From assembly GCA_017480195.1 (NCBI GenBank), contig JAFVBE010000005.1, positions 1 to 55,139 of the forward strand: a DNA stretch of 55,139 nt, in the 5' to 3' direction. The DNA comes from Lachnospiraceae bacterium. GTDB taxonomy: Bacteria; Bacillota; Clostridia; Lachnospirales; Lachnospiraceae. The notes beneath the pieces were generated by a model. It was given only the letters and a program-made list of their open reading frames with translations, ran no database searches and had not been told where the DNA came from. Both the position numbers and the translations under genes were made by a program. This document shows, in pieces, positions 1 to 55,139 of the stretch; position 1 is the stretch's first letter, and every line of letters starts with the position of its first letter.

Positions 1-61
1 GGGGCTAATATGCTTCATTTTCGCCCCTAACCCCCGTCCCAAATAATGTTATTAAAACTTC

Positions 62-90
62 TTGACAAATTATCATACTTGTATTATTAT
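62..90 (+). promoter_or_regulatory. Promoter of the GntR-ABC operon
   Basis: A perfect TTGACA (62-67) is followed after 17 bp by TATTAT (85-90). This is a strong sigma-A type promoter about 65 bp before the TTG start of the regulator gene. The dyad at 93-118 lies just downstream, so bound regulator would block transcription start. Confidence 0.75.
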
Positions 91-92
91 CC

Positions 93-118
93 TATTGTAC
101 TAAGCAAGTAATACAATA
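93..118 (+). promoter_or_regulatory. Likely GntR operator (inverted repeat)
   Basis: The arms TATTGTA (93-99) and TACAATA (112-118) are perfect inverted copies, separated by 12 bp and covering the expected transcription start. YtrA-type GntR proteins usually repress their own operon from such sites, so autoregulation by the product of the next gene is inferred. Confidence 0.55.
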
Positions 119-155
119 ATACATAAATAATAAATTGTATGTAGGAGGTGATTGT

Positions 156-518
156 TTGGCGTGGAAATTTGATAACAGTTCACCGATTTATCTTCAGATA
201 ATGGAGCAGATTAAGGTTATGATAGCCAAAGGCGAGCTCAAATCGGGAGATAAGGTGCCGCCGGTAAGAGATATGGCACTTGTGGCAGGTGTAAATCCCA
301 ACACCATGCAGAAGGCTTTGTCGGAACTTGAACGAGAGGGCATTTTATATTCTAACAGGACAGCAGGGAGATTCGTGGCTGATTTGGTTAATGAGAATGT
401 AAATGTCAGAGAGCAGGTTTCAGAAAAGTATGTTGCGGCATATGTGGATAATATGCGTCGCTCGGGCTTTAGTGATGATGAGATTGTAGAGCGAGTTAAG
501 ACATATGTAAAAAAATAA
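156..518 (+). CDS. GntR family transcriptional regulator, YtrA subfamily
   Basis: This is a 120-residue DNA-binding protein. The N-terminal two thirds is a GntR winged helix (SSPIYLQIMEQIK, then LKSGDKVPPVRDMA and NPNTMQKALSELEREG). Only a short helical tail follows, instead of a FadR- or HutC-type ligand domain, which is the YtrA layout. The TTG at 156 was chosen as start because AGGAGGTG (143-150) lies 5 bp before it; an upstream TTG at 135 would sit before that ribosome binding site. It leads an operon with an ABC ATPase and a permease, the usual partners of YtrA regulators. It probably represses this operon until an inducer, often a wall-active compound in relatives, is present; the inducer is not visible here. 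Confidence 0.9.
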   Translation: MAWKFDNSSPIYLQIMEQIKVMIAKGELKSGDKVPPVRDMALVAGVNPNTMQKALSELEREGILYSNRTAGRFVADLVNENVNVREQVSEKYVAAYVDNMRRSGFSDDEIVERVKTYVKK

Positions 519-541
519 GCATTTTTATGGAGGAATAATAT

Positions 542-1243
542 ATGAGTAATCTTGTGGAAATATCCCAAGTCAAGAAAGGCTATGGAAGTAAAAAGATGGT
601 CTTTAGGGATTTGAATCTTAATTTGGAGAGTGGGAAGATAATCGGTCTGCTCGGTCCTAACGGAAGCGGTAAGACAACACTTATCAAGATGCTGGCAGGA
701 CTTTTAAAGCAGGATATGGGTACGATAATTATTGACGGTAATCAAGTGGGAGCAGAAACAAAGTCCGTTGTATCTTATCTTCCTGAGAGAACATATTTTA
801 ATGAAAGTCTTAAGATAAAAAACCTTGTTAATATGTTCAAGGATTTCTATGCTGATTTCGAGGAGGAAAGAGCATATTATATGATGGAGCTTCTTAAGAT
901 TGAGCCGGATATGGTTTTCAAGAAGCTTTCAAAAGGTAATAAGGAGAAGGTTCAGCTTATAATGGTTATGAGCAGGCGTGCAAAGCTGTATCTGTTGGAT
1001 GAGCCGATAGCGGGAGTCGACCCGGCGGCAAGAGATTACATCCTACAGACCATTATATCTAATTACAATCCTGAGGGCTCGATAATACTTTCGACACATC
1101 TTATACAGGATATTGAGAATGTACTTGATGACGTTATCTTTATTAAAGAAGGCGAGATAGTATGTCATCAGAATGCAGACACATTAAGAAATCAGAGAGG
1201 TCAGTCCATAGATGAGATATTCAGGGAGGTATTCAGATGTTAG
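542..1243 (+). CDS. ABC transporter ATP-binding protein (YtrB/BcrA-like)
   Basis: This 233-residue cytoplasmic ATPase powers the permease encoded next to it. Visible motifs are Walker A GPNGSGKTT, a signature loop LSKGNKEK (degenerate LSGGQ), Walker B LYLLDEP with DPAARD, and the switch histidine in STHL. The degenerate signature is common in YtrB-type and bacitracin-exporter-type ATPases. GGAGG lies about 8 bp before the ATG. The gene is 23 bp downstream of the regulator gene and overlaps the permease gene by 7 bp, so the three form one operon. The likely role is export of, or protection against, an antimicrobial or envelope-active molecule; the substrate is unknown. Confidence 0.92.
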   Translation: MSNLVEISQVKKGYGSKKMVFRDLNLNLESGKIIGLLGPNGSGKTTLIKMLAGLLKQDMGTIIIDGNQVGAETKSVVSYLPERTYFNESLKIKNLVNMFKDFYADFEEERAYYMMELLKIEPDMVFKKLSKGNKEKVQLIMVMSRRAKLYLLDEPIAGVDPAARDYILQTIISNYNPEGSIILSTHLIQDIENVLDDVIFIKEGEIVCHQNADTLRNQRGQSIDEIFREVFRC

Positions 1244-2046
1244 GAAAATGTATTAAAAATGAAATTATAAACAGATACAAGCCATTGCTTCTTGCATATA
1301 TTATTGAGCTTGTCTACAGTCCGATATATTATATGCTCGCACAGATACAGGACGATTTATCAAATTATTATATGGAAATGTTTGTTATACTACTTAGGAT
1401 GTTATGGGTATTTATCAATATAGGCGTGGTTGGTGTTGTATTTATATGGCCATTGGTGGATTTCAGAAATCGTATATTTAAAGACCAGGGATACCTTACG
1501 AATACACTTCCTGTAAAGACTTCAACACTTATGATATCCAGAGTAATAGTTGATATATTAACCTATATAAGTGCGGCTATCGTTATTCCTTTTGCAAGTT
1601 GTGTTGCTGCGATGGATTTTGGGGTATACAAGGATTTTGCCTACTGGCTTTCCGATTTGACTGAGACTTTTGGCTCCAGAGTATCACCTGCGTCATTCAT
1701 TACCTTTATTATACTCATAGGAGTAATCATATTAGCAAGTATTATGCAGACACAATGGATGTTTAATGTTGCATATGCATTCGGACATTCTTTCTCAAAC
1801 AACAAAAAGGTTATGTCAATAGTAGGAATGGTACTTGTCTATATTGCATTTCAGGTTATAGGTACTCTGTTGCTATATGTCTTGAGTAAAAGCGGTATGA
1901 CACAAGTCATATCTAACGGACTTGATAGTAATGTTCAGGAGGCTAACAGATTCTTAGCAATCATAAGCATATTTGAAGTATTATCATCAGGCGTATGTGT
2001 AGCACTGACCGGATGGATTATAAAGAATAAGCTTAACTTGGAGTAA
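1237..2046 (+). CDS. ABC transporter permease, YtrC/D-like membrane protein
   Basis: This 269-residue integral membrane protein has about six hydrophobic segments, including stretches near residues 15-35, 50-75, 100-125, 155-180, 195-215 and 240-260. It overlaps the ATPase gene by 7 bp, which implies translational coupling. Its sequence is not informative about substrate. With a single ATPase and one permease the transporter probably works as a homodimer of each. The family is assigned by context (GntR-YtrB-permease) and hydrophobicity rather than by a recognised motif. Confidence 0.8.
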   Translation: MLGKCIKNEIINRYKPLLLAYIIELVYSPIYYMLAQIQDDLSNYYMEMFVILLRMLWVFINIGVVGVVFIWPLVDFRNRIFKDQGYLTNTLPVKTSTLMISRVIVDILTYISAAIVIPFASCVAAMDFGVYKDFAYWLSDLTETFGSRVSPASFITFIILIGVIILASIMQTQWMFNVAYAFGHSFSNNKKVMSIVGMVLVYIAFQVIGTLLLYVLSKSGMTQVISNGLDSNVQEANRFLAIISIFEVLSSGVCVALTGWIIKNKLNLE

Positions 2047-2052
2047 GCTACA

Positions 2053-2176
2053 AGCGGTGCGCATCTGTTCACATAATGTGTGGTGAAAGTAAACTTTCAA
2101 TAGCACATAAATGTGGACAGATGCATAGTGCGATAGCACGACATGAGTGCGTGTAAATGCACGAATGGACACCGCT
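2053..2176. repeat. Branched palindromic element, about 124 nt
   Basis: The outer arms are AGCGGTG (2053-2059) and CACCGCT (2170-2176). Inside is a first long arm formed by GCATCTGT plus CACAT (2061-2074) against ATGTG plus ACAGATGC (2111-2124), capped by a hairpin TGAAAGT/ACTTTCA (2084-2099). Two small hairpins follow: GTGC/GCAC (2128-2139) and a GTGC/GCAC pair within 2147-2162. The result is a cloverleaf-like fold between convergent genes. It may double as a terminator but has no clear T-run. It could be a mobile palindromic element or a structured RNA; which one is not known. Confidence 0.55.
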
Positions 2177-2186
2177 ATGATTTTTG

Positions 2187-2531
2187 CTATGAAGCTGCAG
2201 AAGCTAATTTTTCCCTGACAGCTTCTTCTATAAAACTGTTCAGACTTTGATTATGGTTCAATGAATATACAGCAGCTTGTTTGTGAAGTTCACTTCCGAT
2301 GCGGATATTTAGACTTCCTTTGTAGGCTATTTCAGGTTCAGAGCCTTCAGCTTCACAATGGCTTAAATAATAGTCTACTGCTTCGTGAAAATCATTTAAA
2401 AGTTCGGTTGCGGTTGCTCCGTCGTATGAAATTAAAGAACGTATACCTTGAACCTGTCCAAAGAAAAGTTTATCCGGCTCTGAGAATTCAACACTCCCTA
2501 TATAGCCCTTATATTCCATTGTGTTCTTCAT
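2187..2531 (-). CDS. hicB: HicB family antitoxin
   Basis: This 114-residue protein has the HicB partial RNase-H-like fold at the N-terminus (YKGYIGSVEFSEPDKLFFGQ, GIRSLISYDG, ELLNDFHEAVDYYL). It ends in an Arc/CopG-like ribbon-helix-helix segment (SLNIRIGSELHKQAAVYSL, SLNSFIEEAVREKL). In intact systems HicB binds HicA and represses the hicAB promoter. Its ATG overlaps the hicA stop codon as ATGA (2528-2531), so it was translationally coupled to the toxin gene. Because hicA is frameshifted, this looks like an orphan antitoxin that could still bind DNA or neutralise a HicA encoded elsewhere. Confidence 0.88.
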   Translation of the reverse strand: MKNTMEYKGYIGSVEFSEPDKLFFGQVQGIRSLISYDGATATELLNDFHEAVDYYLSHCEAEGSEPEIAYKGSLNIRIGSELHKQAAVYSLNHNQSLNSFIEEAVREKLASAAS

Positions 2532-2784
2532 AATAATCCCTCCTTTTTTAATGCTTCAAAGAGTTGTTTTTTCTGGTAGGCAAGAAGTTCTTTGCGTGGA
2601 TGAGGTTTATGAAGAAGAATTTTTGAACTGTAATTATCGCTTATAAACATCATGCGTGAGCACTTGTCTTCCCTTTGTTATCTTTATAGTATGTAAGTTG
2701 ATTAAGCAGGGCTTCTGCTTCGTCAAAAGTAAAGCTGATATTTTTTGATTTTAATTTTCTTATTAGTTTATTCTTTTTACTCAA
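2528..2784 (-). pseudogene. hicA: Frameshifted HicA family toxin
   Basis: Translation from the TTG at 2782-2784, preceded by AAGGAGGAA (2791-2799), gives a HicA N-terminus (SKKNKLIRKLKSKNISFTFD, then YYKDNKGKTSAHA) that stops at the TGA at 2650-2652. The adjacent frame then continues with the typical HicA C-terminus (MMFISDNYSSKILLHKPHPR, KELLAYQKKQLFEALKKEG) and ends in a TGA overlapping the hicB ATG. The span of 257 nt is two more than a multiple of three, so a 2-nt insertion or 1-nt deletion near 2650-2660 breaks the gene. HicA is an mRNA interferase in intact systems. A sequencing error or recoding cannot be excluded from one sequence. Confidence 0.75.
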
Positions 2785-2805
2785 TAATATTTCCTCCTTG
2801 AATGT

Positions 2806-2843
2806 ATCATAATTTCTTTAATAATGCAACTAAAAATAGTTGC
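2806..2843 (-). promoter_or_regulatory. Likely hicAB promoter and operator
   Basis: A perfect inverted repeat, GCAACTA (2826-2832) and TAGTTGC (2837-2843) around AAAA, lies just upstream of hicA. On the minus strand TATGAT (2811-2806) can serve as -10 and TTTAGT (2834-2829) as -35 with a 17-bp spacer, so the dyad would cover the -35. HicB is known to bind such palindromes in its own promoter. An intact operator beside a broken toxin gene fits recent decay. Confidence 0.5.
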
Positions 2844-2902
2844 TTAATTGTTTTGGGGTAAGTGAGATAATTAAAAGATAAGGTTTAATGTATTGAGTTT
2901 AA

Positions 2903-2989
2903 GATAGTAAAATACGAGGAAAGGTGTCGCTGCGCTGGCGCAAGCGACACTTTGACGAGAAAAACTATCGAGACTTTAGTCGAGATAGT
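2903..2989. repeat. Palindromic element upstream of clpB
   Basis: A very stable hairpin, GTGTCGC (2924-2930) against GCGACAC (2944-2950) with inner TGCGC/GCGCA, is followed by a second hairpin at 2964-2989. In the second, ACTATC pairs with GATAGT and GAC with GTC around a TTTA loop, separated by GA facing GA. ACTATC (2964-2969) could instead pair with GATAGT at 2903-2908, enclosing the first hairpin. The element lies upstream of the clpB promoter, so it is probably not part of the clpB leader. The rest of the gap from 2785 to 3196 holds only this element, the 23-bp repeat and promoters. Confidence 0.5.
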
Positions 2990-3017
2990 AAAATATAAAA
3001 GTAAATAGATTTTGGAG

Positions 3018-3040
3018 AAAGCAACAAATCGTGTCATTTT
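3018..3040 (+). repeat. 23-bp repeat, copy 1
   Basis: The 23 bp running from AAAGCAACAAATC to GTGTCATTTT occur again as an exact inverted copy at 53853-53875. Each copy lies 155-195 bp upstream of a gene and faces the same way relative to it (clpB here, the merR gene there). Chance identity over 23 bp in 55 kb is unlikely even in AT-rich DNA. Function unknown. Confidence 0.6.
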
Positions 3041-3061
3041 ATATAGATTGTAAAATGCCTC

Positions 3062-3089
3062 TTGACAAATAAAAATATAGTGTTATAGT
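3062..3089 (+). promoter_or_regulatory. Promoter of clpB
   Basis: TTGACA (3062-3067) and TATAGT (3084-3089) are separated by 16 bp, leaving a leader of about 100 nt before the clpB ATG. No CIRCE element and no CtsR heptad repeat is visible, so heat control by HrcA or CtsR at this promoter is not supported. Confidence 0.65.
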
Positions 3090-3196
3090 TAGAGTAGAAC
3101 AAATAGAATACTGATATTAAAAAATTATGACATTATAATTGTTGTAATTCTTTTTAATCTTGGTAAAATATTGATTATAGAAAGCGAGGGATTGTT

Positions 3197-5776
3197 ATGG
3201 ATGCAGAGAAATTTACAAGAAAATCACTTGAGGTAATTGAGAATTGTGAGAGATTGGCATATGAATATAATAATCAGGAGATAGACCAGGAGCATCTGCT
3301 GTACAGCCTGCTTACTGTAGAAGATAGCCTTATTGCGAAGCTTCTTGATAATATGGGTATAAATCTTGAAAGCTTTTCTAAAGAAGCCGAGAAGCTGGTA
3401 GCATACAGACCGAAAGTATCGGGTGGCAAATTATTTACCAGTCCTGATTTCTCAAAGGCACTTATGCAGGCGGAGAAGGAAGCTAAGCAGATGGGCGATG
3501 ATTATGTATCTGTAGAGCATATATTCTTGGGAATTCTTGATAAGATGAATAAGGCAGTTAAGGGACTTATACTCGGGTACGGTATAACAAGGAATAAATT
3601 TCTTGAGGTGCTCGCAGGAGTAAGAGGCAACAAGAAGGTTGAAAGTGACAATCCTGAGGCAACCTATGATTCACTTAAGAAATACGGATATAACCTTGTT
3701 GAAAGAGCAAAAGAACAGAAGCTTGATCCTGTTATCGGCAGGGATGCAGAGATAAGAAACATAATAAGAATTTTATCAAGAAAGACGAAGAATAATCCTG
3801 TTCTTATAGGAGAGCCGGGTGTTGGTAAGACAGCAGCGATAGAAGGTCTTGCACAGCGTATAGTAAAAGGTGATGTTCCTGATTCTCTCAAAGATAAAGA
3901 GATATTTGCTCTTGATATGGGTTCGCTCTTAGCCGGTGCAAAGTACAGAGGTGAATTCGAGGAGAGACTCAAGGCTGTGCTTGATGAGGTAAAAGATTCA
4001 GACGGAAATATAATTCTTTTCATTGACGAGCTTCACACTATAGTCGGTGCCGGTAAGACGGAGGGGGCTATGGATGCAGGCAACATGCTTAAGCCTATGC
4101 TTGCCAGAGGAGAGCTTCATTGTATAGGTGCGACTACGCTTGATGAATATAGGAAATATATCGAGAAAGACCCTGCACTTGAGAGGCGTTTCCAGCCTGT
4201 TATGGTAAATGAACCGACAGTTGAGGATACCATTTCTATATTAAGAGGTATAAAGAATCGTTACGAGGTCTTTCATGGTGTAAAGATAAGCGATGGTGCT
4301 ATAGTAAGCGCAGCAACGCTTTCGGACAGATATATTACTGACAGATTTTTGCCGGATAAGGCGATAGACCTTATAGATGAAGCTTGTGCAATGATTAAGA
4401 CCGAGCTTGACTCCATGCCTGCCGAGCTTGATGAGATAGACAGAAGAATTATGCAGATGGAGATAGAGGAGGCTGCCCTTAAAAATGAAGAGGACAATCT
4501 AAGTAAGGAAAGACTTTCCATCATAAAGGAAGAGTTAGAGGAACTGCGTGAGCAGTCCAAGCAGATGAAGGCTGTATGGGAGAATGAGAAAGCAGGCGTC
4601 GAGCATATAAGAGCCTTGCGTGAAGAGATAGAGGACATTAACAATCAGATTGAGATAGCACAGAGAAACTATAATCTTGACAAGGCAGCCGAGCTTCAAT
4701 ACGGACGACTTCCACAGCTTAAGAAGGAGTTAGAGGACTTAGAGGAAAGCACGGCAGGTAAGGACAGAAAACTTCTGCACGAGAGCGTAACTGATGAGGA
4801 AATTGCGAAGATAATTTCCAAGTGGACAGGTATACCTGTATCGAAGCTTACCGAGAGTGAGAGGAATAAAACGCTCCACTTGTCAGATGAGCTTCACAAG
4901 AGAGTGGTCGGTCAGGACAATGCCGTATCGCTTGTAAGTGATTCTATTATAAGGTCAAAGGCAGGTATAAAGGACCCTACTAAGCCTATTGGTTCATTCT
5001 TATTCTTAGGACCTACCGGTGTAGGTAAGACGGAGCTTGCGAAGACACTTGCAGAGGCGCTGTTTGACAATGAGAATAATATGGTTCGTATAGATATGAG
5101 TGAGTATATGGAGAAGCATAGCGTCGCAAGACTTATTGGAGCTCCTCCGGGATATGTCGGCTATGATGAGGGTGGACAGATTACTGAGGCGGTAAGAAGG
5201 AAACCGTATTCGGTTGTACTTTTTGATGAGGTTGAGAAGGCACATCCTGATGTATTTAATGTGCTTCTTCAAGTGCTTGATGATGGTCGTATAACTGATT
5301 CCAAGGGTAAGACTGTAGATTTCAAGAATACAATCCTTATCATGACATCAAATATCGGCTCGGAATATCTGCTTGATGGAATTGATGAGAACGGCAATAT
5401 AAAGAAGGAAGCTGATGATATGGTAATGTCATCACTTAGGTCACATTTCAGACCTGAGTTTTTAAACAGGCTCGACGAGATAATAATGTTCAAGCCTCTT
5501 GATAAGGCATCTATAGGCGGTATAGTAGACTTACTCGTAGCAGACCTTAACAAGAGAATAGCAGATAAGGAGATAAGGCTTGAACTGTCGGATGCAGCCA
5601 AGAACTATGTCATAGACTCCGGCTACGACCCGATATACGGAGCAAGACCTCTTAAGAGATACCTCCAGAAGAATGTTGAAACCTTAGTGGCAAGAGAAAT
5701 CTTAAGTAACTCGCTTCATCAAGGGGATGCAATAATACTTGACTACGATGGAAATGAACTATATATTAGAAACTGA
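3197..5776 (+). CDS. clpB: ATP-dependent chaperone ClpB (Hsp100 disaggregase)
   Basis: At 859 residues this matches full-length ClpB. The Clp N-domain repeats span about 1-145. AAA+ module 1 has Walker A GEPGVGKT at 205-212 and Walker [11 protein letters not shown] long coiled-coil middle domain (about 400-525, rich in E, K and L) separates it from AAA+ module 2, with Walker A GPTGVGKT at 605-612, Walker [15 protein letters not shown] and sensor 2 GARPLKRYL. The long middle domain favours ClpB over the shorter ClpC, and no ClpP-binding tripeptide loop is obvious. ClpB works with DnaK/DnaJ/GrpE to resolubilise aggregated proteins in the cytoplasm. GCGAGG lies 5 bp before the ATG. It appears to be transcribed alone. 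Confidence 0.95.
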
Positions 5777-5804
5777 TACTTGGAAAATATCTTTCGAAGA
5801 CTAA

Positions 5805-5954
5805 GTTGTACGCACTTGATGTGTCTATAAGCAGGTAATATGAGCCGCCGGTACTTAGCGATTTGGATGCATATTGCAGACAAAGAGCTTAGTACCGTTG
5901 CGTGCGAATCTTAGCGAGAGCGTGCCTGCGATAGATACATCAAGTGCGTACAAC
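5805..5954. repeat. 150-nt palindromic element with 24-bp outer stem
   Basis: Arm 5805-5828 and arm 5931-5954 are inverted copies with a single mismatch in 24 positions (perfect over GTTGTACGCACTTGATGT). Inside, GCAGG (5831-5835) pairs with CCTGC (5925-5929), and CGGTACT..AGC pairs with GCT..AGTACCG around a TT mismatch. The spacer between clpB and the next gene is therefore almost entirely this structure. It resembles the branched elements at 2053-2176 and 22112-22234 in architecture. It could be a clpB terminator lacking a T-run, a MITE-like element or a structured RNA. Confidence 0.6.
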
Positions 5955-5974
5955 GAGGCTCCAGAGGTTAATAA

Positions 5975-7270
5975 ATGTCAGAACCAAATATAAATGAGAT
6001 AGAAGAATATGCATATAAATTACTTGAACTTGCCCGTGACACAATAATAGTCAGATACCGATTCTTTGATGTGGCACTCTCAAGGATAAAGTTAGTGTCA
6101 AAGATCGGCATAAATGGATTTAGCTGTGACGGCGACACACTCTACTACGATGCATTATATCTTATCAGACGATATGCTGATGAGGATAACATCGCAGTAA
6201 GGCTTTATATGCATATTCTTTTTCATTGTATTTTTTCGCATCAGTTTAATGCGGATAAGCTTGACAGGGATTATTGGAATTTAGCTTCGGATATAGCAGT
6301 GGAGAATATTATATTCGAACTGGACTTTGCTGCAGCCTCACTTCCAAAAGATTCGGAGGAAGAAAAAATACTTGATATATTACGAAGAGATATCCCGAAG
6401 CTTACAGCAGACAGGATATATAAGTATTTTATGGTACAGGGACTTTCTGACGAGGCAAGGAAAAGCTATGCAGACATATTCAGGATTGACAGTCATGATA
6501 GTTGGATAAATGATGACAAAAAAGATGAGATAGTTATAACCAGACAGGAGTGGGAGAAGATAACACGGAGGATAAAGACGGACTTAAAAACCTTCTCCAA
6601 GCATAAGAATAGTTCAGAGGCGCTTGAGGATAATATTGATGATACTCTTAAGATAAGATATAATTACAGAGAAATCTTAGAGCATTTTATGGTTATGGGT
6701 GAGGAGCTTGAATTAAGTGACGAGGAATTCGACTACATTTATTATACCTATGGATTAAATAAATATGGGAATATGCCTCTTATCGAGCCGTTGGAATATA
6801 AGGAAGATAAGAGAATAAAAGAATTCGTAATAGTGCTTGACACATCTGCCTCCTGTCAGGGTGAAATGATAAAAAAATTCGTAAGAAGAACCTATGACAT
6901 ACTAAAAGATACCGAGAATTTCTTCAAAGAGGTAAATATACATATAATCCAGTGTGATGCTTCAGTACGCTCGGATACAGTTATAAGAAATGATGAGGAT
7001 TTTGAAAAATTTATACAAACAGGCAGACTTAAAGGACACGGAAATACGGATTTCAGACCTGCCTTTTCGTATGTAGATGAATTAATAGAAAAGCATTGCT
7101 TTGATAATCTGAAAGGACTTATATATTTTACGGACGGCTATGGGACTTTCCCTGAGAAAGCGCCGGATTATGATGTGCTTTTTGCATTTTTGTATGAGGA
7201 TAAATTAAGACCGAAGGTTCCGGGTTGGGCTATGCAGGTTGTTATGGAGGATGAGTTAAATGAATATTGA
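5975..7270 (+). CDS. VWA-like protein with degenerate metallopeptidase domain (DUF2201-like)
   Basis: This 431-residue protein lacks a signal peptide. The N-terminal part resembles the DUF2201 metallopeptidase-like domain, but the HExxH site reads HILFH (80-84) with a further His at 89, so the catalytic Glu is replaced by Ile. The C-terminal third is a von Willebrand A-like domain with an intact MIDAS set: DTSAS (289-293), GNTDF and FTDG. VWA proteins of this type pair with MoxR AAA+ ATPases and are thought to act in assembly or metal insertion. The next gene overlaps by 11 bp and encodes that ATPase. AGAGG lies 7 bp before the ATG. The targets are unknown. Confidence 0.8.
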   Translation: MSEPNINEIEEYAYKLLELARDTIIVRYRFFDVALSRIKLVSKIGINGFSCDGDTLYYDALYLIRRYADEDNIAVRLYMHILFHCIFSHQFNADKLDRDYWNLASDIAVENIIFELDFAAASLPKDSEEEKILDILRRDIPKLTADRIYKYFMVQGLSDEARKSYADIFRIDSHDSWINDDKKDEIVITRQEWEKITRRIKTDLKTFSKHKNSSEALEDNIDDTLKIRYNYREILEHFMVMGEELELSDEEFDYIYYTYGLNKYGNMPLIEPLEYKEDKRIKEFVIVLDTSASCQGEMIKKFVRRTYDILKDTENFFKEVNIHIIQCDASVRSDTVIRNDEDFEKFIQTGRLKGHGNTDFRPAFSYVDELIEKHCFDNLKGLIYFTDGYGTFPEKAPDYDVLFAFLYEDKLRPKVPGWAMQVVMEDELNEY

Positions 7271-8801
7271 GGAAGCCAAAAACTATATAAAGAATACTGT
7301 TAAGCTATATCTTAAGAAGGATGAATATGGGGAATATAAGCTGCCAATCGAAAGACAAAGACCGATATTTCTGTTTGGTGCACCCGGGATTGGCAAGACT
7401 GCAATTATGGAGCAGATAGCTTCTGAGCTTGGTATAGCCTTGGTGTCTTATTCTATGTCACACCATACGAGGCAGTCAGCTCTTGGGCTTCCTTTTATAA
7501 AGCATGAGCAATATGGAGATATGGAATATGATGTTTCAGAGTATACTATGAGTGAGATTATTGCTTCGATTTATGAGACAATGAGAGAAAGCAATATAAC
7601 TGAAGGTATACTTTTCTTAGATGAGATAAACTGCGTATCAGAGACTCTTGCTCCGTCTATGCTACAGTTTTTACAATATAAGACATTCGGCAGACACAGT
7701 GTACCTGCCGGATGGATAATAGTCACAGCAGGTAATCCTCCTGAGTATAACAAATCCGTAAGAGAATTTGATGTTGTAACCATGGACAGACTTAAGGTTA
7801 TGGAGGTTTCTGCCGACTATGAGATATGGAAAAAATATGCACTTGAAAAAGGCGTACATGGTGCCATTATCAATTTCCTTGATATAAACAAAGATTATTT
7901 TTACTATATGGAGACGACAACTAAGGGTAGACTGTATATCACTGCAAGAGGCTGGGAGGATTTGTCAGATATACTTAAGCTCTATGACGAGGATGGCTTC
8001 AGGGTTGATGAGGACCTGATTGGACAATATATAAGGAATGACAATGTTGTAAAGGAATTCAGTGCCTATTATGATTTGTTCAATAAGTATAAGAAGGATT
8101 ATAAGATTAATGAGTTATTGGACAATGAGCCACAGGCGGATGTTGTAGAGAAGGCTAATGCGGCTGCCTTTGATGAAAGGCTTTCATTACTTGGAATGCT
8201 GCTTGACAATGTATTAAATGATATCAGAGATTCGGTTGAGATGTCAGACTACTTAAATGAGCTAAAGCTGATTTTACAGGATGTAAAGGAAGCTGATGAT
8301 AAAATCAACATACTTATATCAATTCTTGAAAAAAGAAAGGATATTCTTGCCAGACAGAAAAAAGCCAATACACTGACTAAGGAAGTAAGGCTTAGACATA
8401 ACCATATAATCAAATTCTTGCAGAGCGCTATAGATGATGTGGCAGGCATAGAAGGCGAAGAAGTATCTGAGATTGCATATGCAAATACCGATGCATCATC
8501 AGAAGAAGGAAATGACAGAGTATTTGAGTTTATAAAGAAAAAATATGGCAACGAGGTTTCCAAATTAAAATCTCAGGTAGAGAAAACAAGCCGAAGGCTC
8601 CATAATTTATTCTCATTTACAGATGCGGCATTTTCTGATGGCAACGAAATGCTTATTCTTGTGACCGAGCTTACGGTCGGTAAAAACAGTTCAAAATATA
8701 TAAGTACATTTGGCTGTGAGGATTATGAATTGTATAATTCAAAGCTTATGCTGTCGGATAGAAAAAATGACATTAATTTGAAAATAAATAATTTACTATA
8801 G
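7260..8801 (+). CDS. MoxR-type AAA+ ATPase paired with the VWA protein
   Basis: This 513-residue cytoplasmic ATPase has Walker A GAPGIGKT (40-47), Walker B ILFLDEIN (Asp121-Glu122), a sensor-1 region (WIIVTAGNPPEYN) and an arginine region (FDVVTMDRLK). The AAA+ core ends near residue 290; a long helical C-terminal extension rich in K and E follows, which ordinary 320-residue MoxR proteins lack. The ATG lies inside the upstream VWA gene (11-bp overlap), a strong sign of a two-protein machine. MoxR ATPases remodel or activate partners through a VWA adaptor. No substrate gene is evident in this short operon. It is followed by a promoter for the wall genes. Confidence 0.85.
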   Translation: MNIEEAKNYIKNTVKLYLKKDEYGEYKLPIERQRPIFLFGAPGIGKTAIMEQIASELGIALVSYSMSHHTRQSALGLPFIKHEQYGDMEYDVSEYTMSEIIASIYETMRESNITEGILFLDEINCVSETLAPSMLQFLQYKTFGRHSVPAGWIIVTAGNPPEYNKSVREFDVVTMDRLKVMEVSADYEIWKKYALEKGVHGAIINFLDINKDYFYYMETTTKGRLYITARGWEDLSDILKLYDEDGFRVDEDLIGQYIRNDNVVKEFSAYYDLFNKYKKDYKINELLDNEPQADVVEKANAAAFDERLSLLGMLLDNVLNDIRDSVEMSDYLNELKLILQDVKEADDKINILISILEKRKDILARQKKANTLTKEVRLRHNHIIKFLQSAIDDVAGIEGEEVSEIAYANTDASSEEGNDRVFEFIKKKYGNEVSKLKSQVEKTSRRLHNLFSFTDAAFSDGNEMLILVTELTVGKNSSKYISTFGCEDYELYNSKLMLSDRKNDINLKINNLL

Positions 8802-8804
8802 CTG

Positions 8805-8833
8805 TTGTTTTTGCATTAGTCGTGTGGTAAAAT
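8805..8833 (+). promoter_or_regulatory. Possible promoter of the L,D-transpeptidase gene
   Basis: TTGTTT (8805-8810) and TAAAAT (8828-8833) are separated by 17 bp, about 80 bp before the start. The -35 is a weak match. The following leader is AT-rich and shows no further clear site. Confidence 0.35.
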
Positions 8834-8911
8834 CAAAATATTAAATATGTGTTACATTTTGTTTAAATATTGGCTTTAAGGAAAAAATCTGTCATATAGG
8901 AGAGAGTGCTT

Positions 8912-10360
8912 ATGAGAAAGAAATTGTATTTTAAAATTTTGTCGTTTTTTATTGTTTTTACAATACTTTTATCAATAGAGAATATTGATGTTCAAGCAGA
9001 GGAAGGATATTCGATAGTTGTTAATGTTACTCAAAATGTTGTTACAGTATATCAGAGTGGACAGCCGATAAAGGCGATGGTTTGCTCGACAGGAACATAT
9101 ACTCCAAAAAGCGGTACATATAGGACAAGTGATAAATATCGTTGGCACACATTAGTTGGAGGCGTCTACGGACAATATTGCACAAGGATTACAGGACAGA
9201 TTTTATTTCATTCAGTGCCTTATACAAGAAATGGAGACACAAGCTCTGTTGAATATTGGGAATATGATAAGCTGGGCACATCAGCATCCCTGGGATGTGT
9301 CAGGTTATGTGTCGAGGATGCAAAATGGCTTTATGACAATTGTCCGAGTGCTACATCAGTAACCTTTGTTACAGGCGACGATATACCGCTTGGCAAACCG
9401 ACATCTTACCAAATCTCAGGTTCACCAGAGAGATTTCGTGGTTGGGATCCTACGGATCCGGCAGATAATAATCCTTGGAATATTATAAAAAATGAGTCCT
9501 GCTTTGATGCGGTTTATTATGCAGATAAGTATAGTGATTTGAAGAATGTATATGGCTATGATGATAAGCTTCTTGCGGTTCATTGGATAACCAGCGGAAT
9601 TAATGAGGAAAGGCAGGCAAGCAGCGAATTTGATATAAATTATTATAAGAATACATATGCTGATTTAAAAGCTGCCTTTGGTAATGATAATTATGCCTAT
9701 GTATTACATTATATACATAGTGGTAAATCAGAAGGAAGAGCTGCGACTCTTGAAGACGATGGGACGGTATCAACAGTATATAATGGAGTTGATTATAGTG
9801 CGGTGTACGATTATACCTATTATATTAACAAATATAGTGATTTAAAGGCTGCTTTCGGAGATGATGAAAGGGCTGCACTTCGTCATTTTGTGAATAATGG
9901 AATGAAGGAAGGCCGTCGTGGAAATGCAGAATTTGATGTGAGTTCATATAAGAATGCATATCCTGATTTGCGTGCAGCATTTGGAAATGATTTGGAAAAG
10001 TATTATATTCATTATATAAACTCAGGAATACACGAAGGAAGAAAAACTTCAGGTGTAGATACATTACAGGGTGCTGTAACTGCATACAATGGAGTGGATT
10101 ATAGTGCAGTTTATGACTATAATTACTATATAAAAAATAATACTGATGTATATAAGGCATTTGGTAATGATGATGTGGCTGTTCTTAAGCATTTTATAAA
10201 TAATGGGATGAAAGAAGGACGAGCAGCAAGTGCTTCCTTCAATCTCAATGAATACAAAGCAAGATATGTTGATTTGCAAAATGCCTTTGGCGATGATAAT
10301 GAGAAATATTATATACATTATATTTATCATGGCATAAATGAAAACAGGATAGGAAATTAA
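8912..10360 (+). CDS. Secreted L,D-transpeptidase (YkuD) with six C-terminal repeats
   Basis: A signal peptide (KKLYFKILSFFIVFTILLS, cleavage near VQA-EE) is followed by a YkuD domain with catalytic His100 (HSVPY) and Cys129 in SxGCxRL. Such enzymes make 3-3 peptidoglycan cross-links or attach proteins to the wall. From about residue 195 to the end come six repeats of about 42 residues of the form YY-x-Y-x-DLKAAFG-xD-HYI-xxG-xEGR. They alternate in type and are grouped in pairs by the linker YNGVDYSA. The repeats probably bind the wall or a glycan; I do not know a named domain for them. The ATG at 8912 was chosen over GTG 8906 because GGAGAG (8899-8904) spaces correctly. It lies 13 bp before the lipoprotein gene. 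Confidence 0.88.
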   Translation: MRKKLYFKILSFFIVFTILLSIENIDVQAEEGYSIVVNVTQNVVTVYQSGQPIKAMVCSTGTYTPKSGTYRTSDKYRWHTLVGGVYGQYCTRITGQILFHSVPYTRNGDTSSVEYWEYDKLGTSASLGCVRLCVEDAKWLYDNCPSATSVTFVTGDDIPLGKPTSYQISGSPERFRGWDPTDPADNNPWNIIKNESCFDAVYYADKYSDLKNVYGYDDKLLAVHWITSGINEERQASSEFDINYYKNTYADLKAAFGNDNYAYVLHYIHSGKSEGRAATLEDDGTVSTVYNGVDYSAVYDYTYYINKYSDLKAAFGDDERAALRHFVNNGMKEGRRGNAEFDVSSYKNAYPDLRAAFGNDLEKYYIHYINSGIHEGRKTSGVDTLQGAVTAYNGVDYSAVYDYNYYIKNNTDVYKAFGNDDVAVLKHFINNGMKEGRAASASFNLNEYKARYVDLQNAFGDDNEKYYIHYIYHGINENRIGN

Positions 10361-10373
10361 GAAGAGGCTCAAG

Positions 10374-11441
10374 ATGAAAAAAATAATATGTATGTCTGTG
10401 TGTCTTGTACTCGTATGTGCTCTGGCGGCATGTGGTTCTGATAGGGATGGGACGACTACAGGGACAGAGACTACTACAGGAATTGAAATACAAATTACTA
10501 CAGCGACTGATAATGAACCGGCTCTAACTATGGATGGAGAAGGCTTTTATGTAACAGATGATTATGTAGCTACGGTAGGTGATACGATAAATGTCCGGGT
10601 TTCACCTTCGACAGATGCAAAGATTTATTCGCTCTTGGGAGGCGGAGAGGTCTTAAAAAGAACGGGTTATAATGATGAGTGGACGAGAGTAATATTAGAC
10701 AATACTAATTTTTACATACACTCAGACCTCGTTGAGATAACAGATGCCCCACCTGAGTCTGTTGCAGTACCTGAAGATGTGGCAACAGATTCTGATGCAG
10801 AGAAGGTTATGCTGGATAAGATTATAGTAATCGACCCGGGTAATCAGGCTAATCCTAATATGTCTCAGGAAGCTATAGCTCCAGGCAGCGATGTGACAAA
10901 GCAATGTGCCACCTCCGGAAATGTTGGCGCTACACTTGGGACGAAGGAATCTGAGTTAAATCTTATGTATGCTAAGGCACTTAAGGCAGAGCTTGAAAAA
11001 AGAGGTTATCAGGTAGCGCTTACAAGAGATACAAATGATGTTGATATGAGTAATCAGTCAAGAGCTGCATTTGCGAATTCATCAGGAGCTACTACATTTA
11101 TCAGAATACAGATGAATTACAGTACTAATAAAGAATTATCCGGTGTAATGGCTGTTACAATGACAAGTAATAGCCCTTATAACAGTGAACTTTATGCGGA
11201 CAGCAGCACGCTTGCAACAAGAATACTACAGGGAATAACAGCCAAAACAGAGGCTGTCAATCACGGAATATATGAAACAACTGATATGACGGCTATAAAT
11301 TGGAGCAATATTCCGGTCGTTGTGATTAATTTAGGTTACTTAAGCAATGAACAGGATGAGACTAATCTTCTTGATGAGAATTACTTTAATGATATGGTTC
11401 TGGGAATTGCTGATGGTATAGATTATTTCTATGATGATTAG
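10374..11441 (+). CDS. Lipoprotein with SH3 domain and catalytically degenerate amidase_3 fold
   Basis: A lipoprotein signal (VCLVLVCALAAC) is followed by a Thr-rich linker, a bacterial SH3 domain (about 60-120, NVRVSPSTDAKIYSLLGGGE) and an N-acetylmuramoyl-L-alanine amidase fold (about 150-355). The active site is nearly gone. The usual DPGH reads DPGN (Asn157), the second zinc ligand Glu192 remains, the usual SIHAN reads RIQMN (Gln246), and the catalytic Glu of VEIGFLSN is Asn319 in INLGYLSN. It should therefore bind rather than cut peptidoglycan. It follows the L,D-transpeptidase gene by 13 bp and its stop overlaps the ribosome binding site of the DegV gene. It may be a wall sensor or an amidase regulator (inference). 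Confidence 0.85.
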   Translation: MKKIICMSVCLVLVCALAACGSDRDGTTTGTETTTGIEIQITTATDNEPALTMDGEGFYVTDDYVATVGDTINVRVSPSTDAKIYSLLGGGEVLKRTGYNDEWTRVILDNTNFYIHSDLVEITDAPPESVAVPEDVATDSDAEKVMLDKIIVIDPGNQANPNMSQEAIAPGSDVTKQCATSGNVGATLGTKESELNLMYAKALKAELEKRGYQVALTRDTNDVDMSNQSRAAFANSSGATTFIRIQMNYSTNKELSGVMAVTMTSNSPYNSELYADSSTLATRILQGITAKTEAVNHGIYETTDMTAINWSNIPVVVINLGYLSNEQDETNLLDENYFNDMVLGIADGIDYFYDD

Positions 11442-11452
11442 GAGGTATGGAT

Positions 11453-12328
11453 ATGAGAGAGTATGTGCTGATTGGTGATTCGACAGAGGATCTGGACATA
11501 AATGTTGCTAAGAAACTTGATGTAAAGCTTATTCCGTTTTCGTATTCAATAAATGATGAGGTTATTAACTATTATCTTGATGAAAGAGATGGAAATATAT
11601 CAGATTTTTATGACAAATTAAGAAAAGGAGCAATGCCTGTAACTTCACAGGTTAATCCTGATACATATAAAAAATATTTTGAGAAGGTAGTTGAGGAAGG
11701 CAAGGATATATTATATCTATGCTTCACATCCGGCTTAAGCGGTGCATACCAGTCGGCTGTACTTGCTGCGTATATGGTTATGGAGAAATATGCTGATTCA
11801 AGGATAGAGGTTGTTGATTCTCTTGTGGCAAGTGTTGGAGGTGGAATACTTCTATATGAGACTGATAAGAAGAAAAAAGAAGGTCTAAGTCTTGATGAGT
11901 TAAAAAACTGGATTGAGGACAATCGCCTTAACACAAGACATTGGTTTATGGTAGAGGATTTATTCCATTTAAAGAGAGGCGGAAGAGTAACCACCGTAGA
12001 GGCAGTAGTCGGAAGTGCTCTTAAGATAAAGCCGATATTAAGCTTAGATGAAGATGGAAAGCTTATTATAAAGTCTAAAGCAAGGGGAGTTGGAAAGGCT
12101 CTTGACTATCTCGTTGAGCGTGTAGAAGAGGAGATTTCTGATTTCAGTAAAGTCTGTTTTAATATAGGAAATGCAGACGCTATGGAAAAGGCAGAAAAAA
12201 TAAAAACAATGCTTATTGAGCGCGGAGCGAAAGAGGAAAACATATTTATATCACCGATTGGACCGGTTATTGGCTCACATGTAGGTCCGGGAATGGCTGC
12301 AATAGCATATATTAAGGGTATATATTAA
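11453..12328 (+). CDS. DegV family fatty-acid-binding protein
   Basis: This DegV-fold cytoplasmic protein has the N-terminal strand VLIGDSTEDL, the TSQV motif (PVTSQVNPD), the FTSGLSGAYQSA loop and a C-terminal IGPVIGSHVGPG motif. These residues line the pocket for a single fatty acid; in related Firmicutes such proteins (FakB) hand fatty acids to the kinase FakA. No fakA is visible here. The ATG at 11453 is preferred to 11447 because GGAGG (11441-11445) sits 7 bp before it but only 1 bp before the other. It is the last gene of the wall operon. A second DegV gene is at 31198-32067. Confidence 0.88.
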   Translation: MREYVLIGDSTEDLDINVAKKLDVKLIPFSYSINDEVINYYLDERDGNISDFYDKLRKGAMPVTSQVNPDTYKKYFEKVVEEGKDILYLCFTSGLSGAYQSAVLAAYMVMEKYADSRIEVVDSLVASVGGGILLYETDKKKKEGLSLDELKNWIEDNRLNTRHWFMVEDLFHLKRGGRVTTVEAVVGSALKIKPILSLDEDGKLIIKSKARGVGKALDYLVERVEEEISDFSKVCFNIGNADAMEKAEKIKTMLIERGAKEENIFISPIGPVIGSHVGPGMAAIAYIKGIY

Positions 12329-12332
12329 GATA

Positions 12333-12349
12333 TTTAACATTTTTGTAAC
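12333..12349 (+). promoter_or_regulatory. WalR-like box upstream of the -35
   Basis: TTTAAC (12333-12338), N5 and TGTAAC (12344-12349) match the WalR consensus TGTWAH-N5-TGTWAH at 11 of 12 positions. The box ends 6 bp before the TTGACA of the wall hydrolase promoter, where activation is expected. Assignment rests on the consensus known from Bacillus and relatives. Confidence 0.45.
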
Positions 12350-12355
12350 AATTGC

Positions 12356-12384
12356 TTGACATCTCACTTGGTAAATGTTACAAT
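12356..12384 (+). promoter_or_regulatory. Promoter of the SleB-type hydrolase gene
   Basis: TTGACA (12356-12361) and TACAAT (12379-12384) have a 17-bp spacer, about 70 bp before the ATG. A perfect inverted repeat TTGTAATT/AATTACAA (12421-12437) lies in the leader and could be an operator or a small hairpin. Confidence 0.75.
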
Positions 12385-12389
12385 GCTTT

Positions 12390-12406
12390 TGTAACATAAT
12401 TGTAAC
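12390..12406 (+). promoter_or_regulatory. Perfect WalR-like box downstream of the -10
   Basis: TGTAAC (12390-12395), ATAAT, TGTAAC (12401-12406) matches TGTWAH-N5-TGTWAH exactly. It lies over the transcription start, a repressing position in Bacillus. Together with the box at 12333 it suggests control by a WalKR-type wall-stress system. Confidence 0.55.
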
Positions 12407-12454
12407 AAATAAAAACAAATTTGTAATTTAATTACAAAAACAGGTGGGAATGTA

Positions 12455-13879
12455 ATGAGTAATAGAACAAGGCTTAAGCTGAAAGACCTTAGTATGTATA
12501 TGAAAAGAGAAGTATTTAATAGCAGATACATAGTAAGAAATATTTTAGTAGCCACAGTATTGATAACAGTTTTAACTGTTGTTTACGGATTGGGAAGCTT
12601 AGTAAGGACTAATGATAAGAATGGAGAGGTTGAGGCAGTTGCTGAGGAGACTTCTATAGAAGGAGCAGAGGAGACAGCTTCAATCAATATAGATGCCCCA
12701 AGCACAATAAATGCAGAATCAATAAATGTGCTTATGGCAAATGTAGATGCCGGAAGTGAGGCAGGCGTTGAGGCTGTAGATGCTCAGATGATAGCAGAAG
12801 CAAGCAAGGAATTTGATGAAAAGTGTGTTTCGATATCAGATAATGTTAATATCAGAGAAGACTCAAATACAGACTCAGTTATCGTTGGTAAGATGAACGA
12901 TGGTGTCGTAGCTGATATTATTGCATCGGATGGAGAATGGTTGAATATATCCTCGGGCGATGTAACAGGATATGTTAAATCAGAATATGTTAAGACCGGA
13001 AGCGAAGCATATACATATGCACAGGATTTTTACTCAGTTACGGGTTCGGTGACAGAGGATGGTGTTAATATAAGAAGTGGTGCATCAATTGATGCCGAGG
13101 TTATAGCCGCTGCATTTACCGGTGTTACATATGAGGTTGATAAGGAAGAGACAGAAGGCTTAGATGGATGGGTTTGTATAAGTGTTGATTCAGATAACAA
13201 AGGATATGTAAGTGAGGATTACATAGAGGTGACAGAAGGATATCCTGTGGCTGTCTCATATACAGATACAGAAGTGTCATCAAATGATGAGGACAAGCAG
13301 TCGGAATCAAAGACAAAGGATAATAAATCAGAGGATGATAGCAAGAACGCTGTAAATAATAGTTCTAAGACTGAAACACAGACAACTCAGGAGGATAAAA
13401 AAGAAATAACTACGACAGAAGCTACAACTGAGGCTGTGACAGAAGCTGCAACAGAGTCAACTACGGAGGCTCCGGCAGTAGAGGATACAAGCACTCAGAC
13501 TACAGTAGCAGTAACTGCCAGAGGAAGCATAGCTTTAAGCGAGGATGATATTAATCTTATGGCAGCAGTTATGACACTTGAGTGCGGCAATGAGTCATAC
13601 GAGGGACAGCTTGCCGTAGCAAATGTAATACTGAACAGATTACAGTCAGGAAGCTGGGGAAGTACCATAAGTGGTGTCGTATATGCACCTAATCAGTTTA
13701 CTGTAGTTAATCTGCCGAACTTTAATTCATATATATCACCAAGTTGCTTGCAGGCTGCAAGAGATGCCTGTGCAGGTACGAATAACATAGGTGGTTATAT
13801 GTCATTCAGACCGGTTTCCAATGTTGACACATCTACACTTGGAAGCTATACAATAATAGGAAACCATTGCTTTTTCTAA
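12455..13879 (+). CDS. Membrane-anchored cell wall hydrolase (SH3-SH3-SleB/Hydrolase_2)
   Basis: This 474-residue protein has a single N-terminal transmembrane anchor (about 29-48), two bacterial SH3 domains (about 128-185, NVNIREDSNTDSVIVGKM, and 195-265, GVNIRSGASIDAEVI), and a low-complexity Thr/Glu spacer (about 275-350, TTEATTEAVTEAATESTTEA). A C-terminal SleB-like domain (about 360-474) has its catalytic Glu in MTLECGNES, then LAVANVILNRL and APNQF. SleB-family enzymes are lytic transglycosylases that cut glycan strands. The anchor and long spacer suggest a vegetative wall enzyme reaching into the peptidoglycan rather than a spore germination enzyme. It is transcribed alone from a promoter flanked by WalR-like boxes and ends at a strong terminator. 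Confidence 0.87.
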   Translation: MSNRTRLKLKDLSMYMKREVFNSRYIVRNILVATVLITVLTVVYGLGSLVRTNDKNGEVEAVAEETSIEGAEETASINIDAPSTINAESINVLMANVDAGSEAGVEAVDAQMIAEASKEFDEKCVSISDNVNIREDSNTDSVIVGKMNDGVVADIIASDGEWLNISSGDVTGYVKSEYVKTGSEAYTYAQDFYSVTGSVTEDGVNIRSGASIDAEVIAAAFTGVTYEVDKEETEGLDGWVCISVDSDNKGYVSEDYIEVTEGYPVAVSYTDTEVSSNDEDKQSESKTKDNKSEDDSKNAVNNSSKTETQTTQEDKKEITTTEATTEAVTEAATESTTEAPAVEDTSTQTTVAVTARGSIALSEDDINLMAAVMTLECGNESYEGQLAVANVILNRLQSGSWGSTISGVVYAPNQFTVVNLPNFNSYISPSCLQAARDACAGTNNIGGYMSFRPVSNVDTSTLGSYTIIGNHCFF

Positions 13880-13904
13880 AAAAGCCCCAAGCTATAAATT
13901 ATGG

Positions 13905-13942
13905 ACAGGAAGGGATTCGTAAATCCCTTCCTGTTCTTTTTT
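13905..13942 (+). terminator. Rho-independent terminator of the SleB-type gene
   Basis: A perfect 13-bp stem (ACAGGAAGGGATT, 13905-13917, against 13922-13934) with a 4-nt loop is followed by TCTTTTTTTT. Confidence 0.9.
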
Positions 13943-13955
13943 TATCTGTATAACT

Positions 13956-13986
13956 GTTCACACCAAAATAATCTTAATTCACAACA
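13956..13986 (+). promoter_or_regulatory. Likely LytTR binding site upstream of the regulator operon
   Basis: GTTCACACCA (13956-13965) and ATTCACAACA (13977-13986) are direct repeats with a 21-bp period, the two-helical-turn arrangement typical of LytTR dimers. They lie upstream of a -10 like TATAAT (14026-14031) before the LytTR gene. The same motif with the same spacing occurs at 16212-16242, so autoregulation is inferred. Confidence 0.55.
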
Positions 13987-14076
13987 TCTTTATTGTATTT
14001 TTATATTACTGTTCCGATAAATAATTATAATAGGTTTATTTTTATGCTTAAATTTATCTGACTTGGAGGATGGAAA

Positions 14077-14787
14077 ATGACTGTCGGCATATGTGATGAT
14101 GAAAGAGAAATAAGGACTTATATAGCAGAGAAAATCAGGCTGTATGATGCAGAAATTGATACTGTTTTATTTGAGGGTGGAGAGGAATTATTAAGTTATA
14201 GTGATAAGCTTGATATATTATTCTTAGATATTCAGATGTCCGGTATAGATGGTATGAAGACAGCAGAAAAGCTTCGCCAAAAGGACGAGTCCCTAATAAT
14301 TATTTTTGTTACGGCTTTAGAGGAGTATGTATATAAGGCATTTGATGTCGGAGCGTTTAATTATCTTGTGAAGCCTATAGATAAGGTTAAATTCTATGAG
14401 GTGTTAAATAAGGCTGTCGCCAATGTAAATAATAAGCAGGAGAATGAAACATCCGCAGGTAAAAGTGACAGAGTAATGCTTATTAATTCTCATGGCATTC
14501 ATACGAATGTCAGAATAGATGATATAGTTTATGCCGAAGTATTAAACCGCAAGGTTACTCTGCATATGACAGACGATACCTACGAATACTATGGTAAGCT
14601 GTCAGACCTTGAGGCTCTTGCCGGAGATTCGTTTTTCAGGGTTCATAGGGCGTATTTAATCAATATGAAATATGTCCGTTCGTACAATGGGGACAGTATA
14701 CGGCTTACCAAGGGAAGTGTGCAGATGTCAAAGGCAAAATACAAGGATTTTGTAAAAGCATTTTTAAGATATACCGTAAAGGAATAA
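14077..14787 (+). CDS. LytTR family response regulator (AgrA/LytR type)
   Basis: This 236-residue cytoplasmic regulator has a receiver domain with acidic pair Asp7-Asp8, phosphoacceptor Asp51 (LFLDIQMSG), Thr79 and Lys99 (LVKPI), then a LytTR DNA-binding domain (about 130-235) with VYAEVLNRKVTLHM and FFRVHRAYLINMKYV. It is separated from its kinase gene by 3 bp. LytTR regulators control bacteriocin, competence, virulence or wall-lysis genes through direct repeats. Matching repeats precede this gene and the gene at 16300. GGAGG lies 7 bp before the ATG. Confidence 0.93.
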   Translation: MTVGICDDEREIRTYIAEKIRLYDAEIDTVLFEGGEELLSYSDKLDILFLDIQMSGIDGMKTAEKLRQKDESLIIIFVTALEEYVYKAFDVGAFNYLVKPIDKVKFYEVLNKAVANVNNKQENETSAGKSDRVMLINSHGIHTNVRIDDIVYAEVLNRKVTLHMTDDTYEYYGKLSDLEALAGDSFFRVHRAYLINMKYVRSYNGDSIRLTKGSVQMSKAKYKDFVKAFLRYTVKE

Positions 14788-14790
14788 TAT

Positions 14791-16206
14791 ATGGATAAGT
14801 ATAGTGCCATAATTGAATTAATACTTAAGCTGTTCTTAAAACCACCTCTTTACATTGCTGTATTTGCATCCTGTATGATATTCGGTATGTGGATAAAACC
14901 GTTTTTGCATAATAAGAAGGCTTGTCCGTATGTGGTTTTAGCATATACATTAGCAATATTTTATCTACAGCTTGTTCCGTGGAATACCAATAAAATCTGG
15001 GACAGACTTCTCGCACCGTCATTAGCATTTGCAGTTATGTATTTTATGGATAAAAGAAATATGAAGCAGAAGATATTCCTGTGCAGTATCTATGAACTTA
15101 TTACATGGCTGATTGCAGGTATAGTATCTGAGCTTAGGCTTTTTCTGGGGGATATAACCGATACGATAGAGCTTTTCAGGACAAGCGTTCCTGCGATATT
15201 GGCATATTTAATTATAGAACAGATATTATATATTGCGCTTTTTGTACCGATGGTATATCTGTCTGTTAAGCTGCTAAAGAATGTGTATAGATGTAAGTAT
15301 GAGGATTTAAGCCTAAATGAGCTTATACTGCTTATGATACCTCTTATTACCCTTATACTCGTACGCCATATTATAAGTGCATATTACAGCCTGTGGAATG
15401 AGGGTATCGCAAATGGAAGCATACAAGAGAATATTCACGCAAATATATTCAGGTTTTTGTTCTATATAGGAGCTTATATTGCTGTGATTTTGTTCATTAC
15501 CACATATCAGAATATTAAGAATTATGAGGAAAATAAAAAGCTTGAGAAGCTGTTAAATGACAGGATAGAGGACACAAAATCACATATAAATGAGGTTGAG
15601 AAGCTATATGTGGATATGCGCAGTATAAAGCATGATATGGCTAATCATATACAGGTGCTTAAGGGCTTGGTGGAAAAGAATGATATTAAAGAGGCAGAGG
15701 ATTATCTGGCGCATATGGACAAGCAGGTACAGGAGATTGGACTATCCATAAAAACAGGCAATCCGATTACAGATATAATCATATCTGAATTCGATAAAAG
15801 ATTTAAGACTGATAATATCAGCTTTGAGAGTTCATTCTATTATCCTGATAATTCCAAGATTGATGCCTTTGATATAAGTATTATACTTAATAATTCCCTG
15901 CAGAATGCCTATGAAGCCGCCTTAGGTCTTGATAATTCATATGTTAAAATAAGGTCATTTATGAAAAAGAATATCTATATCATAGAGGTAAAAAACAGTT
16001 TTACAAAGGAGCTTACAAAGGACGAGGACACAGGACTTTATTTAAGTGCTAAGGATGGGGATAATCATGGATTTGGACTTAGGAATATTAAGACTGTTGC
16101 GGAAAAGTATTATGGTGATATAGATATAGAGATTATTAGTGAGGATGTGCATGACAATAAAATTTATGATGAGTTCAGGTTATTGATTATGATGCAACTT
16201 GCATAA
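14791..16206 (+). CDS. Sensor histidine kinase, AgrC-like with GHKL ATPase domain
   Basis: This 471-residue membrane kinase has about six or seven transmembrane helices in its first 245 residues and no extracellular domain of size, as in peptide-sensing AgrC/ComD kinases. A coiled coil leads to the phosphoacceptor His281 (SIKHDMANHIQVLKG). The GHKL ATPase has an N box (NNSLQNAYEAA) and G box (HGFGLRNIKTVAEKYYG). The gene starts 3 bp after the regulator gene. No peptide pheromone gene (AgrD-like) or processing protease (AgrB-like) is adjacent, so the signal is unknown. Confidence 0.92.
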   Translation: MDKYSAIIELILKLFLKPPLYIAVFASCMIFGMWIKPFLHNKKACPYVVLAYTLAIFYLQLVPWNTNKIWDRLLAPSLAFAVMYFMDKRNMKQKIFLCSIYELITWLIAGIVSELRLFLGDITDTIELFRTSVPAILAYLIIEQILYIALFVPMVYLSVKLLKNVYRCKYEDLSLNELILLMIPLITLILVRHIISAYYSLWNEGIANGSIQENIHANIFRFLFYIGAYIAVILFITTYQNIKNYEENKKLEKLLNDRIEDTKSHINEVEKLYVDMRSIKHDMANHIQVLKGLVEKNDIKEAEDYLAHMDKQVQEIGLSIKTGNPITDIIISEFDKRFKTDNISFESSFYYPDNSKIDAFDISIILNNSLQNAYEAALGLDNSYVKIRSFMKKNIYIIEVKNSFTKELTKDEDTGLYLSAKDGDNHGFGLRNIKTVAEKYYGDIDIEIISEDVHDNKIYDEFRLLIMMQLA

Positions 16207-16211
16207 AAATT

Positions 16212-16242
16212 ATTCACAACATATTAAAAATCATTCACTACA
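16212..16242 (+). promoter_or_regulatory. Likely LytTR binding site upstream of the 16300 gene
   Basis: ATTCACAACA (16212-16221) and ATTCACTACA (16233-16242) are direct repeats with a 21-bp period, matching the pair at 13956-13986. The second repeat would overlap the -35 position of a promoter with -10 TATATT (16260-16265), where a LytTR activator normally binds. Confidence 0.6.
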
Positions 16243-16299
16243 AATCTATTTACATTGCTTATATTTTATCCGAGAATAAGGATAAAGGAGGGCAAAGCA

Positions 16300-17232
16300 A
16301 TGGGAATGAATGTATCAATGAGCAGCTTTAATTCACAATATAGTGTGAATAAAACTGTGGGAGCAGACAGTAAAGAGACTTCTAAGATTAAAGGCGCAGA
16401 TAAGCCAACATGGAATCCGAATAAGGTCTATAAATATCTCGAGGATATGAACGATGGCTTTCAGTCGTATAAAAAGAAAGCAGTAGCTTATTATAATTCG
16501 AGGATATCTGAAGAGAATGAGGATGGCGCCATAAGTGTAGATGAACTAAAGGAGCAGATTAAGGAATGGTTTCCGGAATATACGCTTACATCATCAAAAC
16601 CAAAGGATGTCGTACAGGGTAAATTCTATCTGTACATAGATGACAGCCAGCTTAAGAAGATGGCTTCCGATGCTTCATACAGGGCTAAGGTATATGGTCT
16701 TATGGATACGGAACTTCAGGGTAAGAAGGGATATACCTTACAATACAGTGACGGAAAGAATGTAACCTCACATCTTACAGGCAGTATATTCTCACTCTGT
16801 GAGGAGAATAGGAAATATGCCGGTGCTGACGGTATTCCATATCTTGGAAGCTGTACCTCAGACCATCCTGTGTCATCATCGAACTCGCATTGTCAGGTCA
16901 GGAGTATGAGCTATTTATACGACAATATTGACCCTGCTAAGTCGGGGGCTAAGGAGAGGAAGGCAACCGCAGCTAAGCTTGAGGCAAAGAGACTTGTGAA
17001 ACATAATGAGAAGAAAAAGGCTGAGAAGAAAGCTACCGAGAAAAAGCTAAAGGAAAAGAAACTAAAGGCAAAGGAAGCTGAAAAAGAGGCAATCGAAAAA
17101 GAAGAACTTAAAAGGGCTTCTGATGATAATGACGGATTTAATGCAGGACTTTATGAAGGATATGGTAATAAGGCAGAAAAACTTGAAGATGGTGACGGAA
17201 GGTATGGTACGAATTTGGATTTAAAAGCGTAG
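16300..17232 (+). CDS. Unrecognised protein downstream of the LytTR system, possible regulon member
   Basis: I do not recognise this 310-residue protein with certainty; it resembles poorly described Lachnospiraceae families such as DUF6033. It has no signal peptide or membrane segment. The start (MGMNVSMSSFNSQYSVN) is Ser/Asn rich. A central globular part (about 35-215) has three Cys in CEENRKYAG, LGSCTSDHPV and SHCQVRSMSYLYDN. A highly charged Lys/Glu/Ala helix (about 220-275) and an acidic Gly-rich tail follow. The ATG at 16300 was chosen because AAAGGAGGG lies 6 bp before it. The LytTR-type repeats in its promoter suggest control by the adjacent two-component system. Export by a leaderless route is possible but not shown. 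Confidence 0.7.
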   Translation: MGMNVSMSSFNSQYSVNKTVGADSKETSKIKGADKPTWNPNKVYKYLEDMNDGFQSYKKKAVAYYNSRISEENEDGAISVDELKEQIKEWFPEYTLTSSKPKDVVQGKFYLYIDDSQLKKMASDASYRAKVYGLMDTELQGKKGYTLQYSDGKNVTSHLTGSIFSLCEENRKYAGADGIPYLGSCTSDHPVSSSNSHCQVRSMSYLYDNIDPAKSGAKERKATAAKLEAKRLVKHNEKKKAEKKATEKKLKEKKLKAKEAEKEAIEKEELKRASDDNDGFNAGLYEGYGNKAEKLEDGDGRYGTNLDLKA

Positions 17233-17319
17233 ATTTAAAAATTAATAAAATATAGGTTAAGTTTTATAGACTTAAATCCGATATAGAATTAAAGAATATT
17301 TTTCTTTGTTTTTGCAAAA

Positions 17320-17416
17320 GGATTTGCAATTATTACTTCAGGGATGAGAAGCTTTCGCGGCATTGTATTTATCTTATTTTATTCTTCTCGTGATTTTATT
17401 ATTCGTATTGCAATCC
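17320..17416 (+). other. Possible structured leader before the 17447 gene
   Basis: GGATTTGCAAT (17320-17330) pairs with ATTGCAATCC (17407-17416) with one bulge, enclosing GAGAAG (17346-17351) and CTTCTC (17384-17389). The fold ends about 20 nt before the ribosome binding site of the next gene. It may be a cis-regulatory RNA or simply an intergenic palindrome. No clear terminator or promoter was found in the gap, so read-through from the 16300 gene is likely. Confidence 0.35.
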
Positions 17417-17446
17417 GGTTTTATAGATTGATATGGAGGTTTATGT

Positions 17447-18418
17447 ATGGCGATTACAATTAATGTCGGTCAGAGCAATGTAAACAATGCTTTGAATGGG
17501 AAAGTAGAGAATAACGGTAAAAAAACGATATTTGCAGGAAATCTTAATGCTATATCCAATACACAGAGCTTGGTCGAGGAAAAAAGAAATCAGGCGAAGA
17601 AACAGGCTATGAAGGTTATCGGCGATGCGTGGGACAAGGATAATAAGATATCAGCAGATGTTCAGAAGAAGCTTGATAAGATAGACTCGAATAAAAGTGA
17701 GATAAATGATTATGAGTCCAAGATAAGAGATTTAGAGGATAGTAAAAAAGAATTACAGGAAAGCTACGGTATAGCTGATGATTCGGAGGAGCAGAAGGAT
17801 TTGGAGCTTCTTGAGAAATATCAGAATTATAAGAACGGCTCTAAGATTGAAGTGTTTACTAAGGACGAGATAGCAAGACTTAAGGAGTTGCAGGATACTC
17901 CAAGAACCGAATATCAGAACAAGGTGCTTGAATTAAATGACGCAGTTGGAGAATTTAATAACGAAATCCGCAACAAAAAGCTGGATAATGCAGCTATGAG
18001 TGAAGATATCAAAGATACTCGTATGGCGCAGCTTGCTTCACACGATATGTTAGACGCTTATGATGCGGCAGACAAGATAATGGAAGCATCAAGCAAGGAG
18101 ATAATCGGAATACTTACTAATGAAATGAAGTCTTCGATAGACGAGAAGTTTGCAGAGGAGAAAGAAAAGGCAGACAAACTCGCAGAGGAAAAGGAAGAGA
18201 AGGAAGAAAAGCTTGCCGAGGCGAAGGAGAAGAAAGAAGAACAGGAAGCACTTATCGAGCAGAGTATCGAGGCATCAAGGCTCGAACAGGATGTGAAGAT
18301 GCAGACACAAGCTTATGATAATGTAGCTGATGTACAAAAAGACATACAGAAGATTCTTAAGGACAATAATCTTGTTGATGAAGACTTAAAAGGAATTAAA
18401 ATTGACTTTAATTTCTAA
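17447..18418 (+). CDS. Unrecognised coiled-coil protein following the LytTR system
   Basis: This 323-residue protein lacks a signal peptide or membrane segment and is not one I recognise. It starts MAITINVGQSNVNNALNGKV, again Asn/Ser rich like its neighbour. It is largely helical, with charged heptad-like segments at about 78-110 (KSEINDYESKIRDLEDSKKE) and 240-285 (Glu/Lys-rich). It has no Cys. GGAGG lies 7 bp before the ATG. It follows the 16300 gene with a 214-bp gap and no clear terminator between them, so both may be expressed under LytTR control. It could be a structural or secreted partner of the first protein. A bidirectional terminator follows. Confidence 0.7.
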   Translation: MAITINVGQSNVNNALNGKVENNGKKTIFAGNLNAISNTQSLVEEKRNQAKKQAMKVIGDAWDKDNKISADVQKKLDKIDSNKSEINDYESKIRDLEDSKKELQESYGIADDSEEQKDLELLEKYQNYKNGSKIEVFTKDEIARLKELQDTPRTEYQNKVLELNDAVGEFNNEIRNKKLDNAAMSEDIKDTRMAQLASHDMLDAYDAADKIMEASSKEIIGILTNEMKSSIDEKFAEEKEKADKLAEEKEEKEEKLAEAKEKKEEQEALIEQSIEASRLEQDVKMQTQAYDNVADVQKDIQKILKDNNLVDEDLKGIKIDFNF

Positions 18419-18470
18419 TTTGAGTCGGATGGATTTTCGAGTGTTGTATTAGCTAATTTTCATATATAAT

Positions 18471-18503
18471 AATGGGAAGGACAGTTATATCGTCCTTCCC
18501 ATT
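18471..18503. terminator. Bidirectional terminator between convergent genes
   Basis: AATGGGAAGGAC (18471-18482) and GTCCTTCCCATT (18492-18503) form a perfect 12-bp stem with a 9-nt loop. It serves the + strand coiled-coil gene and the - strand AMMECR1 fusion gene. Confidence 0.8.
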
Positions 18504-18509
18504 TGCTGT

Positions 18510-19937
18510 TTAAAAGTGTCGTACTACCTCAAATCGCTCTAACTGTATATCTGTCTCTGTGACTGATATGCCACCTTTTCGCTTGGCTATGGCAATCTGT
18601 TCATCAACAGTTTTTACATTGTCAAGATTCGGAAGCAGAAGTCCGCGGCGCATACCCTTGCTGACTATAACACCATATCTTTTTACATCTAATTCATCTG
18701 CTGATGATATTTTTTCACGCTCGCCAAGTATATCTACACTGTATTCGATATAATTTAATTCATCAGGTGTGACAGGTTCAAAGCGGTTATCCAATGAACA
18801 GGCACTTATGGCGTTACAGATAATCTCTTCGGCTATACAGGATTGGGTGGCTGCTATAGTACCTATACAGCCTCTTAAAGAGTCACCTATATGGAGGGAT
18901 ACAAAGGCCCCTGCCTGTCTACCCTCAAGCTCTGATAATAATGCTTCGTCTCCCGATTTTAGTATCTGGCTTATGGCAGATGCGTAGTTTAATTTACTTT
19001 TGTTGTTTACATAATATTCCGTAGAAGCCCTTGCAAGCCTTACGAATAAATCTTCACTTGCGCGTTTTTCTTCAAGTCTTTTTGCTTCCTTCTCTGTCCG
19101 CTTATCCAAGAAAGCCCTGTCTTCATTTGGTTCCTCATTATCTACGATATAAGAACATATACCATAGCCAACCCCTGTTACATCCTCATGTGACATACGG
19201 GTTATGGATAAATTCGTCCTGTCAAGTGCGCCTGCCATCATTACGAATGAGCGGTGTCCGCATTCAGCGGCAGTATCTAAAAAGCTTTCATTAAATGACA
19301 GAAGTTCATCAAAATCACCGCGTCCCATCACATCCATTATTCTCTCATCATATACAGGTCCTTCCTCGACAAAACCATATGGCCCATATTCCTTTAATTT
19401 ATGTGATAAATCCCCACTTGCTATATATACTACTCGCCTGTCAAGCTCTGTAGCTGCTTTTTTAATGGCTTGTCCCAACTCATAATGTGTAGCAAGAGAA
19501 AAGCCTGAAAGACCTATCCTTACTAATTTGAAATCAGTGTATTTCTGTGTGATGAAATATAGCGGTACCATCGTTCCGTGATCTAATGAGGCCTCCTTTT
19601 CTCCTAACTTGCCTGCTGCAATATCAGCATCAATAGCTTGTCTTATTATCGCATTTACAAGCTCCCTGTCGTACTCTATATGAAAGCTTACCTCTCCGGC
19701 ATCAAACCTTCTGAATGAGCCATCAGCATATTTTCCCGGAGATATATGAAAATAATCCCCATACATCACGCTGTGGGGAGAAGATATAATGATGGTATCG
19801 GGAGCAAGCTCACATATCATATCTGCGACATTTTCATAAGCTTTTTTAGTTGCTTCAATCTGTTTCTCGCTTCCTCTTCCTATCTCTGGTACAATCATCG
19901 GAGGATGCGGTACCATAAATCCGGCTACAATTCCCAT
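18510..19937 (-). CDS. AmmeMemoRadiSam protein: MEMO/LigB-like domain fused to AMMECR1
   Basis: This 475-residue fusion has an N-terminal extradiol-dioxygenase-like (LigB/MEMO) domain, about 1-270, with putative metal-site residues in HPPMIVPEI, SSPHSVMYGD, SLDHGTMVPL and SGDLSHKL. The C-terminal AMMECR1 domain, about 300-475, has the RGCIGT core. In many bacteria AMMECR1, MEMO and a radical SAM protein are encoded together and are thought to modify an unknown substrate. No radical SAM partner is adjacent here. GTGAGGTG precedes the ATG. It is transcribed divergently from the flavodiiron gene. Confidence 0.88.
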   Translation of the reverse strand: MGIVAGFMVPHPPMIVPEIGRGSEKQIEATKKAYENVADMICELAPDTIIISSPHSVMYGDYFHISPGKYADGSFRRFDAGEVSFHIEYDRELVNAIIRQAIDADIAAGKLGEKEASLDHGTMVPLYFITQKYTDFKLVRIGLSGFSLATHYELGQAIKKAATELDRRVVYIASGDLSHKLKEYGPYGFVEEGPVYDERIMDVMGRGDFDELLSFNESFLDTAAECGHRSFVMMAGALDRTNLSITRMSHEDVTGVGYGICSYIVDNEEPNEDRAFLDKRTEKEAKRLEEKRASEDLFVRLARASTEYYVNNKSKLNYASAISQILKSGDEALLSELEGRQAGAFVSLHIGDSLRGCIGTIAATQSCIAEEIICNAISACSLDNRFEPVTPDELNYIEYSVDILGEREKISSADELDVKRYGVIVSKGMRRGLLLPNLDNVKTVDEQIAIAKRKGGISVTETDIQLERFEVVRHF

Positions 19938-20072
19938 AAAAACACCTCACTTTATAATCGTTTTCATAAGCGGCAAGATTAAATAACAATCTTTGATTCT
20001 CACTATCTGTTGCACTCATTGTAACATACTTTATTCAAAATTAAAATTACTCTTGTTATCATTTGTTTTTTA

Positions 20073-20102
20073 TTGCATTTAGATATGTGTTAGAGTTATA
20101 AT
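20073..20102 (+). promoter_or_regulatory. Promoter of the flavodiiron protein gene
   Basis: TTGCAT (20073-20078) and TATAAT (20097-20102) are 18 bp apart, about 30 bp before the ATG. No clear dyad for an oxygen- or NO-responsive repressor is seen. Confidence 0.5.
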
Positions 20103-20133
20103 ATTTCATTATAATACGAAAAGGAGAGTAGAG

Positions 20134-21285
20134 ATGGTAATAACTGAGGATATCAAATACATTGGAGTAAATGACCATCAGATAGATTTGTTTGAAGGTC
20201 AGTATATCGTACCAAATGGTATGGCATATAATTCGTATGTTATATTAGATGATAAGGTTACCGTAATGGATACGGTAGATGTACATTTTACGGAGGAATG
20301 GCTTGGAAATGTAGCGGATGTATTAGGTGACAGAAAGCCTGACTACCTGATAGTTCAGCATGTTGAGCCTGACCATTCGGCAAGCATTGAAGCATTCATT
20401 AAGAAATACCCTGAGGCTATCGTGGTAGCTAATCAGAAAGCGTTTGAACTGATTTATAATTTCTATAAATTAGAGTTCGGTGATAATAAGCTTGTAGTTA
20501 AAAATGGTGATACACTTTCAACGGGAGCACATACGCTTAACTTTATCTTTGCGCCATTTGTTCACTGGCCTGAGGTAATGTTTACCTATGATGAGAAGGA
20601 CAAGGTTCTTTTCTCGGCAGATGCATTCGGTAAGTTCGGTGCTCTTGATGTAGATGAGGAATGGGACTGCGAGGCAAGACGTTACTATATCGGTATCGTC
20701 GGAAAATACGGTATGCAGGTACAGAATGTACTTAAGAAGGCAGCAGAGCTTGACATTCAGACGATATGTGCACTGCATGGACCTGTACTTAAGGCTCCGC
20801 TTGACCATTATCTTGAGCAGTATAATACATGGTCTTCATATGGTGTTGAATCAGAGGGAGTTATGATAGCATATACGAGTGTATACGGACATACTAAGGC
20901 GGCAGCAGAGCTTCTTGCAGAGGAACTTACGAAGAACGGATGTCCTAAGGTGGCTATAAATGACCTTGCCAGAGAGGATATGGCAGAATGTGTTGAGGAT
21001 GCTTTCAGATACGGCAAGATTGTTCTTGCTACAACCACATACAATGCAGGAATATTCCCGTTTATGAGAGAGTTTATAAACCATCTTACAGAGAGGAATT
21101 TCCAGAACAAGACTATAGGTCTTATCGAAAACGGTTCTTGGGGACCTATGGCTGCTAAGGTTATGAAGGACATGCTTGCTAACTGCAAGAACATAACATG
21201 GACTGAAAATAATGTAAGGATTTTATCTGCGGTAAATGATGAGAATATCGAGCAGATAAAAGCACTTGCGAAGGAGTTAATTTAA
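20134..21285 (+). CDS. Flavodiiron protein (FprA, A-type flavoprotein)
   Basis: This 383-residue cytoplasmic enzyme reduces O2 to water or NO to N2O. The N-terminal metallo-beta-lactamase-like domain carries the diiron motif H-x-E-x-D-H (His76-Glu78-Asp80-His81), with further ligand candidates in FVHWPEVMF, SADAFG and LHGP. The C-terminal flavodoxin domain (about 245-383) has the FMN loop YTSVYGHTKAAAE and ATTTYNAG. Length and domain order are normal for class A enzymes with no rubredoxin fusion. In strict anaerobes it protects against traces of oxygen or NO. AAGGAGAG precedes the ATG. A small hairpin lies before the next gene. Confidence 0.95.
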   Translation: MVITEDIKYIGVNDHQIDLFEGQYIVPNGMAYNSYVILDDKVTVMDTVDVHFTEEWLGNVADVLGDRKPDYLIVQHVEPDHSASIEAFIKKYPEAIVVANQKAFELIYNFYKLEFGDNKLVVKNGDTLSTGAHTLNFIFAPFVHWPEVMFTYDEKDKVLFSADAFGKFGALDVDEEWDCEARRYYIGIVGKYGMQVQNVLKKAAELDIQTICALHGPVLKAPLDHYLEQYNTWSSYGVESEGVMIAYTSVYGHTKAAAELLAEELTKNGCPKVAINDLAREDMAECVEDAFRYGKIVLATTTYNAGIFPFMREFINHLTERNFQNKTIGLIENGSWGPMAAKVMKDMLANCKNITWTENNVRILSAVNDENIEQIKALAKELI

Positions 21286-21336
21286 AAAAGATGTCCCTGG
21301 GGACATGCAAATATTTTTATAAAGGAGAATTAAAAA

Positions 21337-22113
21337 ATGGAGAAGAAGTTATTTGATTTAACAGGAAATGTAGCTATTGTAACAGGCTGCTCAACAGGTC
21401 TTGGAGTACAGATGGCGAAGGCACTTGCCAATCAGGGCTGTAATATAGTCGCTGTTGCAAGACGTCAGAATCTTTTGGAAGAGGTTTGTGCAGACATTGA
21501 GAAGGAGTATGGGGTTAAGACTTTACCTTGCAAATGTGATATCACTGATACAGAGGCTGTAAATGCTGCTGTAGATGCAATATTAGAGAAGTTCGGACGC
21601 ATTGATATACTTATTAATAATGCAGGAACAGGTGCAGTTGCTCCGGCAGAGGATATTACGGACGAGCAGTTTGAGAATGAGCTTAATATCGACTTGGGCG
21701 GTACATTTAAGTTTGCTCGTGCCTGTGCTAAGAAGGCTATGATACCTGCTAAGTATGGTCGTATCATTAACATAGCATCTATGTATGGACTGGTTGGTAA
21801 CAAGGTAGCACCTGCTTCACCTTATCATGCTGCTAAGGGTGGTGTAGTTAATCTTACCAGAGCACTCGCAGCAGAGTGGGGCAAATACGGTATCACTGTT
21901 AATGCTATCTGTCCGGGATATTTCTATTCACCGCTTACCAAGGAAACTCTTGACAGCGAGTTCTTCCAGGCCAATGCCAAGACTATGATTCCTATGGAAA
22001 GGTATGGTAATGAAGGCGAGCTTGATACGGCAGCAGTATTCCTTGCATCACCTGCTACAACCTATGTAACCGGTGTGGCACTGCCTGTAGATGGCGGATA
22101 TACATCGATGTAA
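21337..22113 (+). CDS. Short-chain dehydrogenase/reductase (gluconate 5-dehydrogenase-like)
   Basis: This 258-residue SDR enzyme has the cofactor motif TGCSTGLG (18-25), NNAG, the catalytic Ser in NIASMYG, and YxxxK (YHAAKGG). The C-terminal PVDGGYTSM is typical of gluconate 5-dehydrogenase or 2-deoxy-gluconate dehydrogenase relatives. An Ala-Arg-Arg after the second strand (VAVARRQ) suggests preference for NADP(H). The sugar-acid substrate is uncertain since no uronate or gluconate genes are nearby. It lies 51 bp after the flavodiiron gene. Strong hairpins begin immediately at its stop codon. Confidence 0.9.
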   Translation: MEKKLFDLTGNVAIVTGCSTGLGVQMAKALANQGCNIVAVARRQNLLEEVCADIEKEYGVKTLPCKCDITDTEAVNAAVDAILEKFGRIDILINNAGTGAVAPAEDITDEQFENELNIDLGGTFKFARACAKKAMIPAKYGRIINIASMYGLVGNKVAPASPYHAAKGGVVNLTRALAAEWGKYGITVNAICPGYFYSPLTKETLDSEFFQANAKTMIPMERYGNEGELDTAAVFLASPATTYVTGVALPVDGGYTSM

Positions 22114-22234
22114 CGAGTGCAAAAAGGAAACCAAGCAGTCGCAAAGCGACTATTTGGGTTTCCTTGCACTCGTTAACGAGCAAGCCATCTGCGAAGCAGA
22201 TAGGCGAGCGACGAAGTCGCGTGCTTGCGAGTTA
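22112..22234. repeat. Pair of strong palindromes after the SDR gene
   Basis: The first stem-loop (22112-22174) pairs AACGAGTGCAA with TTGCACTCGTT, GGAAACC with GGTTTCC and AGTCGC with GCGACT around an AAA loop. The second (22174-22234) pairs TAAC-GA-GCAAGC with GCTTGC-GA-GTTA, again with GA facing GA, and holds two perfect hairpins, ATCTGC/GCAGAT (22187-22201) and GCGAC/GTCGC (22208-22220). GCGAC-core stems and the GA/GA arrangement also occur at 2924-2989. This looks like a dispersed palindromic element. Confidence 0.6.
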
Positions 22235-22251
22235 AGGATAATAAAACAATT

Positions 22252-22276
22252 GCCTGCTTCGGCAGGCTTTTGTTTT
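22252..22276 (+). terminator. Rho-independent terminator
   Basis: GCCTGC (22252-22257) pairs with GCAGGC (22262-22267) around TTCG, followed by TTTTGTTTT; the preceding AAAACAA extends the stem. It ends transcription from the SDR gene. Confidence 0.85.
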
Positions 22277-22322
22277 ATATGTAGACATTGATATTGAAAA
22301 TAAGAAATGTACAGAAAAACTT

Positions 22323-22430
22323 ATGATTTGGCTACATGAAGAAAAAGAAAAAAAGAAGTTGGATATAGGGTTTTATGAATTGTTAATTAATGTGGGTTTA
22401 AAGAATAAAAAAATAAATATATCGGAGTAG
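22323..22430 (+). pseudogene. Possible gene remnant (35 codons)
   Basis: The frame ending at TAG 22428-22430 is open from 22245 and reads MIWLHEEKEKKKLDIGFYEL and on from the ATG at 22323. It has no ribosome binding site. The predicted end looks protein-like and the frame is open upstream of the ATG, so it may be the tail of a deleted gene, perhaps another small immunity-type gene. The other 200 bases of this 348-base gap are the palindromes and terminator above. Confidence 0.3.
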
Positions 22431-22461
22431 AGTTGATAATGTGGTGGAAAATGAGGAAAAT

Positions 22462-22677
22462 ATGAAAAATTATGGCTTTTGGTGTGGAATATGTAATATA
22501 GTTATTTTTATTATTTTGGTTGTATTGAGTATACTTGTTATTTTAAATATATTTGAAGAGTTTATTGTCAGGGTTGTTTTAATTGTTTTATCGCTTTTTT
22601 TATGTGGATATATTGAAGAAAAAATTGTTTCTAAATATGTTAATGGATTTATCGAGCATGTAAAAAATAAATTATAG
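22462..22677 (+). CDS. Small membrane protein, two transmembrane helices
   Basis: This 71-residue protein has two hydrophobic helices, about 9-30 (NIVIFIILVVLSILVILNIF) and 33-50, and a charged C-terminus. The ATG at 22462, 5 bp after GAGG, is chosen; a GTG at 22441 would add seven residues but has its GGAG 13 bp away. It is AT-rich like its neighbours and unlike the rest of the window. The function is unknown; small two-helix proteins often act as bacteriocin-immunity or accessory proteins, but nothing specific supports that. Confidence 0.5.
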   Translation: MKNYGFWCGICNIVIFIILVVLSILVILNIFEEFIVRVVLIVLSLFLCGYIEEKIVSKYVNGFIEHVKNKL

Positions 22678-22728
22678 TCAAAAACTAAAAAGGACACAAT
22701 AATAGTTTTGTGAGGAAATGAAATATTT

Positions 22729-23040
22729 ATGAAAAATAAATTAGAAAAAATGAAAGATAATAACACATTTGAGAAAACAATTATGATGTTGAAAAAATCA
22801 TTTGAATCAGAAATTACTGAGGAAGAATATTATATTTTGCTATACTTATTATATGACTATATGTGTGATGAAAATTTAGCAATTGTAATGGAAACTCTAA
22901 CAAAAAAATCAAAATGGGTTATTATAAATGATATAGCAAAAGCAATTAATATGGAACAATCTGCGAAAACGATTTTAGCTGTTGAAGAAAGACTAAATAT
23001 GAATGGATTTGAAAAATGGAAGCTTGAAGAGGAGGTATAG
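22729..23040 (+). CDS. Small hypothetical protein in the immunity-like cluster
   Basis: This 103-residue, mostly helical cytoplasmic protein contains EEEYYILLYLLYDYMCDENL and SKWVIINDIAKAINM. I do not recognise a family. A GAGG lies 13 bp before the ATG, so translation may be modest. Size, composition and position ahead of a SUKH-3-like gene fit an immunity protein of a polymorphic toxin system, but this is context only. Confidence 0.5.
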   Translation: MKNKLEKMKDNNTFEKTIMMLKKSFESEITEEEYYILLYLLYDYMCDENLAIVMETLTKKSKWVIINDIAKAINMEQSAKTILAVEERLNMNGFEKWKLEEEV

Positions 23041-23050
23041 AAAATATAAT

Positions 23051-23488
23051 ATGAAATTTATATTTTTTACATCTGATAAAGATAAGTTTTGGATAGAACT
23101 GGATAACGATAATTATGCAACAAGGCAAATTGTTCTTTCAGATAATGAATATCATTTTTCATGCATAGAAGATTGTTTGGCTGAAGGAAAAATTAATGAT
23201 GAGGATTTGTCTGATGATATTATAGAAATATCTTCATTTGAATTTGAAGATGTTTGGAATATAGTATTAAAAAAATATAATGCTGAATGGAATGCAGCTA
23301 AAGCTAAATATAGAATAAATGATTTTGTTATCGGAAACTTAAAATATTATTATCCTCAAGGAGCAATATTTAAATGCGATGATGCTGTGATAAATTATGT
23401 AGGAAAAGAAAGTGTAAAATTATTTTCGAATTTAGAAATGAAAATAATTGGATATGATGAAATAAATATGTGGATTGTTACGGTGTAA
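23051..23488 (+). CDS. Hypothetical protein in the immunity-like cluster
   Basis: This is a 145-residue protein from the ATG at 23051 (MKFIFFTSDKDKFWIELDND); a longer in-frame start at 23003 would overlap the previous gene. It is acidic, with alternating strands and Trp-rich segments (DVWNIVLKKYNAEWNAAK) and a short C-terminal domain ending MKIIGYDEINMWIV. No family is recognised. It lies 10 bp after the previous stop and 19 bp before the SUKH-3-like gene, so the three are probably one transcript. Confidence 0.5.
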   Translation: MKFIFFTSDKDKFWIELDNDNYATRQIVLSDNEYHFSCIEDCLAEGKINDEDLSDDIIEISSFEFEDVWNIVLKKYNAEWNAAKAKYRINDFVIGNLKYYYPQGAIFKCDDAVINYVGKESVKLFSNLEMKIIGYDEINMWIVTV

Positions 23489-23507
23489 GCATAGAGGTAT
23501 TATATAT

Positions 23508-23957
23508 ATGAAATATAAAGATTATTTAAATAAAAATCTGGCAGAATATGAAATTATCTCTGATGAATATGAAAATAAAAATGCATGGATTGAGATATTA
23601 TCTGAAGAGGGCTATGTATATAATGAATATGCGGATGAGGTGTTATCAATTTTTAGTGGATTAAAAATAAAAGGCAGAGGTAAAACATCAAATAACTATG
23701 TGGAGCTTTATTTTAATCCGGTATATTATGCAAGTGGTGAATTTGATAGAATGAGTATATATAACAATGCTGCAGATGATATATTATTTCCAGTTGGTGG
23801 TTTATATGATTACACAATGTTTATTGGAAAGACAGGTGTTTACTATATAGCTGATTGGAAAAATTTATATAAATGTGGTGATTCAATTGATTCATTTTTG
23901 TTTAATATTTTTTCGGGCGATCCTGAATTATCAGAATTATATTGTAATGAATGTTAA
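23508..23957 (+). CDS. SUKH-3-like immunity protein
   Basis: This 149-residue protein fits the SUKH-3 pattern: an N-terminal helix, ILSEEGYVYNEYADEVLSIF, a central YVELYFNP strand, then ILFPVGGLYDYTMFIGKTG with VYYIADWKNLYKCGDS and a final helix. SUKH proteins neutralise toxins of contact-dependent or secreted polymorphic systems by binding the toxin domain. No toxin gene is nearby, so it is an orphan immunity gene. The ATG at 23508 was chosen, 10 bp after GAGG. A strong terminator follows 66 bp downstream. Confidence 0.7.
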   Translation: MKYKDYLNKNLAEYEIISDEYENKNAWIEILSEEGYVYNEYADEVLSIFSGLKIKGRGKTSNNYVELYFNPVYYASGEFDRMSIYNNAADDILFPVGGLYDYTMFIGKTGVYYIADWKNLYKCGDSIDSFLFNIFSGDPELSELYCNEC

Positions 23958-24023
23958 TGTGTGTAATGGAAGTATTAATTAACAAATTATATATTTTATT
24001 TAAAAGAAATAAGTTTAAAAGAT

Positions 24024-24066
24024 AATCAAGTTATTCGTTTTGACGAAATAACTTGATTTTTTCATT
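24024..24066 (+). terminator. Rho-independent terminator of the immunity-like cluster
   Basis: AATCAAGTTATT (24024-24035) pairs with AAATAACTTGATT (24046-24058), with CG/CG extending towards the loop, and is followed by a T-rich run. The GC-rich stretch after it (24070-24092) shares TTCATTTTCGCCCC with positions 14-27. Confidence 0.85.
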
Positions 24067-24212
24067 TTCGCCCCACCCTCATCCCCTGGGACATGTTTGA
24101 AATTTGATAAAATTACCGTATAATATAAAAAACTTGAAAAATTTAGAAAATATGGTACTATAATTATGTAATTTATAGATAAAGAAACAAATAATTACTA
24201 AAGAGAATTCTA

Positions 24213-24929
24213 ATGATAAAATTTATTAAACAAAAAAAGAAATTTAATTTTCAAAAGAAGAATGCAAATACGAATAAAGAAAAAGAACAAATTGAAATTT
24301 GCAGACAAAATGTTCATAAGGATCAAATTGAATTAGATTATTTAATTATGCAAAGAAATCAATTAGTAGAGGCTTTATCAGTAACCAATGATACTTATAG
24401 AAAAACAATGTTAGGATTTATAGGGAGTATGGCTTCTATTGCTTTAGCTGATTTTTTTAATAAAATAAAAGAAAGTTTTAATTATAAAGCTATTTTATTA
24501 ATTCTAATTCAAGTTATCATACTTTTTGCAATATATATTGAGGTTTTATTAATATCAGGAAATACTAAGAGATATTATATATGTGCAATAGATGATTATA
24601 TTAGAAAAAAATATAAAGTTTCATGTTTATTCTATCAAGGGCGTCTGTGTAGCACACATACTATAGGGCTAGGTAGTAAGTATTCGAATACATCCTTTTG
24701 TTTTGGAATAGCTTTTATTGTTTTTTTCTCTTGGTTTTTATATGAATTTGAATTAATAGAATATGTTATAAATAATCATTTTTATATGTTGCTTATTTGT
24801 GTAGAGTTTATAGGAATTATATATGGCCTTGTATATAATATAAATAATAAATATTTAATGAGTAAAAATAAGATGAACGAAATAGGGATTTATAAAGACT
24901 GTATTGATTTTTTAAAAGAAAATAATTAA
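24213..24929 (+). CDS. Hypothetical membrane protein, four transmembrane helices
   Basis: This 238-residue protein has a Lys-rich helical cytoplasmic N-terminus (about 1-65), a helical pair at about 66-80 and 93-115 (AILLILIQVIILFAIYIEV), a cytoplasmic loop with three Cys, and two further membrane helices (about 168-185 and 192-212). I do not recognise it. It is very AT-rich with a weak ribosome binding site, like the immunity cluster before it, and is bounded by terminators on both sides. The topology (helical cytosolic part plus four helices) recalls membrane-acting effectors in some defence systems, but no partner domain is present. Confidence 0.55.
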   Translation: MIKFIKQKKKFNFQKKNANTNKEKEQIEICRQNVHKDQIELDYLIMQRNQLVEALSVTNDTYRKTMLGFIGSMASIALADFFNKIKESFNYKAILLILIQVIILFAIYIEVLLISGNTKRYYICAIDDYIRKKYKVSCLFYQGRLCSTHTIGLGSKYSNTSFCFGIAFIVFFSWFLYEFELIEYVINNHFYMLLICVEFIGIIYGLVYNINNKYLMSKNKMNEIGIYKDCIDFLKENN

Positions 24930-24936
24930 AACAAGA

Positions 24937-24966
24937 AACATTCTCAGAAAAATGGGAATGTTTTTT
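24937..24966 (+). terminator. Rho-independent terminator
   Basis: AACATTCTC (24937-24945) pairs with GGGAATGTT (24954-24962), with one G-U pair, around an 8-nt loop and runs into a T-tract. Confidence 0.8.
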
Positions 24967-24967
24967 G

Positions 24968-24996
24968 TTGACATAAAGTATATAGAAGTATATAAT
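24968..24996 (+). promoter_or_regulatory. Consensus promoter of the ATPase gene
   Basis: TTGACA (24968-24973) and TATAAT (24991-24996) are perfect consensus with a 17-bp spacer. The spacer and -10 are embedded in the AAGTATATA iterons, so this very strong promoter is probably held off by a bound protein. Confidence 0.85.
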
Positions 24997-25043
24997 AAAT
25001 TTAAAAGTATATAGAAGTATATAAGAAAATAAAAAGTATATAA
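24975..25043 (+). repeat. Iterons: five AAGTATATA copies
   Basis: The 20-nt AAGTATATAGAAGTATATAA, itself two 10-bp units, occurs at 24976-24995 and again at 25005-25024. A single AAAGTATATAA follows at 25033-25043, next to the ribosome binding site. The 10-bp period places units on one face of the helix, as expected for cooperative binding. They span the promoter and leader of the ATPase gene. Confidence 0.8.
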
Positions 25044-25053
25044 GGAGCACTTT

Positions 25054-26106
25054 ATGGAAAAAAATCCTTTTTCAATTTCTTTTGGGAAAAAACCATATCA
25101 ATATATAGAACGTGATTTGGTTATAGATGAAATTATAGATGAAATAAGTTCGGATATAATTCAAAATCAATGCTTTATGCTCACGGGTGTTCGAGGTTCG
25201 GGTAAGACGGTTACAATGACTACCATAGAAAACAGATTTCGTGAGGATGATGATTTTATTGTTGTTGGATTAAATCCGGAAAGGGATATGCTTAAGAGTT
25301 TAGTAGCCAAGCTTTATGATTCAAAATCGTCACTAAAGGGATTTTTTGATTCTGAGATAAATCTTAGTGCTTTTGGAATTGGCGTGTCGATAAAAAATGT
25401 TTCTCCGATAGCTGATATAGAATCTGCATTGGAAGTGATTCTAAAAGAGCTAAAGAAAAAAGGTAAGAGGCTTTTGGTTACAGTTGATGAGGTGTATAAC
25501 ACTTCTTGCATAAGGGAGTTTGCAAGCACCTTTCAATTGTTAATAAGACAGGAGCTTCCTATTTTTTTAATTATGGCGGGACTTTATGAAAATATCCACA
25601 ATATTGAGGATGAAAAAAATCTTACATTTTTATATAGAGCGCCTAAATATTTTATGGAGCCGCTTGAGTATAATGAGGTAAAGCAAAGCTATATGGAGAT
25701 ACTTGGAGTAACCGAAAAAGATGCAGGAGATATGGCAAAGCTTACAAAGGGATATCCGTTTGCATATCAGGCGTTGGGAAAATATCTTTGGGATGTGCCA
25801 AAGCATAAATTGTCAGATGCGGTAATTCAAAAGTTTGATAAGGCACTTGCAACCTATGTATATAATAAAATTTGGGATGAGATGTCTGAAAAGGACAGAT
25901 GGTATATGAGATTTATATCAAAAAAGGAGACAATGAAGACGTCAGAACTTCTTGAACTTTCAGGTCAGAAAAAAAGTCAGTTTTCACAATACAGAGTTAG
26001 GCTTAGTGATAAAGGAATTATTGATATAGGCAAGAGGGGGATTATTAGCATAAAGCTACCACGCTTTGCAGAGTTTGTACAAAACAAAATTGAATTAGAG
26101 ATATAA
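25054..26106 (+). CDS. AAA/STAND-like ATPase with C-terminal winged helix
   Basis: This 350-residue cytoplasmic ATPase has Walker A GVRGSGKT (about 46-53), Walker B RLLVTVDEV, and an ORC/CDC6-like lid region (FMEPLEYNEVKQSYMEILGV, KLTKGYPFAYQALGKYLW). The C-terminal winged helix (about 275-350, TSELLELSGQKKSQFSQYR, LSDKGIIDIGKRGIISIKLP) is likely to bind DNA. Related single-gene ATPases are common in Clostridia and of unknown function. The iterons over its promoter make it a candidate to bind there and regulate itself. AAGGAGC lies 5 bp before the ATG. It sits at the edge of the AT-rich islet. Confidence 0.82.
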   Translation: MEKNPFSISFGKKPYQYIERDLVIDEIIDEISSDIIQNQCFMLTGVRGSGKTVTMTTIENRFREDDDFIVVGLNPERDMLKSLVAKLYDSKSSLKGFFDSEINLSAFGIGVSIKNVSPIADIESALEVILKELKKKGKRLLVTVDEVYNTSCIREFASTFQLLIRQELPIFLIMAGLYENIHNIEDEKNLTFLYRAPKYFMEPLEYNEVKQSYMEILGVTEKDAGDMAKLTKGYPFAYQALGKYLWDVPKHKLSDAVIQKFDKALATYVYNKIWDEMSEKDRWYMRFISKKETMKTSELLELSGQKKSQFSQYRVRLSDKGIIDIGKRGIISIKLPRFAEFVQNKIELEI

Positions 26107-26192
26107 ATAACCATAAAAAAGAAATAGTATTCGTATAATAATTAAGACATAAGAATAAATGAAACAAAAAGAAATATAAGAGAGGTAAACCT

Positions 26193-27182
26193 ATGGATAA
26201 CAAAAATATGATAACTCAGGAAGAGATAGAGAAAAGCAAGGAGATAATACAGAAGATTAACAATTACTATTACAGCAAAATGGTCGGACAGTTCAGACTC
26301 GGAACCTCACTTTTGATAGCTGTGATGTGTAATGGACATATACTTCTTGAATCAGTTCCGGGACTTGCGAAAACCACTGCCGCTAAGACTCTTACCGAGG
26401 CTGTCAACGGTACATTTTCGAGAATTCAGTGTACGCCGGATCTGCTTCCCAGTGATATAATCGGAACTCAGATTTTTAATTATCAGACCAATAATTTTGA
26501 GACAAAATTAGGACCTGTATATGCGAACTTCGTACTGCTTGATGAGATTAATCGTTCAAGTGCGAAGACACAGAGCGCGATGCTCGAGGTTATGCAGGAG
26601 CACCAGACGACTATAGGTGGTGAGGAGTTCAAGATGCCGGATATATTTACGGTTATTGCGACTCAGAATCCTATAGAGCAGGAGGGTACTTATATGCTCT
26701 CCGAGGCACAGCTTGACAGGTTTATCATCAAGGAGATTATCGAGTATCCGTCCATTGATGAGGAGTGCGAAATACTTAACAGGATAGAGACAAATGTATT
26801 CGACAACTCATATGCAGTAGCTTCGTTAGACGAGATAAAGTTTTTGCAGAATCTTGTAAAGCGTGTTTATATTGACCCTGCGATTAAGAGATATATTATC
26901 TCAATCATAGATGCCACGAGACATCCTGAGAGGTTTATATCGAAGGAGCTGGCAGAGTATATAACACTCGGTGCAAGTACAAGAGGCGGTATATATCTTA
27001 TGGAGGTAGCTAAGGCGGTTGCGGTTATGCATGGCAGGAACTATGTCATACCGGATGATGTAAAGGTTATGATATACAGTGTGTTAAGACACAGGATTAC
27101 ACTTAACTTTGCTGCGGTTGCAGATAATATAACTGAGGAAAGAATTATAAATGAGATAATAGGAGCGATACCAACGCCATGA
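26193..27182 (+). CDS. MoxR family AAA+ ATPase, Bat-type operon
   Basis: This 329-residue MoxR ATPase has Walker A variant ESVPGLAKTTAAK, Walker B VLLDEINR, and the MoxR-conserved RIQCTPDLLPSDIIGTQIFN and ATQNPIEQEGTYMLSEAQLD, with LDRF as arginine finger. It leads a six-gene operon for DUF58, a small TM protein, two VWA proteins and a TPR protein, the arrangement called Bat/aerotolerance in Bacteroides. MoxR proteins act as chaperone-like ATPases on VWA or DUF58 partners. GAGAGG lies 7 bp before the ATG; the stop overlaps the next ATG. Confidence 0.93.
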   Translation: MDNKNMITQEEIEKSKEIIQKINNYYYSKMVGQFRLGTSLLIAVMCNGHILLESVPGLAKTTAAKTLTEAVNGTFSRIQCTPDLLPSDIIGTQIFNYQTNNFETKLGPVYANFVLLDEINRSSAKTQSAMLEVMQEHQTTIGGEEFKMPDIFTVIATQNPIEQEGTYMLSEAQLDRFIIKEIIEYPSIDEECEILNRIETNVFDNSYAVASLDEIKFLQNLVKRVYIDPAIKRYIISIIDATRHPERFISKELAEYITLGASTRGGIYLMEVAKAVAVMHGRNYVIPDDVKVMIYSVLRHRITLNFAAVADNITEERIINEIIGAIPTP

Positions 27183-28054
27183 TGATGGATTATATTGCAA
27201 GAATAAAATCTAATGTCGGCATATATACGGATAAGAAGACGGACAATGTATTCGACGGCTCCTACAAATCCATATACAAGGGCAACTCTCTTAACTTCGA
27301 GGACTTAAGAGAGTATATCGTGGGAGATAACATAAGAGATATAGACTGGAAGGCTTCATCAAGAAGCAGAAATCTGCTCGTCAAGAGGTATGTAGCTGAA
27401 AAAAAACATAATATAATGCTTATATACGATACGGGCAGAAAGATGCTTGCAGATACGAAGAACTTTGAGACGAAGAAGGATGTGGCACTCTATGCAGGCG
27501 GTACGATAGCTTATATTGCGGCTAAAAACGGTGATTATGTAGGCTCGGCATATAACCGTGACAGCAAGATAGAATATTCGGGACTTAGGACAGGACTAAC
27601 CAATGTTGAGAGACTGCTCACATCATATGACAAGGCGGTATTTTCTGAGGAGAATGGAGATATATCCAAGACCATTAATTTTATTCTTAAGAACATAAAA
27701 AGAAAGATGATAATATTTATCATTACGGATACTGCAGGAGTTAATAATATAGATGACAGAACACTTAAGAAATTAAAAGTAATGCATGATGTGTTACTTG
27801 TAAATATTAGTGATGCCGACATCACTTCAACTAATGCATATGACTTTGACAAGTCTGAATATCTGCCTAATTATTTAGCAGATAACAAGAGACTGATTAA
27901 GCTTGAACAAAATCTTAAAGCAGATATAAAAGAAGCAAATGAAAAGAAGCTTATGAGGCAGGGAATTGTCTCTACAGAGATTGACAGCAGGGAAGAAATA
28001 GCAGAAAAAATAGTTTATTTATTAGAGAGGCATAAATATGCAGTTTGTCACTAA
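27179..28054 (+). CDS. DUF58 domain protein of the Bat operon
   Basis: This 291-residue cytoplasmic protein has the DUF58 signature YIVGDNIRDIDWKASSRS followed by LLVKRYVAEKKHNIMLIYDTG, a VWA-like fold with a DTGRK metal-site variant. The start overlaps the MoxR stop as ATGA. DUF58 proteins are the standard partners of MoxR ATPases and may present membrane complexes to them. It is soluble, unlike the DUF58 protein at 33231, which has an N-terminal membrane segment. It overlaps the next gene by 17 bp. Confidence 0.92.
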   Translation: MMMDYIARIKSNVGIYTDKKTDNVFDGSYKSIYKGNSLNFEDLREYIVGDNIRDIDWKASSRSRNLLVKRYVAEKKHNIMLIYDTGRKMLADTKNFETKKDVALYAGGTIAYIAAKNGDYVGSAYNRDSKIEYSGLRTGLTNVERLLTSYDKAVFSEENGDISKTINFILKNIKRKMIIFIITDTAGVNNIDDRTLKKLKVMHDVLLVNISDADITSTNAYDFDKSEYLPNYLADNKRLIKLEQNLKADIKEANEKKLMRQGIVSTEIDSREEIAEKIVYLLERHKYAVCH

Positions 28055-28529
28055 AATACAAGATAAATTCACGGTAAATTTGCAGGATATGTATTCATAT
28101 TCTCCGATTGCCCTGATTGTCCTTACGATATTAATACTTATTCCGCTTATAGCTTTTATTGTTATAACAATTATAAGGAAATATGAGAATAAACCTATAG
28201 AGATAAAACCTGTTGCAATTAAGGACAAAGCTATAATAAAGGATCAGTATAACAGGCTCATATTAGAGATAATTGAAAAATATAATGCAGGAGAAATGTC
28301 TGATAAGGACGCATATCAGAGGTTAAGCAGTGTCATAAGGCATTTCGTATATGATATGACGGGTATTAAGGTTCAGAATTATACCTTGTCGGAGATTGCA
28401 TCTGTGAATATTCCGCAGCTTTATTATCTAATTGATGAGTGCTATGAGCCGGAGTTTTCAACTGAAATTAAGCGTAATATATTAGAAACCTGTGAGAAGG
28501 CAAGGAAGGTAATTGTCGAATGGAACTGA
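28038..28529 (+). CDS. Small single-TM protein of the Bat operon (DUF4381-like)
   Basis: This 163-residue protein has one transmembrane helix (about 24-46, PIALIVLTILILIPLIAFIV) and a helical cytoplasmic C-terminus. A protein of this size and layout sits between DUF58 and the VWA proteins in many Bat operons and is annotated DUF4381. The motif match is weak, so the assignment rests mostly on position. GAGAGG lies 8 bp before the ATG. It overlaps both neighbouring genes (17 bp and 10 bp), which indicates tight translational coupling. Confidence 0.72.
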   Translation: MQFVTKIQDKFTVNLQDMYSYSPIALIVLTILILIPLIAFIVITIIRKYENKPIEIKPVAIKDKAIIKDQYNRLILEIIEKYNAGEMSDKDAYQRLSSVIRHFVYDMTGIKVQNYTLSEIASVNIPQLYYLIDECYEPEFSTEIKRNILETCEKARKVIVEWN

Positions 28530-29515
28530 TGTACAGATGGGTTATATACATAGGTTTACCTGTACTTATTATACTTCCGTTTGTGGTGATAAGAAAGGGT
28601 AAGAAGGACAAGCCGCATGTTAAGGCTGCAAATGCCTCTTATGTTATGGATAATCCAAGCTTTAAAAGAAGAATAATAATATATAAGATAATGCGTGTTC
28701 TCGCCTTTGTTGGATTATGGGGAGCTATCGCGTTCTGTTTTATTATGATTTCAAGACCTGTTGAGGTTAAGACATATTCCGAGACCTTAAGGAACAGGGA
28801 TATATTTTTGTGTATGGATATATCGGGCTCTATGGATGAGCTTAATTATGAGATATGCGATGATTTAAAGGAGATAGTAAACGGACTTGACGGCGAACGC
28901 TTCGGTATAACGATATTCTGTGGCAAGAGTGTGGTTTTGGTACCACTTACGACGGATTATGATTATGTGCTTAGTGAGATTGACAGATTGAAGGATTCCT
29001 TCCAATCGGGACTTTCAACCTTCTGGTACACGGATTTTGATTATGAATCCTATTATTATACTTATGCAGGAACCTTGAGCGATTACGGAAGCTCACTGAT
29101 TGGAGACGGGCTTGCTTCGTGTCTGTTTGATTTTCCGGGATTGAAGGAGGACAGTGAGCGCTCAAGACTTATTATCTTATCGACAGATAATGAGGTGATA
29201 GGTGAACAGTTTGTAGATGTGACAGAGGCGACAGACCTATGTCAGAAATACGGTGTAAAAGTTTTTGCTTTGGCACCGCAATATGTTGAAAATGAGAGTA
29301 GTTTTAAAAGAGATATAGAGAAGACCGGAGGAGGTTTCTATAAGATTAGCAATAAAAGTAATCTGGAGAAAATTATTGAGGATATAGGTCAAACCGATTC
29401 ATCAGATATAGAGGAGATAAAGACAAGTATAATAGACAGACCTAAATTATTTTTCTATATTCTGGTTATATGTGCAGGAGTATATTTTATATTTGGCAGG
29501 AAGGTTAAGCTATGA
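28520..29515 (+). CDS. VWA domain membrane protein, BatA-like
   Basis: This 331-residue protein has two N-terminal membrane helices (about 5-22 and 55-78), a VWA domain (about 90-290) and a C-terminal helix (about 310-327). MIDAS residues are intact: DISGS in LCMDISGSMDE, then Thr candidates and STDN. The domain should face the outside or form a membrane-tethered scaffold, with the MoxR ATPase acting from the cytoplasm. BatA and BatB homologues usually occur in tandem as here; the next gene overlaps by 4 bp. Confidence 0.9.
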   Translation: MELMYRWVIYIGLPVLIILPFVVIRKGKKDKPHVKAANASYVMDNPSFKRRIIIYKIMRVLAFVGLWGAIAFCFIMISRPVEVKTYSETLRNRDIFLCMDISGSMDELNYEICDDLKEIVNGLDGERFGITIFCGKSVVLVPLTTDYDYVLSEIDRLKDSFQSGLSTFWYTDFDYESYYYTYAGTLSDYGSSLIGDGLASCLFDFPGLKEDSERSRLIILSTDNEVIGEQFVDVTEATDLCQKYGVKVFALAPQYVENESSFKRDIEKTGGGFYKISNKSNLEKIIEDIGQTDSSDIEEIKTSIIDRPKLFFYILVICAGVYFIFGRKVKL

Positions 29516-30453
29516 AGATAAATCCGATTATACCTGTCTGGCTGATGGCAGTTATATGTGTATGTTTTCTCTTGCTTAAGAGGAAAGGAAGGTTTAATTT
29601 TATAAGGCAGAGCGTCATAGTTGTACTTCTTTTTGTGATTAACTTAAGACCTATGGTTGAAAGCGGAGAAATACCGTCCGTGACGCAGAATGTTGATGTG
29701 CTTTTCGTCGTGGACAATACCATAAGTATGCTGGCAGAGGACTATGATGGAGACGGTAGAAGAATTGATGCGGTAAAGGAAGATTGTATGTATATTGCAA
29801 ATGAGCTTCCTGCGGCTAATTATTCAGTAATTACAATTGGAAATGAGGCAGTTAAAGCCATACCTTATACAAATGATATAAATATGCTTGAACAGGTGGT
29901 ATATTCCTTAAATGGACAGTCTAAGATGTATGCCAGAGGAACATCATTAAATTCTGTCATTGATGTTATGGCTGAGGATTTGGATAACGAAAGAGAAAAC
30001 TATCAGATAGTATTCTTTATAAGTGATGGAGAGATGAATTCCAAGGAAAATCTGGCAAGCTTTGATAGGCTTGAGGAATATATAGAAGATGGTGCCGTGC
30101 TTGGTTATGGAACTGAGGCAGGAGGGCCTATGCAGGTGGTTTCTTTTCCGGGGGATGATACACCACCTGAATATATCTATGAGGATTACTATTATAAGAA
30201 TAAGGCTTTGTCTAAGATTGATGAGAAGAATCTTAATAAGATAGCGTCTGACATGGGGATTGAGTATATTCATATGACGAAGCAGTCATTGATAAATGAC
30301 AAGTTGAGTGATATTAAGTCAGATGTAAATGAATTGGGATATGAAAACGGTACAAAGAAGGGCTATAAGGATATATATTATTTCTTTGTTATACCGCTTG
30401 TTTTACTGCTTATATTTGACTTTGTATATTATAGAAGAAAAGTAAGGTTATAG
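29512..30453 (+). CDS. VWA domain membrane protein, BatB-like
   Basis: This 313-residue VWA protein has two short N-terminal membrane helices (about 5-20 and 29-45) and a C-terminal helix (about 288-307). The MIDAS begins DNTIS, a DxTxS variant of the usual DxSxS, then RGTS and ISDGEM. The threonine may still bind a metal ion. It pairs with the BatA-like protein, whose gene it overlaps by ATGA. The TPR gene follows by 3 bp. Confidence 0.88.
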   Translation: MKINPIIPVWLMAVICVCFLLLKRKGRFNFIRQSVIVVLLFVINLRPMVESGEIPSVTQNVDVLFVVDNTISMLAEDYDGDGRRIDAVKEDCMYIANELPAANYSVITIGNEAVKAIPYTNDINMLEQVVYSLNGQSKMYARGTSLNSVIDVMAEDLDNERENYQIVFFISDGEMNSKENLASFDRLEEYIEDGAVLGYGTEAGGPMQVVSFPGDDTPPEYIYEDYYYKNKALSKIDEKNLNKIASDMGIEYIHMTKQSLINDKLSDIKSDVNELGYENGTKKGYKDIYYFFVIPLVLLLIFDFVYYRRKVRL

Positions 30454-30456
30454 ACT

Positions 30457-31179
30457 ATGAAGAAAAAAATATTTATAATTTTATATTTGTTTCTTTTGAT
30501 TATATTTGGCAAGTTCCTTTTTTCTTATGTGTATAATGAGAGAATGATTGCAAAGTATAACGAGAATGATTATTCATTTAGTGCTAATAATCTAAAGTTT
30601 GCTAATGTATATCAACCATATGTCGCTTATTATAACAGTGGAAATGTATATTACCAAAAGCATGATTATGACAATGCGATAAAGGAATATAATCGTGCAC
30701 TAAATGCTGCTCCGCCTGAATTGAAGGAATGTTCGATAAGAATTAATCTTGCACTTGCAATGATAGGCAAGATACCAAGTGATTATGATTCTCCGGACAA
30801 TATAGATGAAACCATAGTTTCTCTTAAGGAGGCAAGAGCTGTGCTCCTTGTGGATGGCTGTGCTACCGAGGATGGCGATGGACACAGCAGGACTGCTGAG
30901 AGATTAAAGAGAGAGATTGATGATCTAATAGACGAGCTTGAAGATAAAAAGGATAATGATGACGATAGTGATGATGGAAATGACAGCCATCAGAACAATA
31001 ATCAAAATCCTTCAGATGCTACAGCGACAGATGCTGAAACAGATGCTGAATCAGAAAGGGAAAATGAGATAGAAGAGCAGCTTATGCAGATGCAGCAGGA
31101 CGCCTATGAAGAACGTGAAGAGGAACTGCAATCATTAGATGACATAAATATATATTATTATGATGGTGACATATGGTAA
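30457..31179 (+). CDS. TPR protein of the Bat operon (BatC-like)
   Basis: This 240-residue protein has an N-terminal membrane anchor (about 4-22) and one or two tetratricopeptide repeats (about 50-105, AYYNSGNVYYQKHDYDNAIK). The C-terminus is disordered and very acidic, rich in Asp, Glu, Asn and Gln. TPR proteins end many Bat operons and probably hold the VWA proteins or their clients. It is the last gene of this operon; the convergent DegV gene ends 18 bp away and no terminator stem is obvious. Confidence 0.82.
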   Translation: MKKKIFIILYLFLLIIFGKFLFSYVYNERMIAKYNENDYSFSANNLKFANVYQPYVAYYNSGNVYYQKHDYDNAIKEYNRALNAAPPELKECSIRINLALAMIGKIPSDYDSPDNIDETIVSLKEARAVLLVDGCATEDGDGHSRTAERLKREIDDLIDELEDKKDNDDDSDDGNDSHQNNNQNPSDATATDAETDAESERENEIEEQLMQMQQDAYEEREEELQSLDDINIYYYDGDIW

Positions 31180-31197
31180 AGCGAGGAAAGCCTACCG

Positions 31198-32067
31198 CTA
31201 CCTATCCAATACTATAACTCCTATTCCGCATGTATCGACTCCCGTATGACAGGCGATGCTGCATGACAAAGGATAATAATATGGTTCAAGGTAATCGGGG
31301 AAAGCCTCCTTAACCTGTATGCGCCAATTCTCTGCATCCTCGTCCGACTGGAAGGTTCCTGCGGTTGCTAATTGAAGCTTTTCTTTTGGAATATTGGAAA
31401 ATCTTGTTGCAAGGTCATAAGCCAATGCATCTATCATTTTAAGTCGCGCCTTAATCATACCTCTTATTTTTGAAAATGCATCAAGCTTTTCGCCCTGTAT
31501 GGTAAGTATCGGTTTAAGATTAATAACTGTTGCTACAGCCGCACCGGCAGCGGTAACTCTACCGCTTTTTTTCAGATATTCAAGAGAATTAACAGTTATA
31601 TATATGCTGGCGTCATAAGCATTTTTTTCTAAGCGTTCCTTTATTTCACTTGCAGACATACCGCTGTCAGCCATAGCTTTAGCATCATAGACAGACTCCA
31701 TAAGTGATACTGATATTCTGTGATTATCTACTATATGAATTTTACCCTCGTATTTCTGTGCGTAGCCTGAGGCTGATTCACATGAGCTGCTTAGTGCGCT
31801 GGACATCGGAATATAAACGATTTCGTCATAACCCTCGGATAATATACCCTTCCACATATCTTCGACTATGCCTACGGATGGCTGAGAGGTGCGTACATCA
31901 AGACCTTTATTCATAGCCTCATATAAGTCGCTGTGAGTTACATTTGTTCCCTCAAGATAGTCATTATTATCTATTATCACAGGCATAGGAAGTACATATA
32001 TACCCTTTGTCTTTCCTGCTTCTACAGATATACCACTGTTGGTATCAGTCATTACCGCAGTCTTCAT
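31198..32067 (-). CDS. DegV family fatty-acid-binding protein
   Basis: This 289-residue DegV protein has AVMTDTNSGIS at the N-terminus, the RTSQPSVG motif, the MSSALSSSCESA loop, a KKSGRVTAAGAAVATVINLK segment and a C-terminal CSIACHTGVDTCGIG. These form the fatty-acid pocket known from the family. It is distinct from the paralogue at 11453. The gene is transcribed alone, against the flanking MoxR operons, with GGAGAC before the ATG. In Firmicutes such proteins deliver host or recycled fatty acids to FakA. Confidence 0.92.
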   Translation of the reverse strand: MKTAVMTDTNSGISVEAGKTKGIYVLPMPVIIDNNDYLEGTNVTHSDLYEAMNKGLDVRTSQPSVGIVEDMWKGILSEGYDEIVYIPMSSALSSSCESASGYAQKYEGKIHIVDNHRISVSLMESVYDAKAMADSGMSASEIKERLEKNAYDASIYITVNSLEYLKKSGRVTAAGAAVATVINLKPILTIQGEKLDAFSKIRGMIKARLKMIDALAYDLATRFSNIPKEKLQLATAGTFQSDEDAENWRIQVKEAFPDYLEPYYYPLSCSIACHTGVDTCGIGVIVLDR

Positions 32068-32194
32068 TCATAGTCTCCTTTAATGCATAAAGCATCTCAT
32101 AAATAATAAAAATCAGAATTAATAGTTATTATAGCATAGTTAAATTATCATAACAACATTTTTTGAAATCTGATAGTACAGAGCTTTTAGTGGC

Positions 32195-32223
32195 TGGACA
32201 ATGATAGCTTAATATGATATTTT
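32195..32223 (+). promoter_or_regulatory. Probable promoter of the second MoxR operon
   Basis: TGGACA (32195-32200) and TATTTT (32218-32223) are 17 bp apart, about 35 bp before the ATG. Confidence 0.45.
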
Positions 32224-32260
32224 TAACTATATTAATTGAGTAAAAAAGCGAGGAAATGAT

Positions 32261-33226
32261 ATGTCAGAAATTAAGTTTAAGGATATAAGAACACTTGCTA
32301 AGGAAATCGGCGATAATGTGTCGAAGGTTATCGTAGATAAGGACGAGCAGATTAAATTAATTACAGCCGGTATATTTGCCGGAGGGCACATACTTATAGA
32401 GGATAATCCCGGTACCGGTAAGACTATGCTTGCGAAGTCATTTGCAAAGAGTATGAATGTGGATTTTAAGAGGGTTCAATTCACGCCGGATCTTATGCCT
32501 TCTGATATAACGGGTTTAAATATATTTAATCAGAAGGAGTCAGAGTTTAAGCTTGTCAGAGGACCGGTATTTACTAATGTGCTTCTGGCAGATGAGATTA
32601 ACCGTGCGACACCGAGGACACAGGCGAGCCTGCTTGAAGCTATGGAAGAAAAACAGGTTACAATAGACGGGGAGACGATGAAGCTTGATGCTCCTTTTAT
32701 TGTATTTGCAACAGAAAACCCTATAGAGACAAGTGGTACCTATCCGCTTCCCGAGGCAGAATTAGACAGATTTCTGATGAAGCTTTCCATGGGTGATAAT
32801 GATAAAATTACAGAGCTTAACATAATAGAAAGATATATAGAGGATGCACCACTTGAAGAACTTACTGCAGTATGTGGTTCGGAGGATATAATGAATGTAC
32901 GAGAAAAGGTTAAGAATGTTTTTGTTCATAACTGTATCAGGGAATATATAGTTTATATAGCTTTGGAGACACGCAGAAGCAGTAAGATTAATATGGGAGT
33001 AAGCTCAAGAGGCGTGCTCGCGCTGGTAAGATGTGCTCAAGCCTATGCTGCTATAGACGGTAGGAAATATGTTGAGCCTGATGATGTGAAGAAGCTTGCA
33101 CCATATGTATTAGGACACAGGATAATAGCTTTTGGCGGTGTTAATAATTTTAATTATAATTCTAATTTGATTGGTGAGATTGTAGATGGCATAGCTGTGC
33201 CTGTTGAGGATTGGAAGGACGCTTAA
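32261..33226 (+). CDS. MoxR family AAA+ ATPase, DUF58-DUF4129 operon
   Basis: This 321-residue MoxR ATPase has a canonical Walker A DNPGTGKT, Walker B VLLADEINRATPRTQASLLE, and FTPDLMPSDITGLNIF, FATENPIETSGTYPLPEAEL and LDRF. It is clearly distinct from the MoxR at 26193, whose Walker A is atypical (VPGLAKTT). The operon continues with a membrane DUF58 protein and a multi-TM protein. In most genomes this set ends in a transglutaminase-domain protein; here that domain is absent. GCGAGG lies 7 bp before the ATG. Confidence 0.94.
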   Translation: MSEIKFKDIRTLAKEIGDNVSKVIVDKDEQIKLITAGIFAGGHILIEDNPGTGKTMLAKSFAKSMNVDFKRVQFTPDLMPSDITGLNIFNQKESEFKLVRGPVFTNVLLADEINRATPRTQASLLEAMEEKQVTIDGETMKLDAPFIVFATENPIETSGTYPLPEAELDRFLMKLSMGDNDKITELNIIERYIEDAPLEELTAVCGSEDIMNVREKVKNVFVHNCIREYIVYIALETRRSSKINMGVSSRGVLALVRCAQAYAAIDGRKYVEPDDVKKLAPYVLGHRIIAFGGVNNFNYNSNLIGEIVDGIAVPVEDWKDA

Positions 33227-33230
33227 GAAC

Positions 33231-34352
33231 ATGAAATTGGTTGTAGCTATATTTATAGCTGTATTTGTATATGTTTTTCAGAAAAATCTTTATATTAGAC
33301 TTTGGAATAAGGGCTTAGATGTAAATATTGATTTTCACGACAGCTATCTTAATCCAAATGACAGGTCGTATATTACAGAGGTAATAAATAATGATAAATT
33401 TTTGCCTCTTTCGGTTTTACATGTCAAATTCGCAGCACCCAAAAGCTTTACCTTTGAGAATCTTGATAATGCTTTTATAACTGACTCTTATTATAGAAAT
33501 GATGCTTTCTCGGTTCTGGGCAATCAAAAGGTCACAAGAAAGCTTTATTTTACTGCAAAGAAGAGAGGGTATTATACGATTGACGGTATAAGCATTACTG
33601 CGAAGGATTTCTTTTTGACTAAAAATCTTGCCATGCAGATTCCAAATAAATCTGATGTATATATTTTTCCCAATAAGATATATGATAAAAAATTTGACAA
33701 TGTATGCAGTATTATGCTTGGTGATATGGAGAGCAGAAGAAGTCTTATTGAAGACCCATATACCTTCAGAGGCATACGCGACTATGATACGAGTTTTAAC
33801 ATGAAACGCATAAACTGGAAGGCCACTGCGAGAACAGGAGATTTGAAGGTTAATGTATATAATACTACCTCTGTTCAGAAGGTAAAAATACTGCTTAATC
33901 TTGATACCAATACCATGATTAAAACCGAATATATGGATGAGGTCAGTATAGAGCTTGCCAGTTCAGCAGCGTTTTATTATCTGAATAAAAATCTTCCTGT
34001 GGCAGTTAGAACCAATGGAATTGATTTAATTACAGAGAATGACTGTGATGTGAACTTCGGAACTTCGAAAAGTCATATGATAACCATAGATAAATACCTA
34101 TCCAGAATAGGAGGACATGATGATATAGATAAGTTTATGGATATAATAGATGAGGAAATATCAGAGGGTGAGAAGGATGTCTCATATCTTATAATCTCCT
34201 CGTATCATAAGGAGCCTCTTATGGAAAAACTTGATATGTTAAATCAAAAATGCGAAGGACTTATGATGATTTCGCCGTATTATAATATACATGGCTTTCA
34301 AAAGCTTAGATCATATGTGAATGGCTGGGAGGTGAATATTTATGAGACCTAA
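33231..34352 (+). CDS. Membrane-anchored DUF58 protein
   Basis: This 373-residue protein starts at the ATG at 33231, 5 bp after the MoxR stop; a TTG at 33204 inside the MoxR gene is less likely because GGAAGGA (33213-33219) favours 33231. An N-terminal hydrophobic segment (KLVVAIFIAVFVYVF) is followed by a beta-rich region (about 30-160) and the DUF58 core with YTFRGIRDYDTSFNMKRINW and KATARTGDLKVNVYN. It overlaps the next gene by 11 bp. It is probably the client or adaptor of the MoxR ATPase at the membrane. Confidence 0.9.
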   Translation: MKLVVAIFIAVFVYVFQKNLYIRLWNKGLDVNIDFHDSYLNPNDRSYITEVINNDKFLPLSVLHVKFAAPKSFTFENLDNAFITDSYYRNDAFSVLGNQKVTRKLYFTAKKRGYYTIDGISITAKDFFLTKNLAMQIPNKSDVYIFPNKIYDKKFDNVCSIMLGDMESRRSLIEDPYTFRGIRDYDTSFNMKRINWKATARTGDLKVNVYNTTSVQKVKILLNLDTNTMIKTEYMDEVSIELASSAAFYYLNKNLPVAVRTNGIDLITENDCDVNFGTSKSHMITIDKYLSRIGGHDDIDKFMDIIDEEISEGEKDVSYLIISSYHKEPLMEKLDMLNQKCEGLMMISPYYNIHGFQKLRSYVNGWEVNIYET

Positions 34353-35550
34353 GGTGGATTTTTTCAGAACATTTTTTCGGCTTTTGTTTGAGTGGCTTTT
34401 TACGGTACTTCTTGCGTACTTCTTCCTGATAATATTTGTAAAGACAGAGCCATACGAATATATCGAGCTTTTATTATTCATCTTTTACACCATATCATAT
34501 GTATCGAGAAGGAGGGCGCCGAATAATCTGATTATATTCTTAGCGCATGTCATACCGGCGGTTGTTCTGTATTTTATGCCTGTACCTAAGAGTACGGTGT
34601 GGGTAACTATAGCTATTGATTTATACCTGCTTACAGAGGCTTTTTTTTACTCGAGGACAGGGCGCTTTAGTGTGCTTAATGATACTCCGTGGCCGTCGTT
34701 CTTGATAAGTGTTGTAATATATGCATATGGATATTTTACGAAAAGCAGCTTTCTTACGACGAGGGCATATATTATACCGATACTCCTTATAATGACATAT
34801 TTTATGATTATCTATATGGACGGTATAAGGAAGTATGTGGATGCAACTAAGGATGTCTCCGGTCTTCCTATGAAGAGGATAGTTAAAACAAACTCAATAA
34901 TCGTTCTGCTTATAATGCTGATATTATTATTCGGATTGTTTTTAGGAGATTTTCTCGGACTGGATAATGCTCTCTATAAACTTGTGCAGGGAATACTCTA
35001 TGGTATTTTTCTGATACTGCTTGTTGTAAGAACTATCATAAGAATTTTGCTTTTCTTAGCAGGAGGCGGGGTATCAGCCGGCAGAACACTTAACACGGCA
35101 GATATTGAAGAACAGGCAGTCGAATATTCGCAGGGAGTCGGAGGCACCTTTGAATTCATACTCAAGCTTGCTCTTGCCGGACTTGCCATATATCTTTTTT
35201 ACAAAATGATGGTATGGTTTATAAGACTTCTGATGAAGAGGAGAAATACAACCTTTGATATTATAGAGAAGGCAGATGTAAGACACACCGGTACAGAAAA
35301 ATATAATATCATAAGAAAGAATACCTTTGGTACATCGAAGGAGGAAACATTAAGAAGACTATACAGAGAAAATATATGGCGTTACAGATATGATATAAAG
35401 CTGAATGACAGAAAAACTGCTCAGGAAATATCGGATGAATTATACGATAAGCAAATTGCAGATGTGGATGAGATAACCAAGATATACCGTGATGTGAGAT
35501 ACGGCGGGGAGAAGGTTACGAAGAATATGCTGAGAGCTTTTAAAAAATGA
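34342..35550 (+). CDS. Multi-TM protein with DUF4129-like cytoplasmic tail
   Basis: This 402-residue protein has about seven to nine membrane helices in its first 300 residues. The cytoplasmic C-terminus (about 320-400, GTSKEETLRRLYRENIWRYR, then DRKTAQEISDELYD) resembles DUF4129, the tail of the transglutaminase-like proteins that close MoxR-DUF58 operons. No periplasmic Cys-His-Asp transglutaminase domain is present, so it looks like a membrane-only version. It overlaps the DUF58 gene by 11 bp and converges on the DHH gene 15 bp away. Confidence 0.72.
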   Translation: MRPKVDFFRTFFRLLFEWLFTVLLAYFFLIIFVKTEPYEYIELLLFIFYTISYVSRRRAPNNLIIFLAHVIPAVVLYFMPVPKSTVWVTIAIDLYLLTEAFFYSRTGRFSVLNDTPWPSFLISVVIYAYGYFTKSSFLTTRAYIIPILLIMTYFMIIYMDGIRKYVDATKDVSGLPMKRIVKTNSIIVLLIMLILLFGLFLGDFLGLDNALYKLVQGILYGIFLILLVVRTIIRILLFLAGGGVSAGRTLNTADIEEQAVEYSQGVGGTFEFILKLALAGLAIYLFYKMMVWFIRLLMKRRNTTFDIIEKADVRHTGTEKYNIIRKNTFGTSKEETLRRLYRENIWRYRYDIKLNDRKTAQEISDELYDKQIADVDEITKIYRDVRYGGEKVTKNMLRAFKK

Positions 35551-35564
35551 TGATTCATCGGCAT

Positions 35565-36542
35565 TTATTTTGCGTGCTCACCAAGTACTGAAGTGAATCT
35601 GTCTATAATTGCATTGTCAGGATATGCGCCAAGCTTATCCAAGTCCTCGCCTCTGATTAATCCTCCTGCCATGGTCGGATGTCCGCCGCCATTGCCGATA
35701 CCCTTAAGTGCCTTATTGATTATTTCACCTGCATTTATCTCGGAATTTTCGGAACGGATTGAGAATTTATAACCGTCCTCACGCTTGGAATAAACAACAG
35801 TTACATCAACGCTGTTAAGGTCTAGTATAAAATCAGATATAATGCCGATAAGTGCATCAGGACATGAAAACGGAATACAGGCAAAGCCTACGGTTCCATA
35901 GAGCTTGATATTCTCAATTGCAGCACCATAAGCCTTCAAATCTGAGAATTCCATATTGTTACTTTCGACCTTCTTAAGAAGGTCTCTGTCTGCCTTTGTA
36001 TAGAGGTACTTGAACATATCTATATCGAGATAGGTTGTGCCGCGGGAGAGATTAAGGGTATCCATCTTAAGACCGTACATAAGAGCGGAAGCAGTAACCG
36101 AATCCATAGGTATATCAAGTTCTTCAAAATATTTGGTTATAATAGTTGCGCAGCTACCCACAAATCTTATGTCGCTGTATTTGTACTCGGTGTTTACATA
36201 TATCGGATGGTGGTCTATACAGGCGATTTCATCACCGATGAAATCAGTTATATTACCACTGCCTTTCTGGGAATCAACGCATACTATATAGTCCTCTTCA
36301 GACATATTATCACGAATCTGGTCGTAGGAAAGGATATTTATATTAAATATCTCAGTCATCTTCTTCGTACTTAGTTTATCAATCTTTCCCTCATAGCATA
36401 AGGTTGATGTTATTCCAAAATATTCAAATAATTTGTGTAAACCATATGCGGAAGCTATGGCATCAGGGTCGGGAAAATTGTGAGTCTGAATATATATGTG
36501 TCTTCCCTTGCATATCTCTATTAAATCTCTACAATCAGCCAT
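35565..36542 (-). CDS. DHH family phosphoesterase (NrnA-like)
   Basis: This 325-residue cytoplasmic enzyme has the DHH-family metal motifs NFPDPDA (variant of DxDA), VCVDSQ, and DHHP, and a C-terminal DHHA1 domain with GGGHPTMAGG for substrate phosphate binding. NrnA-type proteins degrade nanoRNAs or pAp, and some cut cyclic dinucleotide products such as pApA. No membrane or GGDEF domain (GdpP type) is attached, so it is the soluble form. It is transcribed alone in the minus direction. Confidence 0.88.
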   Translation of the reverse strand: MADCRDLIEICKGRHIYIQTHNFPDPDAIASAYGLHKLFEYFGITSTLCYEGKIDKLSTKKMTEIFNINILSYDQIRDNMSEEDYIVCVDSQKGSGNITDFIGDEIACIDHHPIYVNTEYKYSDIRFVGSCATIITKYFEELDIPMDSVTASALMYGLKMDTLNLSRGTTYLDIDMFKYLYTKADRDLLKKVESNNMEFSDLKAYGAAIENIKLYGTVGFACIPFSCPDALIGIISDFILDLNSVDVTVVYSKREDGYKFSIRSENSEINAGEIINKALKGIGNGGGHPTMAGGLIRGEDLDKLGAYPDNAIIDRFTSVLGEHAK

Positions 36543-36696
36543 TTTTTATCCTCACTTTTCATTAATGTATATGCTGTAACAATTAGAATCCGAATTTGAT
36601 TAATTATAGCATATCTTCTCTTGTTTTACAAAAATATTATATTGCCAATAAGAAATATGTTAGAGTATAATGTATTTTGCAAAGGAGCTTCGAAGG

Positions 36697-38844
36697 ATGA
36701 GCGATTTTAAAATACCTACAATAGAAATATCAGGTTTAGATTTTAATGATAAAGAAAGATTTAAAAATATCCTTGCTTCATTAGAACTTTATTTTGTCAC
36801 TCTTTTTTTATACTTTGAAATTTTGTTTCATTTTGTAAGGTTCGGGGTATCGGGAAAATTTCTGTCTTACAAGATATTATTTTCTATCTTCTATGGTTTG
36901 CTGTTCGGAATTATAGTCAGTATTTTTCCAAGACTTGCATCAATTATTATTACCTTTGTTCTAACCGTGTTTTTAACTGTATATTTTACAGTTCAGATAA
37001 TATACAGTGGGGTATTTGATACATATCTATCCCTGTCCGGCTCAATCAATATGACTAATCAGGCATTTGACTTTACTGATGTCATATTCAAGGAGATGAA
37101 GGATGAATGGTGGGTGATTATACTGCTTATGATTCCGATTGTACTGCTTTCGGTACTGTTTAGAAAGCGCCTTAATTTCGACAGACATGGAGTCGTACCG
37201 TATATAATACTCGGTGCAGTCTCCATATTCGTATTTCTTATAATTATAGTTAAAATGGATATTGAAAATAAGGAGATTTATTCTGCTTATGAGGTATACT
37301 CAAATTACACATCCGTTGACATGGCAGTGGAGAGACTTGGCGTAACAGAGTCCTTATGGCTTGATACCAAATTAGGAATTAAGGAAAGAACAGGTCACGC
37401 AGGAAATGAGGTGTCCTTTGTAGTTGAGAATGATTTTGATGATGATACAGAGGCGACTGTTGAGAATACTACGGAAGAATCAGATAAAAAAAATGAGAAG
37501 TACAACACTGATGATGAAATAAGGGATAATAATGACACTGAGGATGTACAGGAGGTTGTCATAGATACATCTCCGAATATACTTGATATAGATTTTGATG
37601 AACTGATGGAGACGGCTCCGAATGAAAATATTCGTGTAATGCATGAATACATAAGTAATGTGACACCGACAAATAAGAATGAATATACGGGAATGTTCGA
37701 GGGCTATAATCTTATATTTGTCGTGGCGGAGGGCTTCTATGGCGATGTTATAGATGAGACGCGTACACCAATGCTTTATAAGATGGCATATGAGGGTTTC
37801 GTATTTGATAACTATTATACACCTCTTTGGTATGGTTCTACGGTAGGCGGTGAATATGCCGACCTTACGGGGCTTATGCCAAAAAGCGGCGGATATCTGA
37901 GCATGACTAAATCCGGTATGAATAAAAATGATATGATGTTCACCTTAAGCAGACAGCTTCTTTCTAAAGGGTATAAGGTAACCGGATATCATAATAATTA
38001 TTATACATATTATGACAGGAATATATCACATCCTAATCTTGGATATGACTGGATAGGTGTCGGCAACGGCTACGAGCCTGAATATAATGAATATGGTACT
38101 ATGCTGTGGCCTCAGTCGGATGAAAAACTTATTGATACAACCTTTGATGAGTATGCATATGATGTGCCGTTTCATACCTACTATCTTACCGTGAGCGGAC
38201 ATGTAATGTATAATTTTGGTGGCAACGCTATGGCTAAGAAGCATCAGGATTTGGTCGAGAATCTTGATTATACTGAGACGACGAAGGCTTATATTGCCTG
38301 TCAGTACGAGCTTGAGCTTGCCATGGAAAGTCTGGTTAAGAAATTAGAGGACGCGGGAGTAGCAGACGATACTCTTATTGTGCTTACTGCCGACCATGTT
38401 CCGTATGATGATAAGGCAGTGTGCGATGAGCTTGCAGGACATACTCTGGACAGTGTCTTTGAATGGTATGAAAATACCCTTATTATATGGTCGGCGTCTA
38501 TGGATGAGCCTGTATATGTGGATAAATATTGCAGCAGCTTAGATATACTTCCTACGGTATCTAATCTGATGGGGCTTGATTATGATTCGAGAATGTTAGT
38601 AGGTCAGGATATTTTGTCAGATAAGGAAGGCTTTGTTATGTTCAATGACAGAAGCTTTATCACAGACCGTATTTCCTATAATGCTAATACCGGTGAGGCG
38701 AAGAGTATAGATGGGTCACCTATTGATGAGGATTATCTTGATAACAGGATAACTCAGGTCAGGAACAAATTTTCCATGGCAGAGAATATATGCGATTACG
38801 ATTATTACAGATATATAGATGATTATATTAATAATAAAGATTAA
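36697..38844 (+). CDS. LTA synthase-like sulfatase-fold membrane enzyme
   Basis: This 715-residue protein has about five N-terminal membrane helices (about 25-200), an acidic Asp/Glu/Asn linker (about 230-300) and a sulfatase-fold domain (about 320-650). The domain shows LIFVVAEGFYGD, the nucleophile Thr382 in GSTVGGEY, HTYYLTVSGH and LTADHVPYDD, matching LtaS-type phosphoglycerol transferases. The start at 36697 is preferred because AAAGGAG lies 9 bp before it; 36670 has no site. It would extend or modify a glycolipid-linked polymer on the outer face of the membrane. The next genes encode glycosyltransferases, consistent with a lipid-linked envelope glycan. Confidence 0.88.
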   Translation: MSDFKIPTIEISGLDFNDKERFKNILASLELYFVTLFLYFEILFHFVRFGVSGKFLSYKILFSIFYGLLFGIIVSIFPRLASIIITFVLTVFLTVYFTVQIIYSGVFDTYLSLSGSINMTNQAFDFTDVIFKEMKDEWWVIILLMIPIVLLSVLFRKRLNFDRHGVVPYIILGAVSIFVFLIIIVKMDIENKEIYSAYEVYSNYTSVDMAVERLGVTESLWLDTKLGIKERTGHAGNEVSFVVENDFDDDTEATVENTTEESDKKNEKYNTDDEIRDNNDTEDVQEVVIDTSPNILDIDFDELMETAPNENIRVMHEYISNVTPTNKNEYTGMFEGYNLIFVVAEGFYGDVIDETRTPMLYKMAYEGFVFDNYYTPLWYGSTVGGEYADLTGLMPKSGGYLSMTKSGMNKNDMMFTLSRQLLSKGYKVTGYHNNYYTYYDRNISHPNLGYDWIGVGNGYEPEYNEYGTMLWPQSDEKLIDTTFDEYAYDVPFHTYYLTVSGHVMYNFGGNAMAKKHQDLVENLDYTETTKAYIACQYELELAMESLVKKLEDAGVADDTLIVLTADHVPYDDKAVCDELAGHTLDSVFEWYENTLIIWSASMDEPVYVDKYCSSLDILPTVSNLMGLDYDSRMLVGQDILSDKEGFVMFNDRSFITDRISYNANTGEAKSIDGSPIDEDYLDNRITQVRNKFSMAENICDYDYYRYIDDYINNKD

Positions 38845-38870
38845 TACTTATGTAAATAATTGTAATTTTC

Positions 38871-38899
38871 TTGAAAGAATTATCTTGTAATGTTATTAT
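38871..38899 (+). promoter_or_regulatory. Promoter of the glycosyltransferase operon
   Basis: TTGAAA (38871-38876) and TATTAT (38894-38899) are separated by 17 bp, about 38 bp before the ATG of the glycosyltransferase gene. Confidence 0.6.
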
Positions 38900-38936
38900 A
38901 TTAATGTTTTAATTTCGCTTTAAAAGGAGATTTACC

Positions 38937-39884
38937 ATGGATAAAATAGCAGTGCTTATACCCTGTTATAATGAGAGCAAAACTATAGATAAGGTCGTAA
39001 AGGATTTTAAAACTGCACTTCCTGAAGCGGTAATATATGTTTATGATAATAATTCCACGGACGGTACAGATGAGATAGCGAGAAATGCAGGAGCTATCGT
39101 ACGTTATGAATATCAACAGGGTAAGGGTAATGTTATAAGAAGGATGTTTAGAGATATTGATGCAAGGTGTTATATTATGACAGACGGTGATGATACCTAT
39201 CCTGCTGAATTTGCACCGGCTATGGCAGCTAAAGTACTGGAGAAAAATGTTGATATGGTCGTGAGAGACAGATTATCCTCAACATACTTTGAAGAAAATA
39301 AAAGACCATTTCATAATTTTGGAAATAGTTTAGTAAGGTGGTCCATAAATCATCTGTTTAAAAGTGATATAAAGGATATTATGACGGGATACAGAGCGTT
39401 TTCATACCAATTCGTAAAGACCTTTCCTGTGTTGTCTAAGGGCTTTGAGATTGAGACGGAAATGAGTATCCATGCTATAGATAAGAATATGTTTGTGGAG
39501 AATGAGATTATAGAATACAGGGACAGACCTGAGGGAAGTGAGTCGAAGCTTAATACTTATTCAGATGGATTTAAGGTTATAAAAACTATAGCTAGACTTT
39601 TCAGAGATTATAAGCCTTTCAGATTTTTTACACTTATAGCCTCGATACTCGTGATTATAGCATTTTGTCTGTTTGTTCCAATCTGTATTACATATGTGCA
39701 GACAGGTGAGGTTCCGAGGTTCCCTACTCTTATTGTATGTGGATTTATTGTGCTTGCAGCAATACAATCATTTTTCACGGGAATGATGTTAGAGTCCATG
39801 GTGGTTAAGAACAAGCAGGATTTTGAAATGCGGTTGATATCGGTAAGAGAAGGTTATATAAATAAAACCTGTAATGGCAGGTAG
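38937..39884 (+). CDS. GT2 glycosyltransferase, polyprenyl-phosphate sugar type
   Basis: This 315-residue enzyme has the GT2 fold with VLIPCYNESKTIDKV, YDNNSTDGT, the DxD-like MTDGDDTYP and TGYRAFS, and two C-terminal membrane helices (about 222-248 and 262-288). This is the layout of dolichol-phosphate-mannose or GtrB-like synthases that make a polyprenyl-phosphate sugar donor. The following gene encodes a GT-C-like membrane protein that could use that donor on the outer face. GGAG lies 8 bp before the ATG. Confidence 0.9.
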   Translation: MDKIAVLIPCYNESKTIDKVVKDFKTALPEAVIYVYDNNSTDGTDEIARNAGAIVRYEYQQGKGNVIRRMFRDIDARCYIMTDGDDTYPAEFAPAMAAKVLEKNVDMVVRDRLSSTYFEENKRPFHNFGNSLVRWSINHLFKSDIKDIMTGYRAFSYQFVKTFPVLSKGFEIETEMSIHAIDKNMFVENEIIEYRDRPEGSESKLNTYSDGFKVIKTIARLFRDYKPFRFFTLIASILVIIAFCLFVPICITYVQTGEVPRFPTLIVCGFIVLAAIQSFFTGMMLESMVVKNKQDFEMRLISVREGYINKTCNGR

Positions 39885-39914
39885 TAAAAATATCCTACAG
39901 TAAGGTGTTAAGAT

Positions 39915-41660
39915 ATGAGAGAAAATAAATTAAGGTTTGATTCAAAGAAAATAGTATTCTGGTATTTTGTTATTGTAATGTTATCTCTGGCAAGAATTGT
40001 AATATCATCAGGATATGTATATGATTATGAAGTAAGCGCCGGTATGGATGATAACTGGATGGTTAAGACAGCTTATCATCTGCTTGGAAATCAGTGGCTT
40101 GGAGTATATAATCATGTAACCCTGATTAAATCTCTTACATATCCATTCATGCTTGCCTTTTTCAGAGCTTTTTCCATACCCTACGGTATGGGAATCGGAG
40201 TGTTCTATGTTTTGATTTCCTTTGTATTTGTGAGGGCGTTAGAACCTGTTGCTAAGAATAAATATTTAAGAGGAATTATATATCTGGCGGTTTTATATTC
40301 GCCGGTTGGGTTTATGACACTTACTTCAGGAAGAATATACAGAAATTCAATATCTCATTGGATGGCACTTTTTGTAATTGCTTCAATTATCGGTGTATAT
40401 CTCAGAAGAAATCGTACATTCAAACAGATGTGGAAATGGATATTGTGTGAAGCCGTATCACTTATGATGTTTTGGGAACTTCGCGAAGATCATATTTGGA
40501 TTATGGCTTTCGTTGTTCCGGCATCATTAATTCTTTTAATATTTTGGTTGTGCCATAAGAGAAAATGGTGGAAAACTCTTATTGTGATTGCTATACCTTT
40601 TGCGGCAACTGTAATTATGGAACTTGGTATAGCGGGTATGAATTATCATAAATATGGAGTATTTACAACAAATGACAGAACAGGAACATATTGCGGAAAG
40701 GTTATGTCACAGCTTTATAAGATTGATGACGGTGAGATACACGATCAAAGAATATGGGTGTCCAATGGAGCACTGGAACAGGCAAAACAGGTTAGTCCGA
40801 CACTCAATGATTTGAGCTGGGCATTAGATGTGGATTGGGCTTTGTGGAAAGCTTCGACCATATACGGAGATGAAGTGCCGGGAGATCATGCCGAGTGGGC
40901 TATGCGTCAGACTGTGCTTGATGCAGGATATTACAGGGATGCAGCCAGCACAAATGAATTATATAAAAAGATATACAATGAATTAAGTGACGGATTTAAA
41001 AATGGAAAATTAAAAACAAAGAAGGGTATATCCTTATCGTCTCAGATGCGTCCGTTTAATTCCGAGGACATTGATATGACGCTTGAGCTTACATTCCCGG
41101 TAATTAAGAATTATATAAATTATGATTCGGCATGGGGCGTATATGTTGCATATACTACAGATGGAATGAATGAAGCTGACAGGCAGCTTTTTGAAAATAT
41201 GCTGCTTATGAATATAACGGAATATGGGGATGCTTCTAAAGATATCAGATATTTCGAGGGTAATTATGCGAGCATAGTATACGAAGAATTTATAATGCTT
41301 ATACTTAATAAGCTATGGGAATTATATAAAATTGTTGTGAAGTTCCTGAATTATATATCCATAAGCATAATGATTTTTATGCTTATCAGGATGATATTTG
41401 AACTAAGAAGAAAACAGTTTGATACATTTTATGCGTTTATTTTGATTTTTGGAATTTTATTGTTGTTGATAGTTTATACATTTATGATATGCCTCTGGGG
41501 ATTGTGGATGACACTTGAACCGGTTAATCCGATATACTGGTTTTATGGCTCGCCGGGACCTATGCTTGCGCAGATTATCAGAGTCTTATGTGTTGTATAT
41601 ATGTATAATTATATTTCAACTCGAATTAAGCTTAAGAAGGAAGTAAGAGAGGAGCTTTAA
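39915..41660 (+). CDS. Multi-TM protein, possible GT-C glycosyltransferase
   Basis: This 581-residue membrane protein has about nine to eleven helices. Its first outer loop carries an acidic pair in VSAGMDDNWM, as in GT-C enzymes that use polyprenyl-phosphate sugars, and REDH occurs in a later loop. A large soluble segment (about 245-460) with WALDVDWALWKAST precedes two or more C-terminal helices. It lies 30 bp after the GT2 gene and its stop overlaps the next start by one base. No named family is certain; a role in transferring the GT2-made sugar to an envelope polymer is inferred. Confidence 0.62.
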   Translation: MRENKLRFDSKKIVFWYFVIVMLSLARIVISSGYVYDYEVSAGMDDNWMVKTAYHLLGNQWLGVYNHVTLIKSLTYPFMLAFFRAFSIPYGMGIGVFYVLISFVFVRALEPVAKNKYLRGIIYLAVLYSPVGFMTLTSGRIYRNSISHWMALFVIASIIGVYLRRNRTFKQMWKWILCEAVSLMMFWELREDHIWIMAFVVPASLILLIFWLCHKRKWWKTLIVIAIPFAATVIMELGIAGMNYHKYGVFTTNDRTGTYCGKVMSQLYKIDDGEIHDQRIWVSNGALEQAKQVSPTLNDLSWALDVDWALWKASTIYGDEVPGDHAEWAMRQTVLDAGYYRDAASTNELYKKIYNELSDGFKNGKLKTKKGISLSSQMRPFNSEDIDMTLELTFPVIKNYINYDSAWGVYVAYTTDGMNEADRQLFENMLLMNITEYGDASKDIRYFEGNYASIVYEEFIMLILNKLWELYKIVVKFLNYISISIMIFMLIRMIFELRRKQFDTFYAFILIFGILLLLIVYTFMICLWGLWMTLEPVNPIYWFYGSPGPMLAQIIRVLCVVYMYNYISTRIKLKKEVREEL

Positions 41661-42520
41661 TGGGACCTTACGATACAATCAATAAGTTAGAAGAATTAAG
41701 AAAAAAAATAAAGAATTATACTACTTTAACGGTTGCACCTATTTTGATTTTTGTTTTACCGGTTATAATGCCGGAGTTGGCGGCTATCTTTCCTCTTCTG
41801 ATTATAGGTACGATAGGTGCTATGATTGCATTCTCCTCAAGCTCAAGAAAGACTATAATTGAATTTAAAAAGCTATATAAGGAGACCTTTGTGGTTCAGC
41901 TATTATCGGAACGGTTTAATGATGTGGTGTATAACTGGGATAGTGGACTTGCGCTTGATTATATAAGAAGCTTTAGTGTCGTGCGCCAGGGTAACAGATT
42001 TAAGACCGAGGATTATCTGTGTGCCACTTACAACGGAGTACGATTTGAACAGGCCGATGTTACTATCCAATATCACACTTCGGGTAAGAACTCACATACC
42101 ACCACATATTTCAAAGGAAGAATGTTCGTCTTTGATTTTCCGTATAAGAATGTGGCTTCAGTAAGAATATTCTCCGATTCTTTTGCATATAGGGCGGGAT
42201 TGAAGAATAAGAAGGTTGAGTTGGAAAATCTTGATTTTAATAAAAGATTTGATGTGGATGCGTTCTATGAGCATGATGCCTTTTATTTCCTGACACCGCA
42301 GATGATGGAGAGGATGAATGAGTTAAAAAACAGATATGGAAATGTAGCTGTCCATCTTATGGGCAACAAGCTTTTCGTGGCGATAAATATGTCGGCAGAT
42401 GCATTTGACCATAATTACAGACAGCCGGTTGATTATCCGACCGAGTCGGCGAAAATAAATGCTGATATGCAGGTTATCGTGGATATTATTGATACGCTGT
42501 CGCTGTATGTCGGAACATGA
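41660..42520 (+). CDS. DUF3137-like membrane protein
   Basis: This 286-residue protein has two adjacent helices near the N-terminus (about 22-58, TVAPILIFVLPVIMPELAAI and on) and a soluble domain with FEQADVTIQYHTSGKNSHTT and FKGRMFVFDFP, matching the DUF3137 pattern. Function is unknown. The ATG shares one base with the stop codon of the gene before it, so the two are co-translated. Membership in the glycosyltransferase operon hints at an envelope role only by context. Confidence 0.72.
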   Translation: MGPYDTINKLEELRKKIKNYTTLTVAPILIFVLPVIMPELAAIFPLLIIGTIGAMIAFSSSSRKTIIEFKKLYKETFVVQLLSERFNDVVYNWDSGLALDYIRSFSVVRQGNRFKTEDYLCATYNGVRFEQADVTIQYHTSGKNSHTTTYFKGRMFVFDFPYKNVASVRIFSDSFAYRAGLKNKKVELENLDFNKRFDVDAFYEHDAFYFLTPQMMERMNELKNRYGNVAVHLMGNKLFVAINMSADAFDHNYRQPVDYPTESAKINADMQVIVDIIDTLSLYVGT

Positions 42521-42532
42521 TATCAGGTATGC

Positions 42533-42561
42533 GGTTCAGAAATGACGAACCATGTTATAAT
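42533..42561 (+). promoter_or_regulatory. Promoter region with dyad before the ZIP transporter
   Basis: GGTTC (42533-42537) and GAACC (42547-42551) form an inverted repeat with a 9-bp spacer, immediately before TATAAT (42556-42561). The dyad occupies the -35 and spacer region of a promoter lacking a good -35, so a regulator, possibly metal-responsive, may act here. Confidence 0.4.
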
Positions 42562-42623
42562 CTGTAATATTTTGCATATATATTAAATAATCAGCAAAAC
42601 TATGTTTTTTGGAGATATAAATT

Positions 42624-43409
42624 ATGAAAGAAATAATGTGTGCATTACTTATACCTTTTTTGGGAACTACACTTGGTTCAGCCTGTGTGTTTTTTATGAA
42701 GAAGGAGATGGACTTGAATGTCCAGAAGGCACTGTCGGGCTTTGCTGCAGGAATAATGATTGCAGCTTCGGTTTGGTCGCTTCTTATACCTGCCATAGAT
42801 ATGTCGGAGGCTGATGGCATGTGTAAGCTTGCCTTTGCACCTGCGGCAGTCGGATTTATGCTCGGAATATTGTTTTTATTACTTCTTGATAAGATTATAC
42901 CTCACCTTCACGTCAATGAGGAGGAAGCGGAGGGTCCCAAGGTCTCACTAAAGAAGTCCACCATGCTCATACTTGCGGTAACACTTCACAATATCCCTGA
43001 GGGCATGGCGGTAGGAGTTACTTTTGCGGGAGTCCGTTCGGGAGAGACTACGATTACCTTTATGGGAGCGCTTGCACTTGCCATAGGTATAGCGGTACAG
43101 AACTTCCCTGAGGGCGCAATTATATCTATGCCTGTGTGTGCGGCAGGAACAGGCAAATTCAAAGCTTTTGTATACGGTACTTTATCAGGTGCAGTAGAGC
43201 CTGTAGGGGCGATAATTACGATATGGCTTTCAGCATATCTTGTAAGTGTTATGCCGTACCTTCTTGCTTTTGCAGCAGGAGCTATGGTATATGTGGTGGT
43301 TGAGGAACTTATACCCGAGTCTGCAGAAGGCGAGCATTCCAATATAGGAACTATAGGCTTTGCCATAGGCTTTGTGCTGATGATGATTTTAGATGTGGCA
43401 CTCGGATAA
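42624..43409 (+). CDS. ZIP family metal transporter (ZupT-like)
   Basis: This 261-residue transporter has eight predicted helices and the two ZIP metal-site helices with HNIPEGMAVGV and NFPEGAIISMP. The first has the His/Asn/Pro/Glu metal ligands; in the second the usual HNIPEG reads QNFPEG. The loop between helices 3 and 4 has HLHVNEEEAEG as a metal-binding candidate. It should import zinc, iron or manganese. It is transcribed alone, with GGAG before the ATG. Confidence 0.92.
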   Translation: MKEIMCALLIPFLGTTLGSACVFFMKKEMDLNVQKALSGFAAGIMIAASVWSLLIPAIDMSEADGMCKLAFAPAAVGFMLGILFLLLLDKIIPHLHVNEEEAEGPKVSLKKSTMLILAVTLHNIPEGMAVGVTFAGVRSGETTITFMGALALAIGIAVQNFPEGAIISMPVCAAGTGKFKAFVYGTLSGAVEPVGAIITIWLSAYLVSVMPYLLAFAAGAMVYVVVEELIPESAEGEHSNIGTIGFAIGFVLMMILDVALG

Positions 43410-43510
43410 AGCAAATAAATTGGAAAAAAATAGCGTAAAATAGGGTATTTAAAAAGTTTTTGTTTTGTTATATAATATTATGAGTTATTTTTATGATAGG
43501 AGATTTACAC

Positions 43511-44083
43511 ATGGATAAGCATATCGAGATAAGATGGCATGGACGTGGTGGTCAGGGAGCCAAGACGGCAGCTTTGCTTCTGGCTGATGTTGCGTTTAAT
43601 ACAGGCATGTATGTACAGGGCTTTCCTGAATACGGACCTGAGAGAATGGGAGCACCTATAACCGCTTACAACAGAATAGGTGATGAGCCTATACGAGTTC
43701 ATTCCAATATATATAATCCGGATTTTGTAGTAGTCGTTGATGAAACCCTTCTTCATTCGGTAGATGTTACGAAGGGACTTTCCAAGGAAGGGGCTATTAT
43801 AATCAATACCTCACAGGATAAGAAGGATATTATTCCTCTGCTTAAGGGCTATGCCGGCAGAGTATATACCATAGATGCACACAAGGTATCTATGGAGACG
43901 CTCGGGAAATATTTTCCGAACTCTCCCATGCTTGCAGCGATAGTTAAGGTGGCAGAAATAATGGATAAGGAAGTATTCTTATCAGAGATGGAGGCTTCCT
44001 ACAAGCATAAATTTGCTAAGAAACCGGAAGTTATCGAAGGAAATATGAATGCACTTAAGACGGCATTTGAGGAGGTGAAATAA
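43511..44083 (+). CDS. porC: 2-oxoacid:ferredoxin oxidoreductase gamma subunit
   Basis: This 190-residue subunit (start at 43511, 8 bp after AGGAG) has IRWHGRGGQGAKTAALLLAD, PEYGPERMGAP and VVVDETLL typical of the gamma subunit. It is the first gene of a gamma-delta-alpha-beta set. Such four-chain enzymes oxidise pyruvate or branched-chain 2-oxoacids to acyl-CoA and reduce ferredoxin. Lachnospiraceae usually carry a single-chain pyruvate enzyme, so this one may prefer 2-oxoisovalerate, but the sequence does not settle it. The symbol follows the pyruvate nomenclature. Confidence 0.88.
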   Translation: MDKHIEIRWHGRGGQGAKTAALLLADVAFNTGMYVQGFPEYGPERMGAPITAYNRIGDEPIRVHSNIYNPDFVVVVDETLLHSVDVTKGLSKEGAIIINTSQDKKDIIPLLKGYAGRVYTIDAHKVSMETLGKYFPNSPMLAAIVKVAEIMDKEVFLSEMEASYKHKFAKKPEVIEGNMNALKTAFEEVK

Positions 44084-44391
44084 TGGCACAGGCTTCAGAT
44101 TTATCAAAGATTAATGAGAAAAGTCCATATTATGACATAACACCGGGCAATCAGATATACGGTGGCGGCGGTGCCAAAGAATTTCACACCGGTGAATGGA
44201 GAACCCAGACTCCTGTCATAGATTGGAACAAATGCACGCAATGCTTACTTTGTACCCCTGTCTGTCCTGACAGCTCAATACCTGTTAAGGATGGCAAGAG
44301 ACAGGATTTTGATTATGACCATTGCAAGGGCTGTGGTATATGTGCTAATGTATGCAGCTTCGGTGCTATATGTATGAAGGAGGGAATATAA
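44083..44391 (+). CDS. porD: 2-oxoacid:ferredoxin oxidoreductase delta subunit (2x[4Fe-4S])
   Basis: This 102-residue ferredoxin-like subunit has two 4Fe-4S motifs, CTQCLLCTPVCPD and CKGCGICANVC, which pass electrons from the thiamine centre to free ferredoxin. Its ATG shares a base with the gamma stop codon. The N-terminal extension (YYDITPGNQIYGGGGAKEFH) is typical of delta subunits. Confidence 0.93.
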   Translation: MAQASDLSKINEKSPYYDITPGNQIYGGGGAKEFHTGEWRTQTPVIDWNKCTQCLLCTPVCPDSSIPVKDGKRQDFDYDHCKGCGICANVCSFGAICMKEGI

Positions 44392-44392
44392 G

Positions 44393-45574
44393 ATGTCTAT
44401 TCGTGAGAGAATGTCAGGAAATGAAGCAGTTTCCTACGCAATAAAGCAGATTAATCCTGATGTAATGGCTGCCTTCCCGATTACACCTTCTACAGAGATA
44501 CCACAGATGGTATCAACCTTTATAGCAAATGGGGAGATGGATACGGAATTCATACCTGTAGAGTCGGAGCATAGCTCACTTAGTGCGGCACTTGGCGCGA
44601 GTGCTGCGGGTGCAAGAGCACTTACTGCGACATCATCCTGTGGACTTGCTTATATGTGGGAGATACTTTATGTGGCGGCATCAGACAGACTGCCTATAGT
44701 TCTTGCACTTGTTAATAGAGCGCTCACAGGACCTATTAATATAAACTGTGACCATTCGGACAGTATGGGCGCAAGGGACTCAGGCTGGATACAGATTTAT
44801 GCTGAGAATAATCAGGAGGTATATGATAACTTTATCCAGTCATTCAGAATTGCAGAGCATCCTGATGTTAAGCTTCCTTTTATGGCTTGTCAGGATGGTT
44901 TTATCACAAGCCATGCTGTAGAGAATATTGAACTTCTTGAGACAGAGGTTGTAAGGAATTTTGTAGGAGAATATAATCCTGAGAATTATCTCCTTAACAG
45001 CGAGCTGCCTATGGCGGTTGGTCCGTATGCTAATTCGCCGTTTTATATGGAAACTAAGTATAATCAGAGAACTGCCATGAAGAATGCCAAGAAGGTAATA
45101 CTTGATGTGGCTAAGGAATTCGAAACTATATCCGGCAGGTCTTATGGATTTTTTGAGGAATATAAATTAGAGGACGCAGAGGTAGCAATCGTAATAATCG
45201 GTTCGGCAGCAGGTACCTCTAAGGAAGCTGTAGACAGACTTCGTGAGCAGGGAATTAAGGCAGGTGTGCTTAAGATTAGAGTATTCAGACCATTCCCGGG
45301 AGAAGAGATTGCAGAAGCCTTAAAAAATGTGAAGTACGCAGCTATACTCGATAGAGCAGAAAGCTTCTCAGCTTATGGCGGACCACTTGGCTCAGAGATT
45401 AAGTCGGCCCTTTATGATGCAAAGTCAGAATGTACTGCTATTAATTATTTCTACGGAATAGGCGGACGAGATTATACGGTAGAGGCGGCAACAGAGGTTT
45501 TCGAAGAACTTATAGACATAAAAGACGGTAAGAAAGATATAGAGCAGTTTAAGTACATAGGCTTAAGGAAGTAG
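44393..45574 (+). CDS. porA: 2-oxoacid:ferredoxin oxidoreductase alpha subunit
   Basis: This 393-residue subunit has the pyrimidine-binding start MSGNEAVSYAIKQINPDVMA, AFPITPSTEI, VESEHSSLSAALGASAAGAR and TATSSCGLAYM, then domain II with VIIGSAAGTSKEAVD and RVFRPFPGEEI. With the beta chain it forms the thiamine diphosphate site. It starts one base after the delta stop codon and has the usual length. Confidence 0.93.
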   Translation: MSIRERMSGNEAVSYAIKQINPDVMAAFPITPSTEIPQMVSTFIANGEMDTEFIPVESEHSSLSAALGASAAGARALTATSSCGLAYMWEILYVAASDRLPIVLALVNRALTGPININCDHSDSMGARDSGWIQIYAENNQEVYDNFIQSFRIAEHPDVKLPFMACQDGFITSHAVENIELLETEVVRNFVGEYNPENYLLNSELPMAVGPYANSPFYMETKYNQRTAMKNAKKVILDVAKEFETISGRSYGFFEEYKLEDAEVAIVIIGSAAGTSKEAVDRLREQGIKAGVLKIRVFRPFPGEEIAEALKNVKYAAILDRAESFSAYGGPLGSEIKSALYDAKSECTAINYFYGIGGRDYTVEAATEVFEELIDIKDGKKDIEQFKYIGLRK

Positions 45575-45590
45575 TGGGAGGTAATACGAG

Positions 45591-46523
45591 ATGGCATTTA
45601 ATTTTAAAGAAGTAATGAATAAACCGGAACGTCTTGCTCCCGGTCATAGAATGTGTGCAGGCTGCGGTGGAACAATTGCCGTAAGGACAGTGCTTAGGGC
45701 ACTTAAGCCAGAGGATAAGGCTGTAATAGGCAATGCAACAGGCTGTCTTGAGGTCTCAAGCTTTATGTATCCTTATACTGCATGGGAGGACAGCTACATT
45801 CATAATGCGTTTGAAAATGCAGGTTCAACACTCTCCGGTGTTGAGACTGCTTATTATGCTTTGAAGAAAAAGGGTAAGGTAAAGGATAATTATAAATTCA
45901 TAACTTTCGGTGGTGATGGAGGTACCTATGATATTGGACTTCAATCCTTATCAGGTGCTATGGAGAGAAATCACGATCTTGTATATGTGTGCTATGATAA
46001 TGGTGCATATATGAATACAGGTATTCAGCGTTCATCAGCTACACCTATGTATGCCGATACAACTACTACGCCTGTAGGTAAGAATTCAAATGGTAAGATG
46101 CAGAATCGTAAAGACTTGGCAGCAATTATAGCTAACCATGATATACCATATGTCGGACAGTCTACTCTTATCGGAACTATGAAGGACTTATATGAGAAGG
46201 CAGAGAAGGCTATTTATACTCCGGGGGCGGCATTTTTGAATGTTATGGCACCATGTCCGAGAGGCTGGAGATATGAGACTGCTGATATTATGAAGATATG
46301 CAAGCTGGCTGTCGAAACTTGCTACTGGCCTTTATTTGAGGTTGTAGAGGGAAGATGGATTCTTAATTATGAGCCTAAGAAGAAGCTTCCTATAGAGGAT
46401 TTCTTAAGACCACAGGGCAGGTTTAAGCATTTGTTTAAGCCTGAGAATGAGAATCTTTTAGTACAGTATCAGGAAGAGGTAGACAGAAGGTGGGAAGAAC
46501 TTCTGTATAAGTGTGCAAGATAA
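45591..46523 (+). CDS. porB: 2-oxoacid:ferredoxin oxidoreductase beta subunit (TPP-binding)
   Basis: This 310-residue subunit has the proximal cluster motif MCAGCGG, the distal CMT-like Cys residues (NATGCLEVSS and later NVMAPCPRGW), and the thiamine diphosphate motif GGDGGTYDIGLQSLSGAMER with NGAYMNTG. It completes the gamma-delta-alpha-beta operon. It is followed 16 bp later by two membrane-anchored proteins that may share the transcript. Confidence 0.94.
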   Translation: MAFNFKEVMNKPERLAPGHRMCAGCGGTIAVRTVLRALKPEDKAVIGNATGCLEVSSFMYPYTAWEDSYIHNAFENAGSTLSGVETAYYALKKKGKVKDNYKFITFGGDGGTYDIGLQSLSGAMERNHDLVYVCYDNGAYMNTGIQRSSATPMYADTTTTPVGKNSNGKMQNRKDLAAIIANHDIPYVGQSTLIGTMKDLYEKAEKAIYTPGAAFLNVMAPCPRGWRYETADIMKICKLAVETCYWPLFEVVEGRWILNYEPKKKLPIEDFLRPQGRFKHLFKPENENLLVQYQEEVDRRWEELLYKCAR

Positions 46524-46538
46524 TTTAGGAGATACCAT

Positions 46539-47069
46539 ATGAGTAAGGAAACCAAAGACAACGAAATAAATGTTGATATTGACGCCGAGGACTCTGATGT
46601 AGATATTGATTCTCGCGACTCTGATGTTAAGACAGAGGACATTGAAGAAGCTGGGGATGATATTGCTTCCGAGGATAATATCGATTCAGTTCAAGACATT
46701 GAAGCAGTGGAAGATATTGAAGAAGAGGACAATGTCAAAAAACAGATTACAAGAGATGTCATTCTTGAGCATATATATGATGAGGACAATGGCTATAAGA
46801 AAAATGATGTAATAAAGGAGGATAAGGAGAAAACTCCGTTTAAGGCACTTGGAATATTTTCTTTGATAATAGCTTTGGCAGGACTGGCACTAATCGGTGT
46901 TCTGGTGTATTTTGTAATTTTAAATCCATATTATATAAAATCCGGCGCATCTGATAAGCCGCTATATTATCCTGAACTGATAACTGGATTTGATTCCCAG
47001 GATAAAAGTGAACTGCTTGAATCATATCAGGCTACGGAGACTGATGCGGAGACTGACACAGAAGAATAG
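46539..47069 (+). CDS. Hypothetical acidic single-TM protein
   Basis: This 176-residue protein has a very acidic repetitive N-terminus (about 1-65, with DSDVDIDSRDSDVKTEDIEE and IEAVEDIEEEDN), one membrane helix (about 102-126, ALGIFSLIIALAGLALIGVL) and a short outer tail rich in Thr/Asp/Glu. It is not recognised. The next gene follows by 27 bp and encodes another membrane-anchored protein, so they may act together at the membrane. GGAG lies 9 bp before the ATG. Confidence 0.6.
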   Translation: MSKETKDNEINVDIDAEDSDVDIDSRDSDVKTEDIEEAGDDIASEDNIDSVQDIEAVEDIEEEDNVKKQITRDVILEHIYDEDNGYKKNDVIKEDKEKTPFKALGIFSLIIALAGLALIGVLVYFVILNPYYIKSGASDKPLYYPELITGFDSQDKSELLESYQATETDAETDTEE

Positions 47070-47096
47070 TCGTCATAATATTAGGAGAAGTTTAGA

Positions 47097-48521
47097 ATGA
47101 AGAACGGTTGGAGAAAAGTTGTTATATTTTCATTGATAGTTATAATACTTGAGACTATAGGTGCTGTTTTACTTGTATTACCTTTCTATAGAAGGCAGAT
47201 GGTCTTTGGCAATATTGAGAATGGTAACAGTGTGAAGACAAGGGCATATTATGATATGTTAAGTGATACGCAGCAGGAGAATGTTCAGGTGTATCTTGAG
47301 GATTTTGCGGCTACGCTTTGTCAAAAATATATATCAGGTGAATTGTCTTATGAGCAGACGGTTGCAGCCTTGGATGCTCTTGGTAATGTTGATAAGACAC
47401 GCTCTATAGCGGATAGATATATTAAGGATTTGGCATCTAACGAATTCAAGATTGTGGCTAAGGATTTATGCAGTGCCAAATTGATAAATAACACAGAGCA
47501 GATTTTTTCGTTGCAGAATAGTCTGGATAATATAGGTAAGCGGCTTGATAATGATACTAAGGAAGCGCTTATGACAGAACTCCTTAACGAAGAATATATA
47601 AATTATCTTAATGAGGCTATAGGCTCAGATGAACTGCTTATGTTCTGTTCACTTGCAGAAGGAGATTTTTATTATGAGGCATATGATTATTCGAAGGTAA
47701 TTTCTCAGAATGCTGCAACAGTGCTCGAATATAGAAATCTATATTATATCAATTTAAGCAGACTGGACAGTAACGAATACTTTGAGATTATTGATGATTG
47801 TGAGAATGTTTCGGTAGATCCGTGGGACAATAAGTATATGGGATTATTTGATACACTTTATAATTCTGCATACGAAAATGGAAAGACCTATTATGTCGAA
47901 CAGCTTAATAATATGGCATCGGGAAGTGACAAAATCGGTGCCATAGAGCTTATGAATAGAATTGAGTATTATTATGGAGATGAGGTTGATATAAGTGAAG
48001 CCAGAGGTAAGCTGATAAGCGACTGGCAGCAGGCATATCTTGACTATATAGAAGGCTTTGATGTGGCATCTGCTGACAATACTAACAATCTTAATACGGC
48101 ATTATTGTATGATATAAATGAGGATGATATACCTGAAATGTTCTTATTTGACATTGCGGATATTGATAATTCCTATGTAGGCTGTGAGGTGCTTAATATA
48201 AGAGGCAGCTCATGTAAGGATTTAGGATATTATAATATTATTAATCTGTGTGATGATGGAAATCTTGTTACTATTCCGGCTTCGGGAATTGCAGATGAGG
48301 CATATGCACTCACTGAGTATGATGGCGAGAAGCTTACTGAGGGGGCTGTATGTAAGAAATCCGGAGAGACCTATTATGTAAATGGCGCAGAGGTAAGTGA
48401 TGCGGATTACCTGTCGGTAAGAACCGGAATATTGGCACATATAAGTCCTTATACTATCGCTAATTCCAAGAATTCAGCTATAGAAGAAGCTGCGGAATAT
48501 ATAATGTTATTCGGAAATTAA
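47097..48521 (+). CDS. Hypothetical membrane-anchored extracellular protein
   Basis: This 474-residue protein has an N-terminal anchor (about 8-28, VVIFSLIVIILETIGAVLLV), a long helical outer region (about 45-325), and a C-terminal domain starting YDINEDDIPEMFLFDIAD, which resembles the calcium-loop-like motif of Lachnospiraceae surface proteins. It is not a recognised enzyme. It may form a pair with the acidic single-TM protein before it. GGAG precedes the ATG; the hydratase gene follows after 35 bp. Confidence 0.6.
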   Translation: MKNGWRKVVIFSLIVIILETIGAVLLVLPFYRRQMVFGNIENGNSVKTRAYYDMLSDTQQENVQVYLEDFAATLCQKYISGELSYEQTVAALDALGNVDKTRSIADRYIKDLASNEFKIVAKDLCSAKLINNTEQIFSLQNSLDNIGKRLDNDTKEALMTELLNEEYINYLNEAIGSDELLMFCSLAEGDFYYEAYDYSKVISQNAATVLEYRNLYYINLSRLDSNEYFEIIDDCENVSVDPWDNKYMGLFDTLYNSAYENGKTYYVEQLNNMASGSDKIGAIELMNRIEYYYGDEVDISEARGKLISDWQQAYLDYIEGFDVASADNTNNLNTALLYDINEDDIPEMFLFDIADIDNSYVGCEVLNIRGSSCKDLGYYNIINLCDDGNLVTIPASGIADEAYALTEYDGEKLTEGAVCKKSGETYYVNGAEVSDADYLSVRTGILAHISPYTIANSKNSAIEEAAEYIMLFGN

Positions 48522-48556
48522 TAAATAAGACATAAGTTAAAGGGAGGAAACAGGAA

Positions 48557-50839
48557 ATGGTTAAGTTATACGAACATGGTGCATATCTTCTTAATGGTAC
48601 CGAGCTTGTAGAGGACAACGGTCAGGCAGAAGAGATACTTAAAAGCAAAGGAATTAATACAGATAAAGAAGAGGCTTCTAAAAATACTATGGCATATAGT
48701 ATTCTGAAAGCACACAATACCTCTGATAATATGGAGCAGCTTAAGATAAAATTCGATAAGATGACTTCACATGATATAACCTTCGTTGGCATAATTCAGA
48801 CTGCCAGAGCATCAGGATTAACTGAGTTCCCGATACCTTATGTGCTTACAAACTGCCATAACTCACTATGTGCAGTAGGCGGTACGATAAATGAGGACGA
48901 CCATGTATTCGGACTTTCCTGTGCAAAGAAATACGGCGGAGTATATGTACCTCCTCATCAGGCAGTTATACATCAGTATGCAAGAGAGATGCTTGCAGAA
49001 TGCGGTGCCATGATACTTGGCTCAGACAGTCATACGAGATATGGTGCACTTGGAACCATGGCTATAGGTGAAGGTGGAGGCGAGCTTGCCAAGCAGCTTC
49101 TTAAGAGAACCTATGATGTAGCTAAGCCGGGGGTGGTTGCGATATATCTTGACGGTGAGATTGCCAAGGGTGTAGGACCACAGGATGTTGCACTCGCTAT
49201 AATCGGTGCAACCTTTGGCTGCGGATATGTAAAGAATAAGGTTATGGAATTTGTCGGACCGGGAGTTGATAAGCTGTCGGCAGATTTTAGAATCGGTATA
49301 GATGTAATGACTACTGAGACAACCTGTCTTTCTTCTATCTGGAAGACAGATGAGGAGATTAAGAAGTGGTATGATATACATTACAGACCGGATGCTTATA
49401 AAGAATTAAATCCGGGAGCAGTTGCATACTATGACGGAGTGGTATATGTAAATCTTTCAGAGGTTAAGCCTATGATTGCTATGCCATTTCATCCAAGCAA
49501 TGTATATACGATAGAGGAATTAAAGGCTAATCTAATGGACATACTTGATGATGTGGAGAAGAAAGCCCTTGTTTCACTTGACGGCAAGGTGGAATTCTCA
49601 TTAAAAGATAAGGTAAGAGACGGAAAACTCTATGTCGAGCAGGGAATAATTGCCGGCTGTGCCGGAGGTGGATTCGAGAATATCGTACAGGCTGCGGATA
49701 TTCTTAAAGGCAAGTACATAGGTGCTGATGAGTTTACACTCTCAGTATATCCTGCTTCAACTCCTATATATATGGAGCTTGCTAAAAATGGAGTATTGGC
49801 AGAGCTTATCGGTACGGGTGCTATAGTTAAGACTGCATTCTGCGGACCTTGCTTCGGTGCCGGAGATACACCGGCAAATAACGCCTTCAGTATCAGACAT
49901 TCGACAAGGAACTTCCCTAACAGAGAGGGCTCAAAGATACAGAATGGACAGATATCATCTGTTGCACTTATGGATGCCCGCTCGATAGCTGCTACAGCGG
50001 CTAATAAGGGTTATCTTACAGCGGCTACAGACCTTGATATAGAGTATACGGGACAGACTTATTTCTTCGATAAGAAGATATATGATAACAGAGTCTACAA
50101 TGGAGTTGGCAAGGCTGATCCGTCAGTTGAAATAAAATTCGGACCGAACATCAAGGATTGGCCGGAAATGATTGCACTTACAGACAATCTTATGCTTAAG
50201 GTATGCTCGGTAATACACGACCCTGTTACAACTACAGATGAGCTTATTCCTTCGGGAGAGACTTCATCTTACAGGTCTAATCCTCTTGGACTTGCAGAAT
50301 TCACGCTCTCAAGAAAAGACCCTGAATATGTCGGCAGAGCTAAGGCTGTACAGAGGTTAGAGAAAATCCGCGAAGCAGGAGAATGCATGGGAGCTGCTGA
50401 TGCCTCATTAAAAGAAGCTATGCATAAGGTTAAGGAGAAATACCCTGATGCCTGTCACGATAATACAGGTGTCGGAAGCACAATATATGCAGTTAAGCCG
50501 GGTGACGGCTCTGCGAGAGAACAGGCTGCTTCCTGTCAGAAGGTGCTTGGCGGCTGGGCTAATATAGCTAAGGAATATGCTACCAAGAGGTATCGCTCAA
50601 ATCTTATTAACTGGGGTATGCTTCCATTTGTTATAGATGAGGATTTCGATTTTGATAATGATGATTATATATTTATACCGAATATAGTTGATTCTATTAA
50701 GAATAAATGTGATAATATAAAGGCATATGTAGTAAATAAGGATATGAAGGAAATTAATCTTACACTTGGTGCACTTACAGATGATGAGCGTGATATAATA
50801 ATGGCAGGCTGTCTGATTAATTACTACAAGGAAAATTAA
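48557..50839 (+). CDS. Aconitase-family hydratase
   Basis: This 760-residue enzyme has the aconitase [4Fe-4S] Cys pattern: Cys368 in AGCAGGG (where true aconitases have GSCTNS), then Cys429 and Cys432 in FCGPCFG. The swivel domain has GDGSAREQA (aconitase GSSRE) and [14 protein letters not shown]. Loss of the CTNS loop suggests a substrate other than citrate; related YbhJ-type proteins are annotated only as hydratase. It lies 2 kb after the oxidoreductase operon, with GGGAGG before its ATG. A role on a 2-oxoacid-linked hydroxy acid would suit the context, but is inference. Confidence 0.82.
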
Positions 50840-50854
50840 GGAAGGGGTGTTAAT

Positions 50855-51292
50855 ATGTTGTGGCTTGTAATATGGCTGGTTGCAACAGCAGTATTTGTGG
50901 TTTTGGAGATTATTTCTCTGGGACTAACGACACTATGGTTTGCCGGTGGTGCTTTGATTGCAGCTCTTTTAGCATATTTTAATGTTAATTGGCTTGTACA
51001 GCTTCTGGTGTTTGCCGTAGTATCACTTTTGCTTATGCTTTTTATGAGACCTATAGCAGTAAAGCATCTTATGAAGGAGCCTGAGAAGACTAATGTTGAA
51101 GGTCTTATTGGCAAGGTTGGATATGTAACTAAAACCATCAATAATCTTAAGTCGGAGGGTACGGTGAAGCTTAACGGTATGGAATGGACTGCTCGTTCTG
51201 TTGATGATTCGATTATTGAGGAAAATGAAGAAGTTATTGTGGATTCAATAAGTGGTGTAAAGCTTATTGTAACTAAGAAGGATAATGCATAA
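50855..51292 (+). CDS. NfeD family membrane protein
   Basis: This 145-residue protein has an NfeD layout: about three hydrophobic helices in residues 1-65 (LWLVIWLVATAVFVVLEIIS, then WFAGGALIAALLAYF), followed by an OB-fold (about 85-145, GLIGKVGYVTKTI, NGMEWTARSVDDSIIEENEE). NfeD proteins partner with SPFH/stomatin proteins, whose gene follows by 27 bp. The short form without a protease domain is typical of this pairing. It starts 15 bp after the hydratase stop. Confidence 0.9.
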   Translation: MLWLVIWLVATAVFVVLEIISLGLTTLWFAGGALIAALLAYFNVNWLVQLLVFAVVSLLLMLFMRPIAVKHLMKEPEKTNVEGLIGKVGYVTKTINNLKSEGTVKLNGMEWTARSVDDSIIEENEEVIVDSISGVKLIVTKKDNA

Positions 51293-51319
51293 ATTATTAT
51301 TTTAAGGAGGATTTTAATT

Positions 51320-52276
51320 ATGGGTATTTTATTATCAGGACTGTCGGGAGGACAGTGGTTTGGAATATTCTTAGTATTCCTTGTAGTAGTAGTTGCTATA
51401 AGTGCAATAAAGATTGTACCACAGGCACATGCTTATGTAATCGAGCGACTTGGAACATATCAGTCAACCTGGGGAGTAGGTTTCCATATGAAAATGCCAA
51501 TCTTTGATAAGGTGGCACACAAGGTATCACTTAAGGAACAGGTTGTGGATTTTGCACCTCAGCCGGTTATTACGAAGGATAATGTAACAATGAGAATTGA
51601 TACAGTAGTATTCTTCCAGATTACAGACCCGAAGCTTTTTGCTTACGGTGTTGAGAATCCTATTATGGCTATCGAGAACCTTACGGCTACAACCCTTAGA
51701 AATATAATTGGTGACCTTGAGCTTGACCAGACACTTACTTCAAGAGAGACAATTAATACCAAGATGAGAGCAACACTTGATGAAGCTACAGACCCTTGGG
51801 GTATCAAGGTCAACAGAGTAGAGCTTAAGAACATCATTCCTCCTGCAGCTATTCAGGATGCGATGGAGAAGCAGATGAAGGCAGAGAGAGAACGTCGTGA
51901 GCAGATTCTTATCGCAGAGGGTGAGAAAAAGTCAGCTATCCTTCGCGCAGAAGGTCAGAAGGAATCACTTATCCTTTCGGCAGAAGCAGAGAAGCAGTCG
52001 GCTATCCTTCGTGCAGAGGCTGCCAAGGAAGCAACTATCAGGAAGGCAGAAGGTGAGGCAGAGGCAATCCTTAAGGTTCAGCAGGCTACTGCAGACGGTA
52101 TCAGAGCATTAAATGAAGCCGCACCTGTAAAGGAAGTTCTTACATTGAAGAGTCTTGAAGCATTTGAAAAATCTGCTGACGGTAAGGCTACGAAGATTAT
52201 CATTCCATCAGAGATAGCAAGCATGGCAGGTCTTGCATCCTCTCTTACGGAGATAGTTCAGTCAAGCAAGGAATAA
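51320..52276 (+). CDS. SPFH/Band 7 membrane scaffold protein (QmcA/stomatin-like)
   Basis: This 318-residue protein has one N-terminal membrane helix (about 11-30), the SPFH domain (about 30-190, IVPQAHAYVIERLGTYQ, DNVTMRIDTVVFFQITDPKL) and an Ala/Glu-rich coiled coil (about 180-260, with AEGEKKSAILRAEGQKE repeated). These proteins form ring-like scaffolds that organise membrane microdomains and proteases. The NfeD gene precedes it. AAGGAGG lies 9 bp before the ATG. Confidence 0.93.
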   Translation: MGILLSGLSGGQWFGIFLVFLVVVVAISAIKIVPQAHAYVIERLGTYQSTWGVGFHMKMPIFDKVAHKVSLKEQVVDFAPQPVITKDNVTMRIDTVVFFQITDPKLFAYGVENPIMAIENLTATTLRNIIGDLELDQTLTSRETINTKMRATLDEATDPWGIKVNRVELKNIIPPAAIQDAMEKQMKAERERREQILIAEGEKKSAILRAEGQKESLILSAEAEKQSAILRAEAAKEATIRKAEGEAEAILKVQQATADGIRALNEAAPVKEVLTLKSLEAFEKSADGKATKIIIPSEIASMAGLASSLTEIVQSSKE

Positions 52277-52371
52277 AGCTTGATATTGAGTGATATCAGC
52301 TTGTGAGGACATAAGGCTAAGGATACATTGAGTAAAAAATGTGATGAAAGAACGATATTAGGAGGAATGCT

Positions 52372-52722
52372 ATGGCACTTCTTGATTTGCAGAATGAAGC
52401 TGTAAAACAGCTTTCATCCTATAGTGATAATCTGATTACGGCTACTGAGACTGTCATTAAGGAATTAAGAGGCAGCAGAAAAGAAGACACAGACGAGCTT
52501 TTCGGACTTGTTATACAGGGTATCAATTGGGAGATAGAGATATTCAACAACTGTGAGGACTTGATTAATAAGAAAGAAAAGCTTATAGATAAATCCAAGA
52601 TGGCACAGGCAGTAACCAGACTCGGCAAGGTATTACAGGAAAAGGACGACATAAAAATTGCTGCCTGTCTTGAGGTGGATTTCTTACCGTTTGTAAGGAA
52701 TATGAAGAAGGCAGCAGAGTAA
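52372..52722 (+). CDS. Small hypothetical protein following NfeD-SPFH
   Basis: This 116-residue helical cytoplasmic protein begins MALLDLQNEAVKQLSSYSDN and contains GLVIQGINWEIEIFNNCEDL. No family is recognised. AGGAGG lies 6 bp before the ATG. It follows the SPFH gene after 95 bp containing a GATAT/ATATC hairpin without a T-run, so co-transcription is possible. It ends near a bidirectional terminator shared with merR. Confidence 0.6.
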   Translation: MALLDLQNEAVKQLSSYSDNLITATETVIKELRGSRKEDTDELFGLVIQGINWEIEIFNNCEDLINKKEKLIDKSKMAQAVTRLGKVLQEKDDIKIAACLEVDFLPFVRNMKKAAE

Positions 52723-52783
52723 AAAGATGATAACAGAATTTTCAAAACTGATTATCAGCTTTGAAAATATCAGTGATTAAAAT

Positions 52784-52829
52784 ATCGGCAGGCTTATGTA
52801 TTAAGCATAAGTTCTGCCGATTGTTTTTG
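52784..52829. terminator. Bidirectional terminator
   Basis: ATCGGCAG (52784-52791) pairs with CTGCCGAT (52814-52821), and CTTAT pairs with ATAAG inside. It is followed by TTGTTTTT on the + strand. Confidence 0.85.
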
Positions 52830-52833
52830 GAAT

Positions 52834-53661
52834 TTATTCTATCGGTATCGCAAATCGGAATACATAATCATCGGGTTCAATCTCATGACCGAAGAAAATA
52901 CCTACTACATTTATGCCGTATAGCGGACCGGCAGGCTTGATTTTTCTTTTTTTCATTTCTTCAAGCAGCATTTTGCCGCCGTTCTCCATAACATAGTCAG
53001 TATCACCATGATATAAAAGAGAGAATGCCTGTCGTGGCTTTATATGTATAACCTTTGACTCATCAGGTATGGAATCGGGGCACACTGACATACATATGAC
53101 TGATTCAAAAGGCTCTCTGTCTACTCCGTCATATATCGAATCAAAGCCGGGAACGACGCAGAACATAGGAGTGGACGGATATGGCTTGAAGCCGGTGTCA
53201 TACATTTTCTTTATCTCAAGGTAATTATATTCAACCTGTTTTTTGATTTGTCTGATAGGGCATGGAAATGTATAACAGGTCATCTCAGGCAGAGTATAAT
53301 AGGAATAAGAAATGCTTTCCCTCTCGGTAAAAGAAGATTCGAATTCATCTACACAGCGTTGTGCAATATCGAGGCGTTCCCTTATCTCAGATAGAAAATT
53401 CTGCTTATCGAGAGTGCCGTTATAATATGCGAGGATATCCTTCTGAGATATACCTAATCTTTTGAGTGCGAGATAACGCTGTATCTTAAGTATATTCATA
53501 ACATCGTAATATCTGAATCCGCTCTCCGGATTTATATATCGTGGTGTATCAAACCCTGATTCCTCCATACGAAGCAGAGTGGCACGGCTTATACCACATA
53601 TATTTGCTGCCTCACGAATGGTATATAATTTTTCGTTTTCCAGCGTATAGCGTTCTATCAT
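52834..53661 (-). CDS. MerR family regulator with GyrI-like effector domain (BmrR/TipA type)
   Basis: This 275-residue regulator has an N-terminal MerR helix-turn-helix (about 12-75, YTIREAANICGISRATLLRM, GFRYYDVMNILKIQRYLALK), a coiled-coil linker (about 85-115) and a GyrI-like ligand-binding domain (about 120-275). Such proteins bind drug-like molecules and activate exporter or modification genes by untwisting a 19-bp promoter spacer. Exactly such a promoter lies at 55001-55031, and a related GTCC/GGAC dyad lies at its own promoter. AGGAGG lies 9 bp before the ATG. Confidence 0.93.
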   Translation of the reverse strand: MIERYTLENEKLYTIREAANICGISRATLLRMEESGFDTPRYINPESGFRYYDVMNILKIQRYLALKRLGISQKDILAYYNGTLDKQNFLSEIRERLDIAQRCVDEFESSFTERESISYSYYTLPEMTCYTFPCPIRQIKKQVEYNYLEIKKMYDTGFKPYPSTPMFCVVPGFDSIYDGVDREPFESVICMSVCPDSIPDESKVIHIKPRQAFSLLYHGDTDYVMENGGKMLLEEMKKRKIKPAGPLYGINVVGIFFGHEIEPDDYVFRFAIPIE

Positions 53662-53724
53662 CTGTAAAATCCTCCTGATATATGCGTGTTACACATAATA
53701 CATATCAAAATATCGTCTAAAAGT

Positions 53725-53767
53725 GTCCTCATGTGGACAGTATAACAGAGAAAATATGTCTGTGCAA
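53725..53767 (-). promoter_or_regulatory. merR promoter with GTCC/GGAC dyad
   Basis: On the minus strand TTGCAC (53767-53762) and TATACT (53744-53739) are 17 bp apart. GTCC-N6-GGAC (53725-53738) lies just downstream of the -10, a repressing position. It has the same 14-bp size and end bases as the dyad at 55008-55021, so both are probably bound by the MerR protein. Confidence 0.6.
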
Positions 53768-53852
53768 GAATAAAAGGAATTTGCAGTTGCTTTTTGTTAA
53801 AAACTATGGAAAATAATAAATTCAGTTTGCATAATATATGTTGGTTTACATA

Positions 53853-53875
53853 AAAATGACACGATTTGTTGCTTT
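53853..53875 (-). repeat. 23-bp repeat, copy 2 (inverted)
   Basis: This is the exact inverse of 3018-3040. On the minus strand it lies about 190 bp upstream of the merR start, in the same orientation relative to the gene as copy 1 is to clpB. Confidence 0.6.
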
Positions 53876-53887
53876 TTGGTTTTTATA

Positions 53888-53983
53888 TTGACATTTCTTT
53901 TTGGATATTATACTTTTTCTTCAGGCAGATATAATTCTTGTTTTTCAAACATTCTTATTCAATGAAGATTTATCCTGCCTGAA
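53888..53983 (+). promoter_or_regulatory. Possible promoter and hairpin before the Rpn gene
   Basis: TTGACA (53888-53893) has a weak -10 (TACTTT) 17 bp later. TTCAGGCAG (53920-53928) and CTGCCTGAA (53975-53983) form a perfect 9-bp inverted repeat around an AT-rich loop of 46 nt. Apart from this, copy 2 of the 23-bp repeat and the merR promoter, nothing else is seen in the 386-base gap between 53662 and 54047. Confidence 0.35.
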
Positions 53984-54047
53984 ATTACATGTTTGCAAAC
54001 AATGAAAAAATGATAAGGAAATTTATAATACACAAAGGGGGATTTTT

Positions 54048-54899
54048 ATGATTATTGAAAATAATGAAAAATTACATGATTTTTCCGGACTTCCGACAGG
54101 AAAACTCAAAATTAATCTTATGAATGATTATATGTTTAAAGCGGTTTTTCAGGAAAATATGAAGGCACTGGAGGGCTTACTTTATGCACTTTTGAATCTG
54201 CCGAAGGGAAGTATTGATTCAATCGTGGTTGAAAACCCGATAGAATTGGGAAGATTTGTAGACAGAAAAACATGCGTGCTTGATTTGAAACTTACGCTTA
54301 ATAACGAAAGAATTTTAAATATTGAAATGCAGGTAGGCAATTATGGAAACTGGATAGAGAGGTCAATTGTATATTTATGTCGAGCCTTCGACCGGCTAAA
54401 AGTGGGAGATGATTATGGGATTATTCTGCCTACGATGCATATAGGAATAATTGATTTTGATATTAATAATCTTACTCCGATGTTTTACTCCGAAAATATG
54501 CTTATGAACACAAAAAATCATGAAGTTTATAGTGACAAATTTGCACTGCGTGTGTTAAACTTAAGTCGACTTGATGATGCGACAAAAGAAGAGAAAGAAA
54601 GCGACTTATACACTTATGCAAGGATGTTTAAGGCAAGAACCTGGGAGGAGATAACGATGTTGGCACAGGGAAATGAATATGCAGGCGAAGTAATATATAC
54701 GCTTCATGAAATGAGTGAAGACGAGAAAATCGCCGAACAATGTTTTGCACGAAAGATATATGAGTGGGATAAACGTTCAGCCTACGAAAAAGGGCAATGT
54801 GAAGGCTTAGAGCAGGGACGCGCAGAAAGTCAGGCGATTATAGACAGCCAAAAAGCAGAGATAGAACGATTAAAAAAGCTACTGAATGAAGTACAATAA
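54048..54899 (+). CDS. Rpn family PD-(D/E)XK nuclease (putative transposase)
   Basis: This 283-residue protein has the Rpn/PDDEXK_2 pattern: LMNDYMFKAVFQENMKALEG, then the nuclease core VLDLKLTL...ILNIEMQ, where D-x-K and E-x-Q are the metal-site residues, and YLCRAFDRLKVGDDY. The C-terminus is a coiled coil (EGLEQGRAESQAIIDSQKAE). Rpn proteins promote RecA-independent recombination and occur in many copies in gut Clostridia. No terminal inverted repeats were seen around it. It is transcribed alone and ends at a strong terminator. Confidence 0.88.
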   Translation: MIIENNEKLHDFSGLPTGKLKINLMNDYMFKAVFQENMKALEGLLYALLNLPKGSIDSIVVENPIELGRFVDRKTCVLDLKLTLNNERILNIEMQVGNYGNWIERSIVYLCRAFDRLKVGDDYGIILPTMHIGIIDFDINNLTPMFYSENMLMNTKNHEVYSDKFALRVLNLSRLDDATKEEKESDLYTYARMFKARTWEEITMLAQGNEYAGEVIYTLHEMSEDEKIAEQCFARKIYEWDKRSAYEKGQCEGLEQGRAESQAIIDSQKAEIERLKKLLNEVQ

Positions 54900-54904
54900 A
54901 GCAT

Positions 54905-54943
54905 AGCAGTTCTTGAAACTATAATTCAAGAACTGCTTTTTTT
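54905..54943 (+). terminator. Rho-independent terminator of the Rpn gene
   Basis: AGCAGTTCTTGAA (54905-54917) pairs perfectly with 54925-54937 and is followed by TTTTTTT. Confidence 0.92.
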
Positions 54944-55000
54944 ATCTCCATAATAAAAAGGTATATAGAGGATTAACTGATAAAAATTTCAAAAAACCCC

Positions 55001-55031
55001 TTGAACTGTCCATAGGTGGACAAGGTATAAT
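55001..55031 (+). promoter_or_regulatory. MerR-type promoter with 19-bp spacer
   Basis: TTGAAC (55001-55006) and TATAAT (55026-55031) are 19 bp apart, two more than optimal. A perfect dyad GTCCA-TAGG-TGGAC (55008-55021) sits within the spacer. This is the hallmark of promoters activated by MerR proteins. The MerR protein encoded at 52834-53661 is the obvious candidate. Confidence 0.75.
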
Positions 55032-55082
55032 CAAAAATAATCCGATGGAAAATTTTGAAAAGCAAATTTATAGGAGATAAAG

Positions 55083-55139
55083 ATGTTGACAGCATATAAT
55101 AATTTTGAAATAATTTTACAGACAGACAGACAGACAGAC
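55083..55139 (+). CDS. Start of a truncated gene under the MerR-type promoter
   Basis: TAGGAG lies 7 bp before an ATG at 55083. The first 19 codons read MLTAYNNFEIILQTDRQTD and run off the end of the window. From 55118 the coding sequence consists of ACAG repeats encoding Gln-Thr-Asp-Arg. The product cannot be identified from this start. MerR targets of this kind are often exporters or drug-modifying enzymes, but the hydrophilic repeat is unusual for either. Confidence 0.45.
   Translation, partial: MLTAYNNFEIILQTDRQTD
55118..55139 (+). repeat. ACAG tetranucleotide repeat at the window end
   Basis: Five and a half copies of ACAG occupy the last 22 bases, inside the open frame of the last gene. 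A change of one unit would shift the frame. The true copy number is unknown because the window ends inside the tract. Confidence 0.85.

Follow-up and report, generated by a model that had tools for sequence, protein, structure and literature searches.

A LytTR–kinase module with sigma-28-type promoter boxes and candidate flagellar export substrates in Lachnospiraceae

Which cellular programme does a LytTR regulator–kinase pair serve when the two genes behind it encode proteins without signal peptides? The question is raised by a 55,139-nt stretch of a Lachnospiraceae genome (assembly GCA_017480195.1, contig JAFVBE010000005.1, positions 1–55,139), referred to here as the window. A sequence-only reading of this DNA had proposed a self-contained signalling module that makes a co-regulated protein pair, possibly exported by a leaderless route. 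We confirmed the observation itself, and the interpretation is partly supported by the comparisons described below.

A LytTR regulator, a GHKL kinase and paired direct repeats

Pfam scans confirmed both gene calls. The gene at 14077–14787 (+ strand) encodes a 236-aa response regulator, with a receiver domain followed by a LytTR DNA-binding domain (Response_reg 69.1 bits, LytTR 66.3 bits), and the gene at 14791–16206 (+) encodes a 471-aa GHKL sensor kinase (HATPase_c_5 67.2 bits, SPOB_a 34.7 bits) with six hydropathy segments and H281 within KHDMANH. The sequence-only reading had described an AgrC-like kinase without adjacent AgrB or AgrD genes, and this description holds: a scan of the six ORFs in 12455–19937 (ORFs of at least 60 aa, a length below which a smaller AgrD could hide) revealed neither gene. 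An agr quorum-sensing system was rejected because no AgrB was seen near the kinase. Rfam gave no matches between 12000 and 20000. The domain layout, six hydropathy segments included, is that of AgrA/AgrC-type LytTR–GHKL systems and of LytTR regulatory systems (PMC6193735), and so is the placing of direct repeats of 9 bp, separated by 12 bp, ahead of the system's own promoter. The window differs from these systems by having no AgrB/AgrD seen nearby, by its sigma-28-type −10 boxes and by its leaderless DUF6033-like targets.

Two pairs of LytTR-type direct repeats with a period of 21 bp were located by pattern search on the + strand, GTTCACACCA ... ATTCACAACA before the regulator gene (13956–13986) and ATTCACAACA ... 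ATTCACTACA before the 16300 gene (16212–16242), with repeats starting at 13956/13977 and 16212/16233 as first reported. They are the only perfect matches in the window to RTTCACNMCA-N11-RTTCACNMCA. Since this pattern was derived from the two sites themselves, its count alone is partly circular: allowing up to three mismatches, the window holds three repeat pairs against 0.42 expected, a number reached in none of 100 shuffles, and single half-sites with at most one mismatch occur at chance level (35 vs. 36.1 expected). Across the 2.4 Mb genome the only perfect pairs are those of the window, with one further pair at a single mismatch (contig C21), and three-mismatch pairs show no excess (16 and 7, vs. 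23 and 28 for a reversed control pattern). Conservation at the sequence level provides independent support. In the sister genome G013 (locus L096) the half-sites of the second pair are conserved without change, and in genomes G024 and G019 (loci L032 and L033) a drifted 21-bp pair, TTACAACA, precedes the orthologous regulator.

More generally, direct repeat pairs of ∼9 bp with a period of 21–22 precede candidate target promoters in the window and in related loci. Strict matching of each regulator to the repeats of its own locus was rejected because, for repeats downstream of the kinase, the regulator repeats of another locus scored better in 10 out of 13 loci (picked after a repeat had been seen there).

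Sigma-28-type boxes at a fixed distance from the repeats

Both repeat pairs are followed, 27 nt after their second repeat, by a candidate sigma-28-type −10 box on the + strand. The regulator promoter has CCGATAA (14014–14020), identified by comparison with related promoters and with the Lachnospiraceae reference −10, which is MCGATAa in an excerpt of PMC3720852. The 16300 promoter has CCGAGAA (16270–16276), one base off NCGATAW and the weakest of the three boxes in the module, which is kept in L096. The third box belongs to the 17447 gene, where TAAG-N16-CCGATAT can be read at 17258–17284 (+; −10 at 17278–17284); the L096 remnant has a CCGATAT as well, within a region that matches in part. The 14014 and 17278 boxes match NCGATAW, like the sigma-28 (FliA/SigD) promoters of Lachnospiraceae flagellins and of Clostridioides difficile as given in parts of PMC3720852 and PMC3865298. 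Compared with the promoters in those parts, most regulator promoters are without a TAAA −35 and all are of a kind preceded by LytTR repeats, and the genes here, unlike the flagellins of PMC3720852, do not count among known flagellar genes.

The conventional explanation would be a normal LytTR two-component system transcribed from sigma-A promoters, with CGATA boxes that are chance or unrelated and with ordinary cytoplasmic products. LytTR systems commonly regulate their own expression from 9-bp repeats separated by 12 bp, according to an excerpt of PMC6193735. Moreover, a third repeat pair of the genome, before a C21 operon with its own LytTR gene, is followed 28 nt on by TATATT and not by CGATA (judged by eye). 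We consider this explanation improbable given the recurrence of the box. YCGATA lies within 150 bp of 21 out of 22 related regulator genes, compared with 8 out of 122 other genes of the same loci and a mean of 1.2 (maximum 5) in dinucleotide shuffles, although these and the following counts overstate independence because some loci are near-copies (L110/L111 and L112/L113) and the genomes share ancestry. The spacing is similarly fixed: in 25 out of 28 regulator promoters, repeats with at least 7/9 identical bases and a period of 21 or 22 lie 26–28 nt before YCGATA, where seven distant promoters among the 28 (L149, L164, L171, L172, L176, L182 and L183) had been chosen from 14 regulators for a visible box. 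Base shuffles gave a mean of 0.41 (maximum 4), and the promoters of 17447-family genes gave 1 out of 57. Scored without such picking, 27 out of 46 regulators had at least 7/9 at this geometry. Six other LytTR proteins of the genome, for their part, never combine both elements in this arrangement (0/6); the nearest case, L004, does have TCGATAT and a 7/9 pair, but at a distance of 45 nt.

Most misses among the 46 regulators lie close behind another gene or are of other LytTR types. L115, which has no box, was left out of the −35 and geometry counts.

The box extends to the 17447 family, with YCGATA upstream of 41 out of 52 genes that have an upstream gap vs. 35 out of 460 other genes (loci of the best 80 of 146 relatives). 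An exact TAAA −35 at a spacing of 15–17 is found in only 2 out of 21 regulator promoters, the window's not among them, and the 17447 promoter has TAAG-N16; the case for sigma-28 use therefore rests on the −10 and its position. Because the promoters look sigma-28-dependent, the module appears to be wired into the flagellar programme, and the idea of a self-contained unit finds no support.

Leaderless proteins of the window and of related cassettes

The 16300 gene (16300–17232, +) encodes a 310-aa protein with three cysteines and the C-terminal end GTNLDLKA. It scores 23.1 bits against PF19498 (DUF6033), below the cut-off of 25, or 27.3 bits when stretches in frame are summed, with short stretches only, so that it is weakly supported as a divergent DUF6033-like protein. 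The 17447 gene (17447–18418, +) encodes a 323-aa protein without cysteine, ending in GIKIDFNF, which belongs by alignment (A1, A2) to an unnamed Lachnospiraceae family; it matches no Pfam family above cut-off, the DUF6033 profile included. Both proteins had initially been considered unassignable, which stands for 17447 and is softened for 16300 by its weak DUF6033 match. PHROGs gave nothing for 16300 and, for 17447, a single weak hit without assigned function (E 0.0018), PDB sequence searches with alignments of 17447 (A2, from which L175 was excluded owing to a stop in its stretch) and 16300 (A3) gave best E-values of 0.21 and 0.1, and NCBIfam gave only weak matches, all to long charged proteins and none with an E-value below 0.047. 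The DUF6033 family was named in no paper found in a literature search.

The proteins do not form a fixed pair. Counting the window's own genome, the 16300 type is present in 4 out of 117 genomes and the 17447 type in 12 out of 117, and around the close 16300 relatives in three other genomes the stretches examined, one of which lies at a contig end, lack a LytTR gene. Homologues of 17447 likewise lie mostly, though not entirely, away from LytTR systems, which cuts partly against the co-regulation first proposed. Among the best 80 of 146 relatives, 79 loci had a 17447-family ORF; a LytTR gene was found within three ORFs in 16 (two of them being the orthologous G024 and G019 loci) and in none of the remaining 63, with LytTR ORFs making up 16 out of 429 near ORFs and 3 out of 410 far ones. 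A general LytTR linkage of the family was rejected on this count of 16/79.

The proposed signalling module, in which LytTR repeats stand ahead of the regulator gene and of a downstream gene, is supported. Of 36 places listed for related regulators, 20 were fetched and counted; small proteins with similar starts sit beside the regulator in 18, and of the two exceptions one is a deletion remnant and one a contig end. The absence of signal peptides and the Asn/Ser-rich starts noted at the outset recur among the cassette proteins. By composition and hydropathy, a hydrophobic leader is absent from 16300, 17447 and all 39 cassette proteins, compared with 30% of 127 controls having one, and the S/T/N/Q fraction of the cassette N-termini is 0.35 vs. 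0.18. We scanned 36 of the 39 proteins (three L108 proteins containing N were left out) and found 21 DUF6033 matches (16300 and 20 others, E 0.01 or better) and two to the FliD (HAP2) C-terminal domain, FliD_C (PF07195). Among eight small MR-start proteins scanned singly, four exceeded the FliD_C cut-off (L104, L164, L167 and L194), and those of L097, L112, L174 and L183 were below it or unmatched. The matching cassette proteins are ∼220–240 aa long and cover only part of FliD_C; neither window protein matches it.

Outside these counts, six further loci from the 36 places were inspected (L201, L202, L205, L208, L209 and L210); in five of them the kinase is followed by small genes of a similar kind, L209 being undecidable by eye.

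The flagellar link and possible export

All 72 genomes with the 17447 family (out of 396 Lachnospiraceae genomes) encode FlhA, compared with 202 out of 396 overall, where absences are soft because only some first-look candidates were scored per genome and the FlhA match of G317 is partial. The 41 DUF6033-positive genomes are also all FlhA-positive (91 out of 117 overall). The 72/72 co-occurrence adds to the evidence against plain sigma-A promoters. The host genome itself has FlhA, two flagellins whose genes carry ACCGATAAAA and ACCGATATAT, and, in its flagellar locus, a sigma factor containing regions 2, 3 and 4 at the position that part of PMC3720852 gives for fliA (neighbours judged by eye). 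The flagellar link is wider than the LytTR link, and LytTR is one of several regulators, with a BlaI-like regulator being another.

These data suggest a model that we hold to be the most probable, with real reservations: the module would be a branch of the flagellar (sigma-28) programme that is gated by a signal, and its products most likely late flagellar type III substrates. The membrane kinase would sense a signal, leading to phosphorylation of the LytTR regulator, which would bind the repeats, spaced at 21 bp, that lie immediately before two promoters with sigma-28-type −10 boxes, and transcription would require both a sigma-28-active cell and the signal. The first promoter would drive regulator and kinase, a positive feedback, and the second the 16300 protein; 17447 would have its own plain sigma-28-type promoter. 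Because their promoters carry the flagellar switch mark, the window proteins, leaderless, with Asn/Ser/Thr-rich starts and a short shared tail, may exit via the flagellum, and the flagellar type III system is a concrete candidate for the leaderless route first imagined.

Flagellar-class proteins could instead stay inside the cell as cytoplasmic chaperones, regulators or assembly factors switched by LytTR. Charged leaderless proteins, sigma-28-type promoters and strict FlhA co-occurrence would suit chaperones too, as would the three cysteines of 16300. We think this unlikely, if worth serious attention, since several properties fit axial or exported proteins better: one to five unlike proteins per locus and their loss in G013, the Ser/Asn/Thr-rich starts, the FliD_C relatives in some cassettes, and the scarcity of cysteine among 17447-family and DUF6033 proteins (30 out of 47 of the 17447 family are cysteine-free vs. 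52 out of 353).

A C-terminal tail of the form [FYIL]-[DN]-hydrophobic-x-small, a pattern composed after tails had been seen, ends 19 out of 39 cassette proteins vs. 21 out of 902. It is common to unrelated families and alike across loci, and it is also seen in proteins encoded next to BlaI-like regulators, as well as in one small protein whose gene follows the sigma factor in the flagellar locus. The 25 MR-start proteins in this analysis were selected by start pattern and not by Pfam. As a mark of sigma-28 genes generally the tail was rejected: it is found in 9 out of 28 vs. 23 out of 430, but the nine come mostly from the same clusters (six are their MR-start genes and one a LytTR regulator).

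Six-segment GHKL kinases are often peptide sensors, and a peptide loop can be pictured in which the AgrC-like kinase senses a peptide cut from this tail, with the flagellum as exporter. No AgrB/AgrD was seen nearby, the repeats precede the regulator's own promoter and the tail is common to unrelated families, all of which would suit such a loop. It is the least probable of the readings considered: being alike across loci and found beyond LytTR cassettes, the tail looks like a handling tag and not a locus-specific signal.

Among known systems, the Agr locus of C. difficile R20291 also has a LytTR regulator, AgrA, and expression of most flagellar genes, fliC and fliA among them, drops when it is lost (PMC3754575, in part). 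In that mutant the entire flagellar programme is lowered, and the excerpt reports neither LytTR sites before sigma-28 promoters nor leaderless cassette proteins. Flagellar type III systems, for example in Campylobacter, also export non-flagellar proteins, which are similarly signal-peptide-free and tied to the flagellum; the window differs in its Gram-positive host, its dedicated, putatively signal-gated promoters and the predicted nature of its export.

Extending the flagellar export model, we tentatively propose, with belief just short of evenly balanced, that flagellated Lachnospiraceae export through the flagellum a large and so far unrecognised set of proteins (of the DUF6033-like, 17447 and mini-FliD types) with a common tail, deployed when needed by dedicated sensors (LytTR–kinase or BlaI-like) on sigma-28 promoters. 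If true, common gut commensals would be using the flagellum for secretion gated by a signal, and the flagellum of gut and rumen Lachnospiraceae would be more than a motor and source of flagellin, delivering variable, sensor-controlled proteins into the gut. It would also give DUF6033 and its neighbours a first functional frame, provide a case of a two-component regulator acting on sigma-28 promoters and make the short tail a candidate handling tag. Among the holders of the 17447 family are the genomes of Roseburia faecis M72 and Lactobacillus rogosae ATCC 27753, the latter species being one that we take to be Lachnospira rogosae.

The LytTR module and its paired repeats

The module comprises a LytTR regulator with receiver and LytTR domains (14077-14787), a GHKL kinase (14791-16206) that has a KHDMANH box and shows six hydropathy segments, and two genes for leaderless proteins, here the 16300 protein (16300-17232, plus strand; 310 aa) and the 17447 protein (17447-18418, plus strand; 323 aa). 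The repeats, regulator and downstream genes are present in the window as the sequence-only reading described them. That reading could not assign the protein pair. The 16300 protein weakly matches DUF6033 (PF19498; 23.1 bits vs. a cut-off of 25, or 27.3 with stretches summed), and the 17447 protein, with no Pfam family over its cut-off, is a member of a family of its own (alignments A1 and A2). Among the best 80 of the 146 relatives on genome contigs, most contigs are titled Lachnospiraceae. Immediately after the module lies a LigB-AMMECR1 two-domain protein (18510-19937, minus strand), with 92% identity in the related genome G013.

Perfect RTTCACNMCA-N11-RTTCACNMCA pairs were found at 13956-13986 and 16212-16242, with no other perfect copy in the 2.4 Mb genome scanned. 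Because the double motif was derived from these same two sites, conservation is a better test than the count. In G013, whose regulator and kinase are 85% and 83% identical to the window's, the half-sites of the second pair are unchanged; genomes G024 and G019 carry a drifted pair, TTACAACA, of period 21 ahead of the orthologous regulator (60% identity). A third pair in the window's genome, with one mismatch, lies on another contig (L001:6137-6167; G000:C21:30136-30166), with a sigma-A-like TATATT 28 nt past its second repeat. By eye, the operon behind it encodes an M13 peptidase lipoprotein-like protein, an ABC permease, an ATPase, and then a LytTR regulator and kinase.

A sigma-28-type element beyond the repeats

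Aligned regulator promoters share an element absent from the sequence-only reading, YCGATAW, about 27 nt past the second repeat. Of 22 regulator loci, 21 had YCGATA no more than 150 bp away (500 dinucleotide shuffles: mean 1.2, maximum 5), compared with 8 of 122 other genes from these loci that are preceded by a gap of at least 80 bp. Among the 28 regulator promoters with the box, 25 had at least seven of nine identical bases, a period of 21 or 22 and a spacing of 26-28 (2000 base shuffles: mean 0.41, maximum 4; 17447-family promoters: 1/57). The window has a repeat-to-box distance of 27 nt at both promoters. The usual LytTR layout, in passages of PMC6193735, has 9-bp repeats separated by a 12-bp spacer and placed shortly before the promoter. 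Downstream of the kinase, 12 of 13 loci, picked for a visible repeat, had repeats followed by NCGATA, the thirteenth being the window, with CCGAGAA; nine more of the 20 fetched loci showed no such separate cassette site. At L110:4508-5039 the repeats behind the kinase are gone and only TTCGATAT is left, possibly through recent loss; the near-identical L111 has both. An exact TAAA -35 was rare (2/21 regulator promoters at spacing 15-17), and this scarcity would fit an activator-requiring promoter. Comparison across loci gave no support for a within-locus cognate match of regulator and repeats.

Passages of PMC3720852 take Lachnospiraceae sigma-28 elements from Butyrivibrio fibrisolvens (-35 TAAA, -10 MCGATAa), give flagellin -10 boxes of ccgatat, tcgatat, acgatat, gcgatat and ccgataa, and put fliA last in the flagellar locus, behind the chemotaxis genes. 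Besides FlhA, the window's genome carries two flagellin genes, preceded by ACCGATAAAA and ACCGATATAT, and a sigma factor containing regions 2, 3 and 4, which lies behind ORFs that by eye resemble cheB-A-W-C-D. SigD boxes of Clostridioides difficile are as loose as ACGAAAA in passages of PMC3865298, so CCGAGAA may still be a box of this type. Among 17447-family genes with a gap of at least 80 bp, 41 of 52 were preceded by YCGATA, vs. 35 of 460 other genes; the 17447 promoter itself, read from the window sequence, has CCGATAT at 17278 and TAAG 16 nt earlier. By eye, LytTR-site-like repeats of the TGTCATGAA type, with period 21, lie on the opposite strand in L147, L149, L164 and L182, at a greater distance ahead of the sigma-28-like promoter of a 17447-type gene.

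Five of eight examined BlaI-like genes beside leaderless proteins carry NCGATATA boxes instead; we read these genes, named by eye, as another kind of regulator acting on sigma-28-like promoters. BlaI-like genes with this box lie at L030:3483-3872, L040:7261-7644, L200:11967-12371, L203:1487-1900 and L212:7386-7784, and in one of them a TTTACACGTGTAAA dyad immediately precedes the box.

Cassettes beside related regulators

Of 36 regulator relatives listed across 37 genomes of the genus, 20 loci were fetched (one, L102, truncated by a contig end), and 18 had small proteins beside the regulator, with starts like MSINGIG, MAMEITNNYSNY and MRITTQMLN. A profile scan (E 0.01 or better) found DUF6033 in 21 and FliD_C in two of 36 cassette proteins (three of the 39 contained N and were left out; the two from the window are counted). 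The G013 locus (L096:10182-10480) is a deletion remnant that keeps the repeats, CCGAGAA box, ribosome site and MGMNVS codons, after which it diverges from the window as far as the 3' flank; the cassette genes are gone. In the regulator tree (n = 46), the 27 with this promoter layout fall into several supported branches, and one genome, G010, has five regulator matches. A distant branch, reached via the 17447 family and not via LytTR, has the order 17447-type gene, LytTR regulator, kinase, FliD_C-like gene. At L112:4133-6280 and L113:3215-5653, a regulator of the same subfamily is adjoined not by a kinase but by a protein of 715-812 aa whose start resembles those of cassette proteins (L112/L113, like L110/L111, are near-copies). 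A block of GGDEF and 17447-type genes is inverted with respect to the regulator between two sister genomes (L032:6151-8907 vs. L033:6157-8926).

Cassette proteins were rich in S/T/N/Q at residues 2-30 (0.35 vs. 0.18 in controls, about twice), and none of 39 had a hydrophobic leader (vs. 30% of 127 controls). Cysteine was lacking in 30 of 47 17447-family rows and 9 of 11 DUF6033 proteins, vs. 52 of 353 soluble controls; the 16300 protein has three. A C-terminal tail of hydrophobic-D-hydrophobic plus one to three residues, a pattern composed after tails had been inspected, ended 19/39 cassette, 24/78 17447-family, 9/11 DUF6033 and 3/25 MR-start proteins (the last ending more often YFNFFR or YFNSRR), vs. 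21/902 controls. The window's proteins end LDLKA (16300) and IDFNF (17447). A short tail, hydrophobic-[DN]-hydrophobic-x-small, is common to unrelated leaderless families (window 16300-17232 and 17447-18418; loci L096-L115 and L200-L215). A 101-aa protein two ORFs past the sigma factor in the flagellar locus (L197:9653-9958), ending NFDIQI, has this tail too.

Flagellar company and reach of the LytTR link

DUF6033 was found in 41 of 117 relatives (40 over cut-off) and FlhA in 91, all 41 DUF6033 carriers being FlhA-positive. Outside the genus but in the same family, DUF6033 occurred in 13/18 FlhA-positive genomes vs. 0/18 others (Fisher p 7e-6). Across 396 genomes of the family as a whole, the 17447 family occurred in 72, all among the 202 with FlhA (hypergeometric p 4e-25; by genera, 60/280 vs. 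144/280, p 2e-21), with shared ancestry ignored in these p-values. Completeness of 90% or more was requested for the 396-genome set; the window's own genome is at 85%.

The sequence-only reading had proposed checking whether the protein families co-occur with LytTR systems. Of the 79 loci that contain a 17447 relative, 16 have a LytTR gene within three ORFs (two being the orthologous loci of G024 and G019) and 63 have none; the link is not general. Three close 16300 relatives elsewhere had no LytTR gene in the neighbouring stretches examined, one of which (L029) ends at a contig end.

The simplest reading is an AND gate, in which both a sigma-28-active cell and a kinase-read signal are needed. 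The products would enter the late flagellar class and exit via the flagellar type III system, a putative export to which class, co-occurrence, composition and FliD_C company point. LytTR control of flagellar genes is already known in one respect: in C. difficile R20291, passages of PMC3754575 report that loss of AgrA lowers most flagellar genes, including fliC and fliA. Titles and abstract openings among the matches listed in the open-access literature held no description of this system, and no open-access paper on DUF6033 was found. The constituent parts are of known kinds, and their combination appears new. That modules vary, can be lost and may occur several to a genome suggests an accessory role directed at the environment.
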